A stretch of 64,000 nucleotides of DNA, from assembly GCF_029338395.1 (NCBI RefSeq), contig NZ_CP119810.1, positions 124,001-188,000 on the forward strand, written 5' to 3'. Below the pieces are notes generated by a model. The model did not search any database. It saw nothing but the letters and a program-made list of their open reading frames with translations, and was not told where the DNA came from. Position 1 is the stretch's first letter. Every line of letters begins with the position of its first letter. Positions 1 through 64,000 of this stretch are shown one piece after another. The translations under genes and the position numbers were made by a program. Source of the stretch: Halorussus caseinilyticus (lineage in GTDB: Archaea > Halobacteriota > Halobacteria > Halobacteriales > Haladaptataceae).

Positions 1-1
1 G

Positions 2-3000
2 TCGGACGCCGCGTTCGTCCCGACTCGACCGCAGGACGGACTCGCCGAGCGGACGGCCCGGCGCGTCGAGCGCGCGACCGAGTTCCGGAGTCTGCGCCGC
101 GAACGCGACCGAATCGGCGACCGGTTCGAGACGCTAGTCGAGGAGTCGCCCGACCCCATCGTGACGCTGGACGAGGACTGCGAAGTCGTGTTCGCCAACG
201 CCGCCGTCGAGCGCGTCTTCGGCTACGACCCCGAAGCAGTCGTCGGCGGGCCGGTCCAGCGACTCCTCGACGAGTCGGTCCACGACCAAGTGACCGAGAC
301 CGTCGAGTCGCTCTCCGCGGACGAGGGACACATCCAGCGCGACTACGTGGAACTGCCGGGCAAGCACCGCGAAGGCCACGACGTGCCGCTGGCGGTGTCG
401 TTCCGGGAGACCGAACGCGACGGCAGACACTACTTCTCGGCGGTCGTCCGGGACGTGAGCGAGCGCAAGCGACTCGAAGACCGCCTCGAAGCCGAGAAGC
501 GCAAGACCCGAGAACTCCACGAGGTCGCGGTCATACTCGAAGAGTGCGAGAGTGTCGAGGAGGTCTGCCGACTCGCCATCGAGACCGCAGAGCAGTTGCT
601 AGAGTTCGACCTTTGCGTGGTAGACACAGTTAACGACGACGAGCTCGTTCCGCAGGCCGTCTCGAAGGGCGTCCCGACCGACGGCTACTACACGACCACG
701 CCGCTGTCGGCCGAGGACAATCTCGCGGCCCGCGCCTACAGGGAAGGCCGGTCGCTCCGAACCAGTGACCTCCACGACGAGGGCGTGGACCCTGCCGCGA
801 GCGGCTATCGAGCGGCGCTGACCGTCCCAATCGCCGACTTGGGAGTGTTTCAGGCCGTCTCGAAGGAAGCCGACGCCTTCGGCGACAGCGACCGGGAACT
901 CGCGGAACTGCTCGCCTCCCACGTCGCCCAGTCGCTCCGGCGAATGCGGTCGGAGGCGGCCCTCGAAGCCGAACGCGACCGGTTCGCCGCGCTGTTCGAG
1001 AACATCCCCGAACCGACCATCGACTACGGCGTGCGCGACGGCCAATCGGTCGTCCACTCGGTCAACGAGGCCTTCGAAGAAGTGTTCGGCTACGACGCGA
1101 GCGAGGCCGTCGGCCGGAGGATAGACGAACTCATCGTCCCCGAAGACGAGCAATCCGAGTACGAGGTCCACCTCGACCAGTTGCGCGAGCAGGAACACCT
1201 CAACACCGAAGTCCGCCGCGTCGGGGCCGACGGGATGCGCGACTTCCTGCTCCGGACTGCGAAGGTGTCCGACGAGGGGAAGGGCGGGTACGCAATCTAC
1301 ACCGACATCACCGACCGCAAGCAGTTGGAGCGAGACCTGACCCGCGAGAAGCAGAAGATAGAGGAGCTACACCACGTCGCCGTCAAACTCGAAGGCTGTG
1401 ACACGCCCGAGGAAGTGTATCGCCGGACGGTCAACGCCGCCGAGGAGATTCTGAAGTTCGACATCTGTGGTATCGACGTTGAGGAGAACGGGTATCTCGT
1501 CCCGAAAGCCGCGTCCTCGGAGTTGGACGAAGCGGACTACGACGTGCTTCGCGCCGACGAGGGTCTCGCTGGCGAGACCTACCAGACCGGCGAGTCGTTC
1601 GTCGTGGACGACGTGTACGACGTTTCGAACGTGGAAATCGTGAGCGACAGGTATCGGTCGCTACTCAGCGTCCCGTTCGGCGACGAGGGTGTCCTGCAAG
1701 CGGGGTCACACACTCCCGACGAGTTCGACGCCGAGGACCTCCGACTGGCCGAACTGCTCGTCTCCCACGCGGCGGAGGCGCTGGTCCGGGTCCAGTCCGA
1801 GAGAGCGCTCCGCGAGGAGCGCGACCGGTTCGCCGCGCTGTTCGAGAACGTCCCCGAACCGACCGCGCGCTACGAACTGCACGACGGCGAACCTCGCATC
1901 CAGTCGGTCAACGAAGCGTTCGAGGAGACGTTCGGCTACGACGCGGAGGCGGCCCTCGGCGAGTCGTTAGACGACTTGCTCGTCCCGGACGACGCCACCG
2001 AGGAGGCCGAGCGACTCAACGAACTCGTCCAGCGAGGCGAACGCGTCGATGCGGAGGTCCAGCGCGAGGCCGACGACGGCATCCGGGACTTCCTGCTCCG
2101 CAACGCCGAGGTGTCGGGTGACGCCGGTAACTACGTCATCTACACCGACATCACCGAGCGCAAGCGCAACGAGGAGCGCCACCGCTCGATGACCGAGGAC
2201 GTGATGGACAACACCGACGTTGGCATCTTCGTCCTCGACGACGACTTTCAGGTGGCGTGGGCTAACTCCGCGGTGGCCGAGTACTTCGGTCTCGACAGGG
2301 AGCGAGTCCTCGGCGCGGACAAACGGACAGTCATCGAGGAGAACGTGTGTCACTCGGTCGAGAACTCCGAGGCGTTCGCCGAGACCGTGACCGCGACCTA
2401 CGACGACAACACCGGCGTCGAAGAGTTCACCTGTCACGTCACGCCCGACGACGGGCGGGTCGGCCGCCACCTCCAGCACCTCAGCAGGCCCATCGAATCG
2501 GGCCTGTACGCTGGCGGTCGGGTCGAACTCTACTACGACGTGACCGAACGCGTCGAGCGCGAGGAGATGCTCGACGCGCTTCACGGCGCGACCCGCGACC
2601 TGATGGCGGCCGAGCGCCAGCGCGACATCTGCGAGACGGCGGTCGAGACCGCACGCGACGTACTCGACATCCCCCACTCGTCGGTCTTCCGGTGGGACGA
2701 CGAGACCGAACGCCTCGAACCCTACATCATCCCCGAGGAGACGACCGCCAAAATGGGCGAGGCCCCATCGTTCGGGTACGGCGATGGCATCGTCGGCGAA
2801 GCCTTCGAGACCGGTGAGGCCGCCGTCTTCGACGACGCCCAACTCGACCCGCAGGCGCTCGACGGAGGGTCCGACGAGATTCGGGGCTTCGGCGTGTTCC
2901 CGCTGGGCGACTGGGGCGTGATGACCGTCGCGTCGCTGTCGGTCGGCGCGTTCGACGGATACGAAATCGACCTCGTGCGGGTGCTGGCGGCCAACGCCGA

Positions 3001-4240
3001 AGTCGCGCTGAACCGCGCGGCCCGCGAGGAAGAGCTGTCCGAACAGCGGAGCCAACTCGCCGAACTCGACCGCATCAACGCGGTCATCCGAGACGTGGAC
3101 CAACTGCTGGTTCGGGCCTCGACGCGCGAGGAAATCGCCCAAGCCGTCTGCGACCGTCTGGCGAAGTCCGACCACTACCAGTTCGCGTGGACAGGCGAGG
3201 CGATGGCCGGGTCGAGTCAGGCCGAACCCACCGCGTGGGCGGGTCTCGAAGAGGGCTACCTCGAACGAATCAGGGAGATGCGCGACGAGACGCCGACCGG
3301 CCCGGCCCAGAAAGCGCTGGACACCGGGAAGGTGCAGGTCGTCCAGAGCGTCTCCGACGACGAGGACTTCGAACCGTGGCGCGAGGAGGCGCTGAAGCGG
3401 GGCTATCAATCGACCGCGGCGCTTCCGCTCCGCTACCGCGAGACGGTCTACGGCGTCCTCTGCGTCTACGCCGACCGAGCGAACGCCTTCGACGCCCGCG
3501 AGCAGGCGGTGCTGGCGGAACTCGGCGAGACCATCGGCCACGCCATCAACGCCGCCGAGAACAAGAAGGCGCTCCTCTCGGACGACGTGGTGGAAGTCGA
3601 GTTCGAGATTCACGACGGGAAGGGCTTCTTCTCGCGGGTCCCCCGCGAGGAAGGCGGCACGTTCACGCTCGAGGGTGTGACGATGACCGCAGACGGGTCG
3701 TTCGTCTACTTCATGACGGTGGACGGACTCGACCCCGACCGAGTGTCGGAGTTGTCCGACGACGCGCCGGACGTAGAGCAGGCCCGCCTCGTCAACGAAC
3801 ACGAGGACGGCGACCTGTTCGAGTTCGTCTACACCGGGCCGTCGCCGTTGCAGGGTCTGGCCGACCACGGCGGGACGCTCCGGTACGCGAAGTTCACCGC
3901 CGAGCGCGGCCGGAGCATCGTGGAACTTCCACGGAACGCCGACGTGCGTCCGGTGGTGGAGTCGATTCAGGAGAGCGTCCCGAACACGGAAGTCGTCGCC
4001 CAGCGCGAACGCGAGCGACCGGCGCGCACCGTCGAGGAGTTCCGGACCTCGCTGGAGGAGGACCTGACCGAGCGCCAGCGGTCGGCGCTCGACGCGGCCT
4101 ACTACGCCGGGTTCTTCGAGTGGCCCCGCGAGAGTACCGGCGAGGAGGTCAGCGACTCGCTGGGCGTCTCCGCGCCGACGTTCCACCAGCACCTGCGCGT
4201 GGGCGAGCGGAAGTTGCTGTCCGCGTTCTTGGACGAGTAG
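2..4240 (+). CDS. Giant PAS/GAF sensor with Bat-type HTH output, 5' end cut off
   Basis: The reading frame is open from base 2, so the gene begins upstream of the window; an internal methionine near base 161 is not the true start. The visible protein has a PAS domain, then GAF, PAS, GAF, PAS, PAS and two or three GAF-like domains, followed by a bacterio-opsin-activator (Bat) C-terminal domain and a terminal helix-turn-helix (HTH_10) with the segment SDSLGVSAPTFHQHLR. Two PAS-GAF units are near copies of each other (both start RDRFAALFEN), so the protein grew by internal duplication. Proteins of this family are cytoplasmic sensors that bind DNA; a receiver domain often lies in front, but that part is outside the window. 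The ligand and target genes cannot be inferred. Confidence 0.93.
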   Translation, partial: SDAAFVPTRPQDGLAERTARRVERATEFRSLRRERDRIGDRFETLVEESPDPIVTLDEDCEVVFANAAVERVFGYDPEAVVGGPVQRLLDESVHDQVTETVESLSADEGHIQRDYVELPGKHREGHDVPLAVSFRETERDGRHYFSAVVRDVSERKRLEDRLEAEKRKTRELHEVAVILEECESVEEVCRLAIETAEQLLEFDLCVVDTVNDDELVPQAVSKGVPTDGYYTTTPLSAEDNLAARAYREGRSLRTSDLHDEGVDPAASGYRAALTVPIADLGVFQAVSKEADAFGDSDRELAELLASHVAQSLRRMRSEAALEAERDRFAALFENIPEPTIDYGVRDGQSVVHSVNEAFEEVFGYDASEAVGRRIDELIVPEDEQSEYEVHLDQLREQEHLNTEVRRVGADGMRDFLLRTAKVSDEGKGGYAIYTDITDRKQLERDLTREKQKIEELHHVAVKLEGCDTPEEVYRRTVNAAEEILKFDICGIDVEENGYLVPKAASSELDEADYDVLRADEGLAGETYQTGESFVVDDVYDVSNVEIVSDRYRSLLSVPFGDEGVLQAGSHTPDEFDAEDLRLAELLVSHAAEALVRVQSERALREERDRFAALFENVPEPTARYELHDGEPRIQSVNEAFEETFGYDAEAALGESLDDLLVPDDATEEAERLNELVQRGERVDAEVQREADDGIRDFLLRNAEVSGDAGNYVIYTDITERKRNEERHRSMTEDVMDNTDVGIFVLDDDFQVAWANSAVAEYFGLDRERVLGADKRTVIEENVCHSVENSEAFAETVTATYDDNTGVEEFTCHVTPDDGRVGRHLQHLSRPIESGLYAGGRVELYYDVTERVEREEMLDALHGATRDLMAAERQRDICETAVETARDVLDIPHSSVFRWDDETERLEPYIIPEETTAKMGEAPSFGYGDGIVGEAFETGEAAVFDDAQLDPQALDGGSDEIRGFGVFPLGDWGVMTVASLSVGAFDGYEIDLVRVLAANAEVALNRAAREEELSEQRSQLAELDRINAVIRDVDQLLVRASTREEIAQAVCDRLAKSDHYQFAWTGEAMAGSSQAEPTAWAGLEEGYLERIREMRDETPTGPAQKALDTGKVQVVQSVSDDEDFEPWREEALKRGYQSTAALPLRYRETVYGVLCVYADRANAFDAREQAVLAELGETIGHAINAAENKKALLSDDVVEVEFEIHDGKGFFSRVPREEGGTFTLEGVTMTADGSFVYFMTVDGLDPDRVSELSDDAPDVEQARLVNEHEDGDLFEFVYTGPSPLQGLADHGGTLRYAKFTAERGRSIVELPRNADVRPVVESIQESVPNTEVVAQRERERPARTVEEFRTSLEEDLTERQRSALDAAYYAGFFEWPRESTGEEVSDSLGVSAPTFHQHLRVGERKLLSAFLDE

Positions 4241-4324
4241 CGGGTTCAAGACGTTGCAGGACTCATCTGGGGCGGTGATAGACTCGTTACTGCGACGGCG
4301 ACGGCGCGATTTCGAAGGAGCTAG

Positions 4325-4462
4325 CTTCGGGCTTGAGCCAATCATACCGCAACCGCGACGGCCACACCCTCCCCAACCGACTCGCTCGTTCCCTGCGGTC
4401 ACTCGCTCGTCCCTCGCGCGGATGGGCGCGGCCACTCGCGGGCCGCGCCCGCACGCGCCAGC
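4325..4462 (-). repeat. Dispersed intergenic element, copy A
   Basis: This fills most of the 310-base gap between two convergent genes. Read on the minus strand it has a GC-rich hairpin block, a GACGAGCGAGTG-like block, a GGTTGGGGAGG block and, at its end, the conserved box TGATTGGCTCAAGCC. The same order of blocks occurs near 6.0, 34.5, 43.2, 48.8, 51.05 and 51.27 kb. No open reading frame is conserved between copies, so it is a non-coding repeat. Its function is unknown to me. Confidence 0.75.
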
Positions 4463-4550
4463 TCGGAACGATAGGACTGTCCTTACCAATGAAGTACATT
4501 GCTCAAGTAACGAGGATTCTTTCCGAGGACTCACGAAAGCAGTCTTCGTC

Positions 4551-5624
4551 TCAGAACGTGAAGCCGTGCTTCTCGGTGATGTGGTGGGCCGCTGTCCCCC
4601 AGACGTAGTTCTCGCCGGGCCACCACGTCCGGGCGTTGTTGAACCCGCCGACCAGCACGCCCGCGTCGGGGTCGTCGGGGTCCGGGTGGTAGTTGACCGA
4701 CCCGCTGTCGCCGTCGGCGAACCCCGATTCGCGGCCCCACTTGAGTTGCCCGTGCTTGCAGACAGCCCCGTACGCGCATGTGAAGCCGTCTACCGCCTGA
4801 ATCTCTCCTTTCGTGTGGCCCGTCTTGACGCCGATTTTTTCGAGCGGTTCGCCCGCGGCTTTCAGGTCCGCGAGGCCCGCCTTCGTGAACTGACCGAGAA
4901 CGCGGCCCGGCGACTCCTCGCGGATGCGGTGGAGCGGTCGGTACCCCGACGTTGGCCGAGCGCAAACGAGGTCCGACTTCGGGTAGCCAGCGCGCACCGA
5001 CCCGATTTCGGTCCGGTCGCCGTCGAGCAGGTAGAGCGACTTCCCCTCGTTGTCGGTGCCGCCGAAGACGTGGTTCGCCGTGGCGAAGTACAGCGACCCG
5101 TCGGCCGGGTCGCGCATCGCCGGTGCGAGCGTGCCGTAGAGTTCGTCGCTGGCGATTCGGACGCTCCCCGGCACGCCCTCGCCGACCACCGCCGAATCCG
5201 ACGGGTCGCCGGGCGGGTCGCGGTCCGGCCGGGACCCGCCCGGCGACACCTTCCGGACTTCGACCGGCGTGTCCTCGACTCGCTCGGGCACCGCGCCGCG
5301 GGCCTCCTCCGCGGTGACTTCGACGCGGATGGAGGCGTTCGACCCGCCGTACTCGCCCGGCGCGACGGCGGACGAGGCGACGCCCTCGCGCGAAATCACT
5401 TCGAGCGTCCGGTGGGCCGCCAGCGCCGACCGGAAGTCCTCGTACCAGTCGGCGGGCACCGTCTTGCGCCGGGGCCGGACCCCACCGCCGTCGCGCACCA
5501 ACCCGTAGACTATCGGCACCTCGTCGCGGCCCGACGCCCGCACGTCCTCGGCGGTGAGCAACGACGCCGAGAGCGCGCCGAACCCGAGGCTCAGAAGCGT
5601 GTCCACGAATCGACGCCGCCCCAT
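4551..5624 (-). CDS. Secreted trypsin-like serine protease, Tat signal
   Basis: The protein is a chymotrypsin-fold serine protease of about 357 residues. The likely triad is His185 (in TANHVFGG), Asp218 (KSDLVCARP) and Ser307 (in DGDSGS). The start at 5624 was chosen because it puts a twin-arginine stretch, GRRRFVDTLLSLGFG, at the N-terminus, as expected for Tat export; in-frame ATGs at 5684 and 5696 would bury it. A long N-terminal region of about 150 residues before the protease domain may be a propeptide. The domain has few recognisable features beyond the triad, and the substrate is unknown. It stands alone between two copies of the dispersed repeat. Confidence 0.8.
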   Translation of the reverse strand: MGRRRFVDTLLSLGFGALSASLLTAEDVRASGRDEVPIVYGLVRDGGGVRPRRKTVPADWYEDFRSALAAHRTLEVISREGVASSAVAPGEYGGSNASIRVEVTAEEARGAVPERVEDTPVEVRKVSPGGSRPDRDPPGDPSDSAVVGEGVPGSVRIASDELYGTLAPAMRDPADGSLYFATANHVFGGTDNEGKSLYLLDGDRTEIGSVRAGYPKSDLVCARPTSGYRPLHRIREESPGRVLGQFTKAGLADLKAAGEPLEKIGVKTGHTKGEIQAVDGFTCAYGAVCKHGQLKWGRESGFADGDSGSVNYHPDPDDPDAGVLVGGFNNARTWWPGENYVWGTAAHHITEKHGFTF

Positions 5625-5910
5625 CGTCCCAACCGGTTCGCCGTGGACGGCGCTAATCCGGTTTCCCGTGTCGTCTTCCCCCATTTTCCCGCACACTCGT
5701 ACACCGGACTGTCACTTGAAACTGCTTGCCCGCCGAGAGTGGGGTTCGGTTGGTCCAACCCGACCGCGGCGTCGTGAAAACGTCGTGGGAGGAGTTTCGT
5801 CTGTGCGTCTTAAACGTCGGGGTCGTTTCGGGGGTGACTCTGCTTTCGGTAGGGACCGACACCAGAGAAGAGCGTCGGGGAAGTACGACGGAAAGGGCAG
5901 AGAAGCTATC

Positions 5911-6113
5911 TACAGGCTTGAGCCAATCATCCCGCAACCGCACGGCACCGCCACCGCGGACCACATCCCTCCCCAACCGACTCCTTCGCTCCCTCCGGTC
6001 GCTCAGTCGTCCGCCGTCGGAAACGAGTTCCGACGAGCCTTCGGTCACTTCGTTCCCGAAGACCTCGCGCGGATGGGCGCGGCCACTCGCGGGCCGCGCC
6101 CGCACGCGCCGGA
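5911..6113 (-). repeat. Dispersed intergenic element, copy B (long form)
   Basis: This occupies the middle of the 540-base gap between the protease and the next minus-strand gene. It carries the same blocks as the other copies: the box TGATTGGCTCAAGCC at its left edge (minus strand), the CCTCCCCAACCGA block, and a GC-rich inverted repeat (GGCGCGGCC...GGCCGCGCC) near 6075-6105. It is longer than the other copies because of an extra segment of about 60 bases near 6010-6065 that repeats the themes of GAACGAAGTGAC and GGAAACGAG. Confidence 0.75.
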
Positions 6114-6166
6114 GATTCACGGATAGTACTCGAAAAGTCGAAACCGAAACACTACCAACGAGAGCG

Positions 6167-6433
6167 TCACGTCGGACCGAGAACCGCGTCGGTCTCCACC
6201 TCGGTCACGGCGTCGAACTCGCAGACGGCCTCGATGTCGGTCTGGCCGACTTCCACCAGCAAGCGGTCGAACCGGAGTTCCCGGGCCACCTCGCCGCCGA
6301 GCGATTCGACTCGCTCGGCGACCTCCAGCTCCGCGTCGTCTGCGCCCTCCGCGAGAGTCAAGACGAGGCGGACCGTCTCGCCGGGAATCGGGTCGCGCCG
6401 GAGCGACCGGACCGTGTGGCTCAGGTAGGTCAT
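6167..6433 (-). CDS. Small hypothetical protein coupled to the M24 peptidase gene
   Basis: This encodes 88 residues. Its ATG overlaps the TGA stop of the upstream peptidase gene (ATGA), which indicates translational coupling and a shared transcript. The sequence is acidic, with an alternating strand/helix pattern (VRLVLTLAEG, then a helix around AELEVAERVESLGGEV, then FDRLLVEVGQTDIEAV and a final strand), suggesting a small ferredoxin-like fold such as those of peptidase pro-regions or ACT-like domains. That fold guess is inference. No cysteines or catalytic motif stand out, and I do not recognise the family. Its position suggests a role tied to the peptidase. Confidence 0.75.
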   Translation of the reverse strand: MTYLSHTVRSLRRDPIPGETVRLVLTLAEGADDAELEVAERVESLGGEVARELRFDRLLVEVGQTDIEAVCEFDAVTEVETDAVLGPT

Positions 6434-7539
6434 AGCGGTTCCCACGTCCGCGGCGAGTCGTTCAGTCGCTCGCACCCCGATTCGGTCACGGCCACGAGGT
6501 CCTCGATGCGGACGCCGAACTCCCCCGGCAGGTAGACGCCGGGTTCGACGCTGAACACCATCCCCGGTTCGAGTTCCGTCTCGTCGCCGTCCACGATGTA
6601 GGGGTCCTCGTGAACGTCGAGACCGACGCCGTGGCCCGTCCGGTGGACGAACCGGTCGCCGTAGCCCGCGTCTTCGATGACCTCGCGCGCGGCCCGGTCG
6701 ATTTCCTCGGCGCGGACGCCGGGTTCGACCGCCTCGACCGCGGCTTGCTGGGCCTCGTGGACCACCTCGTGGACCTCCGCGAACCCCTCCGGCGGGTCGC
6801 CCGCGAACACCACCGTCCGGGTCTGGTCGCCGGGGTAGTCGTCCGCGTACGCGCCGAAGTCGAGAACCACCGGGTCGCCGCGCCGAATCTCCCGGTCGTC
6901 GTGGCGGTGGTGGGGTTTGGCTCCGTTGGGACCCGACCCCGCGATGGTGCCGAACGCGACTTCCTCGCCGCCGTTCTCGGCGAGTCGCCGGTCGATTTCG
7001 GCGGCGAGTTCGGTCTCGGTCATCCCGATTGCGTCCTCGCCCAACTCCCGAATCTCGACGCTCACCTCGTCGGCGAGTTGGCCCGCCCGCCGGAGCGCCG
7101 CGAGTTCGGTCTCGTCCTTGCGCATCCGCAGGTCGTCGAACACCTCGCTGGCGAGACCGAACGTGGCGTCCGGCAGGGTCTCGCGGAGGTCTTGGGTGAA
7201 CAGCGCCCACATCGTGTCGTCCACGAGCAGACGGCCGCCGCGCAAGTCCATCTCGTCTGCGAGGTCCGAAACGACCGCGATCGGGTCCTCGCCGTCGGCC
7301 CAGAGCCGAACGTCCTCGACCCACGAGGCGTCCCGAATCTGCTCGTCGTACATCTCCGGCGCGACGAACGCCGGTTCGCCCTCGCTCGGAATCACCAGAA
7401 ACAGGTGGCGCTCCATCGGTTCCTCGCGGAACCCCGAGGCGTAGAAGAGGTTGGTACTCGGGAACAGGACGGCCGCGTCCGCGCCCGCGTCGGCCAGTCG
7501 GTCCTGACACCGCCGGGTTCGGTCCTCGAACGCACTCAT
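6430..7539 (-). CDS. M24 family Xaa-Pro dipeptidase/aminopeptidase
   Basis: The 369-residue protein is a pita-bread metallopeptidase that removes residues next to proline. The metal ligands are visible: two aspartates in VLDFGAYADDYPGDQT, a histidine in HRTGHGVGLDVHE, and glutamates in FSVEPGVY and VRIEDLV. The N-terminal creatinase-like domain contains the FYASGFREEP segment typical of Xaa-Pro peptidases. The start at 7539 (MSAFEDRTRR) is preferred; the frame stays open upstream to 7641, but those residues look like translated promoter DNA. It probably works in the cytoplasm on peptides from protein turnover. The next gene overlaps its stop codon. Confidence 0.92.
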   Translation of the reverse strand: MSAFEDRTRRCQDRLADAGADAAVLFPSTNLFYASGFREEPMERHLFLVIPSEGEPAFVAPEMYDEQIRDASWVEDVRLWADGEDPIAVVSDLADEMDLRGGRLLVDDTMWALFTQDLRETLPDATFGLASEVFDDLRMRKDETELAALRRAGQLADEVSVEIRELGEDAIGMTETELAAEIDRRLAENGGEEVAFGTIAGSGPNGAKPHHRHDDREIRRGDPVVLDFGAYADDYPGDQTRTVVFAGDPPEGFAEVHEVVHEAQQAAVEAVEPGVRAEEIDRAAREVIEDAGYGDRFVHRTGHGVGLDVHEDPYIVDGDETELEPGMVFSVEPGVYLPGEFGVRIEDLVAVTESGCERLNDSPRTWEPL

Positions 7540-7673
7540 GGGAAGCAGTTGCGCGGGAGGCGATTTAAAAGTAGCCGAGCGCCGCCGGAGCGAAAGGGAC
7601 GCGAATCGACTTTCGCGGTGCGCCGGTGCGGACCGGCGCACCTCGACCGGTCGGACCCTGCCCCTTCAGCTAA

Positions 7674-8792
7674 GTGGAACCGCGTGGTAAGCAGTCCGTG
7701 GTTCGGGACCGAGTGGCCGAGTTTTCGGTCGAGTACGTGCAAGCACTGGACGAGGAGGGGAATCTGGACGAGACGGTCGCGCCGGACGTATCCGAAGACC
7801 GACTGCTCGAGCTGTACCGACTCATGCGCCTCTCCCGGCGGGTGGACGAGCGCGCGGTCGCGCTCCAGCGCCGCGGCGAGTTGGGAACCTACGCGCCGGG
7901 TATCGGACAGGAGGCCGCACAGGTCGGGTCCGCAGTCGCGCTGAAACCGGAGGGATGGATGGTGCCCTCGTTCCGCGAAGGAGCGGCCTTCCTCACGAGG
8001 GGGACGCCGATTCACCGCCTGCTGTGGTACTCGATGGGGATGGAGGAGGGCGCGGAGGTCTCGGGAGCTACCTTCCCGCCGTCGATTCCCGTCGGGTCGC
8101 AGGCGCTCCACGCCGCGGGTCTCGGGTGGGCACAGGAGATAACCGGCGCAGACGAGGCGGCGCTGGCGTACTTCGGCGACGGCGCGACGAGTCAGGGCGA
8201 CGTGTACGAGGCGATGAACGTCGCGGGGGTGCTGGACGCCCACTGCGTCTTCCTCTGTCAGAACAACCAGTGGGCGATTTCGGTCCCCCGGCGGGGACAG
8301 AGCCGGGCCGAGACGCTCGCACAGAAGGCCGTCGCCGCGGGCATCGAGGGCGTACAGGTTGACGGCAACGACGTGTTGGGCGTCCTCGCGGTCACGCGCG
8401 ACGCGCTCGACTCCGCGCGCGAGGGCGACCCCGTGCTGATAGAGGCGCTGACCTACCGGCGGTCGATGCACACGACCAGCGACGACCCACGAGTGTATCG
8501 CACCGACGAGGAGGAGGCCGAGTGGGAGCGACGCGACCCCATCGAGCGGTTCGAGACGTACCTCCGGGACGAGGGCTTGCTCGACGACGAGCGAGTCGCG
8601 GCAATCGGCGAGGAAATCGAGGACGTGATTGCCGACGAAATCGACCGCGCGAAGGAAGGTCAGCGACAGGTCGTGCCCGCCGAGATGTTCGACTACGTAT
8701 TCGCGGAGACCCCGCCGGAACTCCGGCGACAGCGGGCCGCGTTCGAGTCCGAACGGTCGCGCGCCTCCGAAGAGGTGTCCGACGATGGCTAA
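7674..8792 (+). CDS. 2-oxoacid dehydrogenase E1 component, alpha subunit
   Basis: The 372-residue protein is the thiamine-diphosphate-binding half of a pyruvate or branched-chain 2-oxoacid dehydrogenase E1. The ThDP motif runs from Gly168-Asp169-Gly170 (GDGATSQGDVYEAMNVAG) to Asn197 (CQNN). Reading starts at a GTG (7674); the first residues before VRDRVAEFSVEYVQ may be variable. The beta-subunit gene overlaps by 8 bases, so the two are co-translated. No E2 lipoyl acyltransferase or E3 gene follows, which differs from the usual E1a-E1b-E2-E3 order. In haloarchaea several such paralogues act on branched 2-oxoacids or have unknown substrates, so the substrate is left open. Confidence 0.92.
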   Translation: MEPRGKQSVVRDRVAEFSVEYVQALDEEGNLDETVAPDVSEDRLLELYRLMRLSRRVDERAVALQRRGELGTYAPGIGQEAAQVGSAVALKPEGWMVPSFREGAAFLTRGTPIHRLLWYSMGMEEGAEVSGATFPPSIPVGSQALHAAGLGWAQEITGADEAALAYFGDGATSQGDVYEAMNVAGVLDAHCVFLCQNNQWAISVPRRGQSRAETLAQKAVAAGIEGVQVDGNDVLGVLAVTRDALDSAREGDPVLIEALTYRRSMHTTSDDPRVYRTDEEEAEWERRDPIERFETYLRDEGLLDDERVAAIGEEIEDVIADEIDRAKEGQRQVVPAEMFDYVFAETPPELRRQRAAFESERSRASEEVSDDG

Positions 8793-9753
8793 CGAACTCC
8801 GACTCGTCGAGGCGATTCGGGAGGCGCTCGCCGACGAGATGGCCCGCGACGACTCGGTGGTGGTCTACGGCGAGGACGTGGGCGTCAACGGCGGCGTGTT
8901 CCGAGCGACCCGCGACCTCTACGAGGAGTTTCCCGACCAAGTGTACGACACGCCGCTGGCGGAGTCGGCGATTCTGGGCCTCGGAGTCGGACTGGGCGCG
9001 TACGGACTCGTCCCGGTCGCCGAAATCCAGTTCGCCAGTTTCGCGTTTCAGGGGTTCCACCAGTTGCACCAACACGCCTCCCGAATGCGGAGTCGGACGC
9101 GCGGGGCGCTGTCGGTGCCGATGACGGTCCGAACGCCCTACGGCGGCGGCATCCGTGCGCTCGAACTCCACTCCGAGAGCTACGAGGCGGGGTACGCCCA
9201 CGTTCCCGGCTTGAAGACGGTCGTGCCGTCGAATCCGGCCGACGCGAAAGGGTTGCTCACCGCGGCCATCCGAGACCCCGACCCGGTGCTGTTCCTCGAA
9301 CCGACCAAGCGATACCGGGCCTCGCGCGAACCCGTGCCCGAGGACGACCACACCGTCCCGCTCGGGGAGGCCGCGGTCGTTCGGGAAGGGTCGGACGTGA
9401 CCGTCGTGGCGTGGGGCGCGATGCTGGCCGAGACCCTCGACGCGGCGGCGGCGAGCGACGCGAGCGCCGAGGTAATCGACCTCCGGACGGTCTCCCCGAT
9501 GGACTCGGAGGCGATACTGAATTCGGTCCGAAAGACCGGCCGGTGCGTCGTGGTCCACGAGGCCCCGCGGACCGGGGGTCTCGCGGCCGAGATTATCGCC
9601 CGCATCAACGACGACGCGCTCTACCACCTCGAAGCGCCGGTCGAGCGGGTGACCGGGTACGACGTTCCCTTCCCGATGTTCGCCCGCGAGGACGCCTACC
9701 GGCCGGACGCCGAGCGCATTCGGCGGGGCATCGAGCGAGCGCTGTCGGCGTGA
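8785..9753 (+). CDS. 2-oxoacid dehydrogenase E1 component, beta subunit
   Basis: This 322-residue protein is the transketolase-like beta subunit that pairs with the preceding alpha chain to form the E1 heterotetramer. Diagnostic segments are VVVYGEDVGVNGGVFRAT near the N-terminus, TPLAESAILGLGVGLGAYG, and the C-terminal transketolase domain with VIDLRTVSPMD and VVHEAPRTGG. The start ATG at 8785 lies inside the end of the alpha-subunit gene. A perfect hairpin follows the stop codon, so the transcript probably ends here with just the two E1 genes. Confidence 0.92.
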   Translation: MANELRLVEAIREALADEMARDDSVVVYGEDVGVNGGVFRATRDLYEEFPDQVYDTPLAESAILGLGVGLGAYGLVPVAEIQFASFAFQGFHQLHQHASRMRSRTRGALSVPMTVRTPYGGGIRALELHSESYEAGYAHVPGLKTVVPSNPADAKGLLTAAIRDPDPVLFLEPTKRYRASREPVPEDDHTVPLGEAAVVREGSDVTVVAWGAMLAETLDAAAASDASAEVIDLRTVSPMDSEAILNSVRKTGRCVVVHEAPRTGGLAAEIIARINDDALYHLEAPVERVTGYDVPFPMFAREDAYRPDAERIRRGIERALSA

Positions 9754-9763
9754 GGTCGGCGGG

Positions 9764-9794
9764 GAACTCGACGCGCGAGTCGCGCGTCGAGTTC
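9764..9794. terminator. Perfect 15-bp inverted repeat after the E1 operon
   Basis: Two 15-base arms (GAACTCGACGCGCGA and its exact complement) are separated by one base. It begins 11 bases after the E1-beta stop codon and lies before the promoter of the next gene. There is no clear T-run. Terminator or insulator function is inferred from position. Confidence 0.55.
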
Positions 9795-9852
9795 GACGGG
9801 GGTCGGGAGAGATTGAAGTATGGGCGCGTCGTTACTCCGTCGGGGGATTCGA

Positions 9853-10902
9853 ATGCAGGCATTCGTCATGAACGGCATCGGCGAGACGGGGTTCGCCGAG
9901 AAGGACAGACCGGAACCGGGACCGAACGACGCGATTCTCGAACCGACGGTGGCGCTGATTTGCACCTCGGACGTTCACACGGTCCACGGCGCAATCGGTG
10001 AGCGAGAGAACCTGACGCTCGGCCACGAAGCGGTCGGCGTCGTGGACGAGGTGGGGTCACAAGTCGAGAACTTCGCCGAGGGCGACCGGGTGGCGGTCGG
10101 AGCCATCACGCCCGACTGGGGGTCCGCGGCGGCCCAAGACGGCCACCCCTCTCAGTCGGACGGTCCGCTCGGCGGGTGGAAGTTCGCCAACGAGAAAGAC
10201 GGCGTGTTCGCCGAGTACGTCCACGTCAACGACGCCGACGCGAATCTGGCCCGAATTCCCGAGGGCGTCACGGACGAAGAGGCGGCCTACGTCTGCGACA
10301 TGCTGAGTACCGGGTTCGCGGCGGCCGAGAACGCCGCGATTCCGATGGGCGGGACCGTAGCCGTCTTCGCGCAGGGACCGGTCGGCCTGATGGCGACGAG
10401 AGGCGCGGCCTTGCAGGGCGCGGGCCGAATCTTCGCCGTCGAGAGCGTCCCGGAGCGCCAAGAGCTGGCGCGAGAGTACGGCGCGGACGAGATAGTCGAT
10501 TTCGAGGAGGTAGACCCGGTAGAGGAGATTCTGGGTGCGACCGACGGCGCGGGCGTAGACGGCGCAATCGAGGCGCTCGGCCGGGAGGAGACGCTGGCCG
10601 ACTGCGTGGCGGTGACGAAACCCGGCGGCACGATTTCGAACGTCGGCTACTACGGCGAGGGCGAGACGGTGGGAATCCCGCGGGAGGCGTGGGGCGTCGG
10701 CATGGCCGAGAAGGACATCGTGACCGACCTCTGTCCCGGCGGCCGTCTGCGCCTCCGGCGACTCCTGCGTCTCATCGACGCCGAGCGAGTGGACCCGACG
10801 CCGATGACGACCCACGAGTTCGACTTCGAGGACATCGGCGAGGCCTTCGAGTTGATGGCGTCGAAAGAAGACGGCGTTATCAAACCGCTGGTGCGGTTCT
10901 GA
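9853..10902 (+). CDS. Zinc-dependent secondary-alcohol dehydrogenase (TBADH-like)
   Basis: The 349-residue protein matches the tetrameric secondary-alcohol dehydrogenases of Thermoanaerobacter along its length, with shared blocks such as CTSDVHTV, GAIGER, GHEAVG, AITPDWG and CPGGRLR. The single catalytic zinc would bind Cys37, His58 and Asp149; the four-cysteine structural-zinc loop is absent, as in that family. The ATG at 9853 gives the normal family length; an upstream ATG at 9820 adds residues without similarity. At the cofactor site the Gly-Ser-Arg that binds the NADP phosphate is replaced by Glu197-Ser198-Val199, which suggests NAD use. It likely interconverts secondary alcohols and ketones. 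Confidence 0.9.
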   Translation: MQAFVMNGIGETGFAEKDRPEPGPNDAILEPTVALICTSDVHTVHGAIGERENLTLGHEAVGVVDEVGSQVENFAEGDRVAVGAITPDWGSAAAQDGHPSQSDGPLGGWKFANEKDGVFAEYVHVNDADANLARIPEGVTDEEAAYVCDMLSTGFAAAENAAIPMGGTVAVFAQGPVGLMATRGAALQGAGRIFAVESVPERQELAREYGADEIVDFEEVDPVEEILGATDGAGVDGAIEALGREETLADCVAVTKPGGTISNVGYYGEGETVGIPREAWGVGMAEKDIVTDLCPGGRLRLRRLLRLIDAERVDPTPMTTHEFDFEDIGEAFELMASKEDGVIKPLVRF

Positions 10903-10946
10903 CCGGAGTCGCGGGGGTCGAACGAAATCGCGGGTGCTGACCGCGC

Positions 10947-11234
10947 TCAGTACTCCTCGGCGTCCAACTCTTCTAAGTGCTGTTCGAGTTCGGGATACTC
11001 GTCCAAGTCTACGAATCCGTACTCGCCGCCGCCGTAGAAACTCTCGGGGAGTTCGCGCTCGACCAGCATCGTCTCGGGGTCGGCATCGACGTGATTGACC
11101 TTGTTCAGCGGGACGACTCGGACCGTCTCGGTGCCGTCGAGACAGACGACGCTTCGCTCGCGCACGAGAACCGCGTCGAACTCGAGCGCGTCGTACTCGT
11201 CTACCGTGAACACCGTCGGGCGGGAAGGTGCCAT
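10947..11234 (-). CDS. Small acidic hypothetical protein
   Basis: This encodes 95 residues. It opens with strands FTVDEYDALEFDAVLVRERSV and VVPLNKVNHVDAD and ends in an acidic, tyrosine-rich tail (EYPELEQHLEELDAEEY). There is no signal peptide, membrane segment or cysteine pair. The composition is typical of haloarchaeal cytoplasmic proteins and codon use matches neighbours. I do not recognise a family. It converges on the alcohol dehydrogenase gene. Confidence 0.65.
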   Translation of the reverse strand: MAPSRPTVFTVDEYDALEFDAVLVRERSVVCLDGTETVRVVPLNKVNHVDADPETMLVERELPESFYGGGEYGFVDLDEYPELEQHLEELDAEEY

Positions 11235-11362
11235 ACTTCGTGAAGCGGCGAGGCGGTATTAAAATCCGATGAAGCGGACGGCCGTGTCGAGGAAAAGAGG
11301 TGTCGCGCTCGACTGACCGACCCGCCCAAAGCTACAAACCGCCGCCCGTGGTAACGCGGGGC

Positions 11363-11506
11363 ATGGCGAAGTGTCCGCACTGCGAGTCCGACATCACCGA
11401 GTGGGCCCAACGACTGGAGCAGGCAGACCGCGCGAGTACGCCGAAAGTCTGGACCTGTCCCGACTGCGATTCGGTTCTGGGCATCTCCGACTGGGGGTCG
11501 GAGTAG
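11363..11506 (+). CDS. Small zinc-ribbon protein (47 residues)
   Basis: The start ATG at 11363 gives a 47-residue protein made almost entirely of one zinc ribbon: CPHC near the N-terminus and CPDC about 30 residues later, with WAQRLEQADRASTPKVW between. Many such tiny zinc proteins occur in haloarchaea, where most are functionally uncharacterised. The frame is open upstream to 11300, but that part lacks similarity to a protein. A strong hairpin follows the stop codon. Confidence 0.75.
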   Translation: MAKCPHCESDITEWAQRLEQADRASTPKVWTCPDCDSVLGISDWGSE

Positions 11507-11520
11507 CGCGGCGCGAGCGG

Positions 11521-11554
11521 TCGTTTGCGTTTCCGTAAACGGAAACGCGAACGA
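11521..11554 (+). terminator. 16-bp hairpin after the zinc-ribbon gene
   Basis: The arms TCGTTTGCGTTTCCGT and ACGGAAACGCGAACGA pair over 16 positions with one T-G mismatch and a two-base loop (AA). It starts 14 bases after the stop codon. Terminator function is inferred from position. Confidence 0.6.
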
Positions 11555-11607
11555 GACTCCCGACGCGTTCGGCCACTTACTTGTCGGTCCGCACCATCGG
11601 CCGGGAC

Positions 11608-11826
11608 ATGGCCGACGTACCGTGGCAGGTCGTCCGAATCGTCGGGACGGTACTGCTTCTGGGACCGCCCGTCGCGTTCTACGTCTACCGGGACCGCAAG
11701 CGGCGCGACGAGTCCAGACCGCTCGCGTGGGCGCTCGGACTCGGCGTCCTCGGCATCGCGGGACTGTTCCTGTACCTCCACCTGCGCGGGGACTTCACCG
11801 GACCGGAGCGCGGTGACACTGATTAA
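11608..11826 (+). CDS. Small two-helix membrane protein
   Basis: Starting at the ATG at 11608 the product is 72 residues with two predicted membrane helices: VVRIVGTVLLLGPPVAFYVY and LAWALGLGVLGIAGLFLYLH, joined by a strongly basic loop RDRKRRDESRP. This places the loop on the cytoplasmic side with both ends outside. No family is recognised. An AT-rich stretch separates it from the convergent alcohol dehydrogenase gene. Confidence 0.65.
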   Translation: MADVPWQVVRIVGTVLLLGPPVAFYVYRDRKRRDESRPLAWALGLGVLGIAGLFLYLHLRGDFTGPERGDTD

Positions 11827-11919
11827 TATTGTAGAAAGAAATAATATCATTTGTTAAATATACCTATATAATTCTGAAGCAGGTCGGAAGATGTCCGGTC
11901 GCCGACCGTTCCGCTCGAC

Positions 11920-12999
11920 TCAGAACTCCGTGACGACTTCGATGCCGACCGTGCCGAAGTCGCTCATCGCGGCGAGTCGGTCGGGCACGTCCGCGAGCGA
12001 AACCTCGTTCGTCACCAGCGCGGCGGGTGAAACCGTCCCGCGGTCCATCATCCGGAGGAGTTCGCCGTAGCGGGTCGGCGGCATGCCGCGGGACCCGAGG
12101 AAGGTGAGTTCGCGCATCGTCATCGCGTCGGTCGGGAGCGAGACTTCGCCGCGCTCTGCGTCGGTGGTCAGACCGAGTTGGAGGTGTTGGCCGCGCTTGC
12201 GGAGGCACGCGACGGAGTTCCGACAGGTCTCGGCGACGCCGAGGGCGTCCACCGAGACGTGCGCGCCGTCGGAGACGCCCGCGCCGTCGCCGACAGCACC
12301 GCGAATCCTCGCTGGCACGTCCTCGACTCCCCCGGCGTTCACCGTCTCGTCCGCGCCCAACTCGCGGGCCTTCGCCAGTTTCTCGTCGGCCAAATCGACC
12401 GCGACTACGTTCGCGCCGAGGGCGTCCGCGACGTGGACCGCCGAGAGACCCACCCCGCCGCACCCGTGAACCGCCACCCAGTCGCCGGGCGAAAGGTCCG
12501 CGCGGTGGGCCAGTCCGTGGTACGCCGTGGCGAACCGACACCCGAGACCGGCCATCTCGACGGGCGAGACGTTCTCGGGCAACTCGACGGCGTTGTAGTC
12601 GGCGTAGGGAACGTGGACCCGTTCGGCGAACGCGCCGGGCGCGGCGGACTCGAACCCGAGCGCCAGACCGTCCGAACAGACGTTTCCGTGCCCGTTCCGG
12701 CAGTACTCGCAGTCGCCGCGCCCGAGGTTGAACGGGACCGCGATGCGGTCGCCCTCCCCGAGTCGCTCGACCGACTCGCCGACGGCGACGACGGTGCCCG
12801 CGGGTTCGTGGCCGAGAATCTGGCCCTGCGGAACCCTGTCGTCGGCCCACTCGCCGTGACCCTGCCACGCGTGCCAGTCGCTCCGGCAGATGCCGCAGGC
12901 CTCGGTCGCTATCACGACGCCGTGGTCGTCGGGTTCGGGGTCGGGTACCTGCCGGATTTCGAGGGGGTCGCCGTACTCGCGCAGAACAGCGGCTTTCAT
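11920..12999 (-). CDS. Zinc-dependent medium-chain alcohol dehydrogenase
   Basis: The 359-residue protein is a medium-chain dehydrogenase with the catalytic-zinc motif CGICRSDWHAWQGH, GHEPAGTV and a Rossmann nucleotide site at VHGCGGVGLSAVHVA. The structural-zinc loop reads RGDCEYCRNGHGNVC, so one of the usual four cysteines is replaced by arginine. The acidic residue ending the second strand (VVAVDLADEKL) indicates NAD. The start at 12999 (MKAAVLREYG) fits the family; upstream ORF extension is spurious. Substrate is not evident. Confidence 0.9.
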   Translation of the reverse strand: MKAAVLREYGDPLEIRQVPDPEPDDHGVVIATEACGICRSDWHAWQGHGEWADDRVPQGQILGHEPAGTVVAVGESVERLGEGDRIAVPFNLGRGDCEYCRNGHGNVCSDGLALGFESAAPGAFAERVHVPYADYNAVELPENVSPVEMAGLGCRFATAYHGLAHRADLSPGDWVAVHGCGGVGLSAVHVADALGANVVAVDLADEKLAKARELGADETVNAGGVEDVPARIRGAVGDGAGVSDGAHVSVDALGVAETCRNSVACLRKRGQHLQLGLTTDAERGEVSLPTDAMTMRELTFLGSRGMPPTRYGELLRMMDRGTVSPAALVTNEVSLADVPDRLAAMSDFGTVGIEVVTEF

Positions 13000-13294
13000 G
13001 CGGGAGGGATTCGTCGGCAGGCGGTTAAATCGGTGGGTCCCGGCTAGGCGTCTCCGGTGTTGGTGTCGTCTCTGTCGTCGCGGAAGTCGGTGGTTTCGAA
13101 GCAACTGCCCGCTCGTTTCGATTCAGCACCGCGACTGCCGGAATCACTGGAGAGAACGCCCAGAAAGCCCCCGCCCGCTCGCGGTCGCTGGCCGACATAT
13201 CCTCGACTCACCTTCGGTTCGTCTCGGATAGGGGTCGGCCAGACGACCACGGGCCTGCGGCCCGCGACCGGGCGGCCCCTTTATCCCACCCTAT

Positions 13295-13381
13295 CGGTTG
13301 GTCCATCGAGCGCACCCCGCGGTTGGTCGGCCGAGCGCCTCCCGGTGGTTCGTTTCGCCGAGCGCACCCCCGCGGTTGGTC
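13295..13381 (+). repeat. Short dispersed repeat, GAGCGCACCC...GGTTGGTC units
   Basis: Two good units occupy 13308-13328 and 13360-13381, each with GAGCGCACCC, three or four C/G bases, then GGTTGGTC. Two degenerate units (13295-13302 and 13333-13350) complete an array of about 52-base spacing. The same unit is found twice on the other strand at 22362-22406. Both sites lie directly beside a long perfect hairpin. The rest of the 13000-13470 gap holds no credible gene. Confidence 0.6.
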
Positions 13382-13415
13382 GGCCGTCGCCCGCGACTCG
13401 TCGCGGGCGACGGCC
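13382..13415. repeat. Perfect 15-bp hairpin, loop of 4
   Basis: The arms GGCCGTCGCCCGCGA and TCGCGGGCGACGGCC are exact complements around the loop CTCG. It lies between divergent genes, so it is not an obvious terminator; it directly abuts the short-repeat array. Confidence 0.65.
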
Positions 13416-13470
13416 ACCTCGCTCGCGCGTCGGGGATACATTTAGGTCGTTTCTATCCGAATTCCGATAC

Positions 13471-13570
13471 GATGACTCTTCGAGATTCGTGTGACAGTGC
13501 GAGCGTCGAGGCGGAAGCACGGCCGAGCGAGGGTGCGGCGAGTGGCGAGCATCGGGGGGCAGACCGGTGA
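13471..13570 (+). CDS. Possible 32-codon leader ORF before the epimerase gene
   Basis: An ATG at 13471 opens a 32-residue frame (begins MTLRDSCDSASVEAEAR) whose TGA overlaps the GTG start of the next gene (GTGA). A TATA-like TTTAGG at 13441-13446 puts the expected transcription start about at this ATG, as for a leaderless haloarchaeal message. It could therefore be the first translated ORF of the transcript and couple translation of the epimerase. Conservation is unknown. Confidence 0.35.
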
Positions 13571-14637
13571 GCGAAATCGTAGCCGCGTCGGTCCGACCGC
13601 TGAACCTCCCGCTGGAGGGACCCATCGAGACCGCTCTCGGCACCAAGCGCGAGGCGACCAACCTCCTCGTGACGGTCGAAACCGCGTCGGGGACGACTGG
13701 CTACGGCGAGGGGTCGCCCATCCCGATGGTGACCGGCGAGACGCAGGCCGCGGCAATCGAGACCGCACGGGCCGCGACCGAGGTACTCGAAGGCCGTGAC
13801 GTGCGCGACTACCGGGCGCTCGTCGGCGACGTTCGCTCGGCGTTCCCCGGCATGGTCTCGGCGCTGTTCGCGGTCGAGACCGCGATTCTCGACGCCTACT
13901 GCCGCGAGCGCGGAATTGCGCTCGCGGAACTGTTCGGCGGAAGCCCCGAACCGGTCGAGACCGACCAGACGATACCCATCGAGGAACCCGCGACGGCGGC
14001 CGGGAAAGCGACCGCCGCGGTGGAAGCGGGCTTCGACCACCTGAAACTCAAGACCGGAGGCGACGTGGGCGACGACGTAGAGCGAGTCGCGGCCGTCGCC
14101 GAAGCGGTCCCCGACGCCGCGCTGAAGGTGGACGCCAATCAGGGCTGGACGCCGAAAGAGACCGTCCGCTTCGCGGACCGGGTGGCCGACCGCGGCGTCG
14201 AACTCGAACTCATCGAGCAACCCGTGCCCGCCGACGACGTGACCGGTCTCGCCCAGACCCGAGAACTGGTCGGCGTGCCCATCGCCGCCGACGAAGCGGT
14301 GTTCACCCCGGCGGACGCGGTGCGAGTCGTCCGCGAGGAGGCCGCCGACGTACTCAACGCGAAACTCGGCAAGTCCGGGCCGCTGGCGGTCGGCGACATC
14401 GCCGCCATCGCGCGGGGCGCGGACCTCGACCTGATGGTCGGGTGCATGCTGGAGAGCGCAGTCGGCATCCACACCAGCGCCCACGTCGTCGCCGGGACGG
14501 GCGCGTTCTCCTACGTGGACCTCGACGGAAACCGCTTCCTCGCGGAGGGCATTGTCGAAGACAGCGGCCCCGTCCACGACATCGCCGGGCCGGGCCACGG
14601 CGTGACGCCCGACGAGCAAGCCGCCGAACAGAACTAA
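13567..14637 (+). CDS. Dipeptide epimerase of the enolase superfamily (L-Ala-D/L-Glu epimerase-like)
   Basis: The 356-residue protein is of the muconate-lactonizing subgroup of the enolase superfamily. Lys160-x-Lys162 (HLKLKTGG) and Lys266 (NAKLGKSG) are the two base/acid lysines; Asp189, Glu217 and Asp242 bind magnesium. A C-terminal Asp318-x-Asp320 (YVDLDG) and GCMLES match dipeptide epimerases, where the DxD motif binds the dipeptide amino group. It therefore probably epimerises an L,L or L,D dipeptide; the exact substrate is not predictable. It starts at GTG 13567, overlapping the leader ORF. The aldo/keto reductase gene follows after 24 bases and is likely co-transcribed. Confidence 0.88.
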   Translation: MSEIVAASVRPLNLPLEGPIETALGTKREATNLLVTVETASGTTGYGEGSPIPMVTGETQAAAIETARAATEVLEGRDVRDYRALVGDVRSAFPGMVSALFAVETAILDAYCRERGIALAELFGGSPEPVETDQTIPIEEPATAAGKATAAVEAGFDHLKLKTGGDVGDDVERVAAVAEAVPDAALKVDANQGWTPKETVRFADRVADRGVELELIEQPVPADDVTGLAQTRELVGVPIAADEAVFTPADAVRVVREEAADVLNAKLGKSGPLAVGDIAAIARGADLDLMVGCMLESAVGIHTSAHVVAGTGAFSYVDLDGNRFLAEGIVEDSGPVHDIAGPGHGVTPDEQAAEQN

Positions 14638-14661
14638 GGTCGAAGACGGAGTGTAACCGGC

Positions 14662-15621
14662 ATGGAGTACGTCCGACTCGGTTCGACCGGGACGAAGGTA
14701 TCGGAACTCTGCTTCGGCACGTGGCGGTTCGGCAAGGAGACCGACGGCACCGTCGAAACCGACCGCTCGACGGCCCACGACCTGCTCGACACCGCCTACG
14801 ACCGCGGCGTCAACTTCATCGACACCGCGAACGTCTACGGCGACCCGAACGGCACCGCCGAGGAGTGGATAGGCGACTGGTTGGCCGACTACGACCGCGA
14901 GGACTTCGTGCTGGCCTCGAAGGTCTACTTCGGGTTCGACGACGGTCCCAACGACCGGGGTCTCTCGCGCAAGCACATTCGGAACCAGATAGACGGCACC
15001 CTCGAACGCCTCGGCACCGACTACCTCGACGTGTACTACGTCCACCGGTGGGACGACGAGACCACAATCGAGGAGACCCTGACGACGCTGAACGCCCTCG
15101 TGCGCGAGGGGAAGGTCAACTACCTCGGCGCGAGTTCGATGGCGGCGTGGCAACTGACTAAGGCACTCTGGACCAGCGACGTGGAGGGTCTCGAACGCTT
15201 CGAGATTACGCAACCCCGATTCAACGCCGCGTATCGAGACCCGGTGGAGGACTACCTCGACCTCTGCGCCGACCAGAATCTCGCGGTGTGCCCGTACTCA
15301 CCGCTGGAGGGCGGCTTTCTGACCGGGAAGTACGGCCGCGAAGGCGACGGTCCCGAGGGGTCGCGCGGCGACCTCTACGAGTGGGAGAACCGATTCGGCG
15401 AGCGCCAGTGGGACGTGCTGGACGAGATTCGGAAAGTCGCCGACGAGGTGGACGCGACCCCCGCGAAGGTGTCGCTCCGGTGGTTGGCCGACCAGCACGA
15501 GTTCCGGTGCATCCCCATCGTCGGCGCGCGAACGACCGACCAACTGGAGGAGAACTTGGGCGCGAGCGAGGTGTCGCTGTCGGACGACCAGTTCGACCGG
15601 ATTCGAGGCGCGTACGAGTAG
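14662..15621 (+). CDS. Aldo/keto reductase
   Basis: The 319-residue protein is a TIM-barrel NAD(P)H oxidoreductase. The catalytic tetrad is visible as Asp54 (NFIDTANVYG), Tyr59, Lys87 (LASKVYFG) and His128 (YYVHRWDD). The C-terminal part (CIPIVGARTTDQLEENLGA) is the cofactor-phosphate region. It resembles the Kv-beta/YghZ-like group, which reduces aldehydes. The gene lies 24 bases after the dipeptide epimerase in the same direction. Confidence 0.92.
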   Translation: MEYVRLGSTGTKVSELCFGTWRFGKETDGTVETDRSTAHDLLDTAYDRGVNFIDTANVYGDPNGTAEEWIGDWLADYDREDFVLASKVYFGFDDGPNDRGLSRKHIRNQIDGTLERLGTDYLDVYYVHRWDDETTIEETLTTLNALVREGKVNYLGASSMAAWQLTKALWTSDVEGLERFEITQPRFNAAYRDPVEDYLDLCADQNLAVCPYSPLEGGFLTGKYGREGDGPEGSRGDLYEWENRFGERQWDVLDEIRKVADEVDATPAKVSLRWLADQHEFRCIPIVGARTTDQLEENLGASEVSLSDDQFDRIRGAYE

Positions 15622-15695
15622 CGGCGTCGAAACCGTCGGCCTCGCCCGGTTCCAACAAAGCTGGAGTTTTGTATCCGCCCCGAAAAGGTAGCGGC

Positions 15696-16925
15696 GTGAC
15701 CGACGATTCGTCGCCGACTGGTTCGTCTCGCCGCAGAACCATCGGTCTCGTCGCCGGACTGTTCGCGCTCTCGGCGGCGGCCGGAGCCTACGAAATCGCT
15801 CCGGCGAGCGTCCTGCCGCTGGTTCGGGAGTCGCTCGGCGTCGGACCGACCGCGGCCGGATGGCTGGTGAGCGTGATGTACCTCACCGCCGTCGTCGCCA
15901 GCGTCCCGGTCGGGGTCGCGCTCGACCGCGTGCGCGTCCGGCGCGCGGTCGCAGTCGCAGCGCTCGCGCTCTTGGTCGCGGGCGCGTGGGGGTGGTTCGC
16001 CGCAGTCACGGGGGCCTACTGGTGGCTGTTCGCCTCGCGGATTCTGGGCGGGTTCTCCTACGTCGTAGTGTGGAACGCGGGCGCGAATCTGGTCGGGCAG
16101 GCGGTCGAACCCGACGTGCGCGCGACCGCAGTCGGAATCTTCACCGCGAGCGCGCCGGTCGGGTTCGCGCTCGGACAGTTCGGCAGTCCGCTGGTCGCCG
16201 AGGCGTTCGGTTGGCCCGCCACGCTCCCCGTCTTCGCCGCCATCGCCGTGGTCGGCGTCGGCGTGTTCTTGCTCTCGACTCGGGGGCGGAGCCTCGCGGT
16301 CGAGACCGACGCGCCCGACCGCGGACAGGTCCGGAACCTGTTCGCCAACCGCGCGGCGTGGACGCTGTACGCGCTGTGCTTTCTAGCGTTCTCGCTCTAT
16401 CTCTTCCTCAACAGTTGGCTCCCGAGTTTCCTGACCGACCGCCTCGGCGTCTCGCTCGCGCTCGGCGGTCTGTTGACCGCGCTGTTCCCCGCGGTCGGAG
16501 TCGTCTCGCGGACCAGCGGCGGGGTCGTCTCGGACCGACTGTTCGGCGGCGAGCGCCGCCCGGTCGTCCTGTTGGCGTTCGTCGCGTCCGCGCCCGCAGT
16601 AGTCGGATTCACCGTCGTCTCGGGGGTCGGCGCGGCAATCGCGCTTCTGGTGGTCTCGGGGTTCGCGGTCCAACTCGGCATCGGCCTGCTCTACACCTAC
16701 GTCGCGGAAGTCGTCGCGCCCGCGGTCCGAACCACGGCCATCTCGATGCTGACCAGCGTCGGCCTGTTCGGGGCGTTCGCCGCGCCCATCGCTGGCGGGG
16801 CCATCATCGACCGGGCGGGGTACCGTCCGGCCTTCTTGCTCGCGGGCGTGGTCGCAGTGGCCGGGGTCGTGCTGGCGTGGTACGCGCCCGAGGCGGACCG
16901 ACGAACGCCGGACGCCGACCGGTGA
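15696..16925 (+). CDS. MFS transporter, 12 membrane helices
   Basis: The 409-residue protein begins at GTG 15696 ([14 protein letters not shown]) and has about twelve hydrophobic segments. The MFS loop motif appears as [13 protein letters not shown] between helices 2 and 3. No substrate-specific motif is recognised; the CynX/sugar-efflux type of MFS is plausible. An alternative in-frame start further upstream would translate the end of the previous gene in another frame and is rejected. Confidence 0.88.
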
Positions 16926-17011
16926 TTCGTCGGGGGGTGGCCGGGGGAGAAGCGTCGGTAGGTATTTTGCCTCTGGACGACGAGTATCAGAGTTGCACGG
17001 TGGGGGAAACT

Positions 17012-18277
17012 ATGGCAGACAAACCACATCAAAATTTGGCCATCATCGGCCACGTAGACCACGGAAAATCGACGCTTGTCGGGCGACTCCTCTTCGAGAC
17101 GGGGAGCGTCCCGGAACACGTCATCGAACAGCACAAGGAAGAGGCCGAGGAGAAGGGGAAAGGCGGGTTCGAGTTCGCCTACGTGATGGACAACCTCGCC
17201 GAGGAACGCGAGCGAGGGGTCACCATCGACATCGCCCATCAGGAGTTCGATACCGACGAGTACTACTTCACAATCGTGGACACGCCGGGCCACCGCGACT
17301 TCGTGAAGAACATGATTACGGGGGCGAGTCAGGCCGACAACGCGGTCCTCGTCGTCGGCGCGGACGACGGCGTGGCACCACAGACCCAAGAACACGTCTT
17401 CCTCGCGCGGACGCTCGGCATCAACGAACTCATCGTGGCCGTCAACAAGATGGACGCGGTGGACTACGACGAGAACCGTTACAAGGAGGTCGTCGCCGAG
17501 GTCAAAGACCTGCTGAATCAGGTCCAGTTCGACACCGAGAACGCGAGTTTCATCCCCATCTCGGCGCTGGAGGGCGACAACGTAGTCGAGCGAAGCGACG
17601 AGATGCCGTGGTACGACGGCCGACTCGTGTTGGAGGCGCTCAACGACCTCGAAGAACCCGAGCCATCGACCGACGCGCCGCTCAGACTCCCGATTCAGGA
17701 CGTGTACACGATTTCGGGCATCGGCACCGTCCCGGTCGGACGGGTCGAGACGGGCGTGTTGAACACGGGCGACACCGTGTCGTTCCAACCCAGCGACGTG
17801 GGCGGCGAGGTCAAGACCATCGAGATGCACCACGAGGAAGTCCCGCAGGCCGGACCCGGCGACAACGTGGGGTTCAACGTCCGCGGGGTCGGCAAGGACG
17901 ACATCCACCGGGGGGACGTGTGCGGACCCGCCGACGACCCGCCGAGCGTCGCCGAGACGTTCACGGCCCAAATCGTCGTGATGCAACATCCCTCGGTCAT
18001 CACCTCGGGGTACACGCCGGTCTTCCACGCCCACACCGCGCAGGTGGCCTGCACGCTGGAGTCCATCGACCAGAAGATAGACCCCTCGTCGGGACAGGTC
18101 GAGGAGGAGAACCCGGACTTCATCCAGTCGGGCGACGCCGCGGTCATCACGGTCAGGCCCCAGAAACCGCTGTCCATCGAGTCGTCGTCGGAGATTCCGG
18201 AACTCGGTAGCTTCGCCATCCGGGACATGGGCCAGACCATCGCGGCGGGTCGCGTGCTAGAAGTCAACGAGCGGTAA
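17012..18277 (+). CDS. tuf: Translation elongation factor 1-alpha, possible second copy
   Basis: The 421-residue protein is a full archaeal EF-1alpha (aEF-Tu), the GTPase that delivers aminoacyl-tRNA to the ribosome. The P-loop GHVDHGKS is at 13-20, NKMD at 145-148, and domains 2 and 3 are complete ([35 protein letters not shown]). The G3 box is DTPGH (90-94) instead of the near-universal DCPGH, and the usual downstream ribosomal protein S10 gene is missing. Both points suggest a paralogue outside the canonical str-type operon. Its length and otherwise complete motifs argue that it is functional. A small acidic gene follows. Confidence 0.95.
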
Positions 18278-18281
18278 GACA

Positions 18282-18298
18282 CCGAGGACCGCCCTCGG
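18282..18298 (+). terminator. Short hairpin after the EF-1alpha gene
   Basis: A six-base stem (CCGAGG/CCTCGG) with a five-base loop starts five bases after the stop codon. It is short and has no T-run, so terminator function is uncertain. Confidence 0.3.
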
Positions 18299-18342
18299 CC
18301 GACACCGGATGATTTTACTATGCAGAGCGCATTGTCTCACAT

Positions 18343-18528
18343 ATGGGTTTTGGTAGCTACGACGAGTCCGAGCAACAGGACCAAGACAACGATTTCGACG
18401 AGGACGACGGGGTAAGCGTCCACGAGAACACCCACGAGGGCAAAGTCTCGTTCGACTCCGACGCCTCGCAGGACGAACTTCTCGACCAACTGAACGAAAT
18501 CAAAGGCAACGACGAAGACGAAGAGTAA
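18343..18528 (+). CDS. Small very acidic conserved haloarchaeal protein
   Basis: The 61-residue product begins MGFGSYDESEQQDQ and is dominated by Asp and Glu, ending in GNDEDEE. It resembles a small haloarchaeal family of unknown function (I believe DUF5786, from memory). A TATA-like TTTTACTA at 18312-18319 lies about 27 bases before the ATG, indicating a leaderless message of its own. There is no membrane segment or cysteine. Confidence 0.75.
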   Translation: MGFGSYDESEQQDQDNDFDEDDGVSVHENTHEGKVSFDSDASQDELLDQLNEIKGNDEDEE

Positions 18529-18724
18529 CGGCGCTCTTTCTCCGGTCTGTGTTCGCCGCGATTTTCCCGCGTCCGGCGCTCGTCGGTAGCGAATTCTACC
18601 GACCCGCGGTTTCGAGGCTTCGGAAACCTCGTTCATTCCTTAGGTAATATTCATCTATCTTTCGACCATATATTTATTTCTTTGGCGTGGCTATCGTTGT
18701 TCGGTCGTCTCCGGACTCCGGCGT

Positions 18725-18748
18725 GCGAGCAACGCATGCGTTGCTCGC
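18725..18748. repeat. Perfect 24-bp palindrome
   Basis: GCGAGCAACGCA is followed immediately by its exact reverse complement. The arm GCGAGCAACGC also forms the hairpin block of the dispersed elements near 43.1, 51.0 and 51.3 kb, so this may be a remnant of that family. It lies in the 325-base gap upstream of lutC, which otherwise holds an AT-rich promoter-like segment near 18640-18680. Confidence 0.55.
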
Positions 18749-18852
18749 GCGCCGCGGGCGTCCGCTCCCGACGACCCCGGCACTTCGCTCGCCGACGGTC
18801 CCGCGCCGCCCGCAGCCGAAAACCAGTTAAACGCGATACGCTATCACGAATC

Positions 18853-19363
18853 ATGGAGACGGACAGCCTCGGTCAGTTCGAGGATTCCCTCCGGCGGATG
18901 CGGGTCGGACGGACCAGCGTCGAGGCCGGGTCGTTCGAGGACGCGCTCCGGTCGGTCGTCGAGACGCCCGCGGTCGGGTCGCCGCTCCCGTTCGAGGGCG
19001 TCTCGCTCGGCGAGACGCCCGTCGAACTCGACCCGACGCCGGACCAGCTTCAGAAACGCGAAGACGGGCGTGACCGCCGCCGCGATGGGCGTCGCCGACT
19101 ACGGGTCGATAGTCGTCCGGTCGTCGCCCGCGGGCGACGAGCCAGCGAGCCTCTATCCCGAAACGCACGTCGCCGTCCTTCGGGGGAGCGACGTGGTTCC
19201 GGACATGCCGACGGCCTTCGAGCGACTGGCGGAGTCGGTCGGGACCGACCGCGGCGACGCGATTATCGCCACGGGACCGAGCGCGACGGCCGACATGGGC
19301 GAGTTGGTCTACGGCGCGCACGGGCCGAAGGCGGTCCACGTCCTGATTCTGGAGGACCGATGA
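18853..19363 (+). pseudogene. lutC: LutC-like LUD-domain protein, frame disrupted
   Basis: The N-terminal half starts at ATG 18853 (METDSLGQFEDSLRRM) and the C-terminal half (from TAAAMGVADYGSIVV to VHVLILEDR) lies in the next frame, ending at 19363. Skipping one base near 19051 (CTT-C-AGA) joins them as DQLRNAKTGVTAAAMG and gives a normal LUD domain of about 169 residues. LUD proteins such as LutC take part in lactate oxidation with LutA and LutB. The following lutB start overlaps the stop (ATGA). The extra base may be a real mutation, a sequencing error or, less likely, a +1 recoding site. Without the shift, the first frame stays open and runs into the LutB frame. Confidence 0.75.
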
Positions 19364-21624
19364 GTTCCGACAGGTCCGCGAAGGCCGCCGAGATTCGGCG
19401 ACTGCTCGCCGAGGAGGGCGACAGCGTGGCCGCGAACACCCGCGGGTTCAACGAGGGTCGCTACGAGTCGGTCGCGCGACTCGACGACTACGAGGAACTG
19501 AAGTCGGAGGCCCGCGCTATCAAAGAAGACGCAATCGAGCGCCTGCCCGACCTGATAGCGCAGGTCCGCGAGAGCGTCGAGGAGAACGGCGGCACGGTCT
19601 ACCTCGCCGACGACGCCGCGGACGCCAACCGGTACGTCGCGGAGGTCTGCGACCGGGAGGACGCCGAGACGCTGGTCAAGAGCAAGTCGATGACCTCCGA
19701 GGAAATCGAGGTCAACGACGCCCTCCGCGAGGCGGGCGTCGAGGTGTGGGAGACCGACCTCGGGGAGTTCGTCCTACAGGTGGCCGACGAAGCGCCCTCC
19801 CACATCGTCGCGCCCGCCATCCACAAGTCCCGCGAGAGCATCGCTGAGTTGTTCGACGCCCACTTCGACACGGACGAACCGCTCGAAACCGCCGAGGAAC
19901 TCACCGAGTTCGCCCGCGAGTTCCTCGGCGAGCGAATCGCGGAGGCCGACGTGGGGATGACCGGCGCGAACTTCGTGGCCGCCGAGTCGGGCACCATCGC
20001 CCTCGTCACCAGCGAGGGCAACGCCCGCAAGTCGGTCGTCGCGCCCGACACCCACGTCGCGGTGGCCGGGGTCGAGAAGTTGATTCCGACGCTCTCGGAC
20101 CTCAACCCGTTCGTGGAACTCATCGGCCGGTCGGGGACGGGCCAAGACATCACGTCCTACGTCTCGCTGTTCACCCCACCGGTAGATTCGCCGACCATCG
20201 ACTTCGAGGACGGCGGGACGCCGGTTTCGGAGGGCGACCCCGAGGACCGGGACTTCCACCTCGTCCTCGTGGACAACGGCCGGATGGCGATGCGCGAGGA
20301 CGACCAGTTGCGCGAGACGCTCTACTGTATCCGGTGTTCGGCCTGCGCGAACTCCTGCGCCAACTTCCAGTCGGTCGGCGGCCACGCCTTCGGCGGCGAG
20401 ACATACTCCGGGGGAATCGCCACCGGGTGGGAGTCGGGCGTCGAAGGACTCGACGCCGCCGCGGAGTTCAACGACCTCTGCACCGGGTGTTCGCGGTGCG
20501 TCAACCAGTGCCCGGTCCAAATCGACATCCCGTGGATAAACACGGTAGTCCGGGACCGCATCAACCGCGGTGAAGGCGGCAATCGCGGCGCAGGTAGCAA
20601 TCGCGGCGAAATCGACACCGGAACGGAGTTCGATTGGCTCGTGGAAGGGTTGACGCCGGACGCCGAGGCCGGCGGAATGAGCCTCCAGAAGCGGTTTTTC
20701 GGCAACTTCGAGCGCGTGGCGAAGGCGGGGTCGGCGCTGGCCCCCGCGTCGAACTGGCTGGCCGACACCGCCCCGGCGCGGTGGGCGATGGAGCGCGTCC
20801 TCGGCATCGACCGGCGGCGCGACCTGCCCGACTTCCGGCGGGAGACGCTGGTGGACTGGTTCGAGACCCGCGGCGGGTCCCGCATCGCGCCGAGTGCGGC
20901 CGAGCGCGAGGCCGTCGTCTACCCGGACCTCTACACCAATCACGTGCAGGTCGAACGAGGGAAGGCCGCGGTCCGAGTGTTGGAGGCGCTCGGAGTCGCG
21001 GTCAGGGTGCCCGAGGTGGCCTCGTCCGGCCGCGCGCCGCTCTCGCAGGGGATGATTAGGACGGCGGCGCGCCACGCCGAGGAAGTCGAGTCCGCGCTCC
21101 GGTCTCACGTCGAGGCCGGACGCGACGTGGTGGTAATCGAACCGAGCGACCTCGCCGTGTTCGACCGCGAGTACGGGAAACTGCTCGACGCGGAACGCCA
21201 CGAGACGCTGGCCGAGAACAGTTACGAGGTGCTGGAGTACGTCTACGGCCTGCTGGGAGCAGAAGAGTGCGGAGACGCCGAGGCGCTGACGACCGGCGAG
21301 GGCACGGAAGTCGCCTACCACAGCCACTGCCAACAGCGCACGCTGGACCTCGAACCGTACACGACGGCGGTGCTGGAGGCGACTGGCTACGACGTACTCA
21401 CTTCCGACGTGGAGTGTTGCGGGATGGCCGGAAGCTTCGGCTACAAGTCCGAGTACTACGAGTTGAGCGTGGACGTTGGCGAGCAGTTGCGCGACCAGTT
21501 CACGAGTCCCGAGGCCGCGAATCGGGTCGTCGTCGCCAGCGGGACTTCGTGTCTGGAGCAGTTGGACTCGCTACTCGGACGACCGACACGTCACCCGGTG
21601 GAGTTGCTCGACCCGGCGCGATAA
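19360..21624 (+). CDS. lutB: LutB-LutA type iron-sulfur fusion for lactate oxidation
   Basis: The 754-residue protein has an N-terminal LUD domain (KAAEIRRLLAEEGDSVAANT; MTGANFVAAESGTIALVTS), a double [4Fe-4S] ferredoxin domain with Cys323, 326, 329, 333 and Cys374, 377, 380, 384, and a C-terminal cysteine-rich CCG domain (SHCQQRTLD; DVECCGMAGSFG) as in LutA. It thus combines LutB and LutA in one chain, a common arrangement in haloarchaea. With LutC it would oxidise L-lactate to pyruvate and pass electrons onward. The start at 19360 overlaps the lutC stop. A low-complexity Gly/Asn/Arg insert follows the ferredoxin domain. Confidence 0.9.
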   Translation: MSSDRSAKAAEIRRLLAEEGDSVAANTRGFNEGRYESVARLDDYEELKSEARAIKEDAIERLPDLIAQVRESVEENGGTVYLADDAADANRYVAEVCDREDAETLVKSKSMTSEEIEVNDALREAGVEVWETDLGEFVLQVADEAPSHIVAPAIHKSRESIAELFDAHFDTDEPLETAEELTEFAREFLGERIAEADVGMTGANFVAAESGTIALVTSEGNARKSVVAPDTHVAVAGVEKLIPTLSDLNPFVELIGRSGTGQDITSYVSLFTPPVDSPTIDFEDGGTPVSEGDPEDRDFHLVLVDNGRMAMREDDQLRETLYCIRCSACANSCANFQSVGGHAFGGETYSGGIATGWESGVEGLDAAAEFNDLCTGCSRCVNQCPVQIDIPWINTVVRDRINRGEGGNRGAGSNRGEIDTGTEFDWLVEGLTPDAEAGGMSLQKRFFGNFERVAKAGSALAPASNWLADTAPARWAMERVLGIDRRRDLPDFRRETLVDWFETRGGSRIAPSAAEREAVVYPDLYTNHVQVERGKAAVRVLEALGVAVRVPEVASSGRAPLSQGMIRTAARHAEEVESALRSHVEAGRDVVVIEPSDLAVFDREYGKLLDAERHETLAENSYEVLEYVYGLLGAEECGDAEALTTGEGTEVAYHSHCQQRTLDLEPYTTAVLEATGYDVLTSDVECCGMAGSFGYKSEYYELSVDVGEQLRDQFTSPEAANRVVVASGTSCLEQLDSLLGRPTRHPVELLDPAR

Positions 21625-21674
21625 CGCCCACCGAAATCGCGGCGGATTTAACGCCGAGAACACTACGTAGTCCC

Positions 21675-22352
21675 GTGAAAAACGTCACGGACAGAACGAG
21701 CAACCCGTTCGGCATGCGACCGCCCTGTCCCCACGAGTGCGCCGCCGGAGTCAGCGCCGTCTTCGGTTACGGCGACGCCAACGCCGACTTCCACGTCGTC
21801 GGCGACCATCCGGGCGTCCACGGCGGCCGCGAGACCGGGATTCCGTTCACCGGGGGTCTCGCAGGCGAGCGCCTCCAACCGGTCCTGAACGAGGTCGGAC
21901 TGCTCGGGGACGCCTACAGCGACGACCCGTCGATAGCAGACCTCTTCCTCAGCTATCGCCACATGTGCTGTCTCCCCGAAGGTCGCTCGCCGACCGACCG
22001 AGAGTACGACGACTTGGAACCGTTCTTCGACGCGGAGTTGCGGGCTATCGCGGCCCACGTCCTCCTGCCGGTCGGCGAGCGAGCGACTCGACACGTCCTG
22101 AGGACCTACGCCGCCCGCGAAGCACTGCTGGACGGCGACGGCGAGCGACCGGACCGGATGGCCCAACTCCACGCCGACCACGTTCCGGGCCGGGGTTTTC
22201 TGGTCGTCCCGATTCGAGACCCGAGCGACTGGGACGACGGTGACGGCGAGCGATTGGCCACCTCGCTCGCGGACCTGCTGGCGTCGGACTACCGCCAGAC
22301 GGCCGACCTCGGCCGATTTCTCGCCGAACACGACACCTACGAAGTTCGGTAG
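21675..22352 (+). CDS. Uracil-DNA glycosylase superfamily protein
   Basis: The 225-residue product starts at GTG 21675 (KNVTDRTSNPFGMRPPCP). The motif GDHPGVHGGRETGIPFTG corresponds to the GEAPG...GRPFVG active-site loop of family 4/5-type uracil-DNA glycosylases, and FLSYRHMCCLPEGRSPT matches the following loop with nearby cysteines (C in PPCPHEC and MCC) that could bind an iron-sulfur cluster. The C-terminal motif that inserts into the minor groove is degenerate (HADHVPGRG). It probably removes damaged bases, but activity is inferred only. It follows lutB after 50 bases. Confidence 0.75.
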   Translation: MKNVTDRTSNPFGMRPPCPHECAAGVSAVFGYGDANADFHVVGDHPGVHGGRETGIPFTGGLAGERLQPVLNEVGLLGDAYSDDPSIADLFLSYRHMCCLPEGRSPTDREYDDLEPFFDAELRAIAAHVLLPVGERATRHVLRTYAAREALLDGDGERPDRMAQLHADHVPGRGFLVVPIRDPSDWDDGDGERLATSLADLLASDYRQTADLGRFLAEHDTYEVR

Positions 22353-22361
22353 CGCCCGGCC

Positions 22362-22406
22362 GACCAACCGGCAGGGTGCGCTCTACTGACCAACCGGCAG
22401 GGTGCG
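22362..22406 (-). repeat. Short dispersed repeat, two tandem units
   Basis: Two copies of GACCAACCGGCAGGGTGCG start at 22362 and 22388. Read on the minus strand they are the same GAGCGCACCC...GGTTGGTC unit found at 13.3 kb. The array begins right after a stop codon and is followed by a long hairpin, as at 13.4 kb. Confidence 0.6.
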
Positions 22407-22436
22407 TCCGGCCAACTGCTGTCAGGTGGTAAAAAG

Positions 22437-22477
22437 CTCGCGCGCGTTCGCGGCCGACGGCCGCGAACGCGCGCGAG
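22437..22477. terminator. Perfect 20-bp inverted repeat, one-base loop
   Basis: The arms CTCGCGCGCGTTCGCGGCCG and its exact complement flank a single A. It lies in the 300-base gap after the glycosylase gene and before the HtrA-like gene. It could end transcription or extrude as a cruciform; position alone suggests the first. Confidence 0.5.
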
Positions 22478-22656
22478 TGAATGCACGTGCGGGATGCGAA
22501 CACGAGAGGTTCCGGATGTGGTAGTTAGCCACACGCTTATTTCTGCTGAGTCCTAACGTCGGGTGAATCCGTTCGCTGGCGTGCGATTCGTCCGGAGAAA
22601 CGTCGAGACCGACTCGAACGCCGGAGGTAGTTCGCCGACCGGTGGCGGAGGAGACA

Positions 22657-23883
22657 ATGACGAACGAGAACGCGAAAGTCAGCGACGAAGAGCGAACCTA
22701 CGAACGACTCTACGACGAGGCGATACCCTCTACCGTCTCGGTTTACGCGACGGTCGAAACCGACGACGGGACGCGGCCTTCGGGAACCGGGTCCGGATTC
22801 GTCTACGACGACGGACACGTCGTCACGAACCAGCACGTCGTCGCGCCGCCGGTCCGAGGACCGCGCGGCGGACCGAACGGACGACGACAGCGTAGGCAGT
22901 CTGATAGCGGGAAGAGCGTCGTGGGTCGAACGGTCGAAATCCGGTTCAGCGAGGGCGAGTGGCGCACCGGCGAAGTCGTCGGCGCGGACGCCTACACCGA
23001 CCTCGCGGCGGTCCGGGTCGAAGACGTGCCCGCCTACGCCGAGCCGCTCCCGGTCGCCGACGAGAACCCGGTACCCGGTCAGCGAGTCGCGGCACTCGGA
23101 AACCCGATGGGTCTCGACGGGACCATCACCGCGGGTATCGTCAGTGGAGTCAATCGCACGACGCCGACCGAAGCGGGGTTCACGATTCCCGACGCAATTC
23201 AGACCGACGCCGCCATCAATCCCGGCAATAGCGGCGGTCCGCTGGTGACGACGGACGGGGAAGTCGTCGGCGTGAACCGGGCCAAACAGGGCGAGAATAT
23301 CGGATTCGCCGTCTCGCCCGCCATCGTCACGCGGGTCGTGCCGGAACTCGTCGCCTCAGGCGAGTATCGCCACTCCTACCTCAACGTCCGGACCGTGAAC
23401 GTCTCGCCGACCGTCGCGGAGGCCAACGACTTGGACGAACCCGCAGGCGTCCTCGTCGCAGACGTTCGTCTCGGACCCGCTAGCGGTGGTCTCGAAGGCT
23501 GTGACGGGACACGCACCGTCGGCGGCCACGAAATTCCGGTCGGCGGCGACGTTATCGTCGGCGTCGCCGGACGGTCGGTCCGCTCCCACGAAGAACTGAC
23601 GCGCTACCTCATCACGCAGACCGAACCCGGCGAGTCCGTGACCGTCGAACTGATTCGGGACGGCCAGCGACTCACCGAACGGCTAACGCTCGGTGAGCGT
23701 CCGTCCCCCGACGCCGGGTCGAGTCTGGAACCGCGTTCGCGCCCCGACGACAACTCTCGTTCCGACTTAGAAGGTTCTAAATATAGCTCAAAGATTGGTA
23801 ATTCTTTCTTTAGCGGTCCTGAATCTGGTTTCGGCGGAGAGGACGCGGACGACGATTCCGGACGCAACATCCCGATTCGCTGA
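22657..23883 (+). CDS. HtrA/DegP-like trypsin-PDZ serine protease
   Basis: The 408-residue protein has a trypsin-like domain with His60 (TNQHVV), Asp115 (YTDLAAVRV) and Ser192 (NPGNSGGPL), followed by one PDZ domain (GVLVADVRLG...GGDVIVGVAGRSVRSHEEL) and an acidic low-complexity tail. It lacks a signal peptide or membrane segment, unlike many exported HtrA proteins, so it may be cytoplasmic. The ATG at 22657 is chosen over the GTG at 22642 because a GGAGGAG ribosome-binding sequence (22647-22653) precedes it. A TATA-like CTTATTTC lies at 22534. The family handles misfolded proteins. Confidence 0.9.
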   Translation: MTNENAKVSDEERTYERLYDEAIPSTVSVYATVETDDGTRPSGTGSGFVYDDGHVVTNQHVVAPPVRGPRGGPNGRRQRRQSDSGKSVVGRTVEIRFSEGEWRTGEVVGADAYTDLAAVRVEDVPAYAEPLPVADENPVPGQRVAALGNPMGLDGTITAGIVSGVNRTTPTEAGFTIPDAIQTDAAINPGNSGGPLVTTDGEVVGVNRAKQGENIGFAVSPAIVTRVVPELVASGEYRHSYLNVRTVNVSPTVAEANDLDEPAGVLVADVRLGPASGGLEGCDGTRTVGGHEIPVGGDVIVGVAGRSVRSHEELTRYLITQTEPGESVTVELIRDGQRLTERLTLGERPSPDAGSSLEPRSRPDDNSRSDLEGSKYSSKIGNSFFSGPESGFGGEDADDDSGRNIPIR

Positions 23884-24021
23884 GTGAGGGACGCGCCGAC
23901 GAAACCGACGCCGGATGTGCCGACGGAACCGACGCCGTTCGGTGACCCGTCGTCCCGTCACCTGCCACTTTCGGGTATTTCGTCTCCCTCCCGTTTCCGG
24001 CTATCCCGACCGCTTCTGGTC

Positions 24022-24108
24022 ACCCCGTCGTTTCCGGCTACCCCGTCGTTTCCGGCTACCCCGTCGTTTCCGGCTACCCCGTCGTTTCCGGCTACCCCGT
24101 CGTTTCCG
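24022..24108 (-). repeat. Five tandem ORB-like units, 18-bp period
   Basis: The core ACCCCGTCGTTTCCG recurs at 24022, 24040, 24058, 24076 and 24094, exactly 18 bases apart and in the same orientation. On the minus strand each reads CGGAAACGACGGGGT, which has the GGAAAC and G-string parts of haloarchaeal origin recognition boxes. This array is the far-left end of the ORB field around the orc1/cdc6 gene. An overlapping Ser/Pro-rich ORF is only a translation of this repeat. Confidence 0.75.
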
Positions 24109-24227
24109 CTGTTTCGAGCGGAGAAGAGAACCCGGCGATGAGACGCCGACAAGGGGAGTCTCCCGTTCGAGGCGAATCGGCGGCGTCGGAGACGCGAGGG
24201 TCCGGAGACGAGAGGAACGTAGAGACG

Positions 24228-24655
24228 ACCCCACCGTTTCCGCTGTTTTCGGGTCGTCGGGAAGGAAATGAAGACGTACTGAAGCAATCGGCGACGGAGA
24301 CGCCTCGAAGCGCGGGCGGACGGAGAACGACGCAACACCACCGTTTCCGCTGTCTCGTCCGAGGGTTCCGTCCTCGAATCGAGCGTCTCTGGCCTTCTTT
24401 CGGGAGTCTGCGCCGACCGGAGCGCCGGAGCGACGCACGAACGAACCGGCGTCTTCGAGAAGAATCGTCGTACTCGAACTGCTGGCCGACGCGTTCGTCT
24501 TCGAAACCTGCTGGCCTTCGCCTGTCGTGGGTCTTCGAGAACGTCGGAGAGTTCGTGGACGGGTCAGACACACCCACCCCACCGTTTCCGCTGTTTTCGA
24601 GAAGAAGGGAAGGGTCGGAAGGAACACACCCACCCCACCGTTTCCGCTGTCTTCG
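24228..24655 (-). repeat. Four further ORB-like elements left of orc1/cdc6
   Basis: Elements of the form ACCCCACCGTTTCCGCTGTT lie at 24228-24251, 24335-24357, 24576-24599 and 24632-24655, all in the same orientation as the tandem array. Their complement reads ACAGCGGAAACGGTGGGGT. They are longer and better conserved than the 18-bp units, each extended by CTGTTTTCG or CTGTCTTCG. Confidence 0.75.
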
Positions 24656-24782
24656 GAGCAGAAGGGAGGGGAGGGGCGAGAAATCGCCCCTCACGATGGG
24701 GTTAGTCGATGAGGACGGAAGGAGTAAATCTTCGCTTTCGCCGTTTCTCTCGGAGTTCTTCCTTTTCCTCAGAACTTCCCAC

Positions 24783-24943
24783 ACCTTTTCACAAAACACA
24801 AGAAATTTTGATACGGATTCGGTTAATTATATAAAATCACTCTACCTTACATTTTTAATCGTTTAAATAACCCAATTAGTCTATCTGCACTACGGTTGTG
24901 GTTTCTCACTGAACTATATAAAGCTTTCTTTTTATATAGAAGC
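24783..24943. other. AT-rich stretch, candidate DNA-unwinding element
   Basis: This is one of the most AT-rich runs outside the 32-34 kb island (for example TTAATTATATAAAATCACT and TTTTTATATAGAAG). It lies between the left ORB field and the inverted ORB pair upstream of orc1/cdc6, the place where origin melting is expected. There is no gene in it. Confidence 0.6.
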
Positions 24944-24948
24944 AACGT

Positions 24949-25034
24949 GACACCCACCCCACCTTCTTCCGGAAAAGCTCCGGAAACGATGGGGTGGGTG
25001 TGTCTTTAAGTATAACCGAACAACGGAAACGATG
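24949..25034. repeat. Inverted ORB pair plus a partial ORB next to orc1/cdc6
   Basis: The left arm (24949-24973, GACACCCACCCCACC...TTCCGGA) and right arm (24979-25004, TCCGGAAACGATGGGG...GTGTC) are near-perfect inverted copies of an extended ORB, with five bases between them. A degenerate forward unit CGGAAACGATGCTACC follows at about 25023. This is the only place left of the gene where the elements switch orientation. Confidence 0.7.
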
Positions 25035-25108
25035 CTACCCTAAAATCCCGTCCTAAAATAAATAGCTTGGGGACAGAAGAAACAGCGGACGCCACGGCGA
25101 CCACGATA

Positions 25109-25117
25109 CTTTATAAT
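25109..25117 (+). promoter_or_regulatory. TATA box of orc1/cdc6
   Basis: CTTTATAAT is centred about 27 bases before the ATG at 25140, so transcription should start at or next to the start codon and give a leaderless message. Confidence 0.65.
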
Positions 25118-25139
25118 CCAGTCCGTCCAAGAAACGCGC

Positions 25140-26381
25140 ATGTCATCGTTCAGCTTCGATAGGGACAACTCCCTCTACAAGAACCGGGACGCCTTGCTGG
25201 AGGAGTACACCCCGGACAACCTCGTCGGCCGCGACGAGGAGTTAGAGGAGTACCACGCCGCCCTCCAACCGATTATCAACGGCGAGGCCCCGTCGAACAT
25301 CTTCCTCTACGGAAAGAGCGGCGTCGGAAAAACCGCCGCGACCCGATTTCTCCTCAACCGTCTTCAGGACGACGCCGCCAAGTACGACGACATCTCGCTC
25401 AACGTCATCGAAATCAACTGCGACGGACTCAACTCCAGCTATCAAGTCGCCGTGCGCCTCGTCAACACCCTCCGCGACCCGTCCGAGCAAATCAGCAACA
25501 CCGGCTACCCTCAAGCACAGGTCTACAGTTTCCTCTGGGAGGAACTCGACAAACTCGGCGGCACCATCATCGTGGTCTTAGACGAGGTGGACCACATCAA
25601 CGACAATTCCATCCTCTACCAGATTCCCCGCGCACGGTCCAACGGCTACCTCGAAGACGCCAAAATCGGACTCGTCGGCATCTCTAACGACCTCTCGTTC
25701 CGCGATTCGCTGTCGGCGAAAGTCCGGTCGTCGCTCTGCGAGAAGGAAGTCTCGTTCCCACCCTACGACGCCACCGAACTCCAGAAGGTCCTGAGCCAAC
25801 GCGAACAGGTCGCGTTCCACGACGGCGCACTCGCCGAGGACGTGATTCCACTCTGTGCCGCCTACGGCGCACAGGACGCCGGGGACGCCCGTCAAGCCCT
25901 CGACCTGTTGCTCGAAGCGGGGGACCTCGCCCGGAAGGAGGCCGTCGAGCAGGTCACGGACGAACACGTCCAAGAGGCCCGCGAGAAACTCGAACGCGAC
26001 CGAATCATGGAGGGAGTCGCCGACCTGACCGAACACGCCCGCCTCATCCTCTACGCCCTCACGTCGCTGGAAGCCGAGGACGAGACGCCCGCACGCTCGC
26101 GGGACATCCGACCGCGCTACGAGCAACTCTGCAACCACGTCGGCACCGAACCGCTCACGAGTCGCCGGATGCGCGACCACCTCGCGGACCTCGCCATGCT
26201 CGGAGTCATCTCTTCGACGGAGAAAAACGAGGGGATGTCGGGCGGCAAGTACCGCGAACACGCACTGAAACAGGACCTCCAACTCGTCGTCACGGCGCTC
26301 GAAGAAACCATCGAGTTCGCAGGCGTCCACGAGAGCATCCGACCCTACTACCAGACCACGTTCGAGGACGCGGAGAACTGA
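25140..26381 (+). CDS. orc1: Orc1/Cdc6 replication initiator
   Basis: The 413-residue AAA+ protein has Walker A GKSGVGKT (58-65), Walker B VVLDEVD (around 146-151), sensor 1 (GISNDLSF), sensor 2 with a GDARQALDLLLEAG segment, and a C-terminal winged helix that binds origin DNA. It begins LYKNRDALLEEYTPDNLVGRD, typical of haloarchaeal Orc1/Cdc6. Such initiators usually recognise ORBs next to their own gene, and this one is flanked on both sides by ORB-like elements. The gene product is therefore expected to start replication here. Which of the several haloarchaeal Orc lineages it belongs to is not resolved. Confidence 0.95.
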   Translation: MSSFSFDRDNSLYKNRDALLEEYTPDNLVGRDEELEEYHAALQPIINGEAPSNIFLYGKSGVGKTAATRFLLNRLQDDAAKYDDISLNVIEINCDGLNSSYQVAVRLVNTLRDPSEQISNTGYPQAQVYSFLWEELDKLGGTIIVVLDEVDHINDNSILYQIPRARSNGYLEDAKIGLVGISNDLSFRDSLSAKVRSSLCEKEVSFPPYDATELQKVLSQREQVAFHDGALAEDVIPLCAAYGAQDAGDARQALDLLLEAGDLARKEAVEQVTDEHVQEAREKLERDRIMEGVADLTEHARLILYALTSLEAEDETPARSRDIRPRYEQLCNHVGTEPLTSRRMRDHLADLAMLGVISSTEKNEGMSGGKYREHALKQDLQLVVTALEETIEFAGVHESIRPYYQTTFEDAEN

Positions 26382-26404
26382 GAAATCGCTCTGTTCGCTT
26401 CCGT

Positions 26405-26632
26405 ACCCCACCGTTTCCGCTGTTTTCCGTCGGCATTCGCTCGTCGTCCGTCTTCTCCCTTATTCGGCCGTCTTTCCCCTTCTTTCGTCTCCGAAACGTA
26501 CCCCACTGTTTCCGCTGTCGTCCGGCGGCTTTCCGGGAGCGACTTCAACTCGGCCCCGAAGGTCCCATTCGACTCTTTCGCACTCGTCTCCGAAACTCGC
26601 CTTCCGTTCTCAACCCCATCGTTTCCTCTGTC
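26405..26632 (-). repeat. Three ORB-like elements just right of orc1/cdc6
   Basis: The elements are at 26405-26427 (ACCCCACCGTTTCCGCTGTT), 26500-26520 (ACCCCACTGTTTCCGCTGTC) and 26613-26632 (ACCCCATCGTTTCCTCTGTC). They have the same orientation as the left field. Confidence 0.7.
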
Positions 26633-26652
26633 TACCGACACCGAAGGCAACT

Positions 26653-26890
26653 CGAAAAGACAGCGGAAACGACGGGGTAGCGGTTCGACGCGGTTGGCGA
26701 CGGAACAACGGAAATCTCGGTGTTCCGCGCGTCTGCTCCTCCCGGCGAAGGACAACGGAAACGCCGGTGTCCCGTCGGCGGAAACGGCGGTGTGGCCGAG
26801 GAGAGGCGTCGGCGTCGGCGGACAACGGAAACGACGGGGTTCGTCGTCCGCCCCAGTACGCACCGAAAGACAGCGGAAACGACGGTGTTC
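26653..26890 (+). repeat. Six ORB-like elements in the opposite orientation
   Basis: The elements are at 26661-26678, 26705-26724, 26751-26770, 26776-26793, 26821-26840 and 26870-26890. Most contain GGAAACG followed by a GGGGT or GGTGT end, several preceded by ACAGC or ACAAC. The orientation flips between 26632 and 26653, so the right-hand field contains an inverted arrangement. No gene overlaps them. Confidence 0.7.
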
Positions 26891-26894
26891 GACT

Positions 26895-27704
26895 CTACTG
26901 GTTGTGTTCGACTTCCAGAATCCGCGAATCGCACTCCGAACAACTGACCGCCACCACGTCCATCGTGCGACAACACGACTCGACGGTCTCCTGTTCCATG
27001 GCGATGTCGCCGCCGCAGTCGGGGCAGGCGTCGAGGAAGATACGGAGACCGCTCAGGACGCGACTCTGGTTGGTGACCGTCAGCGACTCCCAGTCGTCGT
27101 ACCGGTTCTCTAGCAGTTTCGCGGCCGCGAGGTCGGCGACGAGTGCGGCGCGGGACTCCCACTGTCCGAGGCGACCGTTGTCGTACTCCGCGACCAGCGC
27201 TTCCTCGTGTTCTTCGAAGGAGAGTTTCTCCTCGTCAACGTCGAGGACGGCGCTCAGGTCGCTCTTCTCGGTCTCGTCGGCTTTGATGGACTCCATGTTG
27301 TCGTACCACGCTTCGCGGAACGACTCGGAGAGACAGAGGTCGTCCATCTCCGCGCAGGGTTCGACCGCGCCAGCGTCTGCCAGCACTTCCTCCGGGTCGC
27401 GCTCTTCTTCGCTGATTTCGGGCGTCTCGTCTTCGAGTTTGTCGAACTTCGCCAGAACCCAGTCGGGGAAGTACCGCTTGGTCAGCGCTGGCGTCCCCGG
27501 CACGAGATACCCTCGGTAGTAGATGCTGAGCAGTGATAGCGTGAATACCACGAGACCACCGGCGAACGTCAACGCGGCCGAGACGAGACCGCTCAGCACG
27601 ACCGCGATGAAGACGTTGACGATGGTACACGGCGTACACCGGTTCTCTCCGGTGTACTCCGGTTGTCGGAACCAGTCCACGAACCCGTTCGATTTCGTAC
27701 TCAT
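26895..27704 (-). CDS. Origin-adjacent membrane protein with C-terminal zinc ribbon
   Basis: The 269-residue protein has a cysteine pair before the membrane (ENRCTPCTIVNVF), one or two membrane helices (VFIAVVLSGLVSAALTFAGG and LVVFTLSLLSIYYRGYLVPG), an acidic middle part, and a zinc-ribbon-like end with CPDCGG, a CC pair and CSECDS. Its stop codon lies a few bases from the last ORB-like element, so gene and origin are tightly linked. No catalytic motif is seen and I do not recognise a named family. A link to origin function, for example membrane tethering, is only speculation from position. Confidence 0.75.
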   Translation of the reverse strand: MSTKSNGFVDWFRQPEYTGENRCTPCTIVNVFIAVVLSGLVSAALTFAGGLVVFTLSLLSIYYRGYLVPGTPALTKRYFPDWVLAKFDKLEDETPEISEEERDPEEVLADAGAVEPCAEMDDLCLSESFREAWYDNMESIKADETEKSDLSAVLDVDEEKLSFEEHEEALVAEYDNGRLGQWESRAALVADLAAAKLLENRYDDWESLTVTNQSRVLSGLRIFLDACPDCGGDIAMEQETVESCCRTMDVVAVSCSECDSRILEVEHNQ

Positions 27705-27768
27705 ACTGTCTGTATTCTTTATTTTCTACTCATATATCTGTTGTTAAAGTAAACAGACAGGTTCGGCC

Positions 27769-27808
27769 GCCGGGTCGGGTCGAACCGGTCGGTTCGACCC
27801 GACCCGGC
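27769..27808 (-). terminator. Perfect 18-bp hairpin after the histidine kinase gene
   Basis: The arms GCCGGGTCGGGTCGAACC and GGTTCGACCCGACCCGGC are exact complements with loop GGTC. It lies 33 bases past the stop of the minus-strand kinase gene and upstream of the next minus-strand gene, as a terminator would. Confidence 0.6.
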
Positions 27809-27841
27809 GACTCATCCGGTCAGCGGAAACCGACCGGCGAT

Positions 27842-29485
27842 TCACTCCAGTTCGAGCGGAGAAGCGTTCTGCAACCCAGAAACGTCCTCGACCGCACGCT
27901 GGAGTCGGAGAGTCACCGCACTGCCGTTGGTGTGGTAGTCCTCGAACGTCAGTTCCCCGCCGAACTTGCCGACTATCCAGTTCGAAAGCCAGAGACCGAG
28001 ACCGCTTCCGTGGTGGAGCGCGGTCTCTTCACCCTCCGTGAGAACTTCGCGTTCGTCCTCCGGGATGCCCGGCCCGTCGTCCAAGACGGTCACTTCTACC
28101 CACTCGCGGTCGTCGTCGGTGGCCGAGACGGTGACGGTCACCGACGGCCGATTCCCGCCGTGTTCGATGGCGTTCTCCACGACTTCGCTTATCGCGGCCT
28201 CGACCGTCTTGTCGGCGTACACGGTCACGGTTTCGGGAGTCTCGGCGGTTATCTCGGCGTCCGGGTACGACTGGCGGAACTCCTCGCAGGTTCGTTCCAC
28301 GCAGGTAGTCACGTCGATTTGCTTGGTCGTCCGGTCCTCGCGGTCCAGCGTCTTGCCGACTTCGCGGGCCTTCTCGCTGATTTCGATGAGTTCGCTCGCT
28401 TTCTGTTCGATGATACCTGCTTCCTTCGCGGCCGGTGGGAACTCCTCTACGATGTTCTCGGCCCGGCCCAACACGACGTTGAGGTCGTTTCGGAGGTTGT
28501 GCCGCAGGATTCGGTTGAACACCTGTAGGCGCTGTTCCCGCCGGACGAGTTCCTTCCGGGTCTGTACCGAGTCGATGGCGTACGCGATATTGTTGCCGAA
28601 CTTCGAGAGGACTCGGCGCTCGGTCTCGTCGAACGCGTGTTGCACGTCCGACCAGACGCTCAACACGCCGTACGACTGGTCTTCGTACACGAGGGGGACG
28701 ACGGCGGCCGCGTAGCGTTCGATGTTTCCGTCTATCTCGTGGTCGAATCGGTTCTCCAGTTTCGTTCCGCGTTCGATGCTCACCTCGCAGGTCTCGACTG
28801 CCTCCCGGACGGGAATGCGGTCGCCCTCTTCCCGGTCGCCGTCGAGAACCACGGCGTCGAGGTATCGCTGTTCGACGCCCGCCGACGCCTCCGGTCGGAC
28901 CGCGGTGGCGTCTTCGTCTACGCTCCCGACCCACGCGAGAACGTAGGGTTTCGAGTCTGCGAGTCGTTCGCAGACGGTCTCTTCGATGTCGTCGCGCGAG
29001 GACGCCTGCAAGACCGCCTGACTCACGTCCCACATGAGGTCGTTGACCGCGATTTGACGGTCGGCGAGTCGCTCGGTTCGACGCCGAGCGATGGCGTTTT
29101 CGATACGGTTCGCCAACACCGCGAACTGCTCTTTGCCCTCGCCCTTCCGGAGGTAGTCCGTGACGCCCACCGAGATAGCTTCGCTCGCGGTCTGTTCGCT
29201 TCCGCCGCCCGTCAACAAGATAAACGGGATGTCGGGGTACGTCTCTCGGACGGCGTCGAGAAACTCCAGTCCGTCCATGCCCGGCATCTGGTAGTCGCTG
29301 ACGATGCAGTCGAAGCGCTCGGTTTCGAGTCGTTCGAGCGCAATCGCCGCGCTCTCGACCGTCTGTACGTCCATCTCGTACTCGCCGGTGAGAACCCCTG
29401 CCGTAACTCTGGCAAAGAAATCGTTGTCTTCGACGTGCAGTACGCGGGGGCGGACCTCCGGCATTCTCTGTGTTGCCGGATTCAC
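27842..29485 (-). CDS. Hybrid response regulator, GAF and histidine kinase
   Basis: The 547-residue cytoplasmic protein has an N-terminal receiver domain (HVEDNDFF; phospho-acceptor Asp64 in IVSDYQMPGMDG), a GAF domain (about 160-300), a HisKA-like dimerisation helix with the H-box NRILRHNLRNDL, and an HATPase domain with N-box VVENAIEHGG and G-boxes DDGPGIP and GSGLGLWL. Architectures of this type are common orphan sensors in haloarchaea. The start could also be the ATG at 29464 (MPEVRPRVLHVEDN). No DNA-binding output is present. Confidence 0.92.
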   Translation of the reverse strand: MNPATQRMPEVRPRVLHVEDNDFFARVTAGVLTGEYEMDVQTVESAAIALERLETERFDCIVSDYQMPGMDGLEFLDAVRETYPDIPFILLTGGGSEQTASEAISVGVTDYLRKGEGKEQFAVLANRIENAIARRRTERLADRQIAVNDLMWDVSQAVLQASSRDDIEETVCERLADSKPYVLAWVGSVDEDATAVRPEASAGVEQRYLDAVVLDGDREEGDRIPVREAVETCEVSIERGTKLENRFDHEIDGNIERYAAAVVPLVYEDQSYGVLSVWSDVQHAFDETERRVLSKFGNNIAYAIDSVQTRKELVRREQRLQVFNRILRHNLRNDLNVVLGRAENIVEEFPPAAKEAGIIEQKASELIEISEKAREVGKTLDREDRTTKQIDVTTCVERTCEEFRQSYPDAEITAETPETVTVYADKTVEAAISEVVENAIEHGGNRPSVTVTVSATDDDREWVEVTVLDDGPGIPEDEREVLTEGEETALHHGSGLGLWLSNWIVGKFGGELTFEDYHTNGSAVTLRLQRAVEDVSGLQNASPLELE

Positions 29486-29586
29486 GGCTACCTAATAAAG
29501 GGTTTCCTTCTTTTAACTTTGAAAAGTTGAATATCAAAATTGATGTTCGCCTTTCAGCTATGATTATGACCGGGAAAACGGGCGAC

Positions 29587-30303
29587 TCATCCCTCTTGCG
29601 GAGGGTTCGGGGAGTGACCGAACGAAGGTGTAGAAGACTCTATAGGTTCTGCCCACGAGACCGCGTTAGCGATGATTTTTTGAATCTCCGGTTGGTGATA
29701 GATGGGGTAGGTCTCGTGGCCCGGCCGGAAGTAGAAGATTCGACCCGCGCCGCGTCGGTAGCAACACCCGCTTCGGAACACTTCGCCGCCCTCGAACCAA
29801 CTGTTGAACACCAGCGTCTCGGGTGCCGGAACGTCGAACCGCTCGCCGTACATCTCCGTTTCGGGTACTTCGACGGACTCGCCGACGCCCTCGGCGATGG
29901 GGTGGCCCGGTTCGACCGTCCAGAGACGTTCGCGCTCGCCCTCGTTTCGCCACTTGAGGTCGCAGGTCGTCCCCATCAGGCGCTTGAATATCTTCGAGAA
30001 GTGCCCGGAGTGTAACACGAGCAACCCCATCCCGGACAGGACTCGCTCGCGGACGCGTTCGACTATCTCGTCTTGGACCTCGCCGTGGGCCTCGTGACCC
30101 CACCACGTCAGTACGTCCGTGTCGTCCAGCACCGCCTCGGTCAGGCCGTGTTCGGGGTCGTCCAACGTCGCGGTCCGGGTGTCGAACCCCCGGTCTTCGA
30201 GGAACTCGGCGATGGTCGCGTGGATGCCGTCGGGGTAGACTTCGCTGGCCGCACCGCCCTCTCGTTCGTGGCGGTACTCGTTCCAGACGGTGACTGTGGT
30301 CAC
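29587..30303 (-). CDS. ThuA-domain protein
   Basis: The 238-residue product is of the ThuA (trehalose utilization) family, a glutamine-amidotransferase-like fold. Typical segments are [35 protein letters not shown] and [16 protein letters not shown]. It starts at GTG 30303, three bases after the stop of the preceding metallo-beta-lactamase gene, so the two form an operon. The biochemical role of ThuA is not settled; sugar oxidation or hydrolysis has been proposed. Confidence 0.87.
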
Positions 30304-30306
30304 CGG

Positions 30307-31353
30307 TCAGTCCTCCGTGGCCGCTTCTGGCGGTTTCTCGTCGCTCTGGCCGCCGTAGTCGAATATCGCGTCGAGGTCGGGGTCCTCGTCCAGAAGCGCG
30401 TACCCCTCGTCGGTCCGCTCGACGACGCCCTCCCGTTCGAGGTGGTCCAAGTGCGCCCACGCCTCGCCCGGTCCGTGCATGATGTGTATCTCCGACAGGT
30501 CGCCGAAGAGGTCGGCGCTGACCGTCCACGCGTCGGCCTCACCGCGGTCCCGGAGGACCGACAGCACGCGCTCGGTTCGCTCGCGGTGATGGACGGCGAT
30601 GTCGCGCGCTCGCGCCGCGGGGTCGGCGATTGGGTCGCGGTGTCCCGGCCACGCGCGGGCGTAGTCGGCGTCGATGATTCGGGCGAGCGAGTCGAGGTAG
30701 GTGCCGAGCGGGTCCTCGACGCGGGGGTCCGCGCCGCCGACGTTCGGGGTGTACTTCGGCAGGAGCGCGTCGCCCGAGAGGAGTTCTCGGTCGCCCTCAC
30801 TGGCGTCGTCGCCGACTCGCGCGCCGTCGAACGCGAATCCCGCGAGTCCGGCGGCGTGGCCCGGCAGGTGGACCGCTCGGAGTTCGACGCTCCCGAGGTC
30901 GAACGTCGCGCCGTCGCCGAACGTCTCGACGTTCGGCGACCGGCCCTGAATCCGGTCGTGGAGTTCGAGGAACTCCTCGAGTTCGGCGCGCGCGTCGGCG
31001 GGCATTCCCCACTCGTCCCAGAGTTCGTCCCGGAGGTCCTCGGCGGCGTCCCACGCCGCCTCGTCGCCCGAGACCAGCGGTGCGTCGTCCTCGTGGACGT
31101 ACACCGTCGCGTTGCTCTCTTCCTGAATCTCGCCCGCGAGTCCGGTGTGGTCGTGGTGCCAGTGCGTGAGCAGAATCACATCCACGTCGCCGAACGAGAG
31201 ACCGTACTCCGCGAGTCCCTCACGCAACTGCTCGCGGCCGTCGGGCGTGGCGACCCCGGTGTCCACCAGCGTCGTCGGTCCCGAGTCGCCCTCGAACAGG
31301 TACACGTCGTTTTGCCCTTCGAAGACGGTGTTTCCGAGTTGAATCCGTTTCAC
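30307..31353 (-). CDS. Metallo-beta-lactamase fold hydrolase
   Basis: The 348-residue protein carries the metal motif His64-x-His66-His67-Asp68-His69 (THWHHDHTG) and downstream ligands in RAVHLPGHAAGLAGF and RAWPGHRDPI. The C-terminal part resembles the winged helix of LACTB2-like MBL hydrolases (SDLFGDLSEIHIMHG; HLDHLEREGVVER). The start at GTG 31353 is preferred over an in-frame ATG at 31455 that would extend into the promoter. It is co-directional with and upstream of the ThuA gene. Substrate unknown. Confidence 0.88.
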   Translation of the reverse strand: MKRIQLGNTVFEGQNDVYLFEGDSGPTTLVDTGVATPDGREQLREGLAEYGLSFGDVDVILLTHWHHDHTGLAGEIQEESNATVYVHEDDAPLVSGDEAAWDAAEDLRDELWDEWGMPADARAELEEFLELHDRIQGRSPNVETFGDGATFDLGSVELRAVHLPGHAAGLAGFAFDGARVGDDASEGDRELLSGDALLPKYTPNVGGADPRVEDPLGTYLDSLARIIDADYARAWPGHRDPIADPAARARDIAVHHRERTERVLSVLRDRGEADAWTVSADLFGDLSEIHIMHGPGEAWAHLDHLEREGVVERTDEGYALLDEDPDLDAIFDYGGQSDEKPPEAATED

Positions 31354-31498
31354 GTTCGTACTCCGTCGCTGGCCGATAAGTCGTTTTCTCTCTCGGCACT
31401 CTCTCCGGCCGCGCGCGTCGAGAGGAGTTTTATTACTCCCGTAGTAAAAATTCATACGGAACTTTTATGATAGATACTCTCCGCCCTTCTACTACGCG

Positions 31499-31747
31499 AT
31501 GAGCGAACGACTGGAGCGACGGGAGCAGGACGCCGACCCCGTGAACTGGAAGCGAACGGGCGGCGGCGTCGAGATTTATGACGAGACGAACTCCGACGCG
31601 TGGGTGCGCATGGAGTTCGTCAGCGGTATCGACCCGGACAAACGCCTCTTCGGTATCTGTGACGACTGCGGTCTGGTCACGCCCCAACGGGCGTTACCCT
31701 CCGACAGCATGGCCTGTGGCAACTGCGGGTCGGAGTTCGGCGACTAA
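31499..31747 (+). CDS. Small zinc-ribbon protein (82 residues)
   Basis: The product has a basic-acidic N-terminus, the segment DAWVRMEFVSGIDPDKRLFGICDDCG and two CxxC knuckles (CDDC and CGNC), so it should bind one zinc. A TATA-like TTTTATGA at 31464-31471 lies about 30 bases before the ATG, giving a leaderless message. It is the last gene with normal high-G+C codon use before the AT-rich island. Confidence 0.78.
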   Translation: MSERLERREQDADPVNWKRTGGGVEIYDETNSDAWVRMEFVSGIDPDKRLFGICDDCGLVTPQRALPSDSMACGNCGSEFGD

Positions 31748-31902
31748 TAGAATAGTAGTCGGTACGCAGGTATAAATGACTTTTAATACTGTACTAGTGT
31801 CACAACAGAAAGAATTATAATACCTCTCTATCGTTTATTGAACAAACTGAGTATAGTGAGTAATCCGTTCAGAACTAACTGATTGGGACCATTCTTAGGG
31901 AT

Positions 31903-33048
31903 ATGGATATTAAAAAGGAAGAAATTGAGGGGAAGGATGTTCGCGGTGTTGTCCGTGAACTCATTGATGAAGTCACCAAAACAGAAAAAGAAGCAAAAGA
32001 AAAAAGTACACGAGGTGGAAAGTCCCCCGATTTAAAACTCTACGTAGTTGATACTTCTGAAGAAGTTCTCGGCCAATTAAACGATCTCGCTACCTCAATA
32101 ATTGACTCGGACTCTTCAAAGAAAGCAGCAAAGAATTTCTTTAATAGTCATATCATAAGCGAATATAAAATAAGCTCTGATATTTGGTGGGTGGAAATAA
32201 AAACTCCGAGATATGAACGTACTGATGATTTCATCTTTGTAAAAAGGGACGATTCAATCTGGATTCTGACTACTGAGTTAAAAGATTGGGCAGAGGATAC
32301 AGTCGAAAACATAATCAAATATATGCCTCAGATGGAACGGGTATACCTAACATCTGATGACTTAGAGGATGTTATGGACTCTATAATTGATTCTGAAGTT
32401 TCCGGTTTTACTGCGAAATATCGCTCACAGCATCAAGAAAGAGCCGCTACATTACGGTTTCACGGTGCTGAACCAGATGATATGAAAAAGGCAGAAGAAC
32501 ACTTTCAGGCAACCCCTACACGAATTGAATTTAACCAACGTAATAGCCCCTCTACAGCAATACAAGGTTCTGGTTCTAACGATGGGATACTTACTGTTGA
32601 AAGTGTCCGGTTAGGTTCCGAAGGGAAGGCTACAGACACGCTACTTGACACTTCAAAAGATTTCATCCTTGTTGATAGCAAGAGATACGAGGTCAATACT
32701 GATTCTAAAGTAAGGTTTTTTGAATCCGGATTCAGTATAGACGAATTTACTAGTATAGAACTTTATGACCCTGAACGAGAATCAGCAGAAAACTTACGTG
32801 AAGAAATAAAATCTGAAATACTCTCGAAGAACCAATACCAATATGGTCGTTGGGGAGAAAATACGTTTTTCATACATGATAAGAACCATGGAGAAATTTT
32901 CGAACTAGGAATCGAATCTCCCGAATTAGTTCTCCATGCCAGAGAAGCAACTACAGCACTTAGCCTTCGAAGTTTCTGTAAGAGCGTACTTGACGAGTTT
33001 GATTCAACATATTCCATTCGAAAGAAAGAAACGGAGGTGACTCTCTAA
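31903..33048 (+). CDS. Unknown protein of AT-rich two-gene island, gene 1
   Basis: The 381-residue product has base and codon use unlike its surroundings (many AAA, ATA, TTA and GAA codons), a sign of recent transfer. It starts with a charged, probably coiled region (residues 1-40), then an alpha/beta part (LKLYVVDTSEEVLGQLNDLA), a strand-rich segment (SDIWWVEIKTPRYERTDDFIFVK; SIWILTTELKDWAED) and a second beta-rich region from about residue 230. There is no signal peptide or membrane helix. I do not recognise a family or catalytic motif. Its stop overlaps the start of the nuclease-like gene (TAATG), so the two act together; a sensor or regulatory partner role is a guess. Confidence 0.88.
   Translation: MDIKKEEIEGKDVRGVVRELIDEVTKTEKEAKEKSTRGGKSPDLKLYVVDTSEEVLGQLNDLATSIIDSDSSKKAAKNFFNSHIISEYKISSDIWWVEIKTPRYERTDDFIFVKRDDSIWILTTELKDWAEDTVENIIKYMPQMERVYLTSDDLEDVMDSIIDSEVSGFTAKYRSQHQERAATLRFHGAEPDDMKKAEEHFQATPTRIEFNQRNSPSTAIQGSGSNDGILTVESVRLGSEGKATDTLLDTSKDFILVDSKRYEVNTDSKVRFFESGFSIDEFTSIELYDPERESAENLREEIKSEILSKNQYQYGRWGENTFFIHDKNHGEIFELGIESPELVLHAREATTALSLRSFCKSVLDEFDSTYSIRKKETEVTL
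33033..33040 (+). promoter_or_regulatory. Strong Shine-Dalgarno for the nuclease-like gene
   Basis: GGAGGTGA, a full match to the anti-Shine-Dalgarno sequence, lies seven bases before the ATG at 33048 and inside the end of gene 1. This fixes the start of gene 2 and shows that it is translated from a bicistronic message, unlike the leaderless genes around. Confidence 0.8.
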
Positions 33049-33947
33049 TGAGTCGGCAGTGGGAGAGACAAAAAACTGAGATTGACTCATATAATACGTT
33101 CTTATCCGCATACCATTCTCGTACAAGTTATCATGGATTTTCTGAAATGGATTATGTCGTTTCCAATTATTTCCCGAAGTTATCTGATCCGCATACTGGC
33201 GCTGATGCCGAACCCGATTTCGTTCTATACAATGGTAAGAATGTCATACTCGTCGAAATTAAGCAAGGAAATAATATCTCTTCACGACATATTAAGCAGA
33301 TGGAGAAAAATAACGACGTTAGCATCGAATACGCAGAGGAATTCCTGAAAGATTCTCAGATTCAACGGAGATTTGGGCTCAGCGGCGATGTTTTTTCGGT
33401 CGAAACTTGTATTGTTTATGATGGTATGGGCGAGGAATACGTAGAAAAGTGCCGGAAAAAATGGCCAGATTGTCGTGAAAAACTGGAAGAGATGGAAAAC
33501 GAGACCGCTATCCTTGGTCAAAGTAGGGATTCGAAATTACGAATTCTGACTGGCGAATTTGATTCTCCTGACTTACAACATTGGCTTGAATACGGGATTG
33601 ATTTACCTCCCACACCACGGACTACTATATCTCTGACGGATGGACTCGAAATGGAAAGTATTGCAGTATCACTCTGTAATATCTGGGGTCAGAAAGCGGT
33701 ATCCGGTTCTGTACTTGTCTCAGTACAGGAAATCCGAAGCCACTTTGACCACCGTGAACTCAAACCGGGTGATGTCACTGATGCATTTAAGTATTTAACC
33801 GATGTCAATGCGTGTGAGGCACGAGGAAACCGTACATACGAATTCCGAAAAGAGCATCTCGGGCAAATACTCGATATTGAACGAATCATAGCGGATGAAG
33901 ACGACGATAGAGATGGTACTCAAAGAGGATTGGACGATTTTAACTAG
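33048..33947 (+). CDS. Putative PD-(D/E)XK nuclease of the AT-rich island, gene 2
   Basis: The 299-residue product contains Pro56-Asp57 (EPDFVLYNGKNV) followed on the next strand by Glu70-Ile71-Lys72 (VILVEIKQGN), which is the D...ExK core of PD-(D/E)XK nucleases; the motif spacing is normal. The C-terminal third (SVQEIRSHFDHRELKPGDVTDAFKYL, to about residue 275) looks like a winged helix ending in a beta hairpin (ACEARGNRTYEF), suggesting DNA binding. Codon use is AT-rich as in gene 1. Nuclease activity is inferred from the motif alone. Such nucleases beside an unknown partner are common in phage-defence or restriction modules, but no known system could be named. Confidence 0.85.
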   Translation: MSRQWERQKTEIDSYNTFLSAYHSRTSYHGFSEMDYVVSNYFPKLSDPHTGADAEPDFVLYNGKNVILVEIKQGNNISSRHIKQMEKNNDVSIEYAEEFLKDSQIQRRFGLSGDVFSVETCIVYDGMGEEYVEKCRKKWPDCREKLEEMENETAILGQSRDSKLRILTGEFDSPDLQHWLEYGIDLPPTPRTTISLTDGLEMESIAVSLCNIWGQKAVSGSVLVSVQEIRSHFDHRELKPGDVTDAFKYLTDVNACEARGNRTYEFRKEHLGQILDIERIIADEDDDRDGTQRGLDDFN

Positions 33948-33973
33948 TTTTGGAAATTTACTGGCTTTTGTGT

Positions 33974-34081
33974 CTATGACAGTCGGTCCGCGAACGACTC
34001 GAACTCCCCGCCTTCCGAAACCGACTCCAACTCGTCCAGCGCGTCGGCGTCCTCGTCGCGGTTCTGTTCGAGCAGGTCCAC
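33974..34081 (-). pseudogene. C-terminal remnant of a haloarchaeal gene at the island border
   Basis: On the minus strand a high-G+C, acidic reading frame (VDLLEQNRDEDADALDEL, ending SFADRLS and TAG at 33974) is followed upstream only by non-coding sequence and a stop. Its composition is that of a native gene tail, unlike the island beside it. It may be what is left of a gene cut by the insertion or a deletion. It is short, so chance coding cannot be excluded. The rest of 34082-34226 shows nothing clear. Confidence 0.35.
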
Positions 34082-34226
34082 CCTCCTACCCCGCACACGT
34101 CCTTAGCTGTGGTTGAGGGTTCGAGACCCGGCGGACCCCCGTCGGCGGTCCCCCGTCGCCTCGTCGTCGCTCCGCTGTCGCGCCGCCGACGCCACCGTTT
34201 TCACGGAGGCCCCCGTCTGGGGTGTC

Positions 34227-34397
34227 ATGGCCGTCCCGAAGCCGAAATCCGCGCTCGAAGTCGCGGCGGTAGCTATCGGCGCATTCGTCGCGCTACTCGT
34301 CGTCGTCCCGCTGGTTCCGCTCGTTCTCGACCTCGTAATCGGCATCTTCCGGGGCTTCTTCGACGTTATCGTCCCCGGCGGCAGGACCTACTCGTAG
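34227..34397 (+). CDS. Small single-helix membrane protein (56 residues)
   Basis: From ATG 34227 the product is MAVPKPKSALEVAAVAIG followed by a long hydrophobic helix (AFVALLVVVPLVPLVLDLVI) and a short tail FFDVIVPGGRTYS. The frame is open further upstream, but that part is arginine-rich and looks non-coding. It resembles small haloarchaeal membrane proteins of unknown role. Confidence 0.6.
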   Translation: MAVPKPKSALEVAAVAIGAFVALLVVVPLVPLVLDLVIGIFRGFFDVIVPGGRTYS

Positions 34398-34442
34398 GGT
34401 CTCGGGATTCGACCGACTTCTCGGGGAGGGTGTCTCCGACGG

Positions 34443-34530
34443 CGGACGAGCGAACGCAGTGAGCGAGGAAGCAGGTACGAGGTCTGCGGTCGCGGTGCCG
34501 TCGCGGTCCTGATTGGTTCAAGCCTGAAGC
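34443..34530 (+). repeat. Dispersed intergenic element, copy C (degenerate)
   Basis: GGACGAGCGAACGCAGTGAG, a GAGGTCTGCGGTCGCGGTG block and the box TGATTGGTTCAAGCCTGAA occur in the standard order, without the GC-rich hairpin and with a decayed GGTTGGGGAGG block. Downstream, 34545-34640 repeats GCTGTTGCAGTGCGGT-like units. The rest of this 390-base gap between convergent genes holds no gene; an AT-rich segment lies at 34740-34780. Confidence 0.7.
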
Positions 34531-34791
34531 TCGTTCTCGCCGTCGCTGTCGTGTAGCAGTGTGGTGCGGTAGCGGTGCTGTTGCAGTGCGGTCGCAGTTC
34601 GGTAGGTGCTGTTGCAGTGCGGTAGCGGTGCGGGTACGTCTTGCCCGAGCCGAGTCTCCGCTGAACCCTCTGCCGACCCGACCGTCGTCAACCGAGTCGC
34701 TCACGGTTCACTACTTCGGCAACCGAAAGAAGTTTCAAGAAACTCTCTACCACCTCTAAAGAAACATATATATTGCCTTAACATGGAAAAA

Positions 34792-35148
34792 TCAGTCTTT
34801 CGCGTTCGACCGTCGCCCGACTAGCAACCCCGCGACGAGACCGACCGCCACCCATCCGAGCGACCGCTTTCGCTCGTCGAACCGGACGAATCGCGTTCGC
34901 TCGTCGGTGATTTCGAGCGCACCGACGGGCGTGGCGACGGACCCGCCGCCACCGCCGCCGCCCTCGCTGTCGCCGCCGGTCTGCGCTACGTCGTGGCTCT
35001 GGCCGAACCCACCGCCGAAGCCAAAGGCGACCCGCGCGACCGGAACCACCGTCTTGTCGCCGCGCTCTATCGGGTCGCCGTACACCGACCGGACGTTCGC
35101 GCTCCGCTGGAGTCGCTCCACGATGGACTCGATTTGTGTGACGCTCAT
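34792..35148 (-). CDS. GerW/YtfJ-like protein with C-terminal membrane helix
   Basis: The 118-residue product has the YtfJ pattern VRSVYGDPIERGDKTVVPVARVAFGFGGGFG, a glycine-rich linker, VGALEITDERTRFVRF and a C-terminal helix LGWVAVGLVAGLLVG. The family is named after a Bacillus spore protein but occurs widely in archaea, where its function is unknown. Start ATG at 35148. Confidence 0.83.
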   Translation of the reverse strand: MSVTQIESIVERLQRSANVRSVYGDPIERGDKTVVPVARVAFGFGGGFGQSHDVAQTGGDSEGGGGGGGSVATPVGALEITDERTRFVRFDERKRSLGWVAVGLVAGLLVGRRSNAKD

Positions 35149-35205
35149 GGTTTCCTCCGGTGTGGGTTCGACGCCGGGCGAGAAAAGCGTGCGTACCGCC
35201 GGGCG

Positions 35206-36402
35206 TCACTCGACCAGCACCGCCTCCGCGCGACGACGCGGCGACGGTCCGGACACTCCTTCGGCGTACCCCAGTCGAAAGAGGTGCTGAGACGACCACT
35301 CGGGGCGTCCGAGCAGGTCGGTCAACTCCCGGCGGATGCTCGGCACCTCCAGCGCGGCGCTCATCGGATGCGTCTGTACGCCCAGAACCGTCGCCAGCAG
35401 ACTCGCCCGCTCGAACACCTGTCCGGCGCGAATTTGCGCTCCCCTGCCGTCGGATTTCGTCCGGACCACTGCGACCAGCGGCGCGTTCCGAATCGACGCG
35501 GCGTCCTTGCGCGCCTGCCGTCGGCCGACGTTCAGGTACGTCACGAGGAGTTTCCCCATCTTCGCTCCGGGCCACGAGTCGCCGAACGCGCCCCGGCCAA
35601 TCCACCGGCCGAGTTCCCGGCGATAGGCGGGGTCGGCGAACTGGCGGCGGTCCGCGCGGGCGGTCAGGTCGGCGACGGTCCCGAGTTTCTGGGGGTCGGC
35701 GACGAACTGGAGAGTCACGTCGTCCTCGACACAACTGTCCCGAATCGCCCCGAGGTCCTCGCGCGGAATCGTCCGCTCCTGATACTGTCCGCGGCCGGTC
35801 CGCCGTCGCGGAATCGCCTCGAACAGCCGCGAATCGCGGTGTTGGCTCGCGCTCGCACCCGATTTCCCGCTTCCCGACGCCCGACTCGAATCCCCGTCTC
35901 CCGACGATAGTCGCACCGTCGCGGCGTGATTGCTGTCGCTCCCCGGCAGGTAGCGCACGTCGTGGCCCAACCCGAAGTGTTCGGCCGCGACGAGCAGGTT
36001 CTCCAACGCCGCCCCGAGACTCAGGTAGAGTTCCCGCTTGTCGGGGTCGGCGACCGTGAGCCATCGGTCGGTGTCCGCGAACAGTCGAATCTCGTCGCCC
36101 GAGACGTTGAACAGCCACGGTTGCGTGTTGTGACTCGACGGGGCCAACACCGCGTACCGGACCAGAAACTGGGCCTGTTCGACCGGCGTCCCTTCCTCGG
36201 GAAACGCCGCGGCCGAGACCCGCCACGGTCGCTCGCTCCCGACCCACCGCCGACGGAGCGAGAACTTCCCGAGCGCGTCGATTCCGAGCGCGTCGAGACC
36301 GGTTTTGCCGGGTTGGCTCTCTGCCCGACTCCCGCCTTTCCGGTCTCGCTCGGTCTCTCTTTCCCTCCGTTCGCTCTCGTTCGTCCGCGTCGAATCCCCC
36401 AT
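35206..36402 (-). CDS. Acg-type nitroreductase-like flavoprotein
   Basis: The 398-residue protein resembles the Acg family, which carries two nitroreductase-like halves. The first has RYAVLAPSSHNTQPWLF (FMN-binding) and VADPDKRELYLSLGAALENL; the second has IPRRRTGRGQYQERTI and a final VFERASLLATVLGVQTHPMS and FRLGYAEG. Acg proteins may store FMN rather than reduce nitro compounds. A charged N-terminal stretch of about 60 residues and a Ser/Gly-rich insert near residue 165 are not conserved features. Start at 36402; a later start is possible. Confidence 0.83.
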   Translation of the reverse strand: MGDSTRTNESERRERETERDRKGGSRAESQPGKTGLDALGIDALGKFSLRRRWVGSERPWRVSAAAFPEEGTPVEQAQFLVRYAVLAPSSHNTQPWLFNVSGDEIRLFADTDRWLTVADPDKRELYLSLGAALENLLVAAEHFGLGHDVRYLPGSDSNHAATVRLSSGDGDSSRASGSGKSGASASQHRDSRLFEAIPRRRTGRGQYQERTIPREDLGAIRDSCVEDDVTLQFVADPQKLGTVADLTARADRRQFADPAYRRELGRWIGRGAFGDSWPGAKMGKLLVTYLNVGRRQARKDAASIRNAPLVAVVRTKSDGRGAQIRAGQVFERASLLATVLGVQTHPMSAALEVPSIRRELTDLLGRPEWSSQHLFRLGYAEGVSGPSPRRRAEAVLVE

Positions 36403-36508
36403 GCTTGCTCTGGCACGACAGCGACTGACTTAGTTGTCCGCGTGTCCGAACCGCCCCACGACCCGAGCTTCGCCGAGCGAATTCTCGACTATTCTTCGGG
36501 GATGGAGC

Positions 36509-37288
36509 CTAAACTCGGATGCTCCCCGAGAGGTCTACGATTTCCCGTCGGAGTTTCTTCGGTTCCAGACCGAGGTCCAGCGTGACCGTCACGTCGATGC
36601 CGTCTCCCTCCCCGCCGGTGATGGAGATGGTGTCGCTCTTCCGGTAGGGTTCGGCCGGGAACGCTCCACCCGCCGCGAACGCGCGCCCGGCCTTCTCCTT
36701 CCAGACGGCGACGAGGACGGTAATCGGGAGTTCGTCCGCGGGGAGCGTGAGCGTCTGCTCGCCGATTTTCGGAATCGTGACCCGCTTGGTAATCTCGGGC
36801 GTCGCGTACGTCGCCTCGAACTCGTAGACCACCGTGTTCTTGCCGGGGTTCGGTTTCGGCGACTTCGGGACTACCTCCCGAACGTCGGTGATGCCGTACT
36901 CCTTCACCTCCTTTTTAAACGTCGGCAGGAGGCTCTCGGCTATCCGGTCGGCAGTTGCAAGCCTCGCCGTGAACCCCCGGAGGTCCACGTGACTGGCGAA
37001 GAACGTCGCCAGCGTCCGGTCGAACTGCCCGAGGGTCTTCTTTTTGACCTCCCGCTGGAGGGTCCTGTTCTCGTAGATGCGCGTCCGCTCGTGGGGGACG
37101 ACTCCGGCCTTCTTGGGGTATTTTTTCTTTCGCTTGGCGGTCTGCTTCCAGTCTTTGCGCGCGCGACCGGTTAGTTTCGGCCACTTGACGTTTACCTTCG
37201 AGTCGTCGGCACTCCCCGACGGCGAGTTACAACCCGCGAGGAGGCTCATCCCGCCGACCGTCCCCGCGAGGAAGCGTCTTCGGTTCAC
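36509..37288 (-). CDS. Exported lipoprotein of unknown function
   Basis: The 259-residue protein begins MNRRRFLAGTVGGMSLLAGC, a Tat signal with a lipobox (LAGC), so it should be exported folded and anchored by a lipid at Cys20. After the lipobox the chain is rich in lysine, unusual for a haloarchaeal protein (RARKDWKQTAKRKKKYPKK). No domain is recognised. The gene stands alone. Confidence 0.8.
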   Translation of the reverse strand: MNRRRFLAGTVGGMSLLAGCNSPSGSADDSKVNVKWPKLTGRARKDWKQTAKRKKKYPKKAGVVPHERTRIYENRTLQREVKKKTLGQFDRTLATFFASHVDLRGFTARLATADRIAESLLPTFKKEVKEYGITDVREVVPKSPKPNPGKNTVVYEFEATYATPEITKRVTIPKIGEQTLTLPADELPITVLVAVWKEKAGRAFAAGGAFPAEPYRKSDTISITGGEGDGIDVTVTLDLGLEPKKLRREIVDLSGSIRV

Positions 37289-37388
37289 GAGGTGTGGTCT
37301 CGATAGCAGTCAGATAAATCATGTGATTGGGGTGCGGAACGAACTGCTTTCCTCGCGGGAAGGAAGCGACGTTCTTTCGCCCGCCCGC

Positions 37389-37413
37389 GAGGGCGCGCCG
37401 TCGGCGCGCCCTC
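37389..37413 (-). terminator. Perfect 11-bp hairpin next to the HD-gene stop
   Basis: The arms GAGGGCGCGCC and GGCGCGCCCTC pair exactly around a three-base loop, starting three bases beyond the stop of the minus-strand HD gene. It is well placed for a terminator. Confidence 0.6.
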
Positions 37414-37416
37414 CCC

Positions 37417-38019
37417 TCAGTCGGTCGTCTGACTGTACTCGTCCACCCACTCTTTCAGGGTGATGCCCATCGCCGACTGGGTGATGGCGTTTGAACTCGC
37501 GGAGTTGGCGCTCTTGACCAACTCGGCTTCCAGCGTTCGCTTGGGCACCTCGCCGAGGAAGTGGGGAATCGCCCGCTGGACCGCGAGCGGACACCCGACT
37601 TCGTGGGCCAGCGCGTACCCCGAGATGGAGTGGGGCACTTCCTCGGTGGCGTACCTCGGGTCGGGGTCGAGCAGTTTCTCGTCGTCCACGTGGTCTACGT
37701 ACTCGTAGCACTTGCCCACGTCGTGGAGCAGGCACGCGGCCCGAATCACGTCGAAGTCGGGGTCCGCGCCGTGGAAGTCTCGCTGTTCCTCGGCGGACTT
37801 GACCGCGATGCGCGTGACTCCCCGGACGTGTTCGACGTTCGTGACTTCGTGGATGTTCCACGCGTAGGGGATGTCGAACACGTCCTTCCACCCGCCGCGT
37901 TCGAGACCGAGCGTCCACGCCGCCACGACCTGCTCGCGCAACTGCTCGTCTTCGATGTCGCCGATTTCCGGAAACGCGTCTCGAACCTGCGCCTCGTAGT
38001 CGGGCGTCTCGTCGCTCAT
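37417..38019 (-). CDS. HD-domain phosphohydrolase
   Basis: The 200-residue protein has the HD motif: His64 (NVEHVRGVTR), His99-Asp100 (CLLHDVGKCYEYVDH) and a later Asp/His region (EVPHSISGYALA; QRAIPHFLGE). HD proteins hydrolyse phosphate esters of nucleotides or cyclic nucleotides with bound metal. The substrate is not evident. The start ATG at 38019 is the only reasonable one. The divergent gene encodes a DsrE-like protein. Confidence 0.87.
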   Translation of the reverse strand: MSDETPDYEAQVRDAFPEIGDIEDEQLREQVVAAWTLGLERGGWKDVFDIPYAWNIHEVTNVEHVRGVTRIAVKSAEEQRDFHGADPDFDVIRAACLLHDVGKCYEYVDHVDDEKLLDPDPRYATEEVPHSISGYALAHEVGCPLAVQRAIPHFLGEVPKRTLEAELVKSANSASSNAITQSAMGITLKEWVDEYSQTTD

Positions 38020-38116
38020 AGTTCGGAAATCCGTCGGGTGGACCGTAAGGGTTCGTGTTCGTCGGTTCGCAGTGGGCCAGCAAGAACTTGCCCGTCAAGC
38101 CCGACCTACACACGCT

Positions 38117-38455
38117 ATGCGAACCACATTCCACCTCACGAGCGGCGACGAGGACCACCAGAAGACAGTTCTCACCATCGCGGAGAACCTCTCGAAGGAC
38201 GAGACCGTCGAGATGGACGACATCGCTGTCGTCGCGCAGGCCGAGGGCATCGACCCCCTCACACAGGGCGGTACACACAGTGATACGGTGGCCTCCCTTC
38301 TCGACGCGGGCCTCTCGTTCAAGGCCTGTAGCAACACGCTCGACACGATGGACCTCGCGGAGGGTGACCTCGTGGAGGGCGTAGAGAAGGTCTCGTCGGG
38401 CGCTGGCGAGTTGACCCGGTTGCAGGAGGACGGCTACGCCTACGTCCGGCCGTAG
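38117..38455 (+). CDS. DsrE/DsrF-like protein
   Basis: The 112-residue product has the DsrE pattern: FHLTSGDEDHQKTVLTIAEN at the start, MDDIAVVAQAEGIDPL, VASLLDAGLSFKACSNTLDT with a single cysteine, and a final GAGELTRLQEDGYAYVRP. DsrE-fold proteins carry sulfur on a cysteine in tRNA thiolation or sulfur oxidation; here partners are absent, so the role is open. ATG 38117 is chosen because upstream codons are arginine-rich and lack similarity. Confidence 0.82.
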   Translation: MRTTFHLTSGDEDHQKTVLTIAENLSKDETVEMDDIAVVAQAEGIDPLTQGGTHSDTVASLLDAGLSFKACSNTLDTMDLAEGDLVEGVEKVSSGAGELTRLQEDGYAYVRP

Positions 38456-38486
38456 GTTCGTCCATCGCCGAGCGCAATCGACTCGG

Positions 38487-38963
38487 CTACCCCTGCGTGG
38501 TCCCGCACTCGGTGCAGGTCAACTCGAAGTTTCCGCCGACGAATCCCACGTCTTGGGTCCTCTCCTCGTCGCACTCGGGGCAGTAAGCCCGCGACTGGAG
38601 TTCGTCCCAGTCGTGGGTCGCGCCGGGCGCGCCGAGCGCCCACCCTTCGACGGTCTCCTCGCCGTCGTTGTACCCCTTCTGGAACTCGCCGGGCGGGAAC
38701 CGGACGAGTTCGCCCGCGTCCACGACGACCTCCTCGCGGTCGATTCCCACCTCGAAGGTGGCGGTCCCCGTCTCGACGTAGAACACCTCTTCTTGGTCGT
38801 GGTGGGTGTGTAGACTGCCGGAGAACGACTCTCCCGCTTCGAGTTCGAAGTAGTTCATCGCGAAGTGGTCCGTACCGAGCGCACGCGACACCGGCTTTCG
38901 GACGCTGTGTACCTTCATCGGGTTCCGCTCGTTGTCCACTGCGTCGATGGCGACTTTCTCCAT
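38487..38963 (-). CDS. Cupin with C-terminal zinc ribbon
   Basis: The 158-residue protein has a cupin barrel with metal-ligand motif LHTHHDQEEVFYVETG and second motif FPPGEFQKGYND, followed by a zinc ribbon with CPEC and CTEC. It may be a metal-dependent isomerase, dioxygenase or ligand-binding protein; haloarchaea have many with this architecture. It is transcribed alone on the minus strand. Confidence 0.85.
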   Translation of the reverse strand: MEKVAIDAVDNERNPMKVHSVRKPVSRALGTDHFAMNYFELEAGESFSGSLHTHHDQEEVFYVETGTATFEVGIDREEVVVDAGELVRFPPGEFQKGYNDGEETVEGWALGAPGATHDWDELQSRAYCPECDEERTQDVGFVGGNFELTCTECGTTQG

Positions 38964-39083
38964 GCCCGGTCGTTGGAACTACTGAACTAAGGGATTGGTG
39001 TTTGGGAGGAATCTCTCGTCGCTTCCTCGTAGACGACGCGGCCGCCGTTTTCGGAAAGCCCTCTCATGGATTGCTGAACCGCG

Positions 39084-39117
39084 TATCTGACGCGCGCAGG
39101 ACTGCGCGCGTCAGATA
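39084..39117 (-). terminator. Perfect 15-bp hairpin after the epimerase gene
   Basis: The arms TATCTGACGCGCGCA and TGCGCGCGTCAGATA are exact complements around GGAC. It lies 65 bases beyond the stop of the minus-strand epimerase gene. Confidence 0.6.
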
Positions 39118-39181
39118 GAGAATCGGAGTCCCTTGACGGGTCGGCAGTCACGCAAAAATCGAGGTCGCTCGCGCAACCGGA

Positions 39182-40150
39182 CTACTCCAGCGGGTCCAGA
39201 CCTTCCTCGGCCCGAAGCGCCTCGATGTACTCGCGGAAGCCGGTTTCGAGGTCGTACTCGGGGTCGTAGCCAAGGTCTTCCTGCGCGTCGGTCATGTCGA
39301 GCTTCTGGGTCCACGGGAGTTCGCCCTCGTCGCTGACTTCGATGTCGGCGTCGGGCATAATCGAGCGGACTGCTTCGGCGGCCTCCCGAATCGTTGCGAC
39401 TTCTCCCCGGACGTTGTAGATGCGCTGGCTCAGGTCCTCCTCGGGTGCGAACGCGGCCTTCCGGAAGGCTTGGGCGATGTCCTTGACGTACTGCCAGTCG
39501 ATAACTTGGTCGCCGTACTCGACCGAGAACGACTCGCCGACCGCGGGCTTTTCCACGATGTTGGCGAGGAACGCCGACCCGCCGGTCTCGCGGTAGGGTC
39601 CGTAGGCGACGGTCGGGCGCAGACCGACGTGGCTCAGGTCGTGGTCCTCGAAGTAGACCTTCGCCTGATGCTCGTTGTACTCCTTGGTCGCGCCGTAGAG
39701 CGTGTCGGGGTAGACCAAATCCTCCTCGTCCACCCAGTCGTCCTCGTAGTTCGCGGGAGGGGCGTAGACGGCCGCGGAGGACGCCCACGCCACGCGCTCC
39801 ACTTGGTCGTCGAGGGTCCGGGCCGCCTCGAAGACGTTGTTCGTGCCCATCACGTTGACCTCGGCCGCGCCGCGGGGGTTGTCCCGCGCGAGGTTCGTCA
39901 GGAGCGCGGCGAGGTGGACGATGCGCGTCGCGCCCGACTCCTTGACCGCCCGGACGACGCTGGTCGGGTCGGTGATGTCGCCGCGGACGACCTCCACGTC
40001 GTCGGCGACGCCGAGTTTCTCCAGAATCCCGGTGTCGGTCGAGAGGTCGTAGGCCACTACGTCGTGGCCCGCTTCCACGAGGTCCTGTGCGACGTACGAC
40101 CCGATGAAGCCGGTTCCGCCAGTGACGAGTACGGTCTCTGAGTCTGCCAT
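39182..40150 (-). CDS. NAD-dependent epimerase/dehydratase
   Basis: The 322-residue extended short-chain dehydrogenase has the nucleotide motif VTGGTGFIGSYVAQ, a catalytic serine region AWASSAAVY and YxxxK as YGATKEYNEHQAK. It resembles UDP-glucose 4-epimerase-type proteins; the sugar substrate is unknown. The start ATG at 40150 (MADSETVLVTGG) is well defined; the frame is open further upstream but without similarity. The minus-strand hairpin at 39.1 kb follows it. Confidence 0.9.
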   Translation of the reverse strand: MADSETVLVTGGTGFIGSYVAQDLVEAGHDVVAYDLSTDTGILEKLGVADDVEVVRGDITDPTSVVRAVKESGATRIVHLAALLTNLARDNPRGAAEVNVMGTNNVFEAARTLDDQVERVAWASSAAVYAPPANYEDDWVDEEDLVYPDTLYGATKEYNEHQAKVYFEDHDLSHVGLRPTVAYGPYRETGGSAFLANIVEKPAVGESFSVEYGDQVIDWQYVKDIAQAFRKAAFAPEEDLSQRIYNVRGEVATIREAAEAVRSIMPDADIEVSDEGELPWTQKLDMTDAQEDLGYDPEYDLETGFREYIEALRAEEGLDPLE

Positions 40151-40282
40151 CGCTCGCAAATCTGTCCGGCACCGTAAAAAAAGTGCCACAACCGACGCGC
40201 CGCCGGTCGCCCTCCGAGGCGTTCCCCGGACCGCGAGCGCAGGATACTTCCCTCCACCCCCACCATTCCGAACCGAAACACC

Positions 40283-41638
40283 GTGCGACTCCCTGCCGTC
40301 CCCGGACGCGACTCGCTCCCCGACCTCTCGCGCGAGACCCTGCTCGTCGTCGCCCTCGTCGGCGGCGCGGAGTTCGTCAACCACACGTATCTGGTCCTCT
40401 TCCCGCCGATTCTGGGCGTCCTCTCGAATGACTTCGGCGTCTCGCTCGCCACGCTCGGGATTGCGATGGGCGTGCAGGGCGCGGCCAACACCGTCTTCCA
40501 ACTCCCCTTCGGCTACCTCGCGGACAACTACGACCGCAGGCTTGCGCTCGGTCTCTCGCTCGGCCTGAGTACCGCGAGCGTCTTTCTGGTCGCCTTCGCG
40601 CCCACCTTCGAGGTCCTGCTGGTCGGCCAAGCCCTGCTCGGAATCGGCATCGCGGGCCACCACCCCGCGCACTTCCCCCTGCTCGCGGACGCCACGCCCG
40701 AACACCTCCGCGCGCGGGCCTTCAGCGTCCGGGGGTTTCTGGGGAGCCTCGGGTTCGGCTTCCCGCCGGTCTTCTTCGCGGCCGTTCTCGGGTTCCGGGG
40801 GTTGACGTGGCGCGGCGCGATTGCGCTCGTCGGCGCGTTCGGCGCGCTCTACGCCCTTTTCACCCTGTTCGCCTTCCAGCGATGGGTCGGCGAGGACGTG
40901 ACCGCGCCCGAAACCGGGTCGGCGGGGTCCGCGTCGGCCTCGGCCGACGCGGACGACCCGAGTTCGGCCGACGACGCCGCGGCGTCGTCGGCCGATTCGT
41001 CGGCGTCCCGTCTCGCGGGCGTCCGCCGGGAACTCCGGGCCGTCCTCGCCTCGCCGGGCGTCCTCGCGCTCGCACTGCTCGCGCTCGTCGCCTCGACGGC
41101 GAGTTGGGGTCTCACGTCCTACGCGGTGGTCCTGCTCCGGCAGGGGTACGGACTGGCGTTAGACGCCGCGAACCTCACGCTCTCGGCGATGTTCGTCGTG
41201 GGCGCGCTCGCCGTGCTGGTCGGCGGGGACCTCTCGGACCGCTTCTCGCCCGGCCCGCTCATCGTCGGAAGTTACGCCGCCGTCGTCGTCTTCGTCGGCC
41301 TGCTCGCTTCGACGGCGATTCCGGCGCTCGCCGCCGTCGCGTGCCTGCTCGTGGTCGGGGGCACGCGGGCGCTCGCGGGACCCGCCCGGTCGAAACTCGC
41401 AGACGGTCTCTCGGCGCGGTCGGACCTCGGCCGGACGTTCGCCGTCGTCACCGTCGGAACCATGACCGGGAGCGCGCTCGCGCCGCCGCTGTTCGGCGCG
41501 CTCATCGAGCGCTCGGGGCTTCGGGTCGCGTTCGCCGCCATCGCCGGAATCTCGGCGCTGGCGGTTCTCGTTACCCTGTTCGTCCTCTACCGGCAGGGGA
41601 CCGGCCGGAGCGCGCGAGCGGGCGTCGAGGCGGAGTAA
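40283..41638 (+). CDS. MFS transporter with Ser/Ala/Asp-rich central loop
   Basis: The 451-residue protein starts at GTG 40283 and has about twelve hydrophobic helices. The MFS signature is GYLADNYDRRLALG between helices 2 and 3. The central cytoplasmic loop (around residues 208-245) is a long acidic Ser/Ala/Asp-rich segment, a typical haloarchaeal insert. Helix 5 contains GIGIAGHHPAHFPLLAD, as in fosmidomycin-resistance-type MFS proteins. It likely exports a small compound. Confidence 0.9.
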   Translation: MRLPAVPGRDSLPDLSRETLLVVALVGGAEFVNHTYLVLFPPILGVLSNDFGVSLATLGIAMGVQGAANTVFQLPFGYLADNYDRRLALGLSLGLSTASVFLVAFAPTFEVLLVGQALLGIGIAGHHPAHFPLLADATPEHLRARAFSVRGFLGSLGFGFPPVFFAAVLGFRGLTWRGAIALVGAFGALYALFTLFAFQRWVGEDVTAPETGSAGSASASADADDPSSADDAAASSADSSASRLAGVRRELRAVLASPGVLALALLALVASTASWGLTSYAVVLLRQGYGLALDAANLTLSAMFVVGALAVLVGGDLSDRFSPGPLIVGSYAAVVVFVGLLASTAIPALAAVACLLVVGGTRALAGPARSKLADGLSARSDLGRTFAVVTVGTMTGSALAPPLFGALIERSGLRVAFAAIAGISALAVLVTLFVLYRQGTGRSARAGVEAE

Positions 41639-41647
41639 CTGCGTTCG

Positions 41648-42886
41648 CTACCGCTCGTCGTACCGAATCGGGAGCGACTCGACGCCGTAGACGAACGAAC
41701 TCCGAGTCGGTCGAAGGTCGTCGTCCGCGACTCGAATCTCCTCGGTGCGGTCGAGAAGCCCCGTGAGCGCGATTTCGGCTTCGAGACGCGCCAGCGGTGC
41801 GCCCAGACAGTAGTGGGTGCCGTGGCCGAACCCGAGTTGCTGTGTCGGCGACCGGTCGGGGCGGAACTCGTCGGCGGCGTCGAACTGGCGTCCGTCACGG
41901 TTTGCCGACCCGAGCCAGACGATGATTCGGTCGCCCTCCTCTATGGTTTCGCCGCGTAGCTCCACGTCCTCGGCCGCGATGCGGGTCATCGCCTGCACGG
42001 GCGACCGGTAGCGCAGGACTTCCTCCAGTGCGGTCGTGAGTCCTCGCTCGTCGCCGCGGAGTCGGTCGAACAGGTCCCCTCCGGCGTCGGCGAAACACCG
42101 GACCGCGTTGGCAATCAGGTTCGTCGTCGTGATGTTGCCCGCGACGAGCAACAGGATGCACATCCCGAGCGCCTCCTCTCGGGAGAGTCGGCTTCCGTCG
42201 CTCAGTTCCGCCGTGACGATTCGGGACAGCAGGTCGTCTCGGGGGTTCTCCCGGCGGTCCGCTATCATCTCCACGAAGTACTGGGCCATCTCCATCTGGG
42301 CCTGCTGTTGGCGTTCGAGGAACGCCTCGCTCGCGTCGTCGTCGCTCGCGGCCGCGACGAGGGTGTCCGACCACTCCTTGAACCGGTCGCGTTCGTCGGC
42401 CGGAACGCCCAGTAACTCGGCGATGACCGTCACCGGGAAGGGGTACGCGAGGTCGGAGACGACTTCCATCTCGTCGCCTCCCTCCGCGACGGCGGTGTCG
42501 AGCAAGTCGTGGGCGAGTTCCCGGAAGTGGGGTTCGCGCTCGCGGAGCGTCCGGGGTCGGAACTGGTCGTCCACGACGCCGCGGAGTTCGTCGTGGCGCG
42601 GCGGGTCCTGAAACAGCATCGTGTCGAAGATGAGACCCTCGCCGGGGTTGTCCGGTTCCACGAAGTCGTTCGCAAGCCGGGGGTTCACCGAGAACGTCGC
42701 GTCGTCGTCCAGAATCCGTTTCACGTCGTCGTAGCGGAACACGTCCCACGACCCCCGGTCGGCGTCGTACCTGACGGGATTCTCCTCGCGCATCTCCCGG
42801 TACCAGTCGAACGGTTCGAGCCACGACTCGCGGCCCTCTAACTCGTCGGGAAACGCCTGCAATCCCTGCGGATTGGCGGAACTCAT
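41648..42886 (-). CDS. Cytochrome P450
   Basis: The 412-residue protein is a class I-like soluble P450. The heme thiolate is Cys360 in FGHGTHYCLGAPLAR; the I-helix reads LLVAGNITTTNLI; the ExxR motif is EEVLRYRSP. It resembles the bacterial CYP107/CYP109-type group found in haloarchaea. The electron partners (ferredoxin and reductase) are not next to it, and the substrate is unknown. The start ATG at 42886 gives the full-length family size. Confidence 0.93.
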   Translation of the reverse strand: MSSANPQGLQAFPDELEGRESWLEPFDWYREMREENPVRYDADRGSWDVFRYDDVKRILDDDATFSVNPRLANDFVEPDNPGEGLIFDTMLFQDPPRHDELRGVVDDQFRPRTLREREPHFRELAHDLLDTAVAEGGDEMEVVSDLAYPFPVTVIAELLGVPADERDRFKEWSDTLVAAASDDDASEAFLERQQQAQMEMAQYFVEMIADRRENPRDDLLSRIVTAELSDGSRLSREEALGMCILLLVAGNITTTNLIANAVRCFADAGGDLFDRLRGDERGLTTALEEVLRYRSPVQAMTRIAAEDVELRGETIEEGDRIIVWLGSANRDGRQFDAADEFRPDRSPTQQLGFGHGTHYCLGAPLARLEAEIALTGLLDRTEEIRVADDDLRPTRSSFVYGVESLPIRYDER

Positions 42887-43135
42887 GCCCCCGGTCTACA
42901 CCGTTGCGGTGCTAAACTGTCCGGATTGGTCGGCTATCCGGACTGGTCGGCACGGCGAGGATTTCGGAGACCGGTCGCGTTTCACGGCCGTTCCGGATGG
43001 CGCTCGGGACCGCTTCCCGAAACCGTGCATCGTCGGCAAAGAAACATAAATATTGCTTTTAGAATTCTATTTATTTGTCTCGAAATTGGAATTCATTCTC
43101 TCGCCGTCACCCATACGTTCGCCGTCTCCATTTTC

Positions 43136-43256
43136 CGGCGCGCGCGAGCAACGCGCGCGAGGGACGAGCGAACGGAGTGAGCGAGGAGGTTGGGGAGGTG
43201 TGAGGTTTCGGTGGCGGTGCTGTGCAGTTGCGGTATGATTGGCTCAAGCCTGAAGC
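43136..43256 (+). repeat. Dispersed intergenic element, copy D
   Basis: A full copy: GC-rich hairpin block with GCGCGCGAGCAACGCGCGCG, then GGACGAGCGAACGGAGTGAG, GAGGTTGGGGAGGTGTGAGG and the box ATGATTGGCTCAAGCCTGAA. It lies in the 627-base gap between the P450 start and the ThDP-enzyme stop. The left part of the gap (42887-43130) holds only an AT-rich patch near 43040-43090. Confidence 0.8.
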
Positions 43257-43274
43257 GAGTTCCTTCGAAATCGT

Positions 43275-43364
43275 CGCCGTCGCGGTTGCTGTGTCGTGTT
43301 CGGTCGCCGTCGCGGTTGCTGTGTCGTGTTCGGTCGCCGTCGCGGTTGCTGTGTCGTGTTCGGT
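43275..43364 (+). repeat. Three tandem 30-bp units
   Basis: Three identical 30-base units start at 43275, 43305 and 43335, each opening TCGCCGTCGCGGTTGCTGTG. A truncated fourth unit follows, and another TCGCCGTCGCGGTTGC at about 43393 leads into a degenerate CGATTGGCTCCGTCCCGAAG box. The array sits at the tail of element D. The even period of 30 keeps a hydrophobic frame open, but no gene is credible. Confidence 0.75.
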
Positions 43365-43513
43365 CGCCGTCGCTGTCGCAGGTGCATCTAGTCGCCGTCG
43401 CGGTTGCTGTGCGGTCCGATTGGCTCCGTCCCGAAGCGTGCGACTTCCCTGCTCTCCCGACCGCGCGTCTCGGTCGTCTCCCGCCGACTCCGAAAACTCG
43501 GCTTTCGCTCGCG

Positions 43514-45277
43514 TTACTCGTGTAGGCCGCCGACTTCCGCGTAGAACGACGACTGGAGTTTCTCGGCCATGTCCTCCTCGCGGTCGATGCGAGCGTCTAC
43601 GACCGTCGGCACGTCCGACTCCTTGCCCTCCCGAAGCGCGTCGGCCAACTCGTCGGGCGTCGTCGCCCGGCGACCCTCGGCACCGAAGCCCTCGGCGACC
43701 TTCACGAAGTCGGTGTCGTGGAATTCGACGCCCGCGATGTCTCCCTCGCCGTCCTGCATCTGGCGGACCATCCCGAGACTGGTGTCGTTCAGCACGACGA
43801 AGGTGGGCGCGACGCCCTGATCGACCGCGATTTCGACGCTGGTCATCGTCATCGTGAATCCGCCGTCGCCCGCGACGCCGACGACATCCTTGTCCGTCGT
43901 GATGGCCGCCGAAACCGCGGCGGGAGTCGCCCACCCCATGCCGCCGACGCCGCCCGACCCGAAGTAGGTCCGAATGGCTGGCGTCTGGAGGTGGTTCAGA
44001 AGCCAGAATCGGTTGTTTCCCGAGTCGGCAGTGACGATGGTCTCGTCGTCCACGACGGTCTCGATTTCCTTCACCGCGCGCTGGGGTTTGATGGGCGAGG
44101 CGTCGCTCTCACACTCCGGAGCGTGGAACGACTCGCGCGCGGACGCCGCGCGCTCGCGTCCCCAGTCGCTCGCGGACGAGGGCGCAGACGCGCCCTCGTC
44201 CGCGTCGCTCGCATCCGCGTCTCCGCCCGCGTCGTCCGCGGTTCCGCGGGCGTCCGCGAGCGCACGCAGACTCTCCTTCGCGTCCCCGATGAGACCCACG
44301 TCCGCCGGATACACCCACCCGGCGTTCCGGGTGTCGATGTCGGCGTGGATAATCGTCTGCTCGTCGGGCCGGATAAAGCTCGGGGCCTGCCAGTTGGTGT
44401 CCATCGGGTTCATCCGACACCCCGCGACCAGAAGCGCGTCGGCCTCGCTCACGACCTGATTCGCGCCCTCGTGTCCGAACGACCCGATGACGCCGCCCGC
44501 GAGGTCGTGGGTCTCCGGAATCGTCGATTTCCCGAGGTAGGAGGTCACGACCACCGCGTTGTAGGTCTCGGCCACCTCCCGCAACTCGTCGTAGGCCTGC
44601 GCCGCGTGGACGCCGTTCCCGGCGATTATCACCGGTCGCTCGGCGTCGGCGAAGGCGTCGGCCGCGGCCGCCACGTCGCGGTCGGTCGGCGCGGCGTCCC
44701 AGTTTCGGACCTGCTCGTCGGCGTCCCACACCGGCGGAATCGGGTCCTCGGGCACCTCCTCGGTGATGGCGTCACCGTCGAAGACGACCGCGGTCGGGCC
44801 GGGTCGCCCCGCGGTGGCGTGCTTGAACGCCAACTGGACGCTCCGGAGGGTCTCGGTCGGCGAGCGCGGGAACCAGTGTTCCTTGGTCACGCCGTCGAGG
44901 ATTTTGGGGAGGTCGAGACCGCCGTAGTCGCCGCGGGACTGCTGGTAGGGCGCGAGCGTCGAGTAGTCGCCGCGCTCGCTGGCCTCGGTGAGGACGACCA
45001 TCGGCGACGACGACAGGCGGGCCTCCATCTGGCCGATGGTGCCGAGGCTCCCTATCCACGGTCCCTGTCCGGCGAGGACGCCCGGCGTCTGCGTGAGGCG
45101 ACCGTACATCTCGGCCATGACGCTCCCCTCGCGTTCGTCGCGCGGGCGAATCACGTCGATGTCCGACTCGGGGAGTTCGTCCAATAGCTCGATGACTCGG
45201 CCGCCGGGGTAGCCGAAGACGTACTCGACGCCGAGGGATTCGAGTTGCGAGACGACTTCCTCGTTGGTCTCGGTCAT
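43514..45277 (-). CDS. Acetolactate-synthase-like thiamine diphosphate enzyme
   Basis: The 587-residue protein has the three-domain layout of ThDP decarboxylases and acetolactate synthases. The probable catalytic Glu48 lies in RPRDEREGSVMAEMYGR, and the ThDP-metal motif is GDGGFTMTMTSVEIAVDQ with NDTSLGMVRQM. An acidic insert near residue 370 (DADASDADEGAS) is a halophilic loop. It is not the anabolic IlvB by context. It is divergent from a class III CoA-transferase, the pairing seen in oxalate degradation (Oxc/Frc), but evidence for oxalyl-CoA as substrate is weak. Start ATG 45277. Confidence 0.87.
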   Translation of the reverse strand: MTETNEEVVSQLESLGVEYVFGYPGGRVIELLDELPESDIDVIRPRDEREGSVMAEMYGRLTQTPGVLAGQGPWIGSLGTIGQMEARLSSSPMVVLTEASERGDYSTLAPYQQSRGDYGGLDLPKILDGVTKEHWFPRSPTETLRSVQLAFKHATAGRPGPTAVVFDGDAITEEVPEDPIPPVWDADEQVRNWDAAPTDRDVAAAADAFADAERPVIIAGNGVHAAQAYDELREVAETYNAVVVTSYLGKSTIPETHDLAGGVIGSFGHEGANQVVSEADALLVAGCRMNPMDTNWQAPSFIRPDEQTIIHADIDTRNAGWVYPADVGLIGDAKESLRALADARGTADDAGGDADASDADEGASAPSSASDWGRERAASARESFHAPECESDASPIKPQRAVKEIETVVDDETIVTADSGNNRFWLLNHLQTPAIRTYFGSGGVGGMGWATPAAVSAAITTDKDVVGVAGDGGFTMTMTSVEIAVDQGVAPTFVVLNDTSLGMVRQMQDGEGDIAGVEFHDTDFVKVAEGFGAEGRRATTPDELADALREGKESDVPTVVDARIDREEDMAEKLQSSFYAEVGGLHE

Positions 45278-45449
45278 GGGCCGAGATGACTCGGGGTGGC
45301 GTCTTTGGTCTGTCGCTTCTCGAAGGTGTGTTTCGCCGGGAGACGACCCGGCGCGGTCGAACGACTGTACATCGTTGTCTGAAGTTGTCGGGGAGTGACG
45401 GGAGCTGGTGAAGAGGGGTGACAGCGACGACCGGTGTCCGAAGACGCGA

Positions 45450-45540
45450 GAAATCCGGCCGCCAAGCGGCCAGATTTCTTCGCGTCCGTTTTTTGGTCCA
45501 GATTTTTCGAGGAACGGTGCCAAGCGCGGCGAAGCCGCGC
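45450..45540. other. Two hairpins in the divergent control region
   Basis: One hairpin at 45450-45478 has stem GAAATC-C-GGCCGC and its complement with one mismatch and loop CAA. A second at 45524-45540 is GCGCGGC-GAA-GCCGCGC. They lie in the 328-base space between divergent genes. The TATA-like TTTTTTATC at 45577-45586 about 27 bases before the plus-strand ATG suggests a leaderless start downstream of both, so they may be operator or 5' leader structures of the minus-strand gene. Confidence 0.45.
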
Positions 45541-45605
45541 GCAGGCACCCGACGAGAAAAAGGTGGCTCCAAACCTTTTTTATCACGCCACACACCCACA
45601 CAGCC

Positions 45606-46811
45606 ATGTCGAACAAGATTTTGGACGGCGTGCGGGTCCTCGACCTCACGACGTTCGTCACCGGAGGCTTCGCCACCCTGATGCTCGCCAATCAGGGCGC
45701 AGAGGTCGTGAAGGTCGAACGCCCCGACGCGGGCGACGACAATCGCCACTCGGGACCCCCGTTCGTGGACGGCGAGTCGCCGTACTTCTGGACGGTCAAC
45801 TACGGCAAGCGGAGCGTCGAACTGAACCTGAAGTCCGAGGAGGGAAAGCAGGCCCTCTACGACCTCGCGGCGGAGGCCGACGTGTTCGTCCAGAACTACC
45901 GGCCCGGCACCGCCGAGCGACTCGACGTTGACTACGAGTCCATCCGCGAACAGAACGAGAACATCGTCTACTGCGCCATCTCCGCGTTCGGTCAGACCGG
46001 GCCGTGGCGCGAGCGACCGGGCTACGACCTGCTCGTGCAGGGGATGTCCGGCATCATGAGCGTCACGGGCGAACCCGACCGACCCCCCGTCAAGGTCGGC
46101 CTGCCCCAGACCGACCTCATCACCGGGATGTGGGCCGGGTTCGGAATCGTCAACGCCCTCTACAAGCGCGAGCGGACCGGCGAGGGCGAGTACATCGACC
46201 TCGGGATGCTCGACGCGACCCTGCCGTGGTTGACCAAGCAGGCCGGGAAGGTGTTCGCTGGCGAGGAACCCACCAGAATGGGCACCAAGGACCCGGTTCT
46301 CGCGCCCTATCAGACCTACGAGACCGAAGACGGCCACATCAACGTCGCCTGCCTCAACCAGAAGCTCTGGCGGGAGTTCTGCGAGGCACTGGACCGCCCG
46401 GACCTGTTCGCCGACGAGCGATTCGAGACCAACGCCGACCGGGTGGAGAATATGGACGCCCTCGAAGCCGAAATCGAAGCCGAGTTGACCGAGCGGACCA
46501 CCGACGAGTGGATGGAACTGCTCGTAGAAGACGCCGGAATCCCGGCCGGGCCGGTCCAGAGCGTCGAAGACGCGCTCTACAACGAGCAGACCGAGGCCCG
46601 CGGCGCGGTGACGACGGTTTCCGACGACGAGTCGGACCGCGAGATTCCGGTCGTGGAGCATCCGCTGAACTACGCCGACGCCGAAAGCGGGTTCGAGTCG
46701 CCGCCGCCCGAACTCGGCGCGGATAACCGCGACCTCTTCCGCGAAATCGGCTACTCCGAGTCGGAAATCGACCGACTCGCCGACCGCGGCGTCTTCGGCG
46801 AGAACGAGTAG
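45606..46811 (+). CDS. Class III CoA-transferase (CaiB/BaiF family)
   Basis: The 401-residue protein opens with LDGVRVLDLTTFVTGGFATLMLANQGAEVVKVE, the family N-terminus. The catalytic aspartate, which forms acyl-aspartyl intermediates, is probably Asp203 in YIDLGMLDATLPWL. The final GRE-like part includes ARGAVTTVSDDE. Members move CoA between acids such as formate, oxalate or carnitine. The acid here is unknown. It is divergent from the ThDP enzyme gene and followed by a broken hydrolase gene after 30 bases. Confidence 0.92.
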   Translation: MSNKILDGVRVLDLTTFVTGGFATLMLANQGAEVVKVERPDAGDDNRHSGPPFVDGESPYFWTVNYGKRSVELNLKSEEGKQALYDLAAEADVFVQNYRPGTAERLDVDYESIREQNENIVYCAISAFGQTGPWRERPGYDLLVQGMSGIMSVTGEPDRPPVKVGLPQTDLITGMWAGFGIVNALYKRERTGEGEYIDLGMLDATLPWLTKQAGKVFAGEEPTRMGTKDPVLAPYQTYETEDGHINVACLNQKLWREFCEALDRPDLFADERFETNADRVENMDALEAEIEAELTERTTDEWMELLVEDAGIPAGPVQSVEDALYNEQTEARGAVTTVSDDESDREIPVVEHPLNYADAESGFESPPPELGADNRDLFREIGYSESEIDRLADRGVFGENE

Positions 46812-46841
46812 CGTTTTGTCGGGGACGCCCGACGCTCCGCT

Positions 46842-47689
46842 ATGAGTCAGACGAAGACGGTCGCCCTCCCCGACGGTCGGACCCTCGCGTACGACGAGTA
46901 CGGTCCCGGCGACGGAACGCCGGTGTTCTGCTTCCACGGTAACCCCGGTTCCCGTCGTCTCTGGGCGCTGTTCGAGGACGCCGCCGAACGCCTCGGCGCG
47001 CGGGTAGTGGCACCCGACCGGCCCGGATTCGGTCGCTCGGACTTCCGGCCCGGCCGCGAACTGCTCGACTGGCCCGCAGACGTTTCGGCGCTGGCCGACC
47101 ACCTCGGCGTCGAATCGTTCGCCGTCGTCGGCTTTTCGGCCGGGGTCCCCACGCGGCGGCGTGCGCCGCCGCGCTCCCCGAACGGGTCGAACGCGCCGTC
47201 CTCGCGTCGTCGTCAGCGCCGCCGGAACTCCGCGAGGACCCCGGACTCGCCGGGCGCGTCCTCGCGGCGGTGGGCCGGATTCCGGGGGCGTCCCGCGCGG
47301 CGTTCGGTCTCGGGAGTCTGCTGGCGAACCACTGGCGCTCGCGGTTCCGGGCCGGACTCGAAGCGAGTGCGACCCCGCCGGACGCGCGCCTCTTCGAGGG
47401 GTCGGTCGGCGACGTACTCGCGGCCGACGCCGCCGAAGCGTTCCGGCGGGGGAGTCGCGGCCCGGCCCGCGAGTTCCCACTGCTCGGCGAACCGTGGGGA
47501 TTCGACGCCAGCGAGGTCGAGACGCCGGTCTCGCTGTGGCACGGCGAGCGAGACGGCCGGGTCGAGAGCGGCGTCGCGGAGCGGTTCGCCGAGCGACTTC
47601 CGGCGGCGGACCTGACGCTCGCGGACGAGGCCCACTACTCGACGCTCGTGAGAAATCGGGAGGCGATTCTCCGGTCGGCGGTCGTCTAG
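46842..47689 (+). pseudogene. Alpha/beta hydrolase, frameshifted
   Basis: The N-terminal part from ATG 46842 (MSQTKTVALPDGRTLAYDEY) runs to the nucleophile elbow GFSAG (Ser99). The frame then turns to arginine-rich nonsense, while the correct continuation (GPHAAACAAALPERVERAVL ... WHGERDGRV ... EAHYSTLVR) lies in another frame up to 47689. One missing G in the run at 47142-47145 explains it. With it restored, a normal hydrolase with Ser, Asp and His triad results. It may be a recent mutation or a homopolymer sequencing error. Confidence 0.8.
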
Positions 47690-48615
47690 CGCAACTCGTC
47701 GTACAACTGTTCTGCGGCGGTGCGGACGGCTCGGGCGCTCTCGCGTTCGGGCGACCACCCGATTGCGCTGGCCTTCTCGACGGAGAGGCGCATCTTGGGC
47801 ACGTCGCCGGTCCACCCGCGGTCCCCGCCGGTGTATTCGAACTCGGGGTCACACCCCACCACGTCGCTGACGAGCTCGGCGATGCGCGTGACCGAGATGG
47901 TCGTTCTGGTGCCGAGGTTGTAGAGGTTGGTCGGGTCGTCGGTGTTCTCCACGACGTGTTCCATCCCGCTCACGCAGTCCTCGACGTGGAGGTAGGACTT
48001 CTCTTGGCGGCCGTCGCCGAGGATTTCGAGGCTCTCGGGGTCGTCCAGCAGTTTCTCGATGAAGTCCGAGATGACGTTGTTGCGCTGGTGGGGACCCACC
48101 ACGTTCGAGAACCGGAACATCCACGTCGTGAAGTCGTGGGAGTGGGCGTACGTCGAGAGCAGACCCTCGCCAGCCAACTTGCTCGCGCCGTAGGTGCTGA
48201 CCGGTTCGAGCGGCGCGAAGTCCTCGGGCGTCGGGCGCGGGGCCTCGCCGTACACAGCCGAGGAGGACGCGAAGGCTATCTTCGACAGGCCAACCTCGTC
48301 CATGCGTTCGAGGACGTTGTACAGCATCGCGTTGTTCTCCTCGAAGACGCGCCGGTGGTCGCCGCGGTTCACGTCCGAGAGCGCCCCGAGGTGGAAGATT
48401 ACGTCGAGGTCGTCCGTGACGACTTCGGCAACGTCGTCGGGGTCGGTGAGGTCGGCGTCCGTGAACTCGGCGTCCTCGGGCACCCACTCGCGGTTGCCCT
48501 TCGAGCAGTTGTCCGCGACCAGCACGTCGTTGTCCTCGGCGAGCGATTCGGAGAGGTGGGTGCCGATGAGTCCGGCACCACCGGTGACGAGGACCGACTT
48601 CCCTGAGAGGTCCAT
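47686..48615 (-). CDS. NAD-dependent sugar-nucleotide epimerase
   Basis: The 309-residue protein is a UDP-glucose 4-epimerase-type short-chain dehydrogenase. It has VTGGAGLIGTHLSE at the N-terminus, AFASSSAVYGEAP with the catalytic serine, YGASKLAGE (YxxxK) and the substrate part MFRFSNVVGPHQRN and EKSYLHVEDCV. It probably works in glycosylation or surface polysaccharide synthesis. Its stop codon overlaps the end of the convergent hydrolase gene by four bases. Confidence 0.92.
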   Translation of the reverse strand: MDLSGKSVLVTGGAGLIGTHLSESLAEDNDVLVADNCSKGNREWVPEDAEFTDADLTDPDDVAEVVTDDLDVIFHLGALSDVNRGDHRRVFEENNAMLYNVLERMDEVGLSKIAFASSSAVYGEAPRPTPEDFAPLEPVSTYGASKLAGEGLLSTYAHSHDFTTWMFRFSNVVGPHQRNNVISDFIEKLLDDPESLEILGDGRQEKSYLHVEDCVSGMEHVVENTDDPTNLYNLGTRTTISVTRIAELVSDVVGCDPEFEYTGGDRGWTGDVPKMRLSVEKASAIGWSPERESARAVRTAAEQLYDELR

Positions 48616-48772
48616 GCGGGAAGTACCGACGGAGCGACGGATATATCTTTATTTCCGCGGGTGTGCGTGGGTCTCACACCACGTTTCGGGAACTTCGGGG
48701 GCGGTCGATTCCGGTTCGGCGAGTCGGGGCCTTCTCTCACTCTTCTTCTCTCTCCATGCGAACCTTCCCACG

Positions 48773-48908
48773 CGGCGCGTGCGGGCGCGGCCGCGAAGCG
48801 GGCCGCGCCCATCCGCGCGAGGGACGCGGCCGCGGATGCGGCCGCGAGGTTGGGGAGGCGTGAGGTTCGCGGTAGCGGTGCGGTTGCGGTCTGATAGGTT
48901 CGAGTCCG
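48773..48908 (+). repeat. Dispersed intergenic element, copy E
   Basis: GC-rich arms GGGCGCGGCC...GGGCCGCGCCC, a second short hairpin GCGGCCGCGGATGCGGCCGC, then GAGGTTGGGGAGGCGTGAGG and a decayed box CTGATAGGTTCGAGTCCG. It lies between divergent genes. TATA-like CCTAAATAT at 48992-49000 lies about 27 bases before the next ATG. The rest of the 406-base gap shows nothing else. Confidence 0.7.
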
Positions 48909-49021
48909 TCGCTCGCTTCTGCTTGGCCTTCACTATCGCCGAGACCCGCCGTCGTCAGGACAGATATAGAGTGGTTCCCCCGACGCCAACACCTAAATAT
49001 CCCTGATTGTTACCACGGACC

Positions 49022-50236
49022 ATGAACGACGAGACTGACGCGTGGGCCGCGAGTGCGCTGTCGGTCCGCGAGGCGCTCCGGGACGCCGCCGACTCCGAGG
49101 TCGAGACCGGGACGACTCCCGACTCCGAGACCGGGACCGCCGTCGCTACCGTCGTCGCCGTCGAGGGGTCGGCCTACCGGCGGCCCGGCGCGAAGCGGGT
49201 TCTCGGCGACGAAGCGGTCGGGGCCATCACCGCCGGGTGTCTCGAAGGCCCGGTGGCCGACCTCGCGGAGCGCGCGCTGGCAGAGGGCGCGCTGTGCGAG
49301 ACTTTCGACCTGACCGGCGAGGACGAGTCGTGGGGGTTCGGACTCGGATGCAACGGCGTCATCGACGTGCTAGTCGAACCCGCCGACCGGAGCTTTCTGC
49401 CCGCGCTGGAGCGTGTGGCGGCCGGTGAACGGGTCTCCCTGCTCACCGTCGTCGGCGGCGACCACCCCGACGCGCCGGTCGGTGCGCGGGCGCTGGTCGG
49501 CGCGGACGGGGACGCGGCGGACGGCGACGTTGCGCGCTCGGACTCCCGACTCGCTTTCCGCGACTCCCAGCCCGCGCTCCCCGACGACCTGCTCGCGGCG
49601 GTCCGCGAGCGGGCGAGGGAGTTCGCAGTGGCGGGGCGGTCGGACACCCTCCGCGTCGAGACCGACCGCGGCACCGCGTCGGTGTTCGTGGACGGACTCG
49701 AACCCGTCCCGGAACTGCTGGTCTTCGGTCACGGCGCGGACGTGCGTCCGGTCGCGCGCCTCGCTCGGGACGCTGGCTTTCGGGTGACGGTCGCCGCCGC
49801 ACGCGGCGCGCGGGCCGAGGCCGAGCAGTTCTCCGCGGCCCACGAAGTCGTCGCTACCCGGCCCCCGGACGTGGCGGAGGCAGTCTCGCGGCCCGCCGAC
49901 ACCTACGCCGTGCTGATGAGTCACAACTTCGTGGACGACCGGCTCGCGCTCGAAGCACTGCTTGCGACCGAAGTCCCCTACGTCGGGTTAATGGGACCGC
50001 GCAAGCGCTTCGACCAGATGCGCGAGGCGCTGGCCGACGCGGGCGTCGAACTCTCGGTGGGCGACCGCGAGCGAATCTCGACGCCCGTCGGTCTCGACGT
50101 GGGCGGCGGCGAACCCGCCCAAATCGCGCTCTCGGTCGTCGGCGAGGTGCTGGCGGTGTCGAACGGCCGCGAGGGGGGTCGGCTGACCGACAGCGAGGGG
50201 CCGATTCACCCGCGGTCCGAGGTGGAATCGGACTGA
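49022..50236 (+). CDS. xdhC: XdhC/CoxF-type molybdenum-hydroxylase maturation factor
   Basis: The 404-residue protein has the XdhC N-terminal domain (VVAVEGSAYRRPGAKRVL; GAITAGCLEGPVAD; WGFGLGCNGVIDVLVEP) and a C-terminal Rossmann domain (ELLVFGHGADVRPVARLARDAGF; VLMSHNFVDDRLALEALL; YVGLMGPRKRF). XdhC proteins bind molybdenum cofactor, aid its sulfuration and insert it into xanthine dehydrogenase-type enzymes. It fits the MocA-like gene and structural genes that follow. The start ATG at 49022 has a TATA box at the right distance for a leaderless message. Confidence 0.92.
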   Translation: MNDETDAWAASALSVREALRDAADSEVETGTTPDSETGTAVATVVAVEGSAYRRPGAKRVLGDEAVGAITAGCLEGPVADLAERALAEGALCETFDLTGEDESWGFGLGCNGVIDVLVEPADRSFLPALERVAAGERVSLLTVVGGDHPDAPVGARALVGADGDAADGDVARSDSRLAFRDSQPALPDDLLAAVRERAREFAVAGRSDTLRVETDRGTASVFVDGLEPVPELLVFGHGADVRPVARLARDAGFRVTVAAARGARAEAEQFSAAHEVVATRPPDVAEAVSRPADTYAVLMSHNFVDDRLALEALLATEVPYVGLMGPRKRFDQMREALADAGVELSVGDRERISTPVGLDVGGGEPAQIALSVVGEVLAVSNGREGGRLTDSEGPIHPRSEVESD

Positions 50237-50817
50237 AGCGCCCGCAGGTCGCCCACGGTGTCAACGTCGCGGTGGATACCGGGGTCGGGCACGCTAACCC
50301 ACGTCACGGGTTCGGACGCCAGTAGCGCGCGCCCACCGGTGTCGCCCTCTACGCTCGCCAACTCGTCGAAGTAGCGGGCGTCGAAGAGAACCGGATTCCC
50401 TCGGTAGCCGTCGTAACGCGGCGCGACGATGCCGGGAGCGTCGGGGTCGTCGCGGAGTTCCCTGTACGCCCGGACGATTGAATCGACCGTCTCGACGCTC
50501 ACGCGGGGCATGTCGCCGAGGGCGAACAGCACGGCGTCGGCGTCTCGTTCGCGGGCCGACTCGACCGCCCGACGGACCGACGCGCTCTGGCCCGCCTCGT
50601 AGTCGGGGTTGGCAACGATGCCGAATCCGTCGGGGAGCGCGCGCTCGACCGCCTCCCGGTCGTGGCCCACCACGGCGACGGCGGCGTCGAGACTCGACTC
50701 GGCGAGCGTCCGCGCCGCGTGCGCGACCACCGGCCGTCCGTCGAGGTCCGCGAGGAGTTTGTTCCCGCCGTCGAAGCGCGACCCTGTTCCGGCCGCCAGT
50801 AGCGCGCCGAGTATCAC
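50206..50817 (-). CDS. MocA/MobA-like molybdenum cofactor nucleotidyltransferase
   Basis: The 203-residue protein has the signature LLAAGTGSRFDGGNKLL (N-terminal nucleotide loop) and VLFALGDMPRVS. In context it probably adds CMP to molybdopterin, giving the cytosine dinucleotide form used by xanthine dehydrogenase-type enzymes. I chose the GTG at 50817 (VILGALLAAG): it gives the standard family N-terminus and a TATA-like TTTACT lies about 27 bases upstream; an ATG at 50898 is also in frame. Its 3' end overlaps the convergent xdhC by 31 bases. Confidence 0.87.
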   Translation of the reverse strand: MILGALLAAGTGSRFDGGNKLLADLDGRPVVAHAARTLAESSLDAAVAVVGHDREAVERALPDGFGIVANPDYEAGQSASVRRAVESARERDADAVLFALGDMPRVSVETVDSIVRAYRELRDDPDAPGIVAPRYDGYRGNPVLFDARYFDELASVEGDTGGRALLASEPVTWVSVPDPGIHRDVDTVGDLRALQSDSTSDRG

Positions 50818-51000
50818 GTCCGGGACTCCGGCGGCGGTGGGAGTAAATGTTGGTGTCTCTCGAAGTGGATATAGGTTGCCCAAGAATAGTATTTTCATTC
50901 TTTTAGAAACAAAAATCTGTCTTTCGATTCCGCCGCGTCCGGCCAGACGCGCGCTATCGGTACTTCTGTCGGTCCGTGGTGCGCGCCATTAGTCCCTGCC

Positions 51001-51120
51001 CGGCGCGCGCGAGCAACGCGCGCGAGGGACGAGCGAACGAAGTGAGCGAGGAGGTTGGGGAGGCGTGAGGTTGCGGTGGCGGTGCGGTGCGGTTGCGGTA
51101 TGATTGGTTCAAGCCTGAAG
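51001..51120 (+). repeat. Dispersed intergenic element, copy F
   Basis: A full copy with GCGCGCGAGCAACGCGCGCG, GGACGAGCGAACGAAGTGAG, GAGGTTGGGGAGGCGTGAGG and ATGATTGGTTCAAGCCTGAA at the right end. It is the left half of an inverted pair in the gap between the MocA-like and small-subunit genes. Confidence 0.82.
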
Positions 51121-51213
51121 ATAGTGACTTTTGGTCTCTCGTGTGGTATCGCGTTGGCCTGAGTGGAGACGCCGAGAGGAAGACGACGCGGAAGAGACGG
51201 GGAGCTAGCTACT

Positions 51214-51326
51214 CCTTGAGCCAATCATACCGCACCACGTCCTCCCCAACCGACTGCGCTTCTCGGTCGTCGCTTCGCTCCTCTCTCCGATGCTCGCCCC
51301 TCGCGCGCGTTGCTCGCGCGCGCCGG
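51214..51326 (-). repeat. Dispersed intergenic element, copy G (inverted relative to F)
   Basis: The same blocks on the minus strand: box ATGATTGGCTCAAGGAG at the left end, the CCTCCCCAACCGA block, then GCGCGCGAGCAACGCGCGCG. Copies F and G face each other with their conserved boxes inward and about 93 bases between them. The remaining gap up to 51508 holds the small-subunit promoter (TATA-like GTTTATGC at 51471). Confidence 0.8.
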
Positions 51327-51508
51327 ACTGGAAAACGTTTCGCGCGCCGAGTCAGATGATTCCCCCTCCGTCCTCTCCCTTAAAATCCCCTCGCGGAGAA
51401 CGACACCCGGAACCCCGACGAAAGCCCCGTCCACATCCTGCTGTCACCCCCGAAACCCCTTCGCGGGACAACGTTTATGCGCCGTCCAGCTATACGTCAC
51501 CATCTGCC

Positions 51509-52060
51509 ATGAGTGCCGACGACACGTCCGGCGTTATCGAGTATCCCACAGAAGAAATTTCGCTGTCGATAAACGGCGAGGAGGTATCCGCCGAGGTCGA
51601 ACCCCGGCACAAACTCTCGGATTTCCTCCGGGACGCGCGGGGACTCCGCGGGGTCCGGGTCGGGTGCGAACACGGCGTCTGCGGGGCCTGTACCGTCCTG
51701 ATGGACGGACGGGCCGTCAAGTCCTGTCTGACCTACGCGGTGCAGGCCGACGGGACCGAAATCGAGACCGTCGAGGGTCTGGCCGACGACGGGGCGCTCC
51801 ACCCGATTCAGGAGTCGTTCCACGAGGAACACGCCCTTCAGTGTGGCTTCTGCACCAGCGGGTTCGTCATGGCGACCAAGGAACTCTTGGACGAGAACCC
51901 CGACCCCGACGACGACGACATCGAGACCGGACTCGCCGATAACGTCTGTCGATGCACCGGCTATCAGAACATCTACGACGCGGTGCATCGCGCCGCCGAC
52001 CGGCTCGAAACCGGCGAGACCGACGCCGACGAAACCCACGCCGGGGAGGACGACGCATGA
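51509..52060 (+). CDS. Molybdenum hydroxylase small subunit, two [2Fe-2S] clusters
   Basis: The 183-residue protein is the CoxS/XdhA-type iron-sulfur subunit. The plant-type cluster uses Cys53, Cys58, Cys61 and Cys73 (CEHGVCGAC); the second, buried cluster uses Cys112, Cys115, Cys147 and Cys149 (CGFC; CRC). It passes electrons from the molybdenum site to FAD in the medium subunit. The start ATG at 51509 follows a suitable promoter. The large-subunit ATG overlaps the stop (ATGA). Confidence 0.95.
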   Translation: MSADDTSGVIEYPTEEISLSINGEEVSAEVEPRHKLSDFLRDARGLRGVRVGCEHGVCGACTVLMDGRAVKSCLTYAVQADGTEIETVEGLADDGALHPIQESFHEEHALQCGFCTSGFVMATKELLDENPDPDDDDIETGLADNVCRCTGYQNIYDAVHRAADRLETGETDADETHAGEDDA

Positions 52061-54516
52061 GTTCGCGGCCGGACGCCGAAACCGGTCCCGAGAGCGACCC
52101 AGACGCCGAGACCGGCGACGAAGCCCGGTTCGCCGGGCGCGGCCTGAATCGGGTCGAGGACCGGCGCATCCTCACCGGCGAAGCCGAGTACGTCCACGAC
52201 GAGGCCCCCGACGACGCCCTCCACATGGCGCTGGTCCGGAGCATGCACGCCCACGCCGACATCGAGTCCATCGACACCGAAGCGGCCGAGAACCACCCCG
52301 GATGCCACCTCGTCCTGACCGCCGAGGACGTGAAGGCCGACTACAACCCGATGCCGACCGGACTCCACGGCTTCGAGGAGTGGTCGCTGGCCGACGGGAA
52401 AGCCCGCTACGTCGGCGAACCCGTCGCGGCAGTGGTCGCCGACGACCGCTACGTCGCCGAGGACGTGGTGGACCTCGTGAGCGTCGAGTACGAGACCAGA
52501 GAAGCAGTGGTAGACCCCCGTGAGGCCCGCGAGAACGAGGTGGTTGTCCACGAGGACGTGGGTACCAACGTCGGCGACCACGAGGAACTCTCGTTCGGCG
52601 ACCCCGAGGAAGCGTTCGAGGAAGCCGACAACGTGATTGAGTCCTCCTACTCGTGGGGGCGCATCTCGGGCGTCCCGCTGGAAACCGCGGGCGTCGTCGC
52701 CGACTACGACCGGGACGCCGACGCTTTCGACATCGACTGCAACATCCAACTCCACACGCTCGTAGACGACACGGTGTACGAAACCCTCGGTTACGACCCC
52801 GACGACGTGAATCTGGAGGTCCCGCCCGACGTGGGCGGGAGTTTCGGCACGAAAATCGCGCTCCACCGCTACTGCTCGCTGGCGGCGATGGCGAGCAAAG
52901 CAGTAGACCGGCCCGTCGCCTTCGTGGAGGACCGCATCGAGAACTTGCAGGGCGGCGACATGCACTCGACCCAGCGCGAGTACGACGTGAAACTCGCGGT
53001 GGACGACGACGGCACCTTCCGGGGTCTGGACTTCTGGTTCGTGGACGACTTCGGCGCGTGGCCGCGCTACCCCGTCAATCAGGTCCTCAAGCCCCTCTCG
53101 GTTCTCACGAACGCCTACGACGTGCAGGACGCCCGCTACGAGTACGACCTCGTGTTGACCAACAAGACCTGCCAGACCGCCTATCGGGGGTTCGGCGTCC
53201 CGGCCCACCTCTACGCGCTGGAGATGGTCGTGGACGAGGCGGCCGCGGAGCTGGAGATGGACCCCGACGAGTTGCGCCGCCGGAACCTCGTGGAGTCCGA
53301 CCAGATGCCCTACGAACTCCCCTCGAAGAACGTCTACGATTCGGGGGACTTCCCGGCGGCGCTCGCGCACGTACAGGAGAAAATCGAAGACGAGCGCGAC
53401 GGCGGCCTGCTCGACCCCGAGACCGTCGCCGAGAAGCGCGAGGAAGGCAAGTACCGCGGCGCTCGCCCGACGGTCCACATCGAACCCGGCGTCTCGGGGT
53501 CCGACTGGACCAACCGCCAGCGGTCGGACCGCGACGAACTCGACGAGCGTGACCGCGAGGACGTGGCCGAACTCCCCGAACACCTCCGAGCGGAGATTCG
53601 TGAGGACGGCACCGTCCGGGCTTACCTCGCCACCGACTCGTCTGGGCAGGGCCACCAGACCCTCGTGACCCAACTGCTCGCCGACGAACTCGGCGTCCTG
53701 CCGAGCGACGTGGACGTGTCGTACCTCGACAGCGTGGAGGCCCCCACCGAGTACGGCACCGCGGCGTCCCGGATGGCGGTGATGCTCTCGGGCGCGGCCC
53801 AAGGTCTCGGCGAAACCCTCGCGGCGAACCTCGAAACGCTCGCCGCCGAGGTGTGGGACTGCGACGAGGCCGACGTGACCTACCGCGACGGCGGCGTCCA
53901 CCGCGTGGACGCCGACGGGTCGCTCTCGCTCGCCGAACTCGCCGACGCGGACGACGACGGCGACCTGACTCGCGCGAGTTACGACTACGAACACCCCGCG
54001 ACCCGACTGGAGGAGTTCGACGAGGCGCTGGCCCGGAAGTTCCCGGTCTACCCGACCGCCGCGTTCGCCGCCAACGCGCCCATCGTGGAGGTGGACGCGA
54101 ACACGGGTGAGGTCGAAATCCTCAAACTCTACTCCCTGCGAGACTGCGGGACGCAACTCAACCCGACCATCGTGGAGGGCCAAGCCCACGGCGGACTCGC
54201 GCAGGGCGTCGGCGCGGCGCTACAGGAGGAGTTCGGCTACGACGACTCGGGCCAACCGCAGGCAATCACGCTGTTCGACTACCGCCTGCCCTCCATCGAG
54301 AACGTGCCCGAGATGGAGTTGGACCACACCGAGACGCCCTCGCCGTTCACGGCGACCGGCGCGAAGGGCACCGGCGAGGGCGGGATGATTGACGGCCCGG
54401 CGAGTATCGCGTGTTCCATCAACGCCGCGCTAGAGCCATTGGGCGTGAAAGCCGACCGGATTCCGTTCACGCCGAACCGGGTTCGGGAACGGATTCGGGA
54501 GCGAGAGGGCGAGTAG
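52057..54516 (+). CDS. Molybdenum hydroxylase large subunit, xanthine dehydrogenase-like
   Basis: The 819-residue protein is the molybdopterin-binding subunit. It has FAGRGLNRVEDRRILTGEA at the start, GGSFGTKIALHRYC, the substrate loop TAYRGFG (Ala375-Gly380), and the catalytic glutamate Glu774 in KGTGEGG. True aerobic CO dehydrogenases have AYxCSFR here and the form II relatives AYRGAGR; YRGFG is closer to the FRGFG of xanthine dehydrogenases. So oxidation of a purine or other N-heterocycle or an aldehyde is more likely than CO. The medium subunit is encoded 1.8 kb away on the other strand. Confidence 0.93.
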   Translation: MSSRPDAETGPESDPDAETGDEARFAGRGLNRVEDRRILTGEAEYVHDEAPDDALHMALVRSMHAHADIESIDTEAAENHPGCHLVLTAEDVKADYNPMPTGLHGFEEWSLADGKARYVGEPVAAVVADDRYVAEDVVDLVSVEYETREAVVDPREARENEVVVHEDVGTNVGDHEELSFGDPEEAFEEADNVIESSYSWGRISGVPLETAGVVADYDRDADAFDIDCNIQLHTLVDDTVYETLGYDPDDVNLEVPPDVGGSFGTKIALHRYCSLAAMASKAVDRPVAFVEDRIENLQGGDMHSTQREYDVKLAVDDDGTFRGLDFWFVDDFGAWPRYPVNQVLKPLSVLTNAYDVQDARYEYDLVLTNKTCQTAYRGFGVPAHLYALEMVVDEAAAELEMDPDELRRRNLVESDQMPYELPSKNVYDSGDFPAALAHVQEKIEDERDGGLLDPETVAEKREEGKYRGARPTVHIEPGVSGSDWTNRQRSDRDELDERDREDVAELPEHLRAEIREDGTVRAYLATDSSGQGHQTLVTQLLADELGVLPSDVDVSYLDSVEAPTEYGTAASRMAVMLSGAAQGLGETLAANLETLAAEVWDCDEADVTYRDGGVHRVDADGSLSLAELADADDDGDLTRASYDYEHPATRLEEFDEALARKFPVYPTAAFAANAPIVEVDANTGEVEILKLYSLRDCGTQLNPTIVEGQAHGGLAQGVGAALQEEFGYDDSGQPQAITLFDYRLPSIENVPEMELDHTETPSPFTATGAKGTGEGGMIDGPASIACSINAALEPLGVKADRIPFTPNRVRERIREREGE

Positions 54517-54551
54517 GCGAGGTCTGTCGGGGGTCTCCCCGAGACGCACGG

Positions 54552-55073
54552 TCACATGAAATCCTTGTCTTCGACCATCTCGTCGAGGTTCGTCTGTGCG
54601 CTCGAAGAATGGTACGCGACGAACGCACCGGCGACTACTCCGAGGAGGCTGAGCGTGATGAGGGACGCTTCGACCGCGGTAAACACCGTTTTCTCCGGAG
54701 CGAGCCAGACGACCGCGCTCGAAACACCGAAGCCAGCACCGCCCCCGAAGAAGAACCAGAGTGCGCGGCTACGATTTTCACGACAGCTTCGGTACTCCCG
54801 CTTCGGCTCGTCGATGCTCTCCAGTTTCGCTTCGAGGTCGCCGAGGTCGGCGCGGTCGTCTAACACCCGCCGGAGAATGACGCTCGCTTTCTCGCCGTCT
54901 CGGAGTTCTGTGTGTTCGTGGTCGTTTTCGGCTTGACAGACGAACTCGTAGGCTTCGGAGACGACGGGACCGAGTTCCCCGCACGCGTCGTTCCAGCGGT
55001 CTTTCTGGAGGTCTTCTACGTCTTCTTTGTACTGGTCTTTCGGATGGGGCTGAGAACGGAGATACAACCCCAC
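54552..55073 (-). CDS. Two-helix membrane protein next to a winged-helix gene
   Basis: The 173-residue product (start GTG 55073) has a charged N-terminal helical half (VEDLQKDRWNDACGELGPVV; LGDLEAKLESIDEPKREYRS) and two membrane helices (ALWFFFGGGAGFGVSSAVVW and ASLITLSLLGVVAGAFVAY), then an acidic tail. Upstream in a different frame a third hydrophobic segment begins at ATG 55137 (MAGAVPLAKALTAVFAFLSF), so the true N-terminus might include it if a frameshift is present. No family is recognised. It follows the winged-helix gene by about 80 bases and may be co-transcribed. Confidence 0.65.
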   Translation of the reverse strand: MGLYLRSQPHPKDQYKEDVEDLQKDRWNDACGELGPVVSEAYEFVCQAENDHEHTELRDGEKASVILRRVLDDRADLGDLEAKLESIDEPKREYRSCRENRSRALWFFFGGGAGFGVSSAVVWLAPEKTVFTAVEASLITLSLLGVVAGAFVAYHSSSAQTNLDEMVEDKDFM

Positions 55074-55152
55074 CTCCGAAGCTCAAAAAAGCGAACACGG
55101 CCGTCAATGCCTTCGCAAGCGGAACTGCACCTGCCATCGTCCTGCGAAAATC

Positions 55153-55653
55153 TCAAATACTTCCCGAGTCGGCCGTCATTCGCGGGTACTCCATGTAGAC
55201 GTACGAGAGAAGTGCCCCGAGCGACCGCACGGACTGCTTGTACTTTACCCAGTGGACCAGCTTCTGCTCTCCCTCCGAGAGTCGGTCGAAGAACCTTTTC
55301 GCTTCCTGCTCACCCTTCGGCGTGAGACGAAACTCGTCGCCTTCGTACTCGGAGTCGTGTAGCGCTTCCGGCGTTCGCTCGACGTATCCGTACTCCGCGA
55401 GGCAGTCGAGTGCATCGAGAACACCTTCATCGTGGGGTCCGAACTTTCCGGCCGTGAACTCGAACCCGGCCGTCTTCTCGAAGTTCTCCCGAAGTTTCCG
55501 CTGGAGCAGAAACGTCGCCATCATCAGACGAGTCTCGCCGTAGACCGGTCGGGATTCGTCGTTCTCGTCGGTGGCGTAGAGTAACCGCAGTATCCACTCC
55601 TCACGGGCCTCGATTTCGCACGTTCGTGAGGGGGGCATCGTTTCTGTTGCCAT
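55153..55653 (-). CDS. Winged-helix protein resembling YwgA/Panacea-type domains
   Basis: The 166-residue product has REEWILRLLYA, GETRLMMATFLLQRKL, FTAGKFGPHDEGVLDALDCL, YGYVERT and FRLTPKGEQEAKRFF. The K(F/Y)GP step between helices and a terminal LTPKG wing are typical of YwgA and Panacea-like domains; the latter serve as broad antitoxins in several bacterial toxin-antitoxin systems. The assignment is from pattern memory only. It is expressed divergently from nothing nearby and lies just upstream of a membrane protein gene. AT-rich DNA (55660-55860) precedes it. Confidence 0.72.
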   Translation of the reverse strand: MATETMPPSRTCEIEAREEWILRLLYATDENDESRPVYGETRLMMATFLLQRKLRENFEKTAGFEFTAGKFGPHDEGVLDALDCLAEYGYVERTPEALHDSEYEGDEFRLTPKGEQEAKRFFDRLSEGEQKLVHWVKYKQSVRSLGALLSYVYMEYPRMTADSGSI

Positions 55654-55861
55654 CGTCTATCTTCGACTCCTTAGTTAGACAGGCCCTATGTTGTGAGTAA
55701 TCAGTTATTAATGTTGTCATGGCCGACGATTAGAAATAACTGCCGCGGGAAACTACATTTGATTCTAACTCGGAAACTCTTCCGATACGTGTAGTCTATA
55801 TCGACTAACGAACCGAATACTTAAGCGAAACCGAGTAAGCGAACGATACCGTCAGTATCTG

Positions 55862-56365
55862 CTAGTCCTCCAACGACGCCTCGGCCTCCGGTTTCGCTTC
55901 CAGTTTCGACTCCGCGGGTTCGCCCTCCCGCGCTTTTTCCTCCAAGTCCTCGAAGAAGTCGCTCACGAGTTTGTTCGTCACGCTCCCGAGCGCGCGCTGG
56001 CCGAGACTGGCAATCATCCCGGACACGTCGGTCGTGGCGGTCCAGTAGGCCGTCGTGCCGCCGTCGCCGTTCTCCTCCAGCCGCATCTCGGCCACGGCGT
56101 CGAAGGCGTTGCGCGAGGCGTTGCCGTCGGCCTGCATCTCCAGCAGTCCGGGCCGGTCGGCCTGCGTGACCACCATCTCCACGTCGAAGGTGGGCTTGAC
56201 GCTCCCGACGCCGACGGCGATGGTCGCCGTGACCTCGTGGGGCGACTCCAGCGTCAGCGAGTCGGTGCCGGGCGCACACTCCGCAAGCACGTCGGGGTCG
56301 GTGAAGTAGCTCCACAACTCGTCTCGGGGTAGGTCGGACTCGAATTCGCCTTCGAATTCCATCAT
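55862..56365 (-). CDS. coxG: CoxG-like SRPBCC protein of the molybdenum hydroxylase
   Basis: The 167-residue protein has the CoxG pattern FEGEFESDLPRDELWSYFTDPDVLAECAPG near the start and a C-terminal acidic, Glu/Ala-rich tail. CoxG binds membranes in CO-dehydrogenase systems and may recruit the enzyme; here its tail differs from that. The ATG at 56365 overlaps the stop of the medium-subunit gene (ATGA); a second ATG follows at once. It is the last gene of this minus-strand pair. Confidence 0.9.
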   Translation of the reverse strand: MMEFEGEFESDLPRDELWSYFTDPDVLAECAPGTDSLTLESPHEVTATIAVGVGSVKPTFDVEMVVTQADRPGLLEMQADGNASRNAFDAVAEMRLEENGDGGTTAYWTATTDVSGMIASLGQRALGSVTNKLVSDFFEDLEEKAREGEPAESKLEAKPEAEASLED

Positions 56366-57249
56366 GTTGTCGCTCTCTCGTAGGATTTCGCCAGCGAGCG
56401 CCGGGCGTACTCGCCCGCGACTTCGACTTTGAACTCGCTGTCCGCGTGCATCTCGTCCTCGGGGTCGGCCGCCGCCGTCGCTCGCTCGGCGGCGGCCGAC
56501 AGCGTTTCCTCGGAGAGCGGTTCGCCTTCTACTTCGGTCTCTGCGTCCTCGACGCGCAGGGGCACGTCCGCGGCGTTCGCAAGCGCGAGGCGGGCCTCCT
56601 CGATTTCGGGGTCCTCGGCCTCGGGGTCGTCCACGCGAACCGCAGTCGCGGCGCTGACGGTCGGCCACGTCTGGGCGGTGGGCTTGAGTTCGAGGAACGC
56701 CATCCCGGTGCGGTCGGGCGGGAAGGGACCGGTCGGAATCTCGGCCGCGGTGATAATCTCGTCCTCGCCGAGGTCGGTGAACATGTACGCGATAAAGTAG
56801 TCCGAAACCGGTACTTCGCGGGACTCGTCGGCCGAGGCGATTTCGAGCGTGGCGTCTAACGCCACGAGCGCCGCGGGGTAGTTGCCCGCGGGGTCGGCCT
56901 CGCCGACGCTCCCGCCGAGGGTGCCGCGGTTCCGGACGCTCGGCCCGGCGATTTGCTCTGCGGCCTCGGGGAGCATCGGCACGGTCTCGGCCAACAGGTC
57001 GGAGCGCTCGATGGTCCGGTGGCGGGTCATCGCGCCGACCGCGACGCTCCCGTCGCGATCTTCCACGAAGTCCAACTCTTCGACCGCGTTCAGGTCCACG
57101 AGGTGGTCGGGCGTCGCCAAGCGATTCGCCATCACGATTCCCAGCGACTGGTTGCCCGCCAGCAGTTCCGCGTCTCGGTGGTCCGCGAGCAACTCGGCGG
57201 CCTCTGCGACAGTCGTCGGTCGGTGGTACTCGAACGGTGCGGGTTTCAT
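56362..57249 (-). CDS. Molybdenum hydroxylase medium (FAD) subunit
   Basis: The 295-residue protein has the CoxM-type FAD motifs LLAGNQSLGIVMANRL (usually AGGHSL) and RNRGTLGGSVGEADPAGNYP, and a C-terminal CO-dehydrogenase flavoprotein domain. It accepts electrons from the small subunit. Small and large subunits are on the opposite strand at 51.5-54.5 kb, so the enzyme is encoded by two separate operons. The start at 57249 is well defined and divergent from the cyclase gene. Confidence 0.92.
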   Translation of the reverse strand: MKPAPFEYHRPTTVAEAAELLADHRDAELLAGNQSLGIVMANRLATPDHLVDLNAVEELDFVEDRDGSVAVGAMTRHRTIERSDLLAETVPMLPEAAEQIAGPSVRNRGTLGGSVGEADPAGNYPAALVALDATLEIASADESREVPVSDYFIAYMFTDLGEDEIITAAEIPTGPFPPDRTGMAFLELKPTAQTWPTVSAATAVRVDDPEAEDPEIEEARLALANAADVPLRVEDAETEVEGEPLSEETLSAAAERATAAADPEDEMHADSEFKVEVAGEYARRSLAKSYERATT

Positions 57250-57463
57250 ATCGTCGTCGTTTTTTGGGGTAGTTCGGTGGCGATACGGCGTCCACGGGAC
57301 GGTCCAACGAGAGTCGGGGGACCGTTCCGGGAAGCGACGGATACGGAAGTTTCACGCAGGCTGGTAATAAACCTTGGTGTGAAATGGCATGACGGAGGCA
57401 CGCTATACCCTACCAACATTTAAGAGGGTTCCGCGACACCTCCGACGGACGGAGGAACTTCAG

Positions 57464-58228
57464 ATGCTCGATGGCTACCAGATGCACGACCTGACGCAAC
57501 CGTGGTCTCAAGACACCCCCGCGTGGCCGACCTACGACAATCCGAAGGTGTGGTACGAGAAATCGCTCGACACCGAGAAGGTAAACGGCCAGAAGATAGA
57601 GTTCATGAACCACACCGGCACTCACTTGGACGGCGAGAAGCACTTCGTCGCCAGCGGCCGGGACATCGAGTCGGTGGGGTTGGACGAACTCGTCGGCGAC
57701 GCCGTAGTCGCGGACATCTCCGACAAGGTGGGCGACTACGACGTGTACACCAGCGACATGATTGAGGACGTGGTGGACGTGCGCGAGGGCGACATCCTCT
57801 TCGTCCACACGGGCTATCAGAAGTACGCGTGGCACCGCGAGGAGGCCGACCCCCACGCCTTCTTCTGCAAGCACCCCGGCCCGAATCAGGAGTTCGCCGA
57901 CTGGTGCAAGGAGAAGAACCTCAACTACCTGATTCTGGACTGCGGGAGCGCCGACCACCCGATGAACACGGTCATCCGCGACGTGCGCCCCGAGTTGGCC
58001 CGCGAAGCGCGCGAGAAACACGGCGTCGAGGACTTGGACGAAATCTTCCCGCCGGAGGGCTACCAACTGATGCACACCGAACTGTTCCCGGAGGGCATCA
58101 TCCACGTCGAGAACGCCCAAGTCCCCGAGGAACTACTGAACGAACGCGTCCAAATCGGCACCTTCCCGTGGCGGTTCCGCGGCGGCGAGTCGTCGGTCTG
58201 TCGGTGCGTGGCCTTCGAGGAAGTGTAA
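57464..58228 (+). CDS. Cyclase-family metal-dependent hydrolase (kynurenine formamidase-like)
   Basis: The 254-residue protein has the family motif HTGTHLD (His50, His54, Asp56) with His60 in GEKHF, as in kynurenine formamidase, isatin hydrolase and related cyclic amide or lactone hydrolases. GGAGG (57451-57455) eight bases before the ATG at 57464 fixes the start, and an ATTTAA box about 45 bases upstream could be its promoter. Since it is divergent from the molybdenum-hydroxylase medium subunit, it may open a ring that the enzyme has oxidised. This link is inference. Confidence 0.9.
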   Translation: MLDGYQMHDLTQPWSQDTPAWPTYDNPKVWYEKSLDTEKVNGQKIEFMNHTGTHLDGEKHFVASGRDIESVGLDELVGDAVVADISDKVGDYDVYTSDMIEDVVDVREGDILFVHTGYQKYAWHREEADPHAFFCKHPGPNQEFADWCKEKNLNYLILDCGSADHPMNTVIRDVRPELAREAREKHGVEDLDEIFPPEGYQLMHTELFPEGIIHVENAQVPEELLNERVQIGTFPWRFRGGESSVCRCVAFEEV

Positions 58229-58291
58229 CGCGACCCGCGGCCAGTTTTCCGACCGCGGATGCGGCCGAGCGTCCGTCTCGAAGGCGAGACC

Positions 58292-59305
58292 CTACAACTC
58301 AACTTCGTGGAACCACTCGCCGAACCATCGGTCGGCCGGTTCGACGCGCCGCGGTACCGAGTCGGTCTTTCGATGTTCGTGTACGGCGTCCACGACGAAA
58401 ATCGCTTGAAAGTACTGGGTCTCCTGCGCTCGTGCTTCGAGGTCGTCTAGCAACTGCTGGCTTCGCAGAACTTCCAGTATTCCCCGCGTCCCGATTCCGT
58501 GTGTACCCGCGAACTGGACGAACTGACTCCCGCTATCGGCGGCAGTCGGGGTAATCACGTTCGGTAACTTGCTGACGAGTAGCAGGTCTTTGTCGATGAA
58601 TCCCCTCCTGTCGTCGCCCGTGTATATCTGGGGGACTTTCTCGACACCGTTTCGATAGTCACGAACGCCGCTGTTTCCGCTCGTCCAGATGTCCCGGTTT
58701 CCGTCGAAACGGCCGAAATCCCACGTATTCGTGAGCGTGGCTGGTCGGAGGCTTTTCGAGTTCATCACGTATCGCTTCGTCTCCACGGAGTCGTTCGGTC
58801 GGATTCTCCAACGGAGCAGGGAGTCCAACGGTCCGTACGCACGTTTCAACGACTCGTACTCGTGTCGGGCCGCGAAGTTCGACTCGATGGACCCTATCGA
58901 GATGACGTTACGGTTCAGAAACTCCGGATTGTTTCCGGTCTTGGCTTCGCTCACCGGGAGCGCGGTAATCACTTCGGCCAGAAGGGTACTCAAACCGATG
59001 GAGGTCCGCAGGTTGTCCTCGTGGTGGTTCGGTTCCTCGAACTGGTGGTGGACGATACCTTCGTCAATCGAGAACTCCTCGACTCCGTGGCCGAATATCG
59101 ACCTGAACCTTCGATTACGCTCCCGCGGACTCGTCGAACTCTCGTCGATTTCGCTCGCTAAGTTGGTCAGATACGACAGGACGTTCACGTTTCCCGCCTG
59201 ACTACCGCCGTAACCCGCGGCGGCGGTGAGGAGGACTCGTTTAATCAAGCGGCGTCTGTCCGAGTCGGCCTCTCGACTGTCGTCTGCATCCCCCATATCG
59301 GCCAT
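58292..59305 (-). CDS. Hypothetical protein with possible Tat-like N-terminus
   Basis: The 337-residue product begins MADMGDADDSREADSDRRRL followed by IKRVLLTAAAGYGG, which could be a twin-arginine signal although the n-region is long. The rest is a hydrophilic alpha/beta chain rich in Arg and Asn with no recognised motif (HHQFEEPNHHEDN; TGDDRRGFIDKDLLLV; FAGTHGIGTRGILEVL). G+C and codon use look slightly less biased than in neighbours. I do not recognise a family. Confidence 0.75.
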   Translation of the reverse strand: MADMGDADDSREADSDRRRLIKRVLLTAAAGYGGSQAGNVNVLSYLTNLASEIDESSTSPRERNRRFRSIFGHGVEEFSIDEGIVHHQFEEPNHHEDNLRTSIGLSTLLAEVITALPVSEAKTGNNPEFLNRNVISIGSIESNFAARHEYESLKRAYGPLDSLLRWRIRPNDSVETKRYVMNSKSLRPATLTNTWDFGRFDGNRDIWTSGNSGVRDYRNGVEKVPQIYTGDDRRGFIDKDLLLVSKLPNVITPTAADSGSQFVQFAGTHGIGTRGILEVLRSQQLLDDLEARAQETQYFQAIFVVDAVHEHRKTDSVPRRVEPADRWFGEWFHEVEL

Positions 59306-59376
59306 TCATGTTAGACGGGAAATAAGTATTATGTAGGCCGAATTACCTTCTCCGGTGGAGTAGTGACCGAGTGCTT

Positions 59377-59928
59377 CTACGACTTCGGTTCCACGTCTCG
59401 GTGGATTTTCTGGTTCACGATTGACTCGAGAACCGGACGGTACGGTTCTCTCACGTCACCGATGTCTTCTTCGATGCGGTCTGCGCTCCAAAACGTCGCG
59501 TCGGCGGCGTCCGACCCCGCCTCTACCGGTCCGCGTGCGTCCTCTCTATCCAGCGTGAACACCGCGACGACGACGTGTTCCGTCGCTCTCTGCGTTATTT
59601 TGAGCGTCTCGTGCGTATCGACGGCATCCTCGGGGGCTTGCATCCCCGTCTCTTCCGTCAGTTCACGCACCGCGCACTCGCGGTGCGATTCGTCTATCTC
59701 TAAGAATCCCGCTGGCAGACTCCACTGGCCTTCGTCCGGGGCCGTTCCGCGCTGGACGAGTAGCACGCTATCGTCGTCTACGACTGCGACTGCCGAGGCG
59801 GGTTTCGGATTCTGCCAGAGTACGGTCTCGCACCTCGAACACACGGCCCTCTCCCGGCCCTCGATTCGTTCCGGTCGCGTTTCGTCGCCACAACGCGTAC
59901 AAAATTCCGGTAACTGGACCCCCGACAT
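59377..59928 (-). CDS. NUDIX hydrolase with N-terminal zinc ribbon
   Basis: The 183-residue protein has CTRC and CSRC knuckles, as in NADH pyrophosphatase NudC-like proteins, then the NUDIX box GFLEIDESHRECAVRELTEETG (G, E, RELxEE present). It likely hydrolyses a nucleoside-diphosphate derivative. The start ATG at 59928 (MSGVQLPEFCTRCG) is chosen over 59955. Confidence 0.9.
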   Translation of the reverse strand: MSGVQLPEFCTRCGDETRPERIEGRERAVCSRCETVLWQNPKPASAVAVVDDDSVLLVQRGTAPDEGQWSLPAGFLEIDESHRECAVRELTEETGMQAPEDAVDTHETLKITQRATEHVVVAVFTLDREDARGPVEAGSDAADATFWSADRIEEDIGDVREPYRPVLESIVNQKIHRDVEPKS

Positions 59929-60055
59929 AGTGCGTGACGACTCACACGACTGCAATCAAACTTTTGGCAGGTCTCGAACGACCTCGCTCGCAATTCTTCT
60001 CCGTTCTAAAAAAATTCTATACCTATCCGAAAGCAACCGCTCGATTGCCGTCGCG

Positions 60056-60508
60056 TCACTCGACCCCGGCGTCCCGGAGGTAGTCGGCGACGTACTCGTG
60101 CATCCCCTCGAAGTCGAACGGCGGGCGAAAGACCTCCAACTCCGCGTGCTGGCTGTCGGGGTTCAGTTCGTCGTCGTCGGTCTCCACGACGAATCCGACC
60201 GGGATGTAGTGTTTGCCGTCGGTTCCCTCGAACTCCGAGCGGTCGTAGAGGTGTTCGTACGCGCCCAAACGACCGACAATCGTCACCTCGACGCCCAACT
60301 CCTCGCGGGCGATTCGGGCCACGGCGTCTTCGAGTCGTTCGTTTTTGTGCAACCGCCCGCCGGGGACGAACCACTCCCCTTTGGCCGGTTCGTTGGTCCG
60401 CTTGCCCAGTACGACTCCGCCGTCGTGTCGGACGACGAGGTCCACCGACACGATGGGAACGTTTCGGACGATGGACTTCCACTCGTCGTCGGGTATTCGC
60501 TGATGCAT
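60056..60508 (-). CDS. NUDIX hydrolase, GDP-mannose mannosyl hydrolase-like
   Basis: The 150-residue protein starts MHQRIPDDEWKSIVRNVPIV, as in the GDP-mannose mannosyl hydrolase group. Its box is GGRLHKNERLEDAVARIAREELG, with REELG instead of the usual REExG, and YIPVGFVVETDDDELNPD follows. It may hydrolyse a GDP-sugar. The start ATG at 60508 is clear. It is followed by nothing in the same direction for 130 bases. Confidence 0.88.
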   Translation of the reverse strand: MHQRIPDDEWKSIVRNVPIVSVDLVVRHDGGVVLGKRTNEPAKGEWFVPGGRLHKNERLEDAVARIAREELGVEVTIVGRLGAYEHLYDRSEFEGTDGKHYIPVGFVVETDDDELNPDSQHAELEVFRPPFDFEGMHEYVADYLRDAGVE

Positions 60509-60621
60509 CGTTGTCTCCTTCCGGTTTTCGCGTCTCGGCCGCCGACCGGAAGTCCCGGACGGCGCGGTTGTTCTCACCGACGAATCGGCTCGGATTATTC
60601 CTTTCGATTGGGAACGTTCCG

Positions 60622-62514
60622 TCACTCGCGGGGTCGAATCGGCAACTCGACGTGCGTGGAATGCTCCCGGTCGTGGAACACGGTGTTGGTCGCCACCTCG
60701 TACTCCCTGTCGCCGTAGAGCGGTCCGCCCGTGTTGTGGTTCACGTCGTAGCGCGGGAAGTTCGAGGAGGAGATGTCGAGTCGAATCCGGTGGCCCTCGC
60801 CGAAGACGTTCGCGGTCGGGTACGGTTCCATGTAGAACTCGTAGACTTCGCCGGGTTCCACGAAGTCGGGGTGGTCCCGATACCCCCGGTAGCGCGCCCG
60901 GCAGATGGAGTCCGAGAGGTTCAGCGCGAACCCGTTCGGGAACTGGTCGCTCGGCGGGTACTCGTCGACGAGTTTCGCCGTGAAGTCGGTGTCGCGGGCG
61001 TCCGTCGAGGCGAACACCCGGACCCGAATCGGTCCCGCGATTTCGACTTCCTCCTCCAGCGGCGGCGTCCGGAAGACGAGTACGTCGTCGCGCTCTTCGA
61101 GGGGTCTGTACGGCGGGTCCGCGAAGTAGGTGTCCTCGCGCGTGCGCTGGTCGAACCCGCCGCGGCCGGTCATGTCCAGCAGTTTGCGCTCGCCGAGGGG
61201 GTACTCCAGAATCGACTCCTCGCGGGGTTCGTAACTGATGTACGACGAGCAGTTGCCCCCGAGGGTGGGCACCGGGTCGTCGGGGTCGAACTCGTAGGTG
61301 GTCGCCGAGTCCGCCGCCTCGGGTCGCTCGCGCGCGAGCGACCCGTCCCCGTGAGCGAAGAACTTCGTGAACTCGGTGCCGGGCAGGGGCCAGTCGTCGC
61401 CCTCGGCCCACTCCCCGCCGTGGAAGAGTCGGCCGTCGCGGGCTTGGCGGCCGTCGCCGGTCCCCATCCGGAAGTACTGGACGGTCGGTTGGTCGTCCCA
61501 CGTCCCCTCGCCCTTGAGGTAGTGGTCGAAAAAGCGCAGGCGGACCCGCTGGTAGTCGCGCAGGGCCGCCTCGCCGAACTCCAGTTCGCCCGAGTAGGAC
61601 TTGTTCCACGAGGGCAGGGGGTAGGCGTTCCACCCGTGAGTCCACGGTCCCATCAACAGGAAGTGGTCGGACTCCTTCCGGTCGGCCAACGCCTCGAAGT
61701 TGTCGCAGGTCGCCTTCGTGTACGAGTCGTACCACGCCCCGGCGTACACCGTGGGCACGTCCGCGCTCTCCTCGCGGAACCGCTCGAAGTTGACGCCGGG
61801 CGACTGCCACAGGTCGTCCTCGGCGTTTCCGGACTCCATGATGTCGAAGGCCCACTCCTCGTAGTTCGGAACGTGGCGGAGCGGCGACTGGCCGCGGTGG
61901 ACCGGCCCGTCGGCCAGCACCTCGCGCACGTCCACGTTGGCGAGTCGCTGTTGCACGTCCGAATCGTCCAGCGCGCGCTGGGCGAACCCGCCGCCCAAGG
62001 TCAGCGCCCAGCAGAGCCACCGTAACTCGAACGCGCCGTTGTGCCGGAAGGTGGCCTCCCGGCCGTTGGCCGCGCCCTGATTGACGAACATGGCTTCGAG
62101 GTGGTCGGGGTCCTGCGTGGCGAGCGCCGACTGGACCCACGCGCCGTAGGAGGTGCCGATGGTGCCGACCTGCCCGTCGCAGTACTCTCGCTGACCCAAC
62201 CACTCCACCGTGTCGTGGCCGTCCTCGGCCTCGTTCGCGAAGATGTAGTAGTCGCCCTCGCTCTCGAACCGTCCCCGGCAGTCCTGAATCGCCACGACGT
62301 AGCCTCGCTCGGCGAACCACTCGCCGTGGCGCTCCATCCGGCCGCGCTTGTTGTACGGCGTCCGGTCCAAGAGGGCGGGTTTCGGGTCGGAAATCGGTTC
62401 GCCCGTCTCCGGGTCGGCGGGGCGGTACACGTCCGTCGCCAACTTCGTGCCGTCGCGCATCTCGACGGAGACGTTCAGTTCGGCGTGAACGTCGTACTCG
62501 GCTTTCGAGACCAT
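60622..62514 (-). CDS. CocE/NonD-type hydrolase (X-Pro dipeptidyl-peptidase S15 family)
   Basis: The 630-residue protein has an alpha/beta hydrolase domain with Ser122 (GTIGTSYGAWVQ), an oxyanion Tyr in LLDRTPYNKRG, a CRGRFESEG segment and a C-terminal jelly-roll domain (IAGPIRVRVFASTDARDTDFTAKL). This is the architecture of cocaine esterase and glutaryl acylase. It likely cleaves an ester or amide. The start ATG at 62514 is chosen; upstream frame is open but without similarity. It is divergent from the permease gene. Confidence 0.92.
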   Translation of the reverse strand: MVSKAEYDVHAELNVSVEMRDGTKLATDVYRPADPETGEPISDPKPALLDRTPYNKRGRMERHGEWFAERGYVVAIQDCRGRFESEGDYYIFANEAEDGHDTVEWLGQREYCDGQVGTIGTSYGAWVQSALATQDPDHLEAMFVNQGAANGREATFRHNGAFELRWLCWALTLGGGFAQRALDDSDVQQRLANVDVREVLADGPVHRGQSPLRHVPNYEEWAFDIMESGNAEDDLWQSPGVNFERFREESADVPTVYAGAWYDSYTKATCDNFEALADRKESDHFLLMGPWTHGWNAYPLPSWNKSYSGELEFGEAALRDYQRVRLRFFDHYLKGEGTWDDQPTVQYFRMGTGDGRQARDGRLFHGGEWAEGDDWPLPGTEFTKFFAHGDGSLARERPEAADSATTYEFDPDDPVPTLGGNCSSYISYEPREESILEYPLGERKLLDMTGRGGFDQRTREDTYFADPPYRPLEERDDVLVFRTPPLEEEVEIAGPIRVRVFASTDARDTDFTAKLVDEYPPSDQFPNGFALNLSDSICRARYRGYRDHPDFVEPGEVYEFYMEPYPTANVFGEGHRIRLDISSSNFPRYDVNHNTGGPLYGDREYEVATNTVFHDREHSTHVELPIRPRE

Positions 62515-62657
62515 ATCACACAACTTTCGAGGGACGGCCAAATAGGTTCCCCCGAGGGCGACAGCGCCGCCAAAAACCCCGAATTCGTTCGGTTCCACGC
62601 CTCAGAAGCGAAAAAATTACCGGTATGCTTATGCCAATCGTTTATGCAATGGTAGCT

Positions 62658-62732
62658 ATGCCACTCGTGAGTACCGCTATCAGGTCACGGAGGTCACACG
62701 ACCCGGCGGAGCGTTCGGGTGAGACGCCATGA
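62658..62732 (+). CDS. Possible 24-codon leader ORF before the permease
   Basis: An ATG at 62658 (or 62649 in the same frame) opens a short frame (MPLVSTAIRSRRSHDPAER) whose TGA overlaps the permease ATG (ATGA). TATA-like TTATG at 62629-62633 places the transcription start near 62657. This copies the layout seen before the epimerase gene at 13.47 kb. Conservation is unknown. Confidence 0.35.
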   Translation: MPLVSTAIRSRRSHDPAERSGETP

Positions 62733-64000
62733 GCGAGGAGGGCGACGACTTCGAGGAAGTCGAGAAGGACTTCTCGCCCGAGGGTCCGGGCGTCGAACCC
62801 GAGACCGAAGCCTCGGTGGACATCGAGTACGGCATCGAGGACAAGCCGCCGCTCGGCGAGTCCATCCTGTTGGGATTCCAGCACTATCTGACGATGATTG
62901 GCGCGACAGTGGCGATTCCGCTCGCCCTCGCCGGAGCGATGGGGATGCCCGGCGGGACCACCGCCCGACTCATCGGCACTTTCTTCGTCGTCTCCGGCAT
63001 CGGGACGCTGGCCCAGACCACTATCGGGAACCGCTACCCCATCGTGCAGGGGGGCACCTTCTCGATGCTCGCGCCCGCCCTCGCCATCGTCGGCGTCCTC
63101 GCGTCGAACGGCGCTGGCTGGAACCTGATGATACGCGAACTCATGGGCGCGGTCATCGTCGCGGGTCTCGTGGAGGTACTCATCGGCTACTTCGGAATCA
63201 TGGGGTGGCTCAAGCGCCACATGGGTCCGGTGGTCATCGCGCCCGTCATCGCGCTCATCGGTCTCGCGTTGTTCAACGTCCCCCAGATTCAGAACCCCAA
63301 CTTCGGCGCGCCCGGCACCGGACAGAACTGGTGGTTGCTCGGGTTGACGATGGCGCTCATCGTCGCGTTCTCGCAGTATCTCGACCGCTATCACCGGTCG
63401 TTCCGACTGTTCCCGGTTCTGCTCGGCATCGCGTCGGCGTGGATTATCGCCGCCGTACTCTCGGTGACGGGCGTCTTCGCCGAGGGGTCGGTGAGCTACG
63501 TCGCGCTGGGGTCGGTGACGCAGGCACCCCTGTTCCAACCTATCTATCCCTTCCAGTGGGGGATGCCCCTGTTCACGCCCGGATTCGTCGTCGGCATGGT
63601 CGCCGGGATGCTGGCCTCGGCAATCGAGAGCTTCGGCGACTACCACTCGGTCGCTCGTATGGCCGGACGCGGCGCGCCCAACGCCCGGCGCATCAACCAC
63701 GGCATCGGGATGGAGGGGCTTGGCAACACCTTCGCGGGCATCATGGGAACCGGCAACGGTTCGACCTCCTACACCGAGAACGTCGGCGCTATCGGCATCA
63801 CGGGAGTCGCCTCCCGCTACGTCGTCCAAATCGGTGCCGCCGTGATGATAGTCGTGGGCTACCTCGGTCCGGTCGGGCAACTGTTCGCCACCATCCCAGC
63901 CCCCATCATCGGCGGTCTCTACATCGTGATGTTCGGCCAAATCACGGCGGTCGGTCTCTCGCAGTTGAAGTACGTGGACTTGGACAGCAACCGCAACGTC
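62729..64000 (+). CDS. NCS2/NAT family purine or uracil permease, 3' end cut off
   Basis: From ATG 62729, 424 codons are visible and the frame is open to the window end. After an acidic N-terminal tail the protein has many membrane helices. NCS2 marks are FQHYLTM in helix 1, AIESFGDYHSV in helix 8 and the NAT signature ENVGAIGITG (N-x-G-x4-T-G). Members import xanthine, uric acid or uracil with protons or sodium. Near a xanthine dehydrogenase-like locus this suggests purine uptake, which is inference. Confidence 0.93.
   Translation, partial: MSEEGDDFEEVEKDFSPEGPGVEPETEASVDIEYGIEDKPPLGESILLGFQHYLTMIGATVAIPLALAGAMGMPGGTTARLIGTFFVVSGIGTLAQTTIGNRYPIVQGGTFSMLAPALAIVGVLASNGAGWNLMIRELMGAVIVAGLVEVLIGYFGIMGWLKRHMGPVVIAPVIALIGLALFNVPQIQNPNFGAPGTGQNWWLLGLTMALIVAFSQYLDRYHRSFRLFPVLLGIASAWIIAAVLSVTGVFAEGSVSYVALGSVTQAPLFQPIYPFQWGMPLFTPGFVVGMVAGMLASAIESFGDYHSVARMAGRGAPNARRINHGIGMEGLGNTFAGIMGTGNGSTSYTENVGAIGITGVASRYVVQIGAAVMIVVGYLGPVGQLFATIPAPIIGGLYIVMFGQITAVGLSQLKYVDLDSNRNV

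Follow-up and report, generated by a model that had tools for sequence, protein, structure and literature searches.

An AT-rich insertion carrying two coupled genes

The window, i.e. the whole 64,000-nucleotide stretch of Halorussus caseinilyticus DNA analysed (G000:C2:124001-188000, on a 427 kb contig), contains a block of approximately 2.2 kb with a GC content of 40% within haloarchaeal DNA of 64% GC. The block consists of ORF1 (38.8% GC; 31% at third codon positions, GC3) and ORF2 (42.3% GC; 38% GC3), while the 4 kb on each side have about 64% GC. An AT-rich two-gene block in high-G+C DNA had been described here in the initial annotation, and both its coordinates and its anatomy were right (Table 1). 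Across loci, the gene pair is mostly lower in GC than its flanks, whatever the host.

Table 1 Features of the inserted block (window coordinates)
Feature	Position	Strand	Basis
Inserted block, whole	31745..33980	.	Without counterpart in the other same-genus genomes examined
AGTCGGT, left copy (possible target-site duplication)	31757..31763	+	Edge comparison with sister genomes
ORF1, 381 aa, with predicted RdgC/Iml3/RexA-like fold; putative DNA-binding sensor/clamp	31903..33048	+	Model, structure search
ORF1 C-terminal domain, residues ~256-377	32668..33033	+	Homologue search; also a separate haloarchaeal gene of 135-160 aa
Shine-Dalgarno motif GGAGGTGA before ORF2	33033..33040	+	Sequence
TAATG stop/start overlap joining ORF1 to ORF2	33046..33050	+	Sequence
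ORF2, 299 aa, predicted nuclease of PD-(D/E)XK type with a winged helix at the C-terminus	33048..33947	+	Structure model, Foldseek
ORF2 catalytic motif D57 / E70-x-K72 / conserved Q84	33216..33299	+	Residue conservation
ORF2 predicted winged-helix region, residues 202-287	33651..33908	+	Model, GntR-type matches
AGTCGGT, right copy	33981..33987	+	Present in the empty site of sister genomes

An 82-aa gene immediately upstream of the block (window position 31744) is kept in 16 of 18 same-genus genomes, that of H. caseinilyticus counted, and the block is missing at the equivalent spot in all the others that retain this gene. In the closest sister genomes the upstream gene is followed by about 77 bp and then by the sequence equivalent to window position 33980; the window has 2235 bp there. 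Since these 2235 bp are absent between the same flanks in the sister genomes, the block is an insertion and its edges are real. Neither ORF2 nor a full-length ORF1 was found in any other genome of the genus (18 genomes, including that of H. caseinilyticus). The AGTCGGT heptamer lies close to both edges, the empty site predicting the right copy only and not the left; as a target-site duplication the pair is suggestive only, because an equally long match occurs in 3.5% of shuffles. An inverted-repeat search revealed no long inverted repeats at the block ends. Identification of the block as a transposon or integrative element was rejected, as it comprises two genes, with neither a recombinase of its own nor terminal inverted repeats. 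The converging downstream gene (33974-34100), which we take to be YciF/DUF892-like, is reduced to its last ~40 codons beside the insertion, compared to ~170 aa in relatives.

The Shine-Dalgarno motif sits seven bases 5' of ORF2. This motif and the TAATG overlap had been read as bacterial-style signals; both are present, but they do not serve as evidence of a bacterial character, since Shine-Dalgarno-like motifs are seen again in some relatives of the pair. A Shine-Dalgarno motif ahead of internal operon genes is normal for haloarchaea, and the argument from this motif to a bacterial origin was dropped on these grounds.

Predicted folds of ORF1 and ORF2

ORF2 has no family match in Pfam or NCBIfam and its sequence matches no PDB chain. 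Its AlphaFold model, made with 18 homologues (mean pLDDT 87, pTM 0.83), shows a helix (residues 4-23), three strands (37-41, 58-61 and 65-73), a second helix (79-89) and a further strand (117-125), which is the order of the alpha-beta-beta-beta-alpha-beta core of the PD-(D/E)XK superfamily; a winged helix follows within residues 202-287. The D57...E70-x-K72 motif pointed out earlier is present in full (codons at 33216-33218, 33255-33257 and 33261-33263, respectively), its three residues are placed in the model as the PD-(D/E)XK fold requires, and Q84 (33297-33299) is conserved too. Foldseek retrieved mostly PD-(D/E)XK enzymes (the R2 endonuclease domain, hantavirus endonuclease, R.BspD6I, Bax1, McrC and Hjc) and, for the tail, GntR winged helices, all with weak E-values (best 0.0015). 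Judged by the model and these matches, ORF2 is a predicted nuclease of PD-(D/E)XK fold with a winged-helix end, and the core as well as the winged-helix-like terminus expected from the sequence are thus borne out. ORF2 shares the core fold and the D...E-x-K signature with the R2 endonuclease domain, R.BspD6I, Bax1, McrC and Hjc, but differs from them as a family of its own with a winged-helix tail.

ORF1 belongs to no named family in the Pfam, NCBIfam or PADLOC sequence libraries, and a comparison of its sequence with PDB chains gave chance internalin matches only. The best of five AlphaFold runs reached a pLDDT of 81.7 and a pTM of 0.83, the other four being poorer (next 68.9). The closest PDB structures to this model are yeast Iml3 (PDB code: 4it3; E 3e-5) and Escherichia coli RdgC (PDB code: 2owl; E 8e-5), each with a probability of 1.0, and among viral proteins (BFVD) phage RdgC proteins come first (E 6e-7 and 3e-6), followed at lower rank by TBP-type proteins and, weakly, by the N-domain of RnlA. 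The structural TM-scores are low (~0.2-0.35). According to this uncertain model, ORF1 would carry the tandem-domain fold of RdgC, RexA and Iml3; the likeness is a claim of fold only, because profile comparison by hhalign shows no sequence homology to RdgC (PF04381; probability 0.3-0.4%) or to RexA (0.3%, against one lambda RexA sequence). The initial annotation, which recognised no family in gene 1, therefore holds for the sequence libraries and not for the predicted structure. The hhalign value for RdgC and the lack of a Pfam match led us to reject membership of ORF1 in the RdgC family. ORF1 has the fold in common with RdgC and with Iml3/Chl4 (CENP-L/N), but is set apart by its unrelatedness to RdgC in sequence, by an extra C-terminal domain and by its nuclease partner. 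The ~120 C-terminal residues are encoded alone in about 50 other haloarchaeal genomes. One such separate gene is found in H. caseinilyticus itself (G000:C2:241267-241599).

Distribution and genomic neighbourhood of the pair

The pair is patchily distributed, occurring in 21 of the 384 genomes of the order and in 13 genera. ORF1 and ORF2 are adjacent in all 21, the same genomes that hold full-length ORF1, and a second, independent scan of GTDB contigs yielded 17 loci, 17 of which have both genes. The tight coupling of a partner without a known family to a nuclease, on which the original suspicion of a defence module rested, is thus general among the relatives, and ORF2 homologues are not scattered without gene 1. 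Pairwise protein distances of ORF1 and ORF2 correlate with r = 0.97 and dN/dS is low, in line with purifying selection; by these measures the two proteins co-evolve. No full-length ORF1 was found outside the order in a phylum-wide sample, and among the genomes and contigs searched the pair was found only in Haloarchaea. A match in a public-genome contig labelled Rhizobium sp. S152 was considered as a sign of spread to bacteria and rejected: with its acidic proteins and halovirus-like neighbourhood, the contig appears to be haloarchaeal contamination. Decayed copies were seen as well. A remnant of ORF2 is found on Halobacterium salinarum pNRC100 (L078:3984-4306; also in pNRC200), with an ISH8 transposase on one side and the gas vesicle cluster on the other, therefore the lineage of the model strain NRC-1 formerly carried the module. 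A 168-codon C-terminal fragment of ORF1 (G240:C8:4312-4686), located on a 6 kb contig and not accompanied by ORF2, looks decayed.

For the neighbourhood survey, the closest three genes to the left and to the right were collected at 25 loci (146 proteins), with 146 proteins from the same genomes as a control. At E values up to 1e-10, the neighbours matched 175 PADLOC families and the controls 85, figures that serve as a guide only, given that the families overlap. The matches were more varied among the neighbours of the pair, some defence genes being present among the controls too, and the Pfam annotation of the neighbours leans likewise to defence. When large neighbours were inspected singly, 8 of 9 matched defence proteins (they were picked by size, which favours such proteins). 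Among the types encountered are restriction enzymes of Type IIG and Type I (HsdR), Hma/DUF499, DpdJ/BREX-type and HKD-SNF2 helicases, SMC-like Lamassu/Ppl proteins, a methyltransferase and Mokosh matches. The relatives hence often adjoin defence genes, and the enrichment in defence islands that the initial annotation proposed to look for is supported to this extent; the copy in the window itself has no obvious defence neighbours.

Neither ORF1 nor ORF2 has a significant full-length match to a component of a named PADLOC system. ORF2 gave weak matches to the candidates PDC-S01 (E 1.5e-4) and PDC-M15A (E 0.008), which are confined to ~40-60 residues at the nuclease motif, and ORF1 has no PADLOC counterpart, so that the pair does not coincide with an already named system. 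A literature search, with preprints and most subscription papers outside its reach, found neither a description of the pair nor an experiment on any of its members.

The presence of restriction-modification genes close to several relatives, together with a PD-(D/E)XK nuclease that has a winged helix and no companion methylase, would suit a methylation-dependent (Type IV-like) restriction in which ORF1 reads modified DNA and ORF2 cleaves it. The module indeed contains no cognate methyltransferase, the two genes alone being conserved together in active loci, but it also lacks an NTPase motor and a known reader of modified bases, and we know of no RdgC-fold protein that reads them; we regard this explanation as highly improbable. 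The neighbours also include MCM, integrase and resolvase genes and several copies of the pair reside on megaplasmids, which, along with the resemblance of ORF1 to a protein carried by many phages, would fit a plasmid- or virus-borne accessory of recombination or replication: ORF1 would shape recombination like phage RdgC and ORF2 would resolve or trim DNA, to the benefit of the element and not of the host. Such a role is unlikely, given that ORF1 has no match in phage records, that neither protein has one in viral contigs, and that the neighbours tilt to defence genes.

Apparent exchange of the effector and a proposed mechanism

D57, E70, K72 and Q84 are all intact in 15 of the 21 genomes, that of the window included, and all four are lost in the other six, with no intermediates. 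The dead ORF2 is not decaying: between two such loci (L051 and L052) dN is 0.036 and dS 0.69, from which the catalytically dead protein is judged to be retained under purifying selection. A third gene, coding for ~280 aa on the same strand and located 75-130 bp upstream, is present in 6 of 6 dead-nuclease loci and in 0 of 22 active loci (Fisher p 3e-6, kinship ignored). Its product combines a conserved soluble domain with an N-terminal part containing one to three hydrophobic segments (about two transmembrane helices). On the ORF2 tree, the six dead-nuclease members group as one clade (92/84); the ORF1 tree requires two changes. The six loci probably represent a single clade, and the swap may therefore be one event. 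The combination of a dead nuclease with a membrane protein is an apparent exchange of effectors upon a common sensor, a pattern that is hard to fit with DNA processing by a recombination or replication accessory.

The two-gene overlap, the strict pairing and the mobile AT-rich insert would also agree with a toxin-antitoxin or addiction pair, in which ORF1 would restrain a toxic ORF2 (or a toxic membrane protein) and the element would thereby be stabilised; the weak structural match of the RnlA toxin N-domain to ORF1 points the same way. Both proteins are, however, large (381 and 299 aa), and the purifying selection on the dead nuclease implies that ORF2 is more than a toxin. We consider this explanation, which overlaps with the abortive-infection version of defence, quite unlikely.

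We propose, with a probability of roughly 60%, that the pair is an undescribed, horizontally moving haloarchaeal anti-virus or anti-plasmid module in which ORF1 would bind foreign or abnormal DNA and ORF2 would cut, either directly or by abortive infection. This reading is based on the proximity of the relatives to known defence genes and on the exchange of the nuclease for a membrane protein in one branch. The nuclease fold and motif, the fold of ORF1 with its RexA precedents, the strict pairing, the correlated distances with purifying selection, the patchy spread and the empty site are counted in its favour as well. Counted against it are the single good ORF1 model in five with its low TM-scores and lack of homology to RdgC or RexA, the absence of defence neighbours at the window copy, the defence genes among the controls and the possibly single origin of the swap. 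RdgC-like proteins take part in phage recombination too, which also weighs against defence.

A DNA sensor coupled to an effector is the likely scheme because ORF1 is predicted to be a protein of RdgC/Iml3/RexA fold. From the features computed here (folds, catalytic-residue pattern, pairing, mobility and third-gene pattern) we infer sensing, activation, cutting and protection as follows. ORF1, as a dimerising and mostly non-specific DNA binder, would detect foreign DNA, probably in the form of replication or recombination intermediates, and would then recruit or activate ORF2. The nuclease, anchored on DNA through its winged helix, would cleave the DNA of the invader or else, in an abortive infection, the chromosome of the host. 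In the sister branch the dead nuclease would be kept and the effector role taken over by the membrane protein encoded upstream.

The closest parallel is RexAB (of lambda, and RexABpp of Pseudomonas putida), a two-gene module with a DNA-binding protein. Lambda RexA, which binds DNA and acts in phage exclusion, has the RdgC fold by crystal structure (PMC11077077), the fold predicted here for ORF1, and the membrane protein of the sister branch parallels RexB, itself a membrane protein. Such a partner fits a RexA-type sensor, because the RexA-type protein of P. putida sets off a membrane effector (PMC12894663); for RexABpp, damage to the membrane is reported when the sensor is overexpressed. In contrast to RexAB, the window pair is archaeal, lies outside a prophage immunity region, shows no detectable sequence homology and has a nuclease as partner, a membrane protein occurring in the dead-nuclease branch only; without RexA homology and a RexB-type partner in the window, membership in RexAB was rejected. 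By analogy, the pair would be a Rex-type sensor-effector module in operation, but it stands outside RexAB and RdgC by sequence and is no named PADLOC system.

More tentatively, and at somewhat less than even odds, the relatives may constitute an archaeal immune family in which a sensor of RdgC/RexA/CENP-L fold works with interchangeable effectors, either the PD-(D/E)XK nuclease or a membrane protein accompanied by a dead, DNA-binding nuclease remnant. If so, the Rex principle would extend to archaea, where few native defence modules are understood, with an effector swap caught in sequence, and the fold of Rex exclusion, of bacterial RdgC and of the eukaryotic kinetochore proteins CENP-L/N would be linked to archaeal immunity. 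The two branches would amount to a natural experiment, with the same sensor family combined with a live nuclease or with a dead nuclease and a membrane protein.

Strong matches to the third gene were found only in dead-nuclease genomes and as a fused copy in G027. The latter (L224:3010-4548), which is without ORF1 and ORF2, is joined to a segment that looks, by eye, like the C-terminal portion of Orc1/Cdc6, and its contig also has a ParA-like gene. In genome G167, the membrane-protein gene (L051:11230-13659) is split by a 434-aa ORF resembling a transposase.
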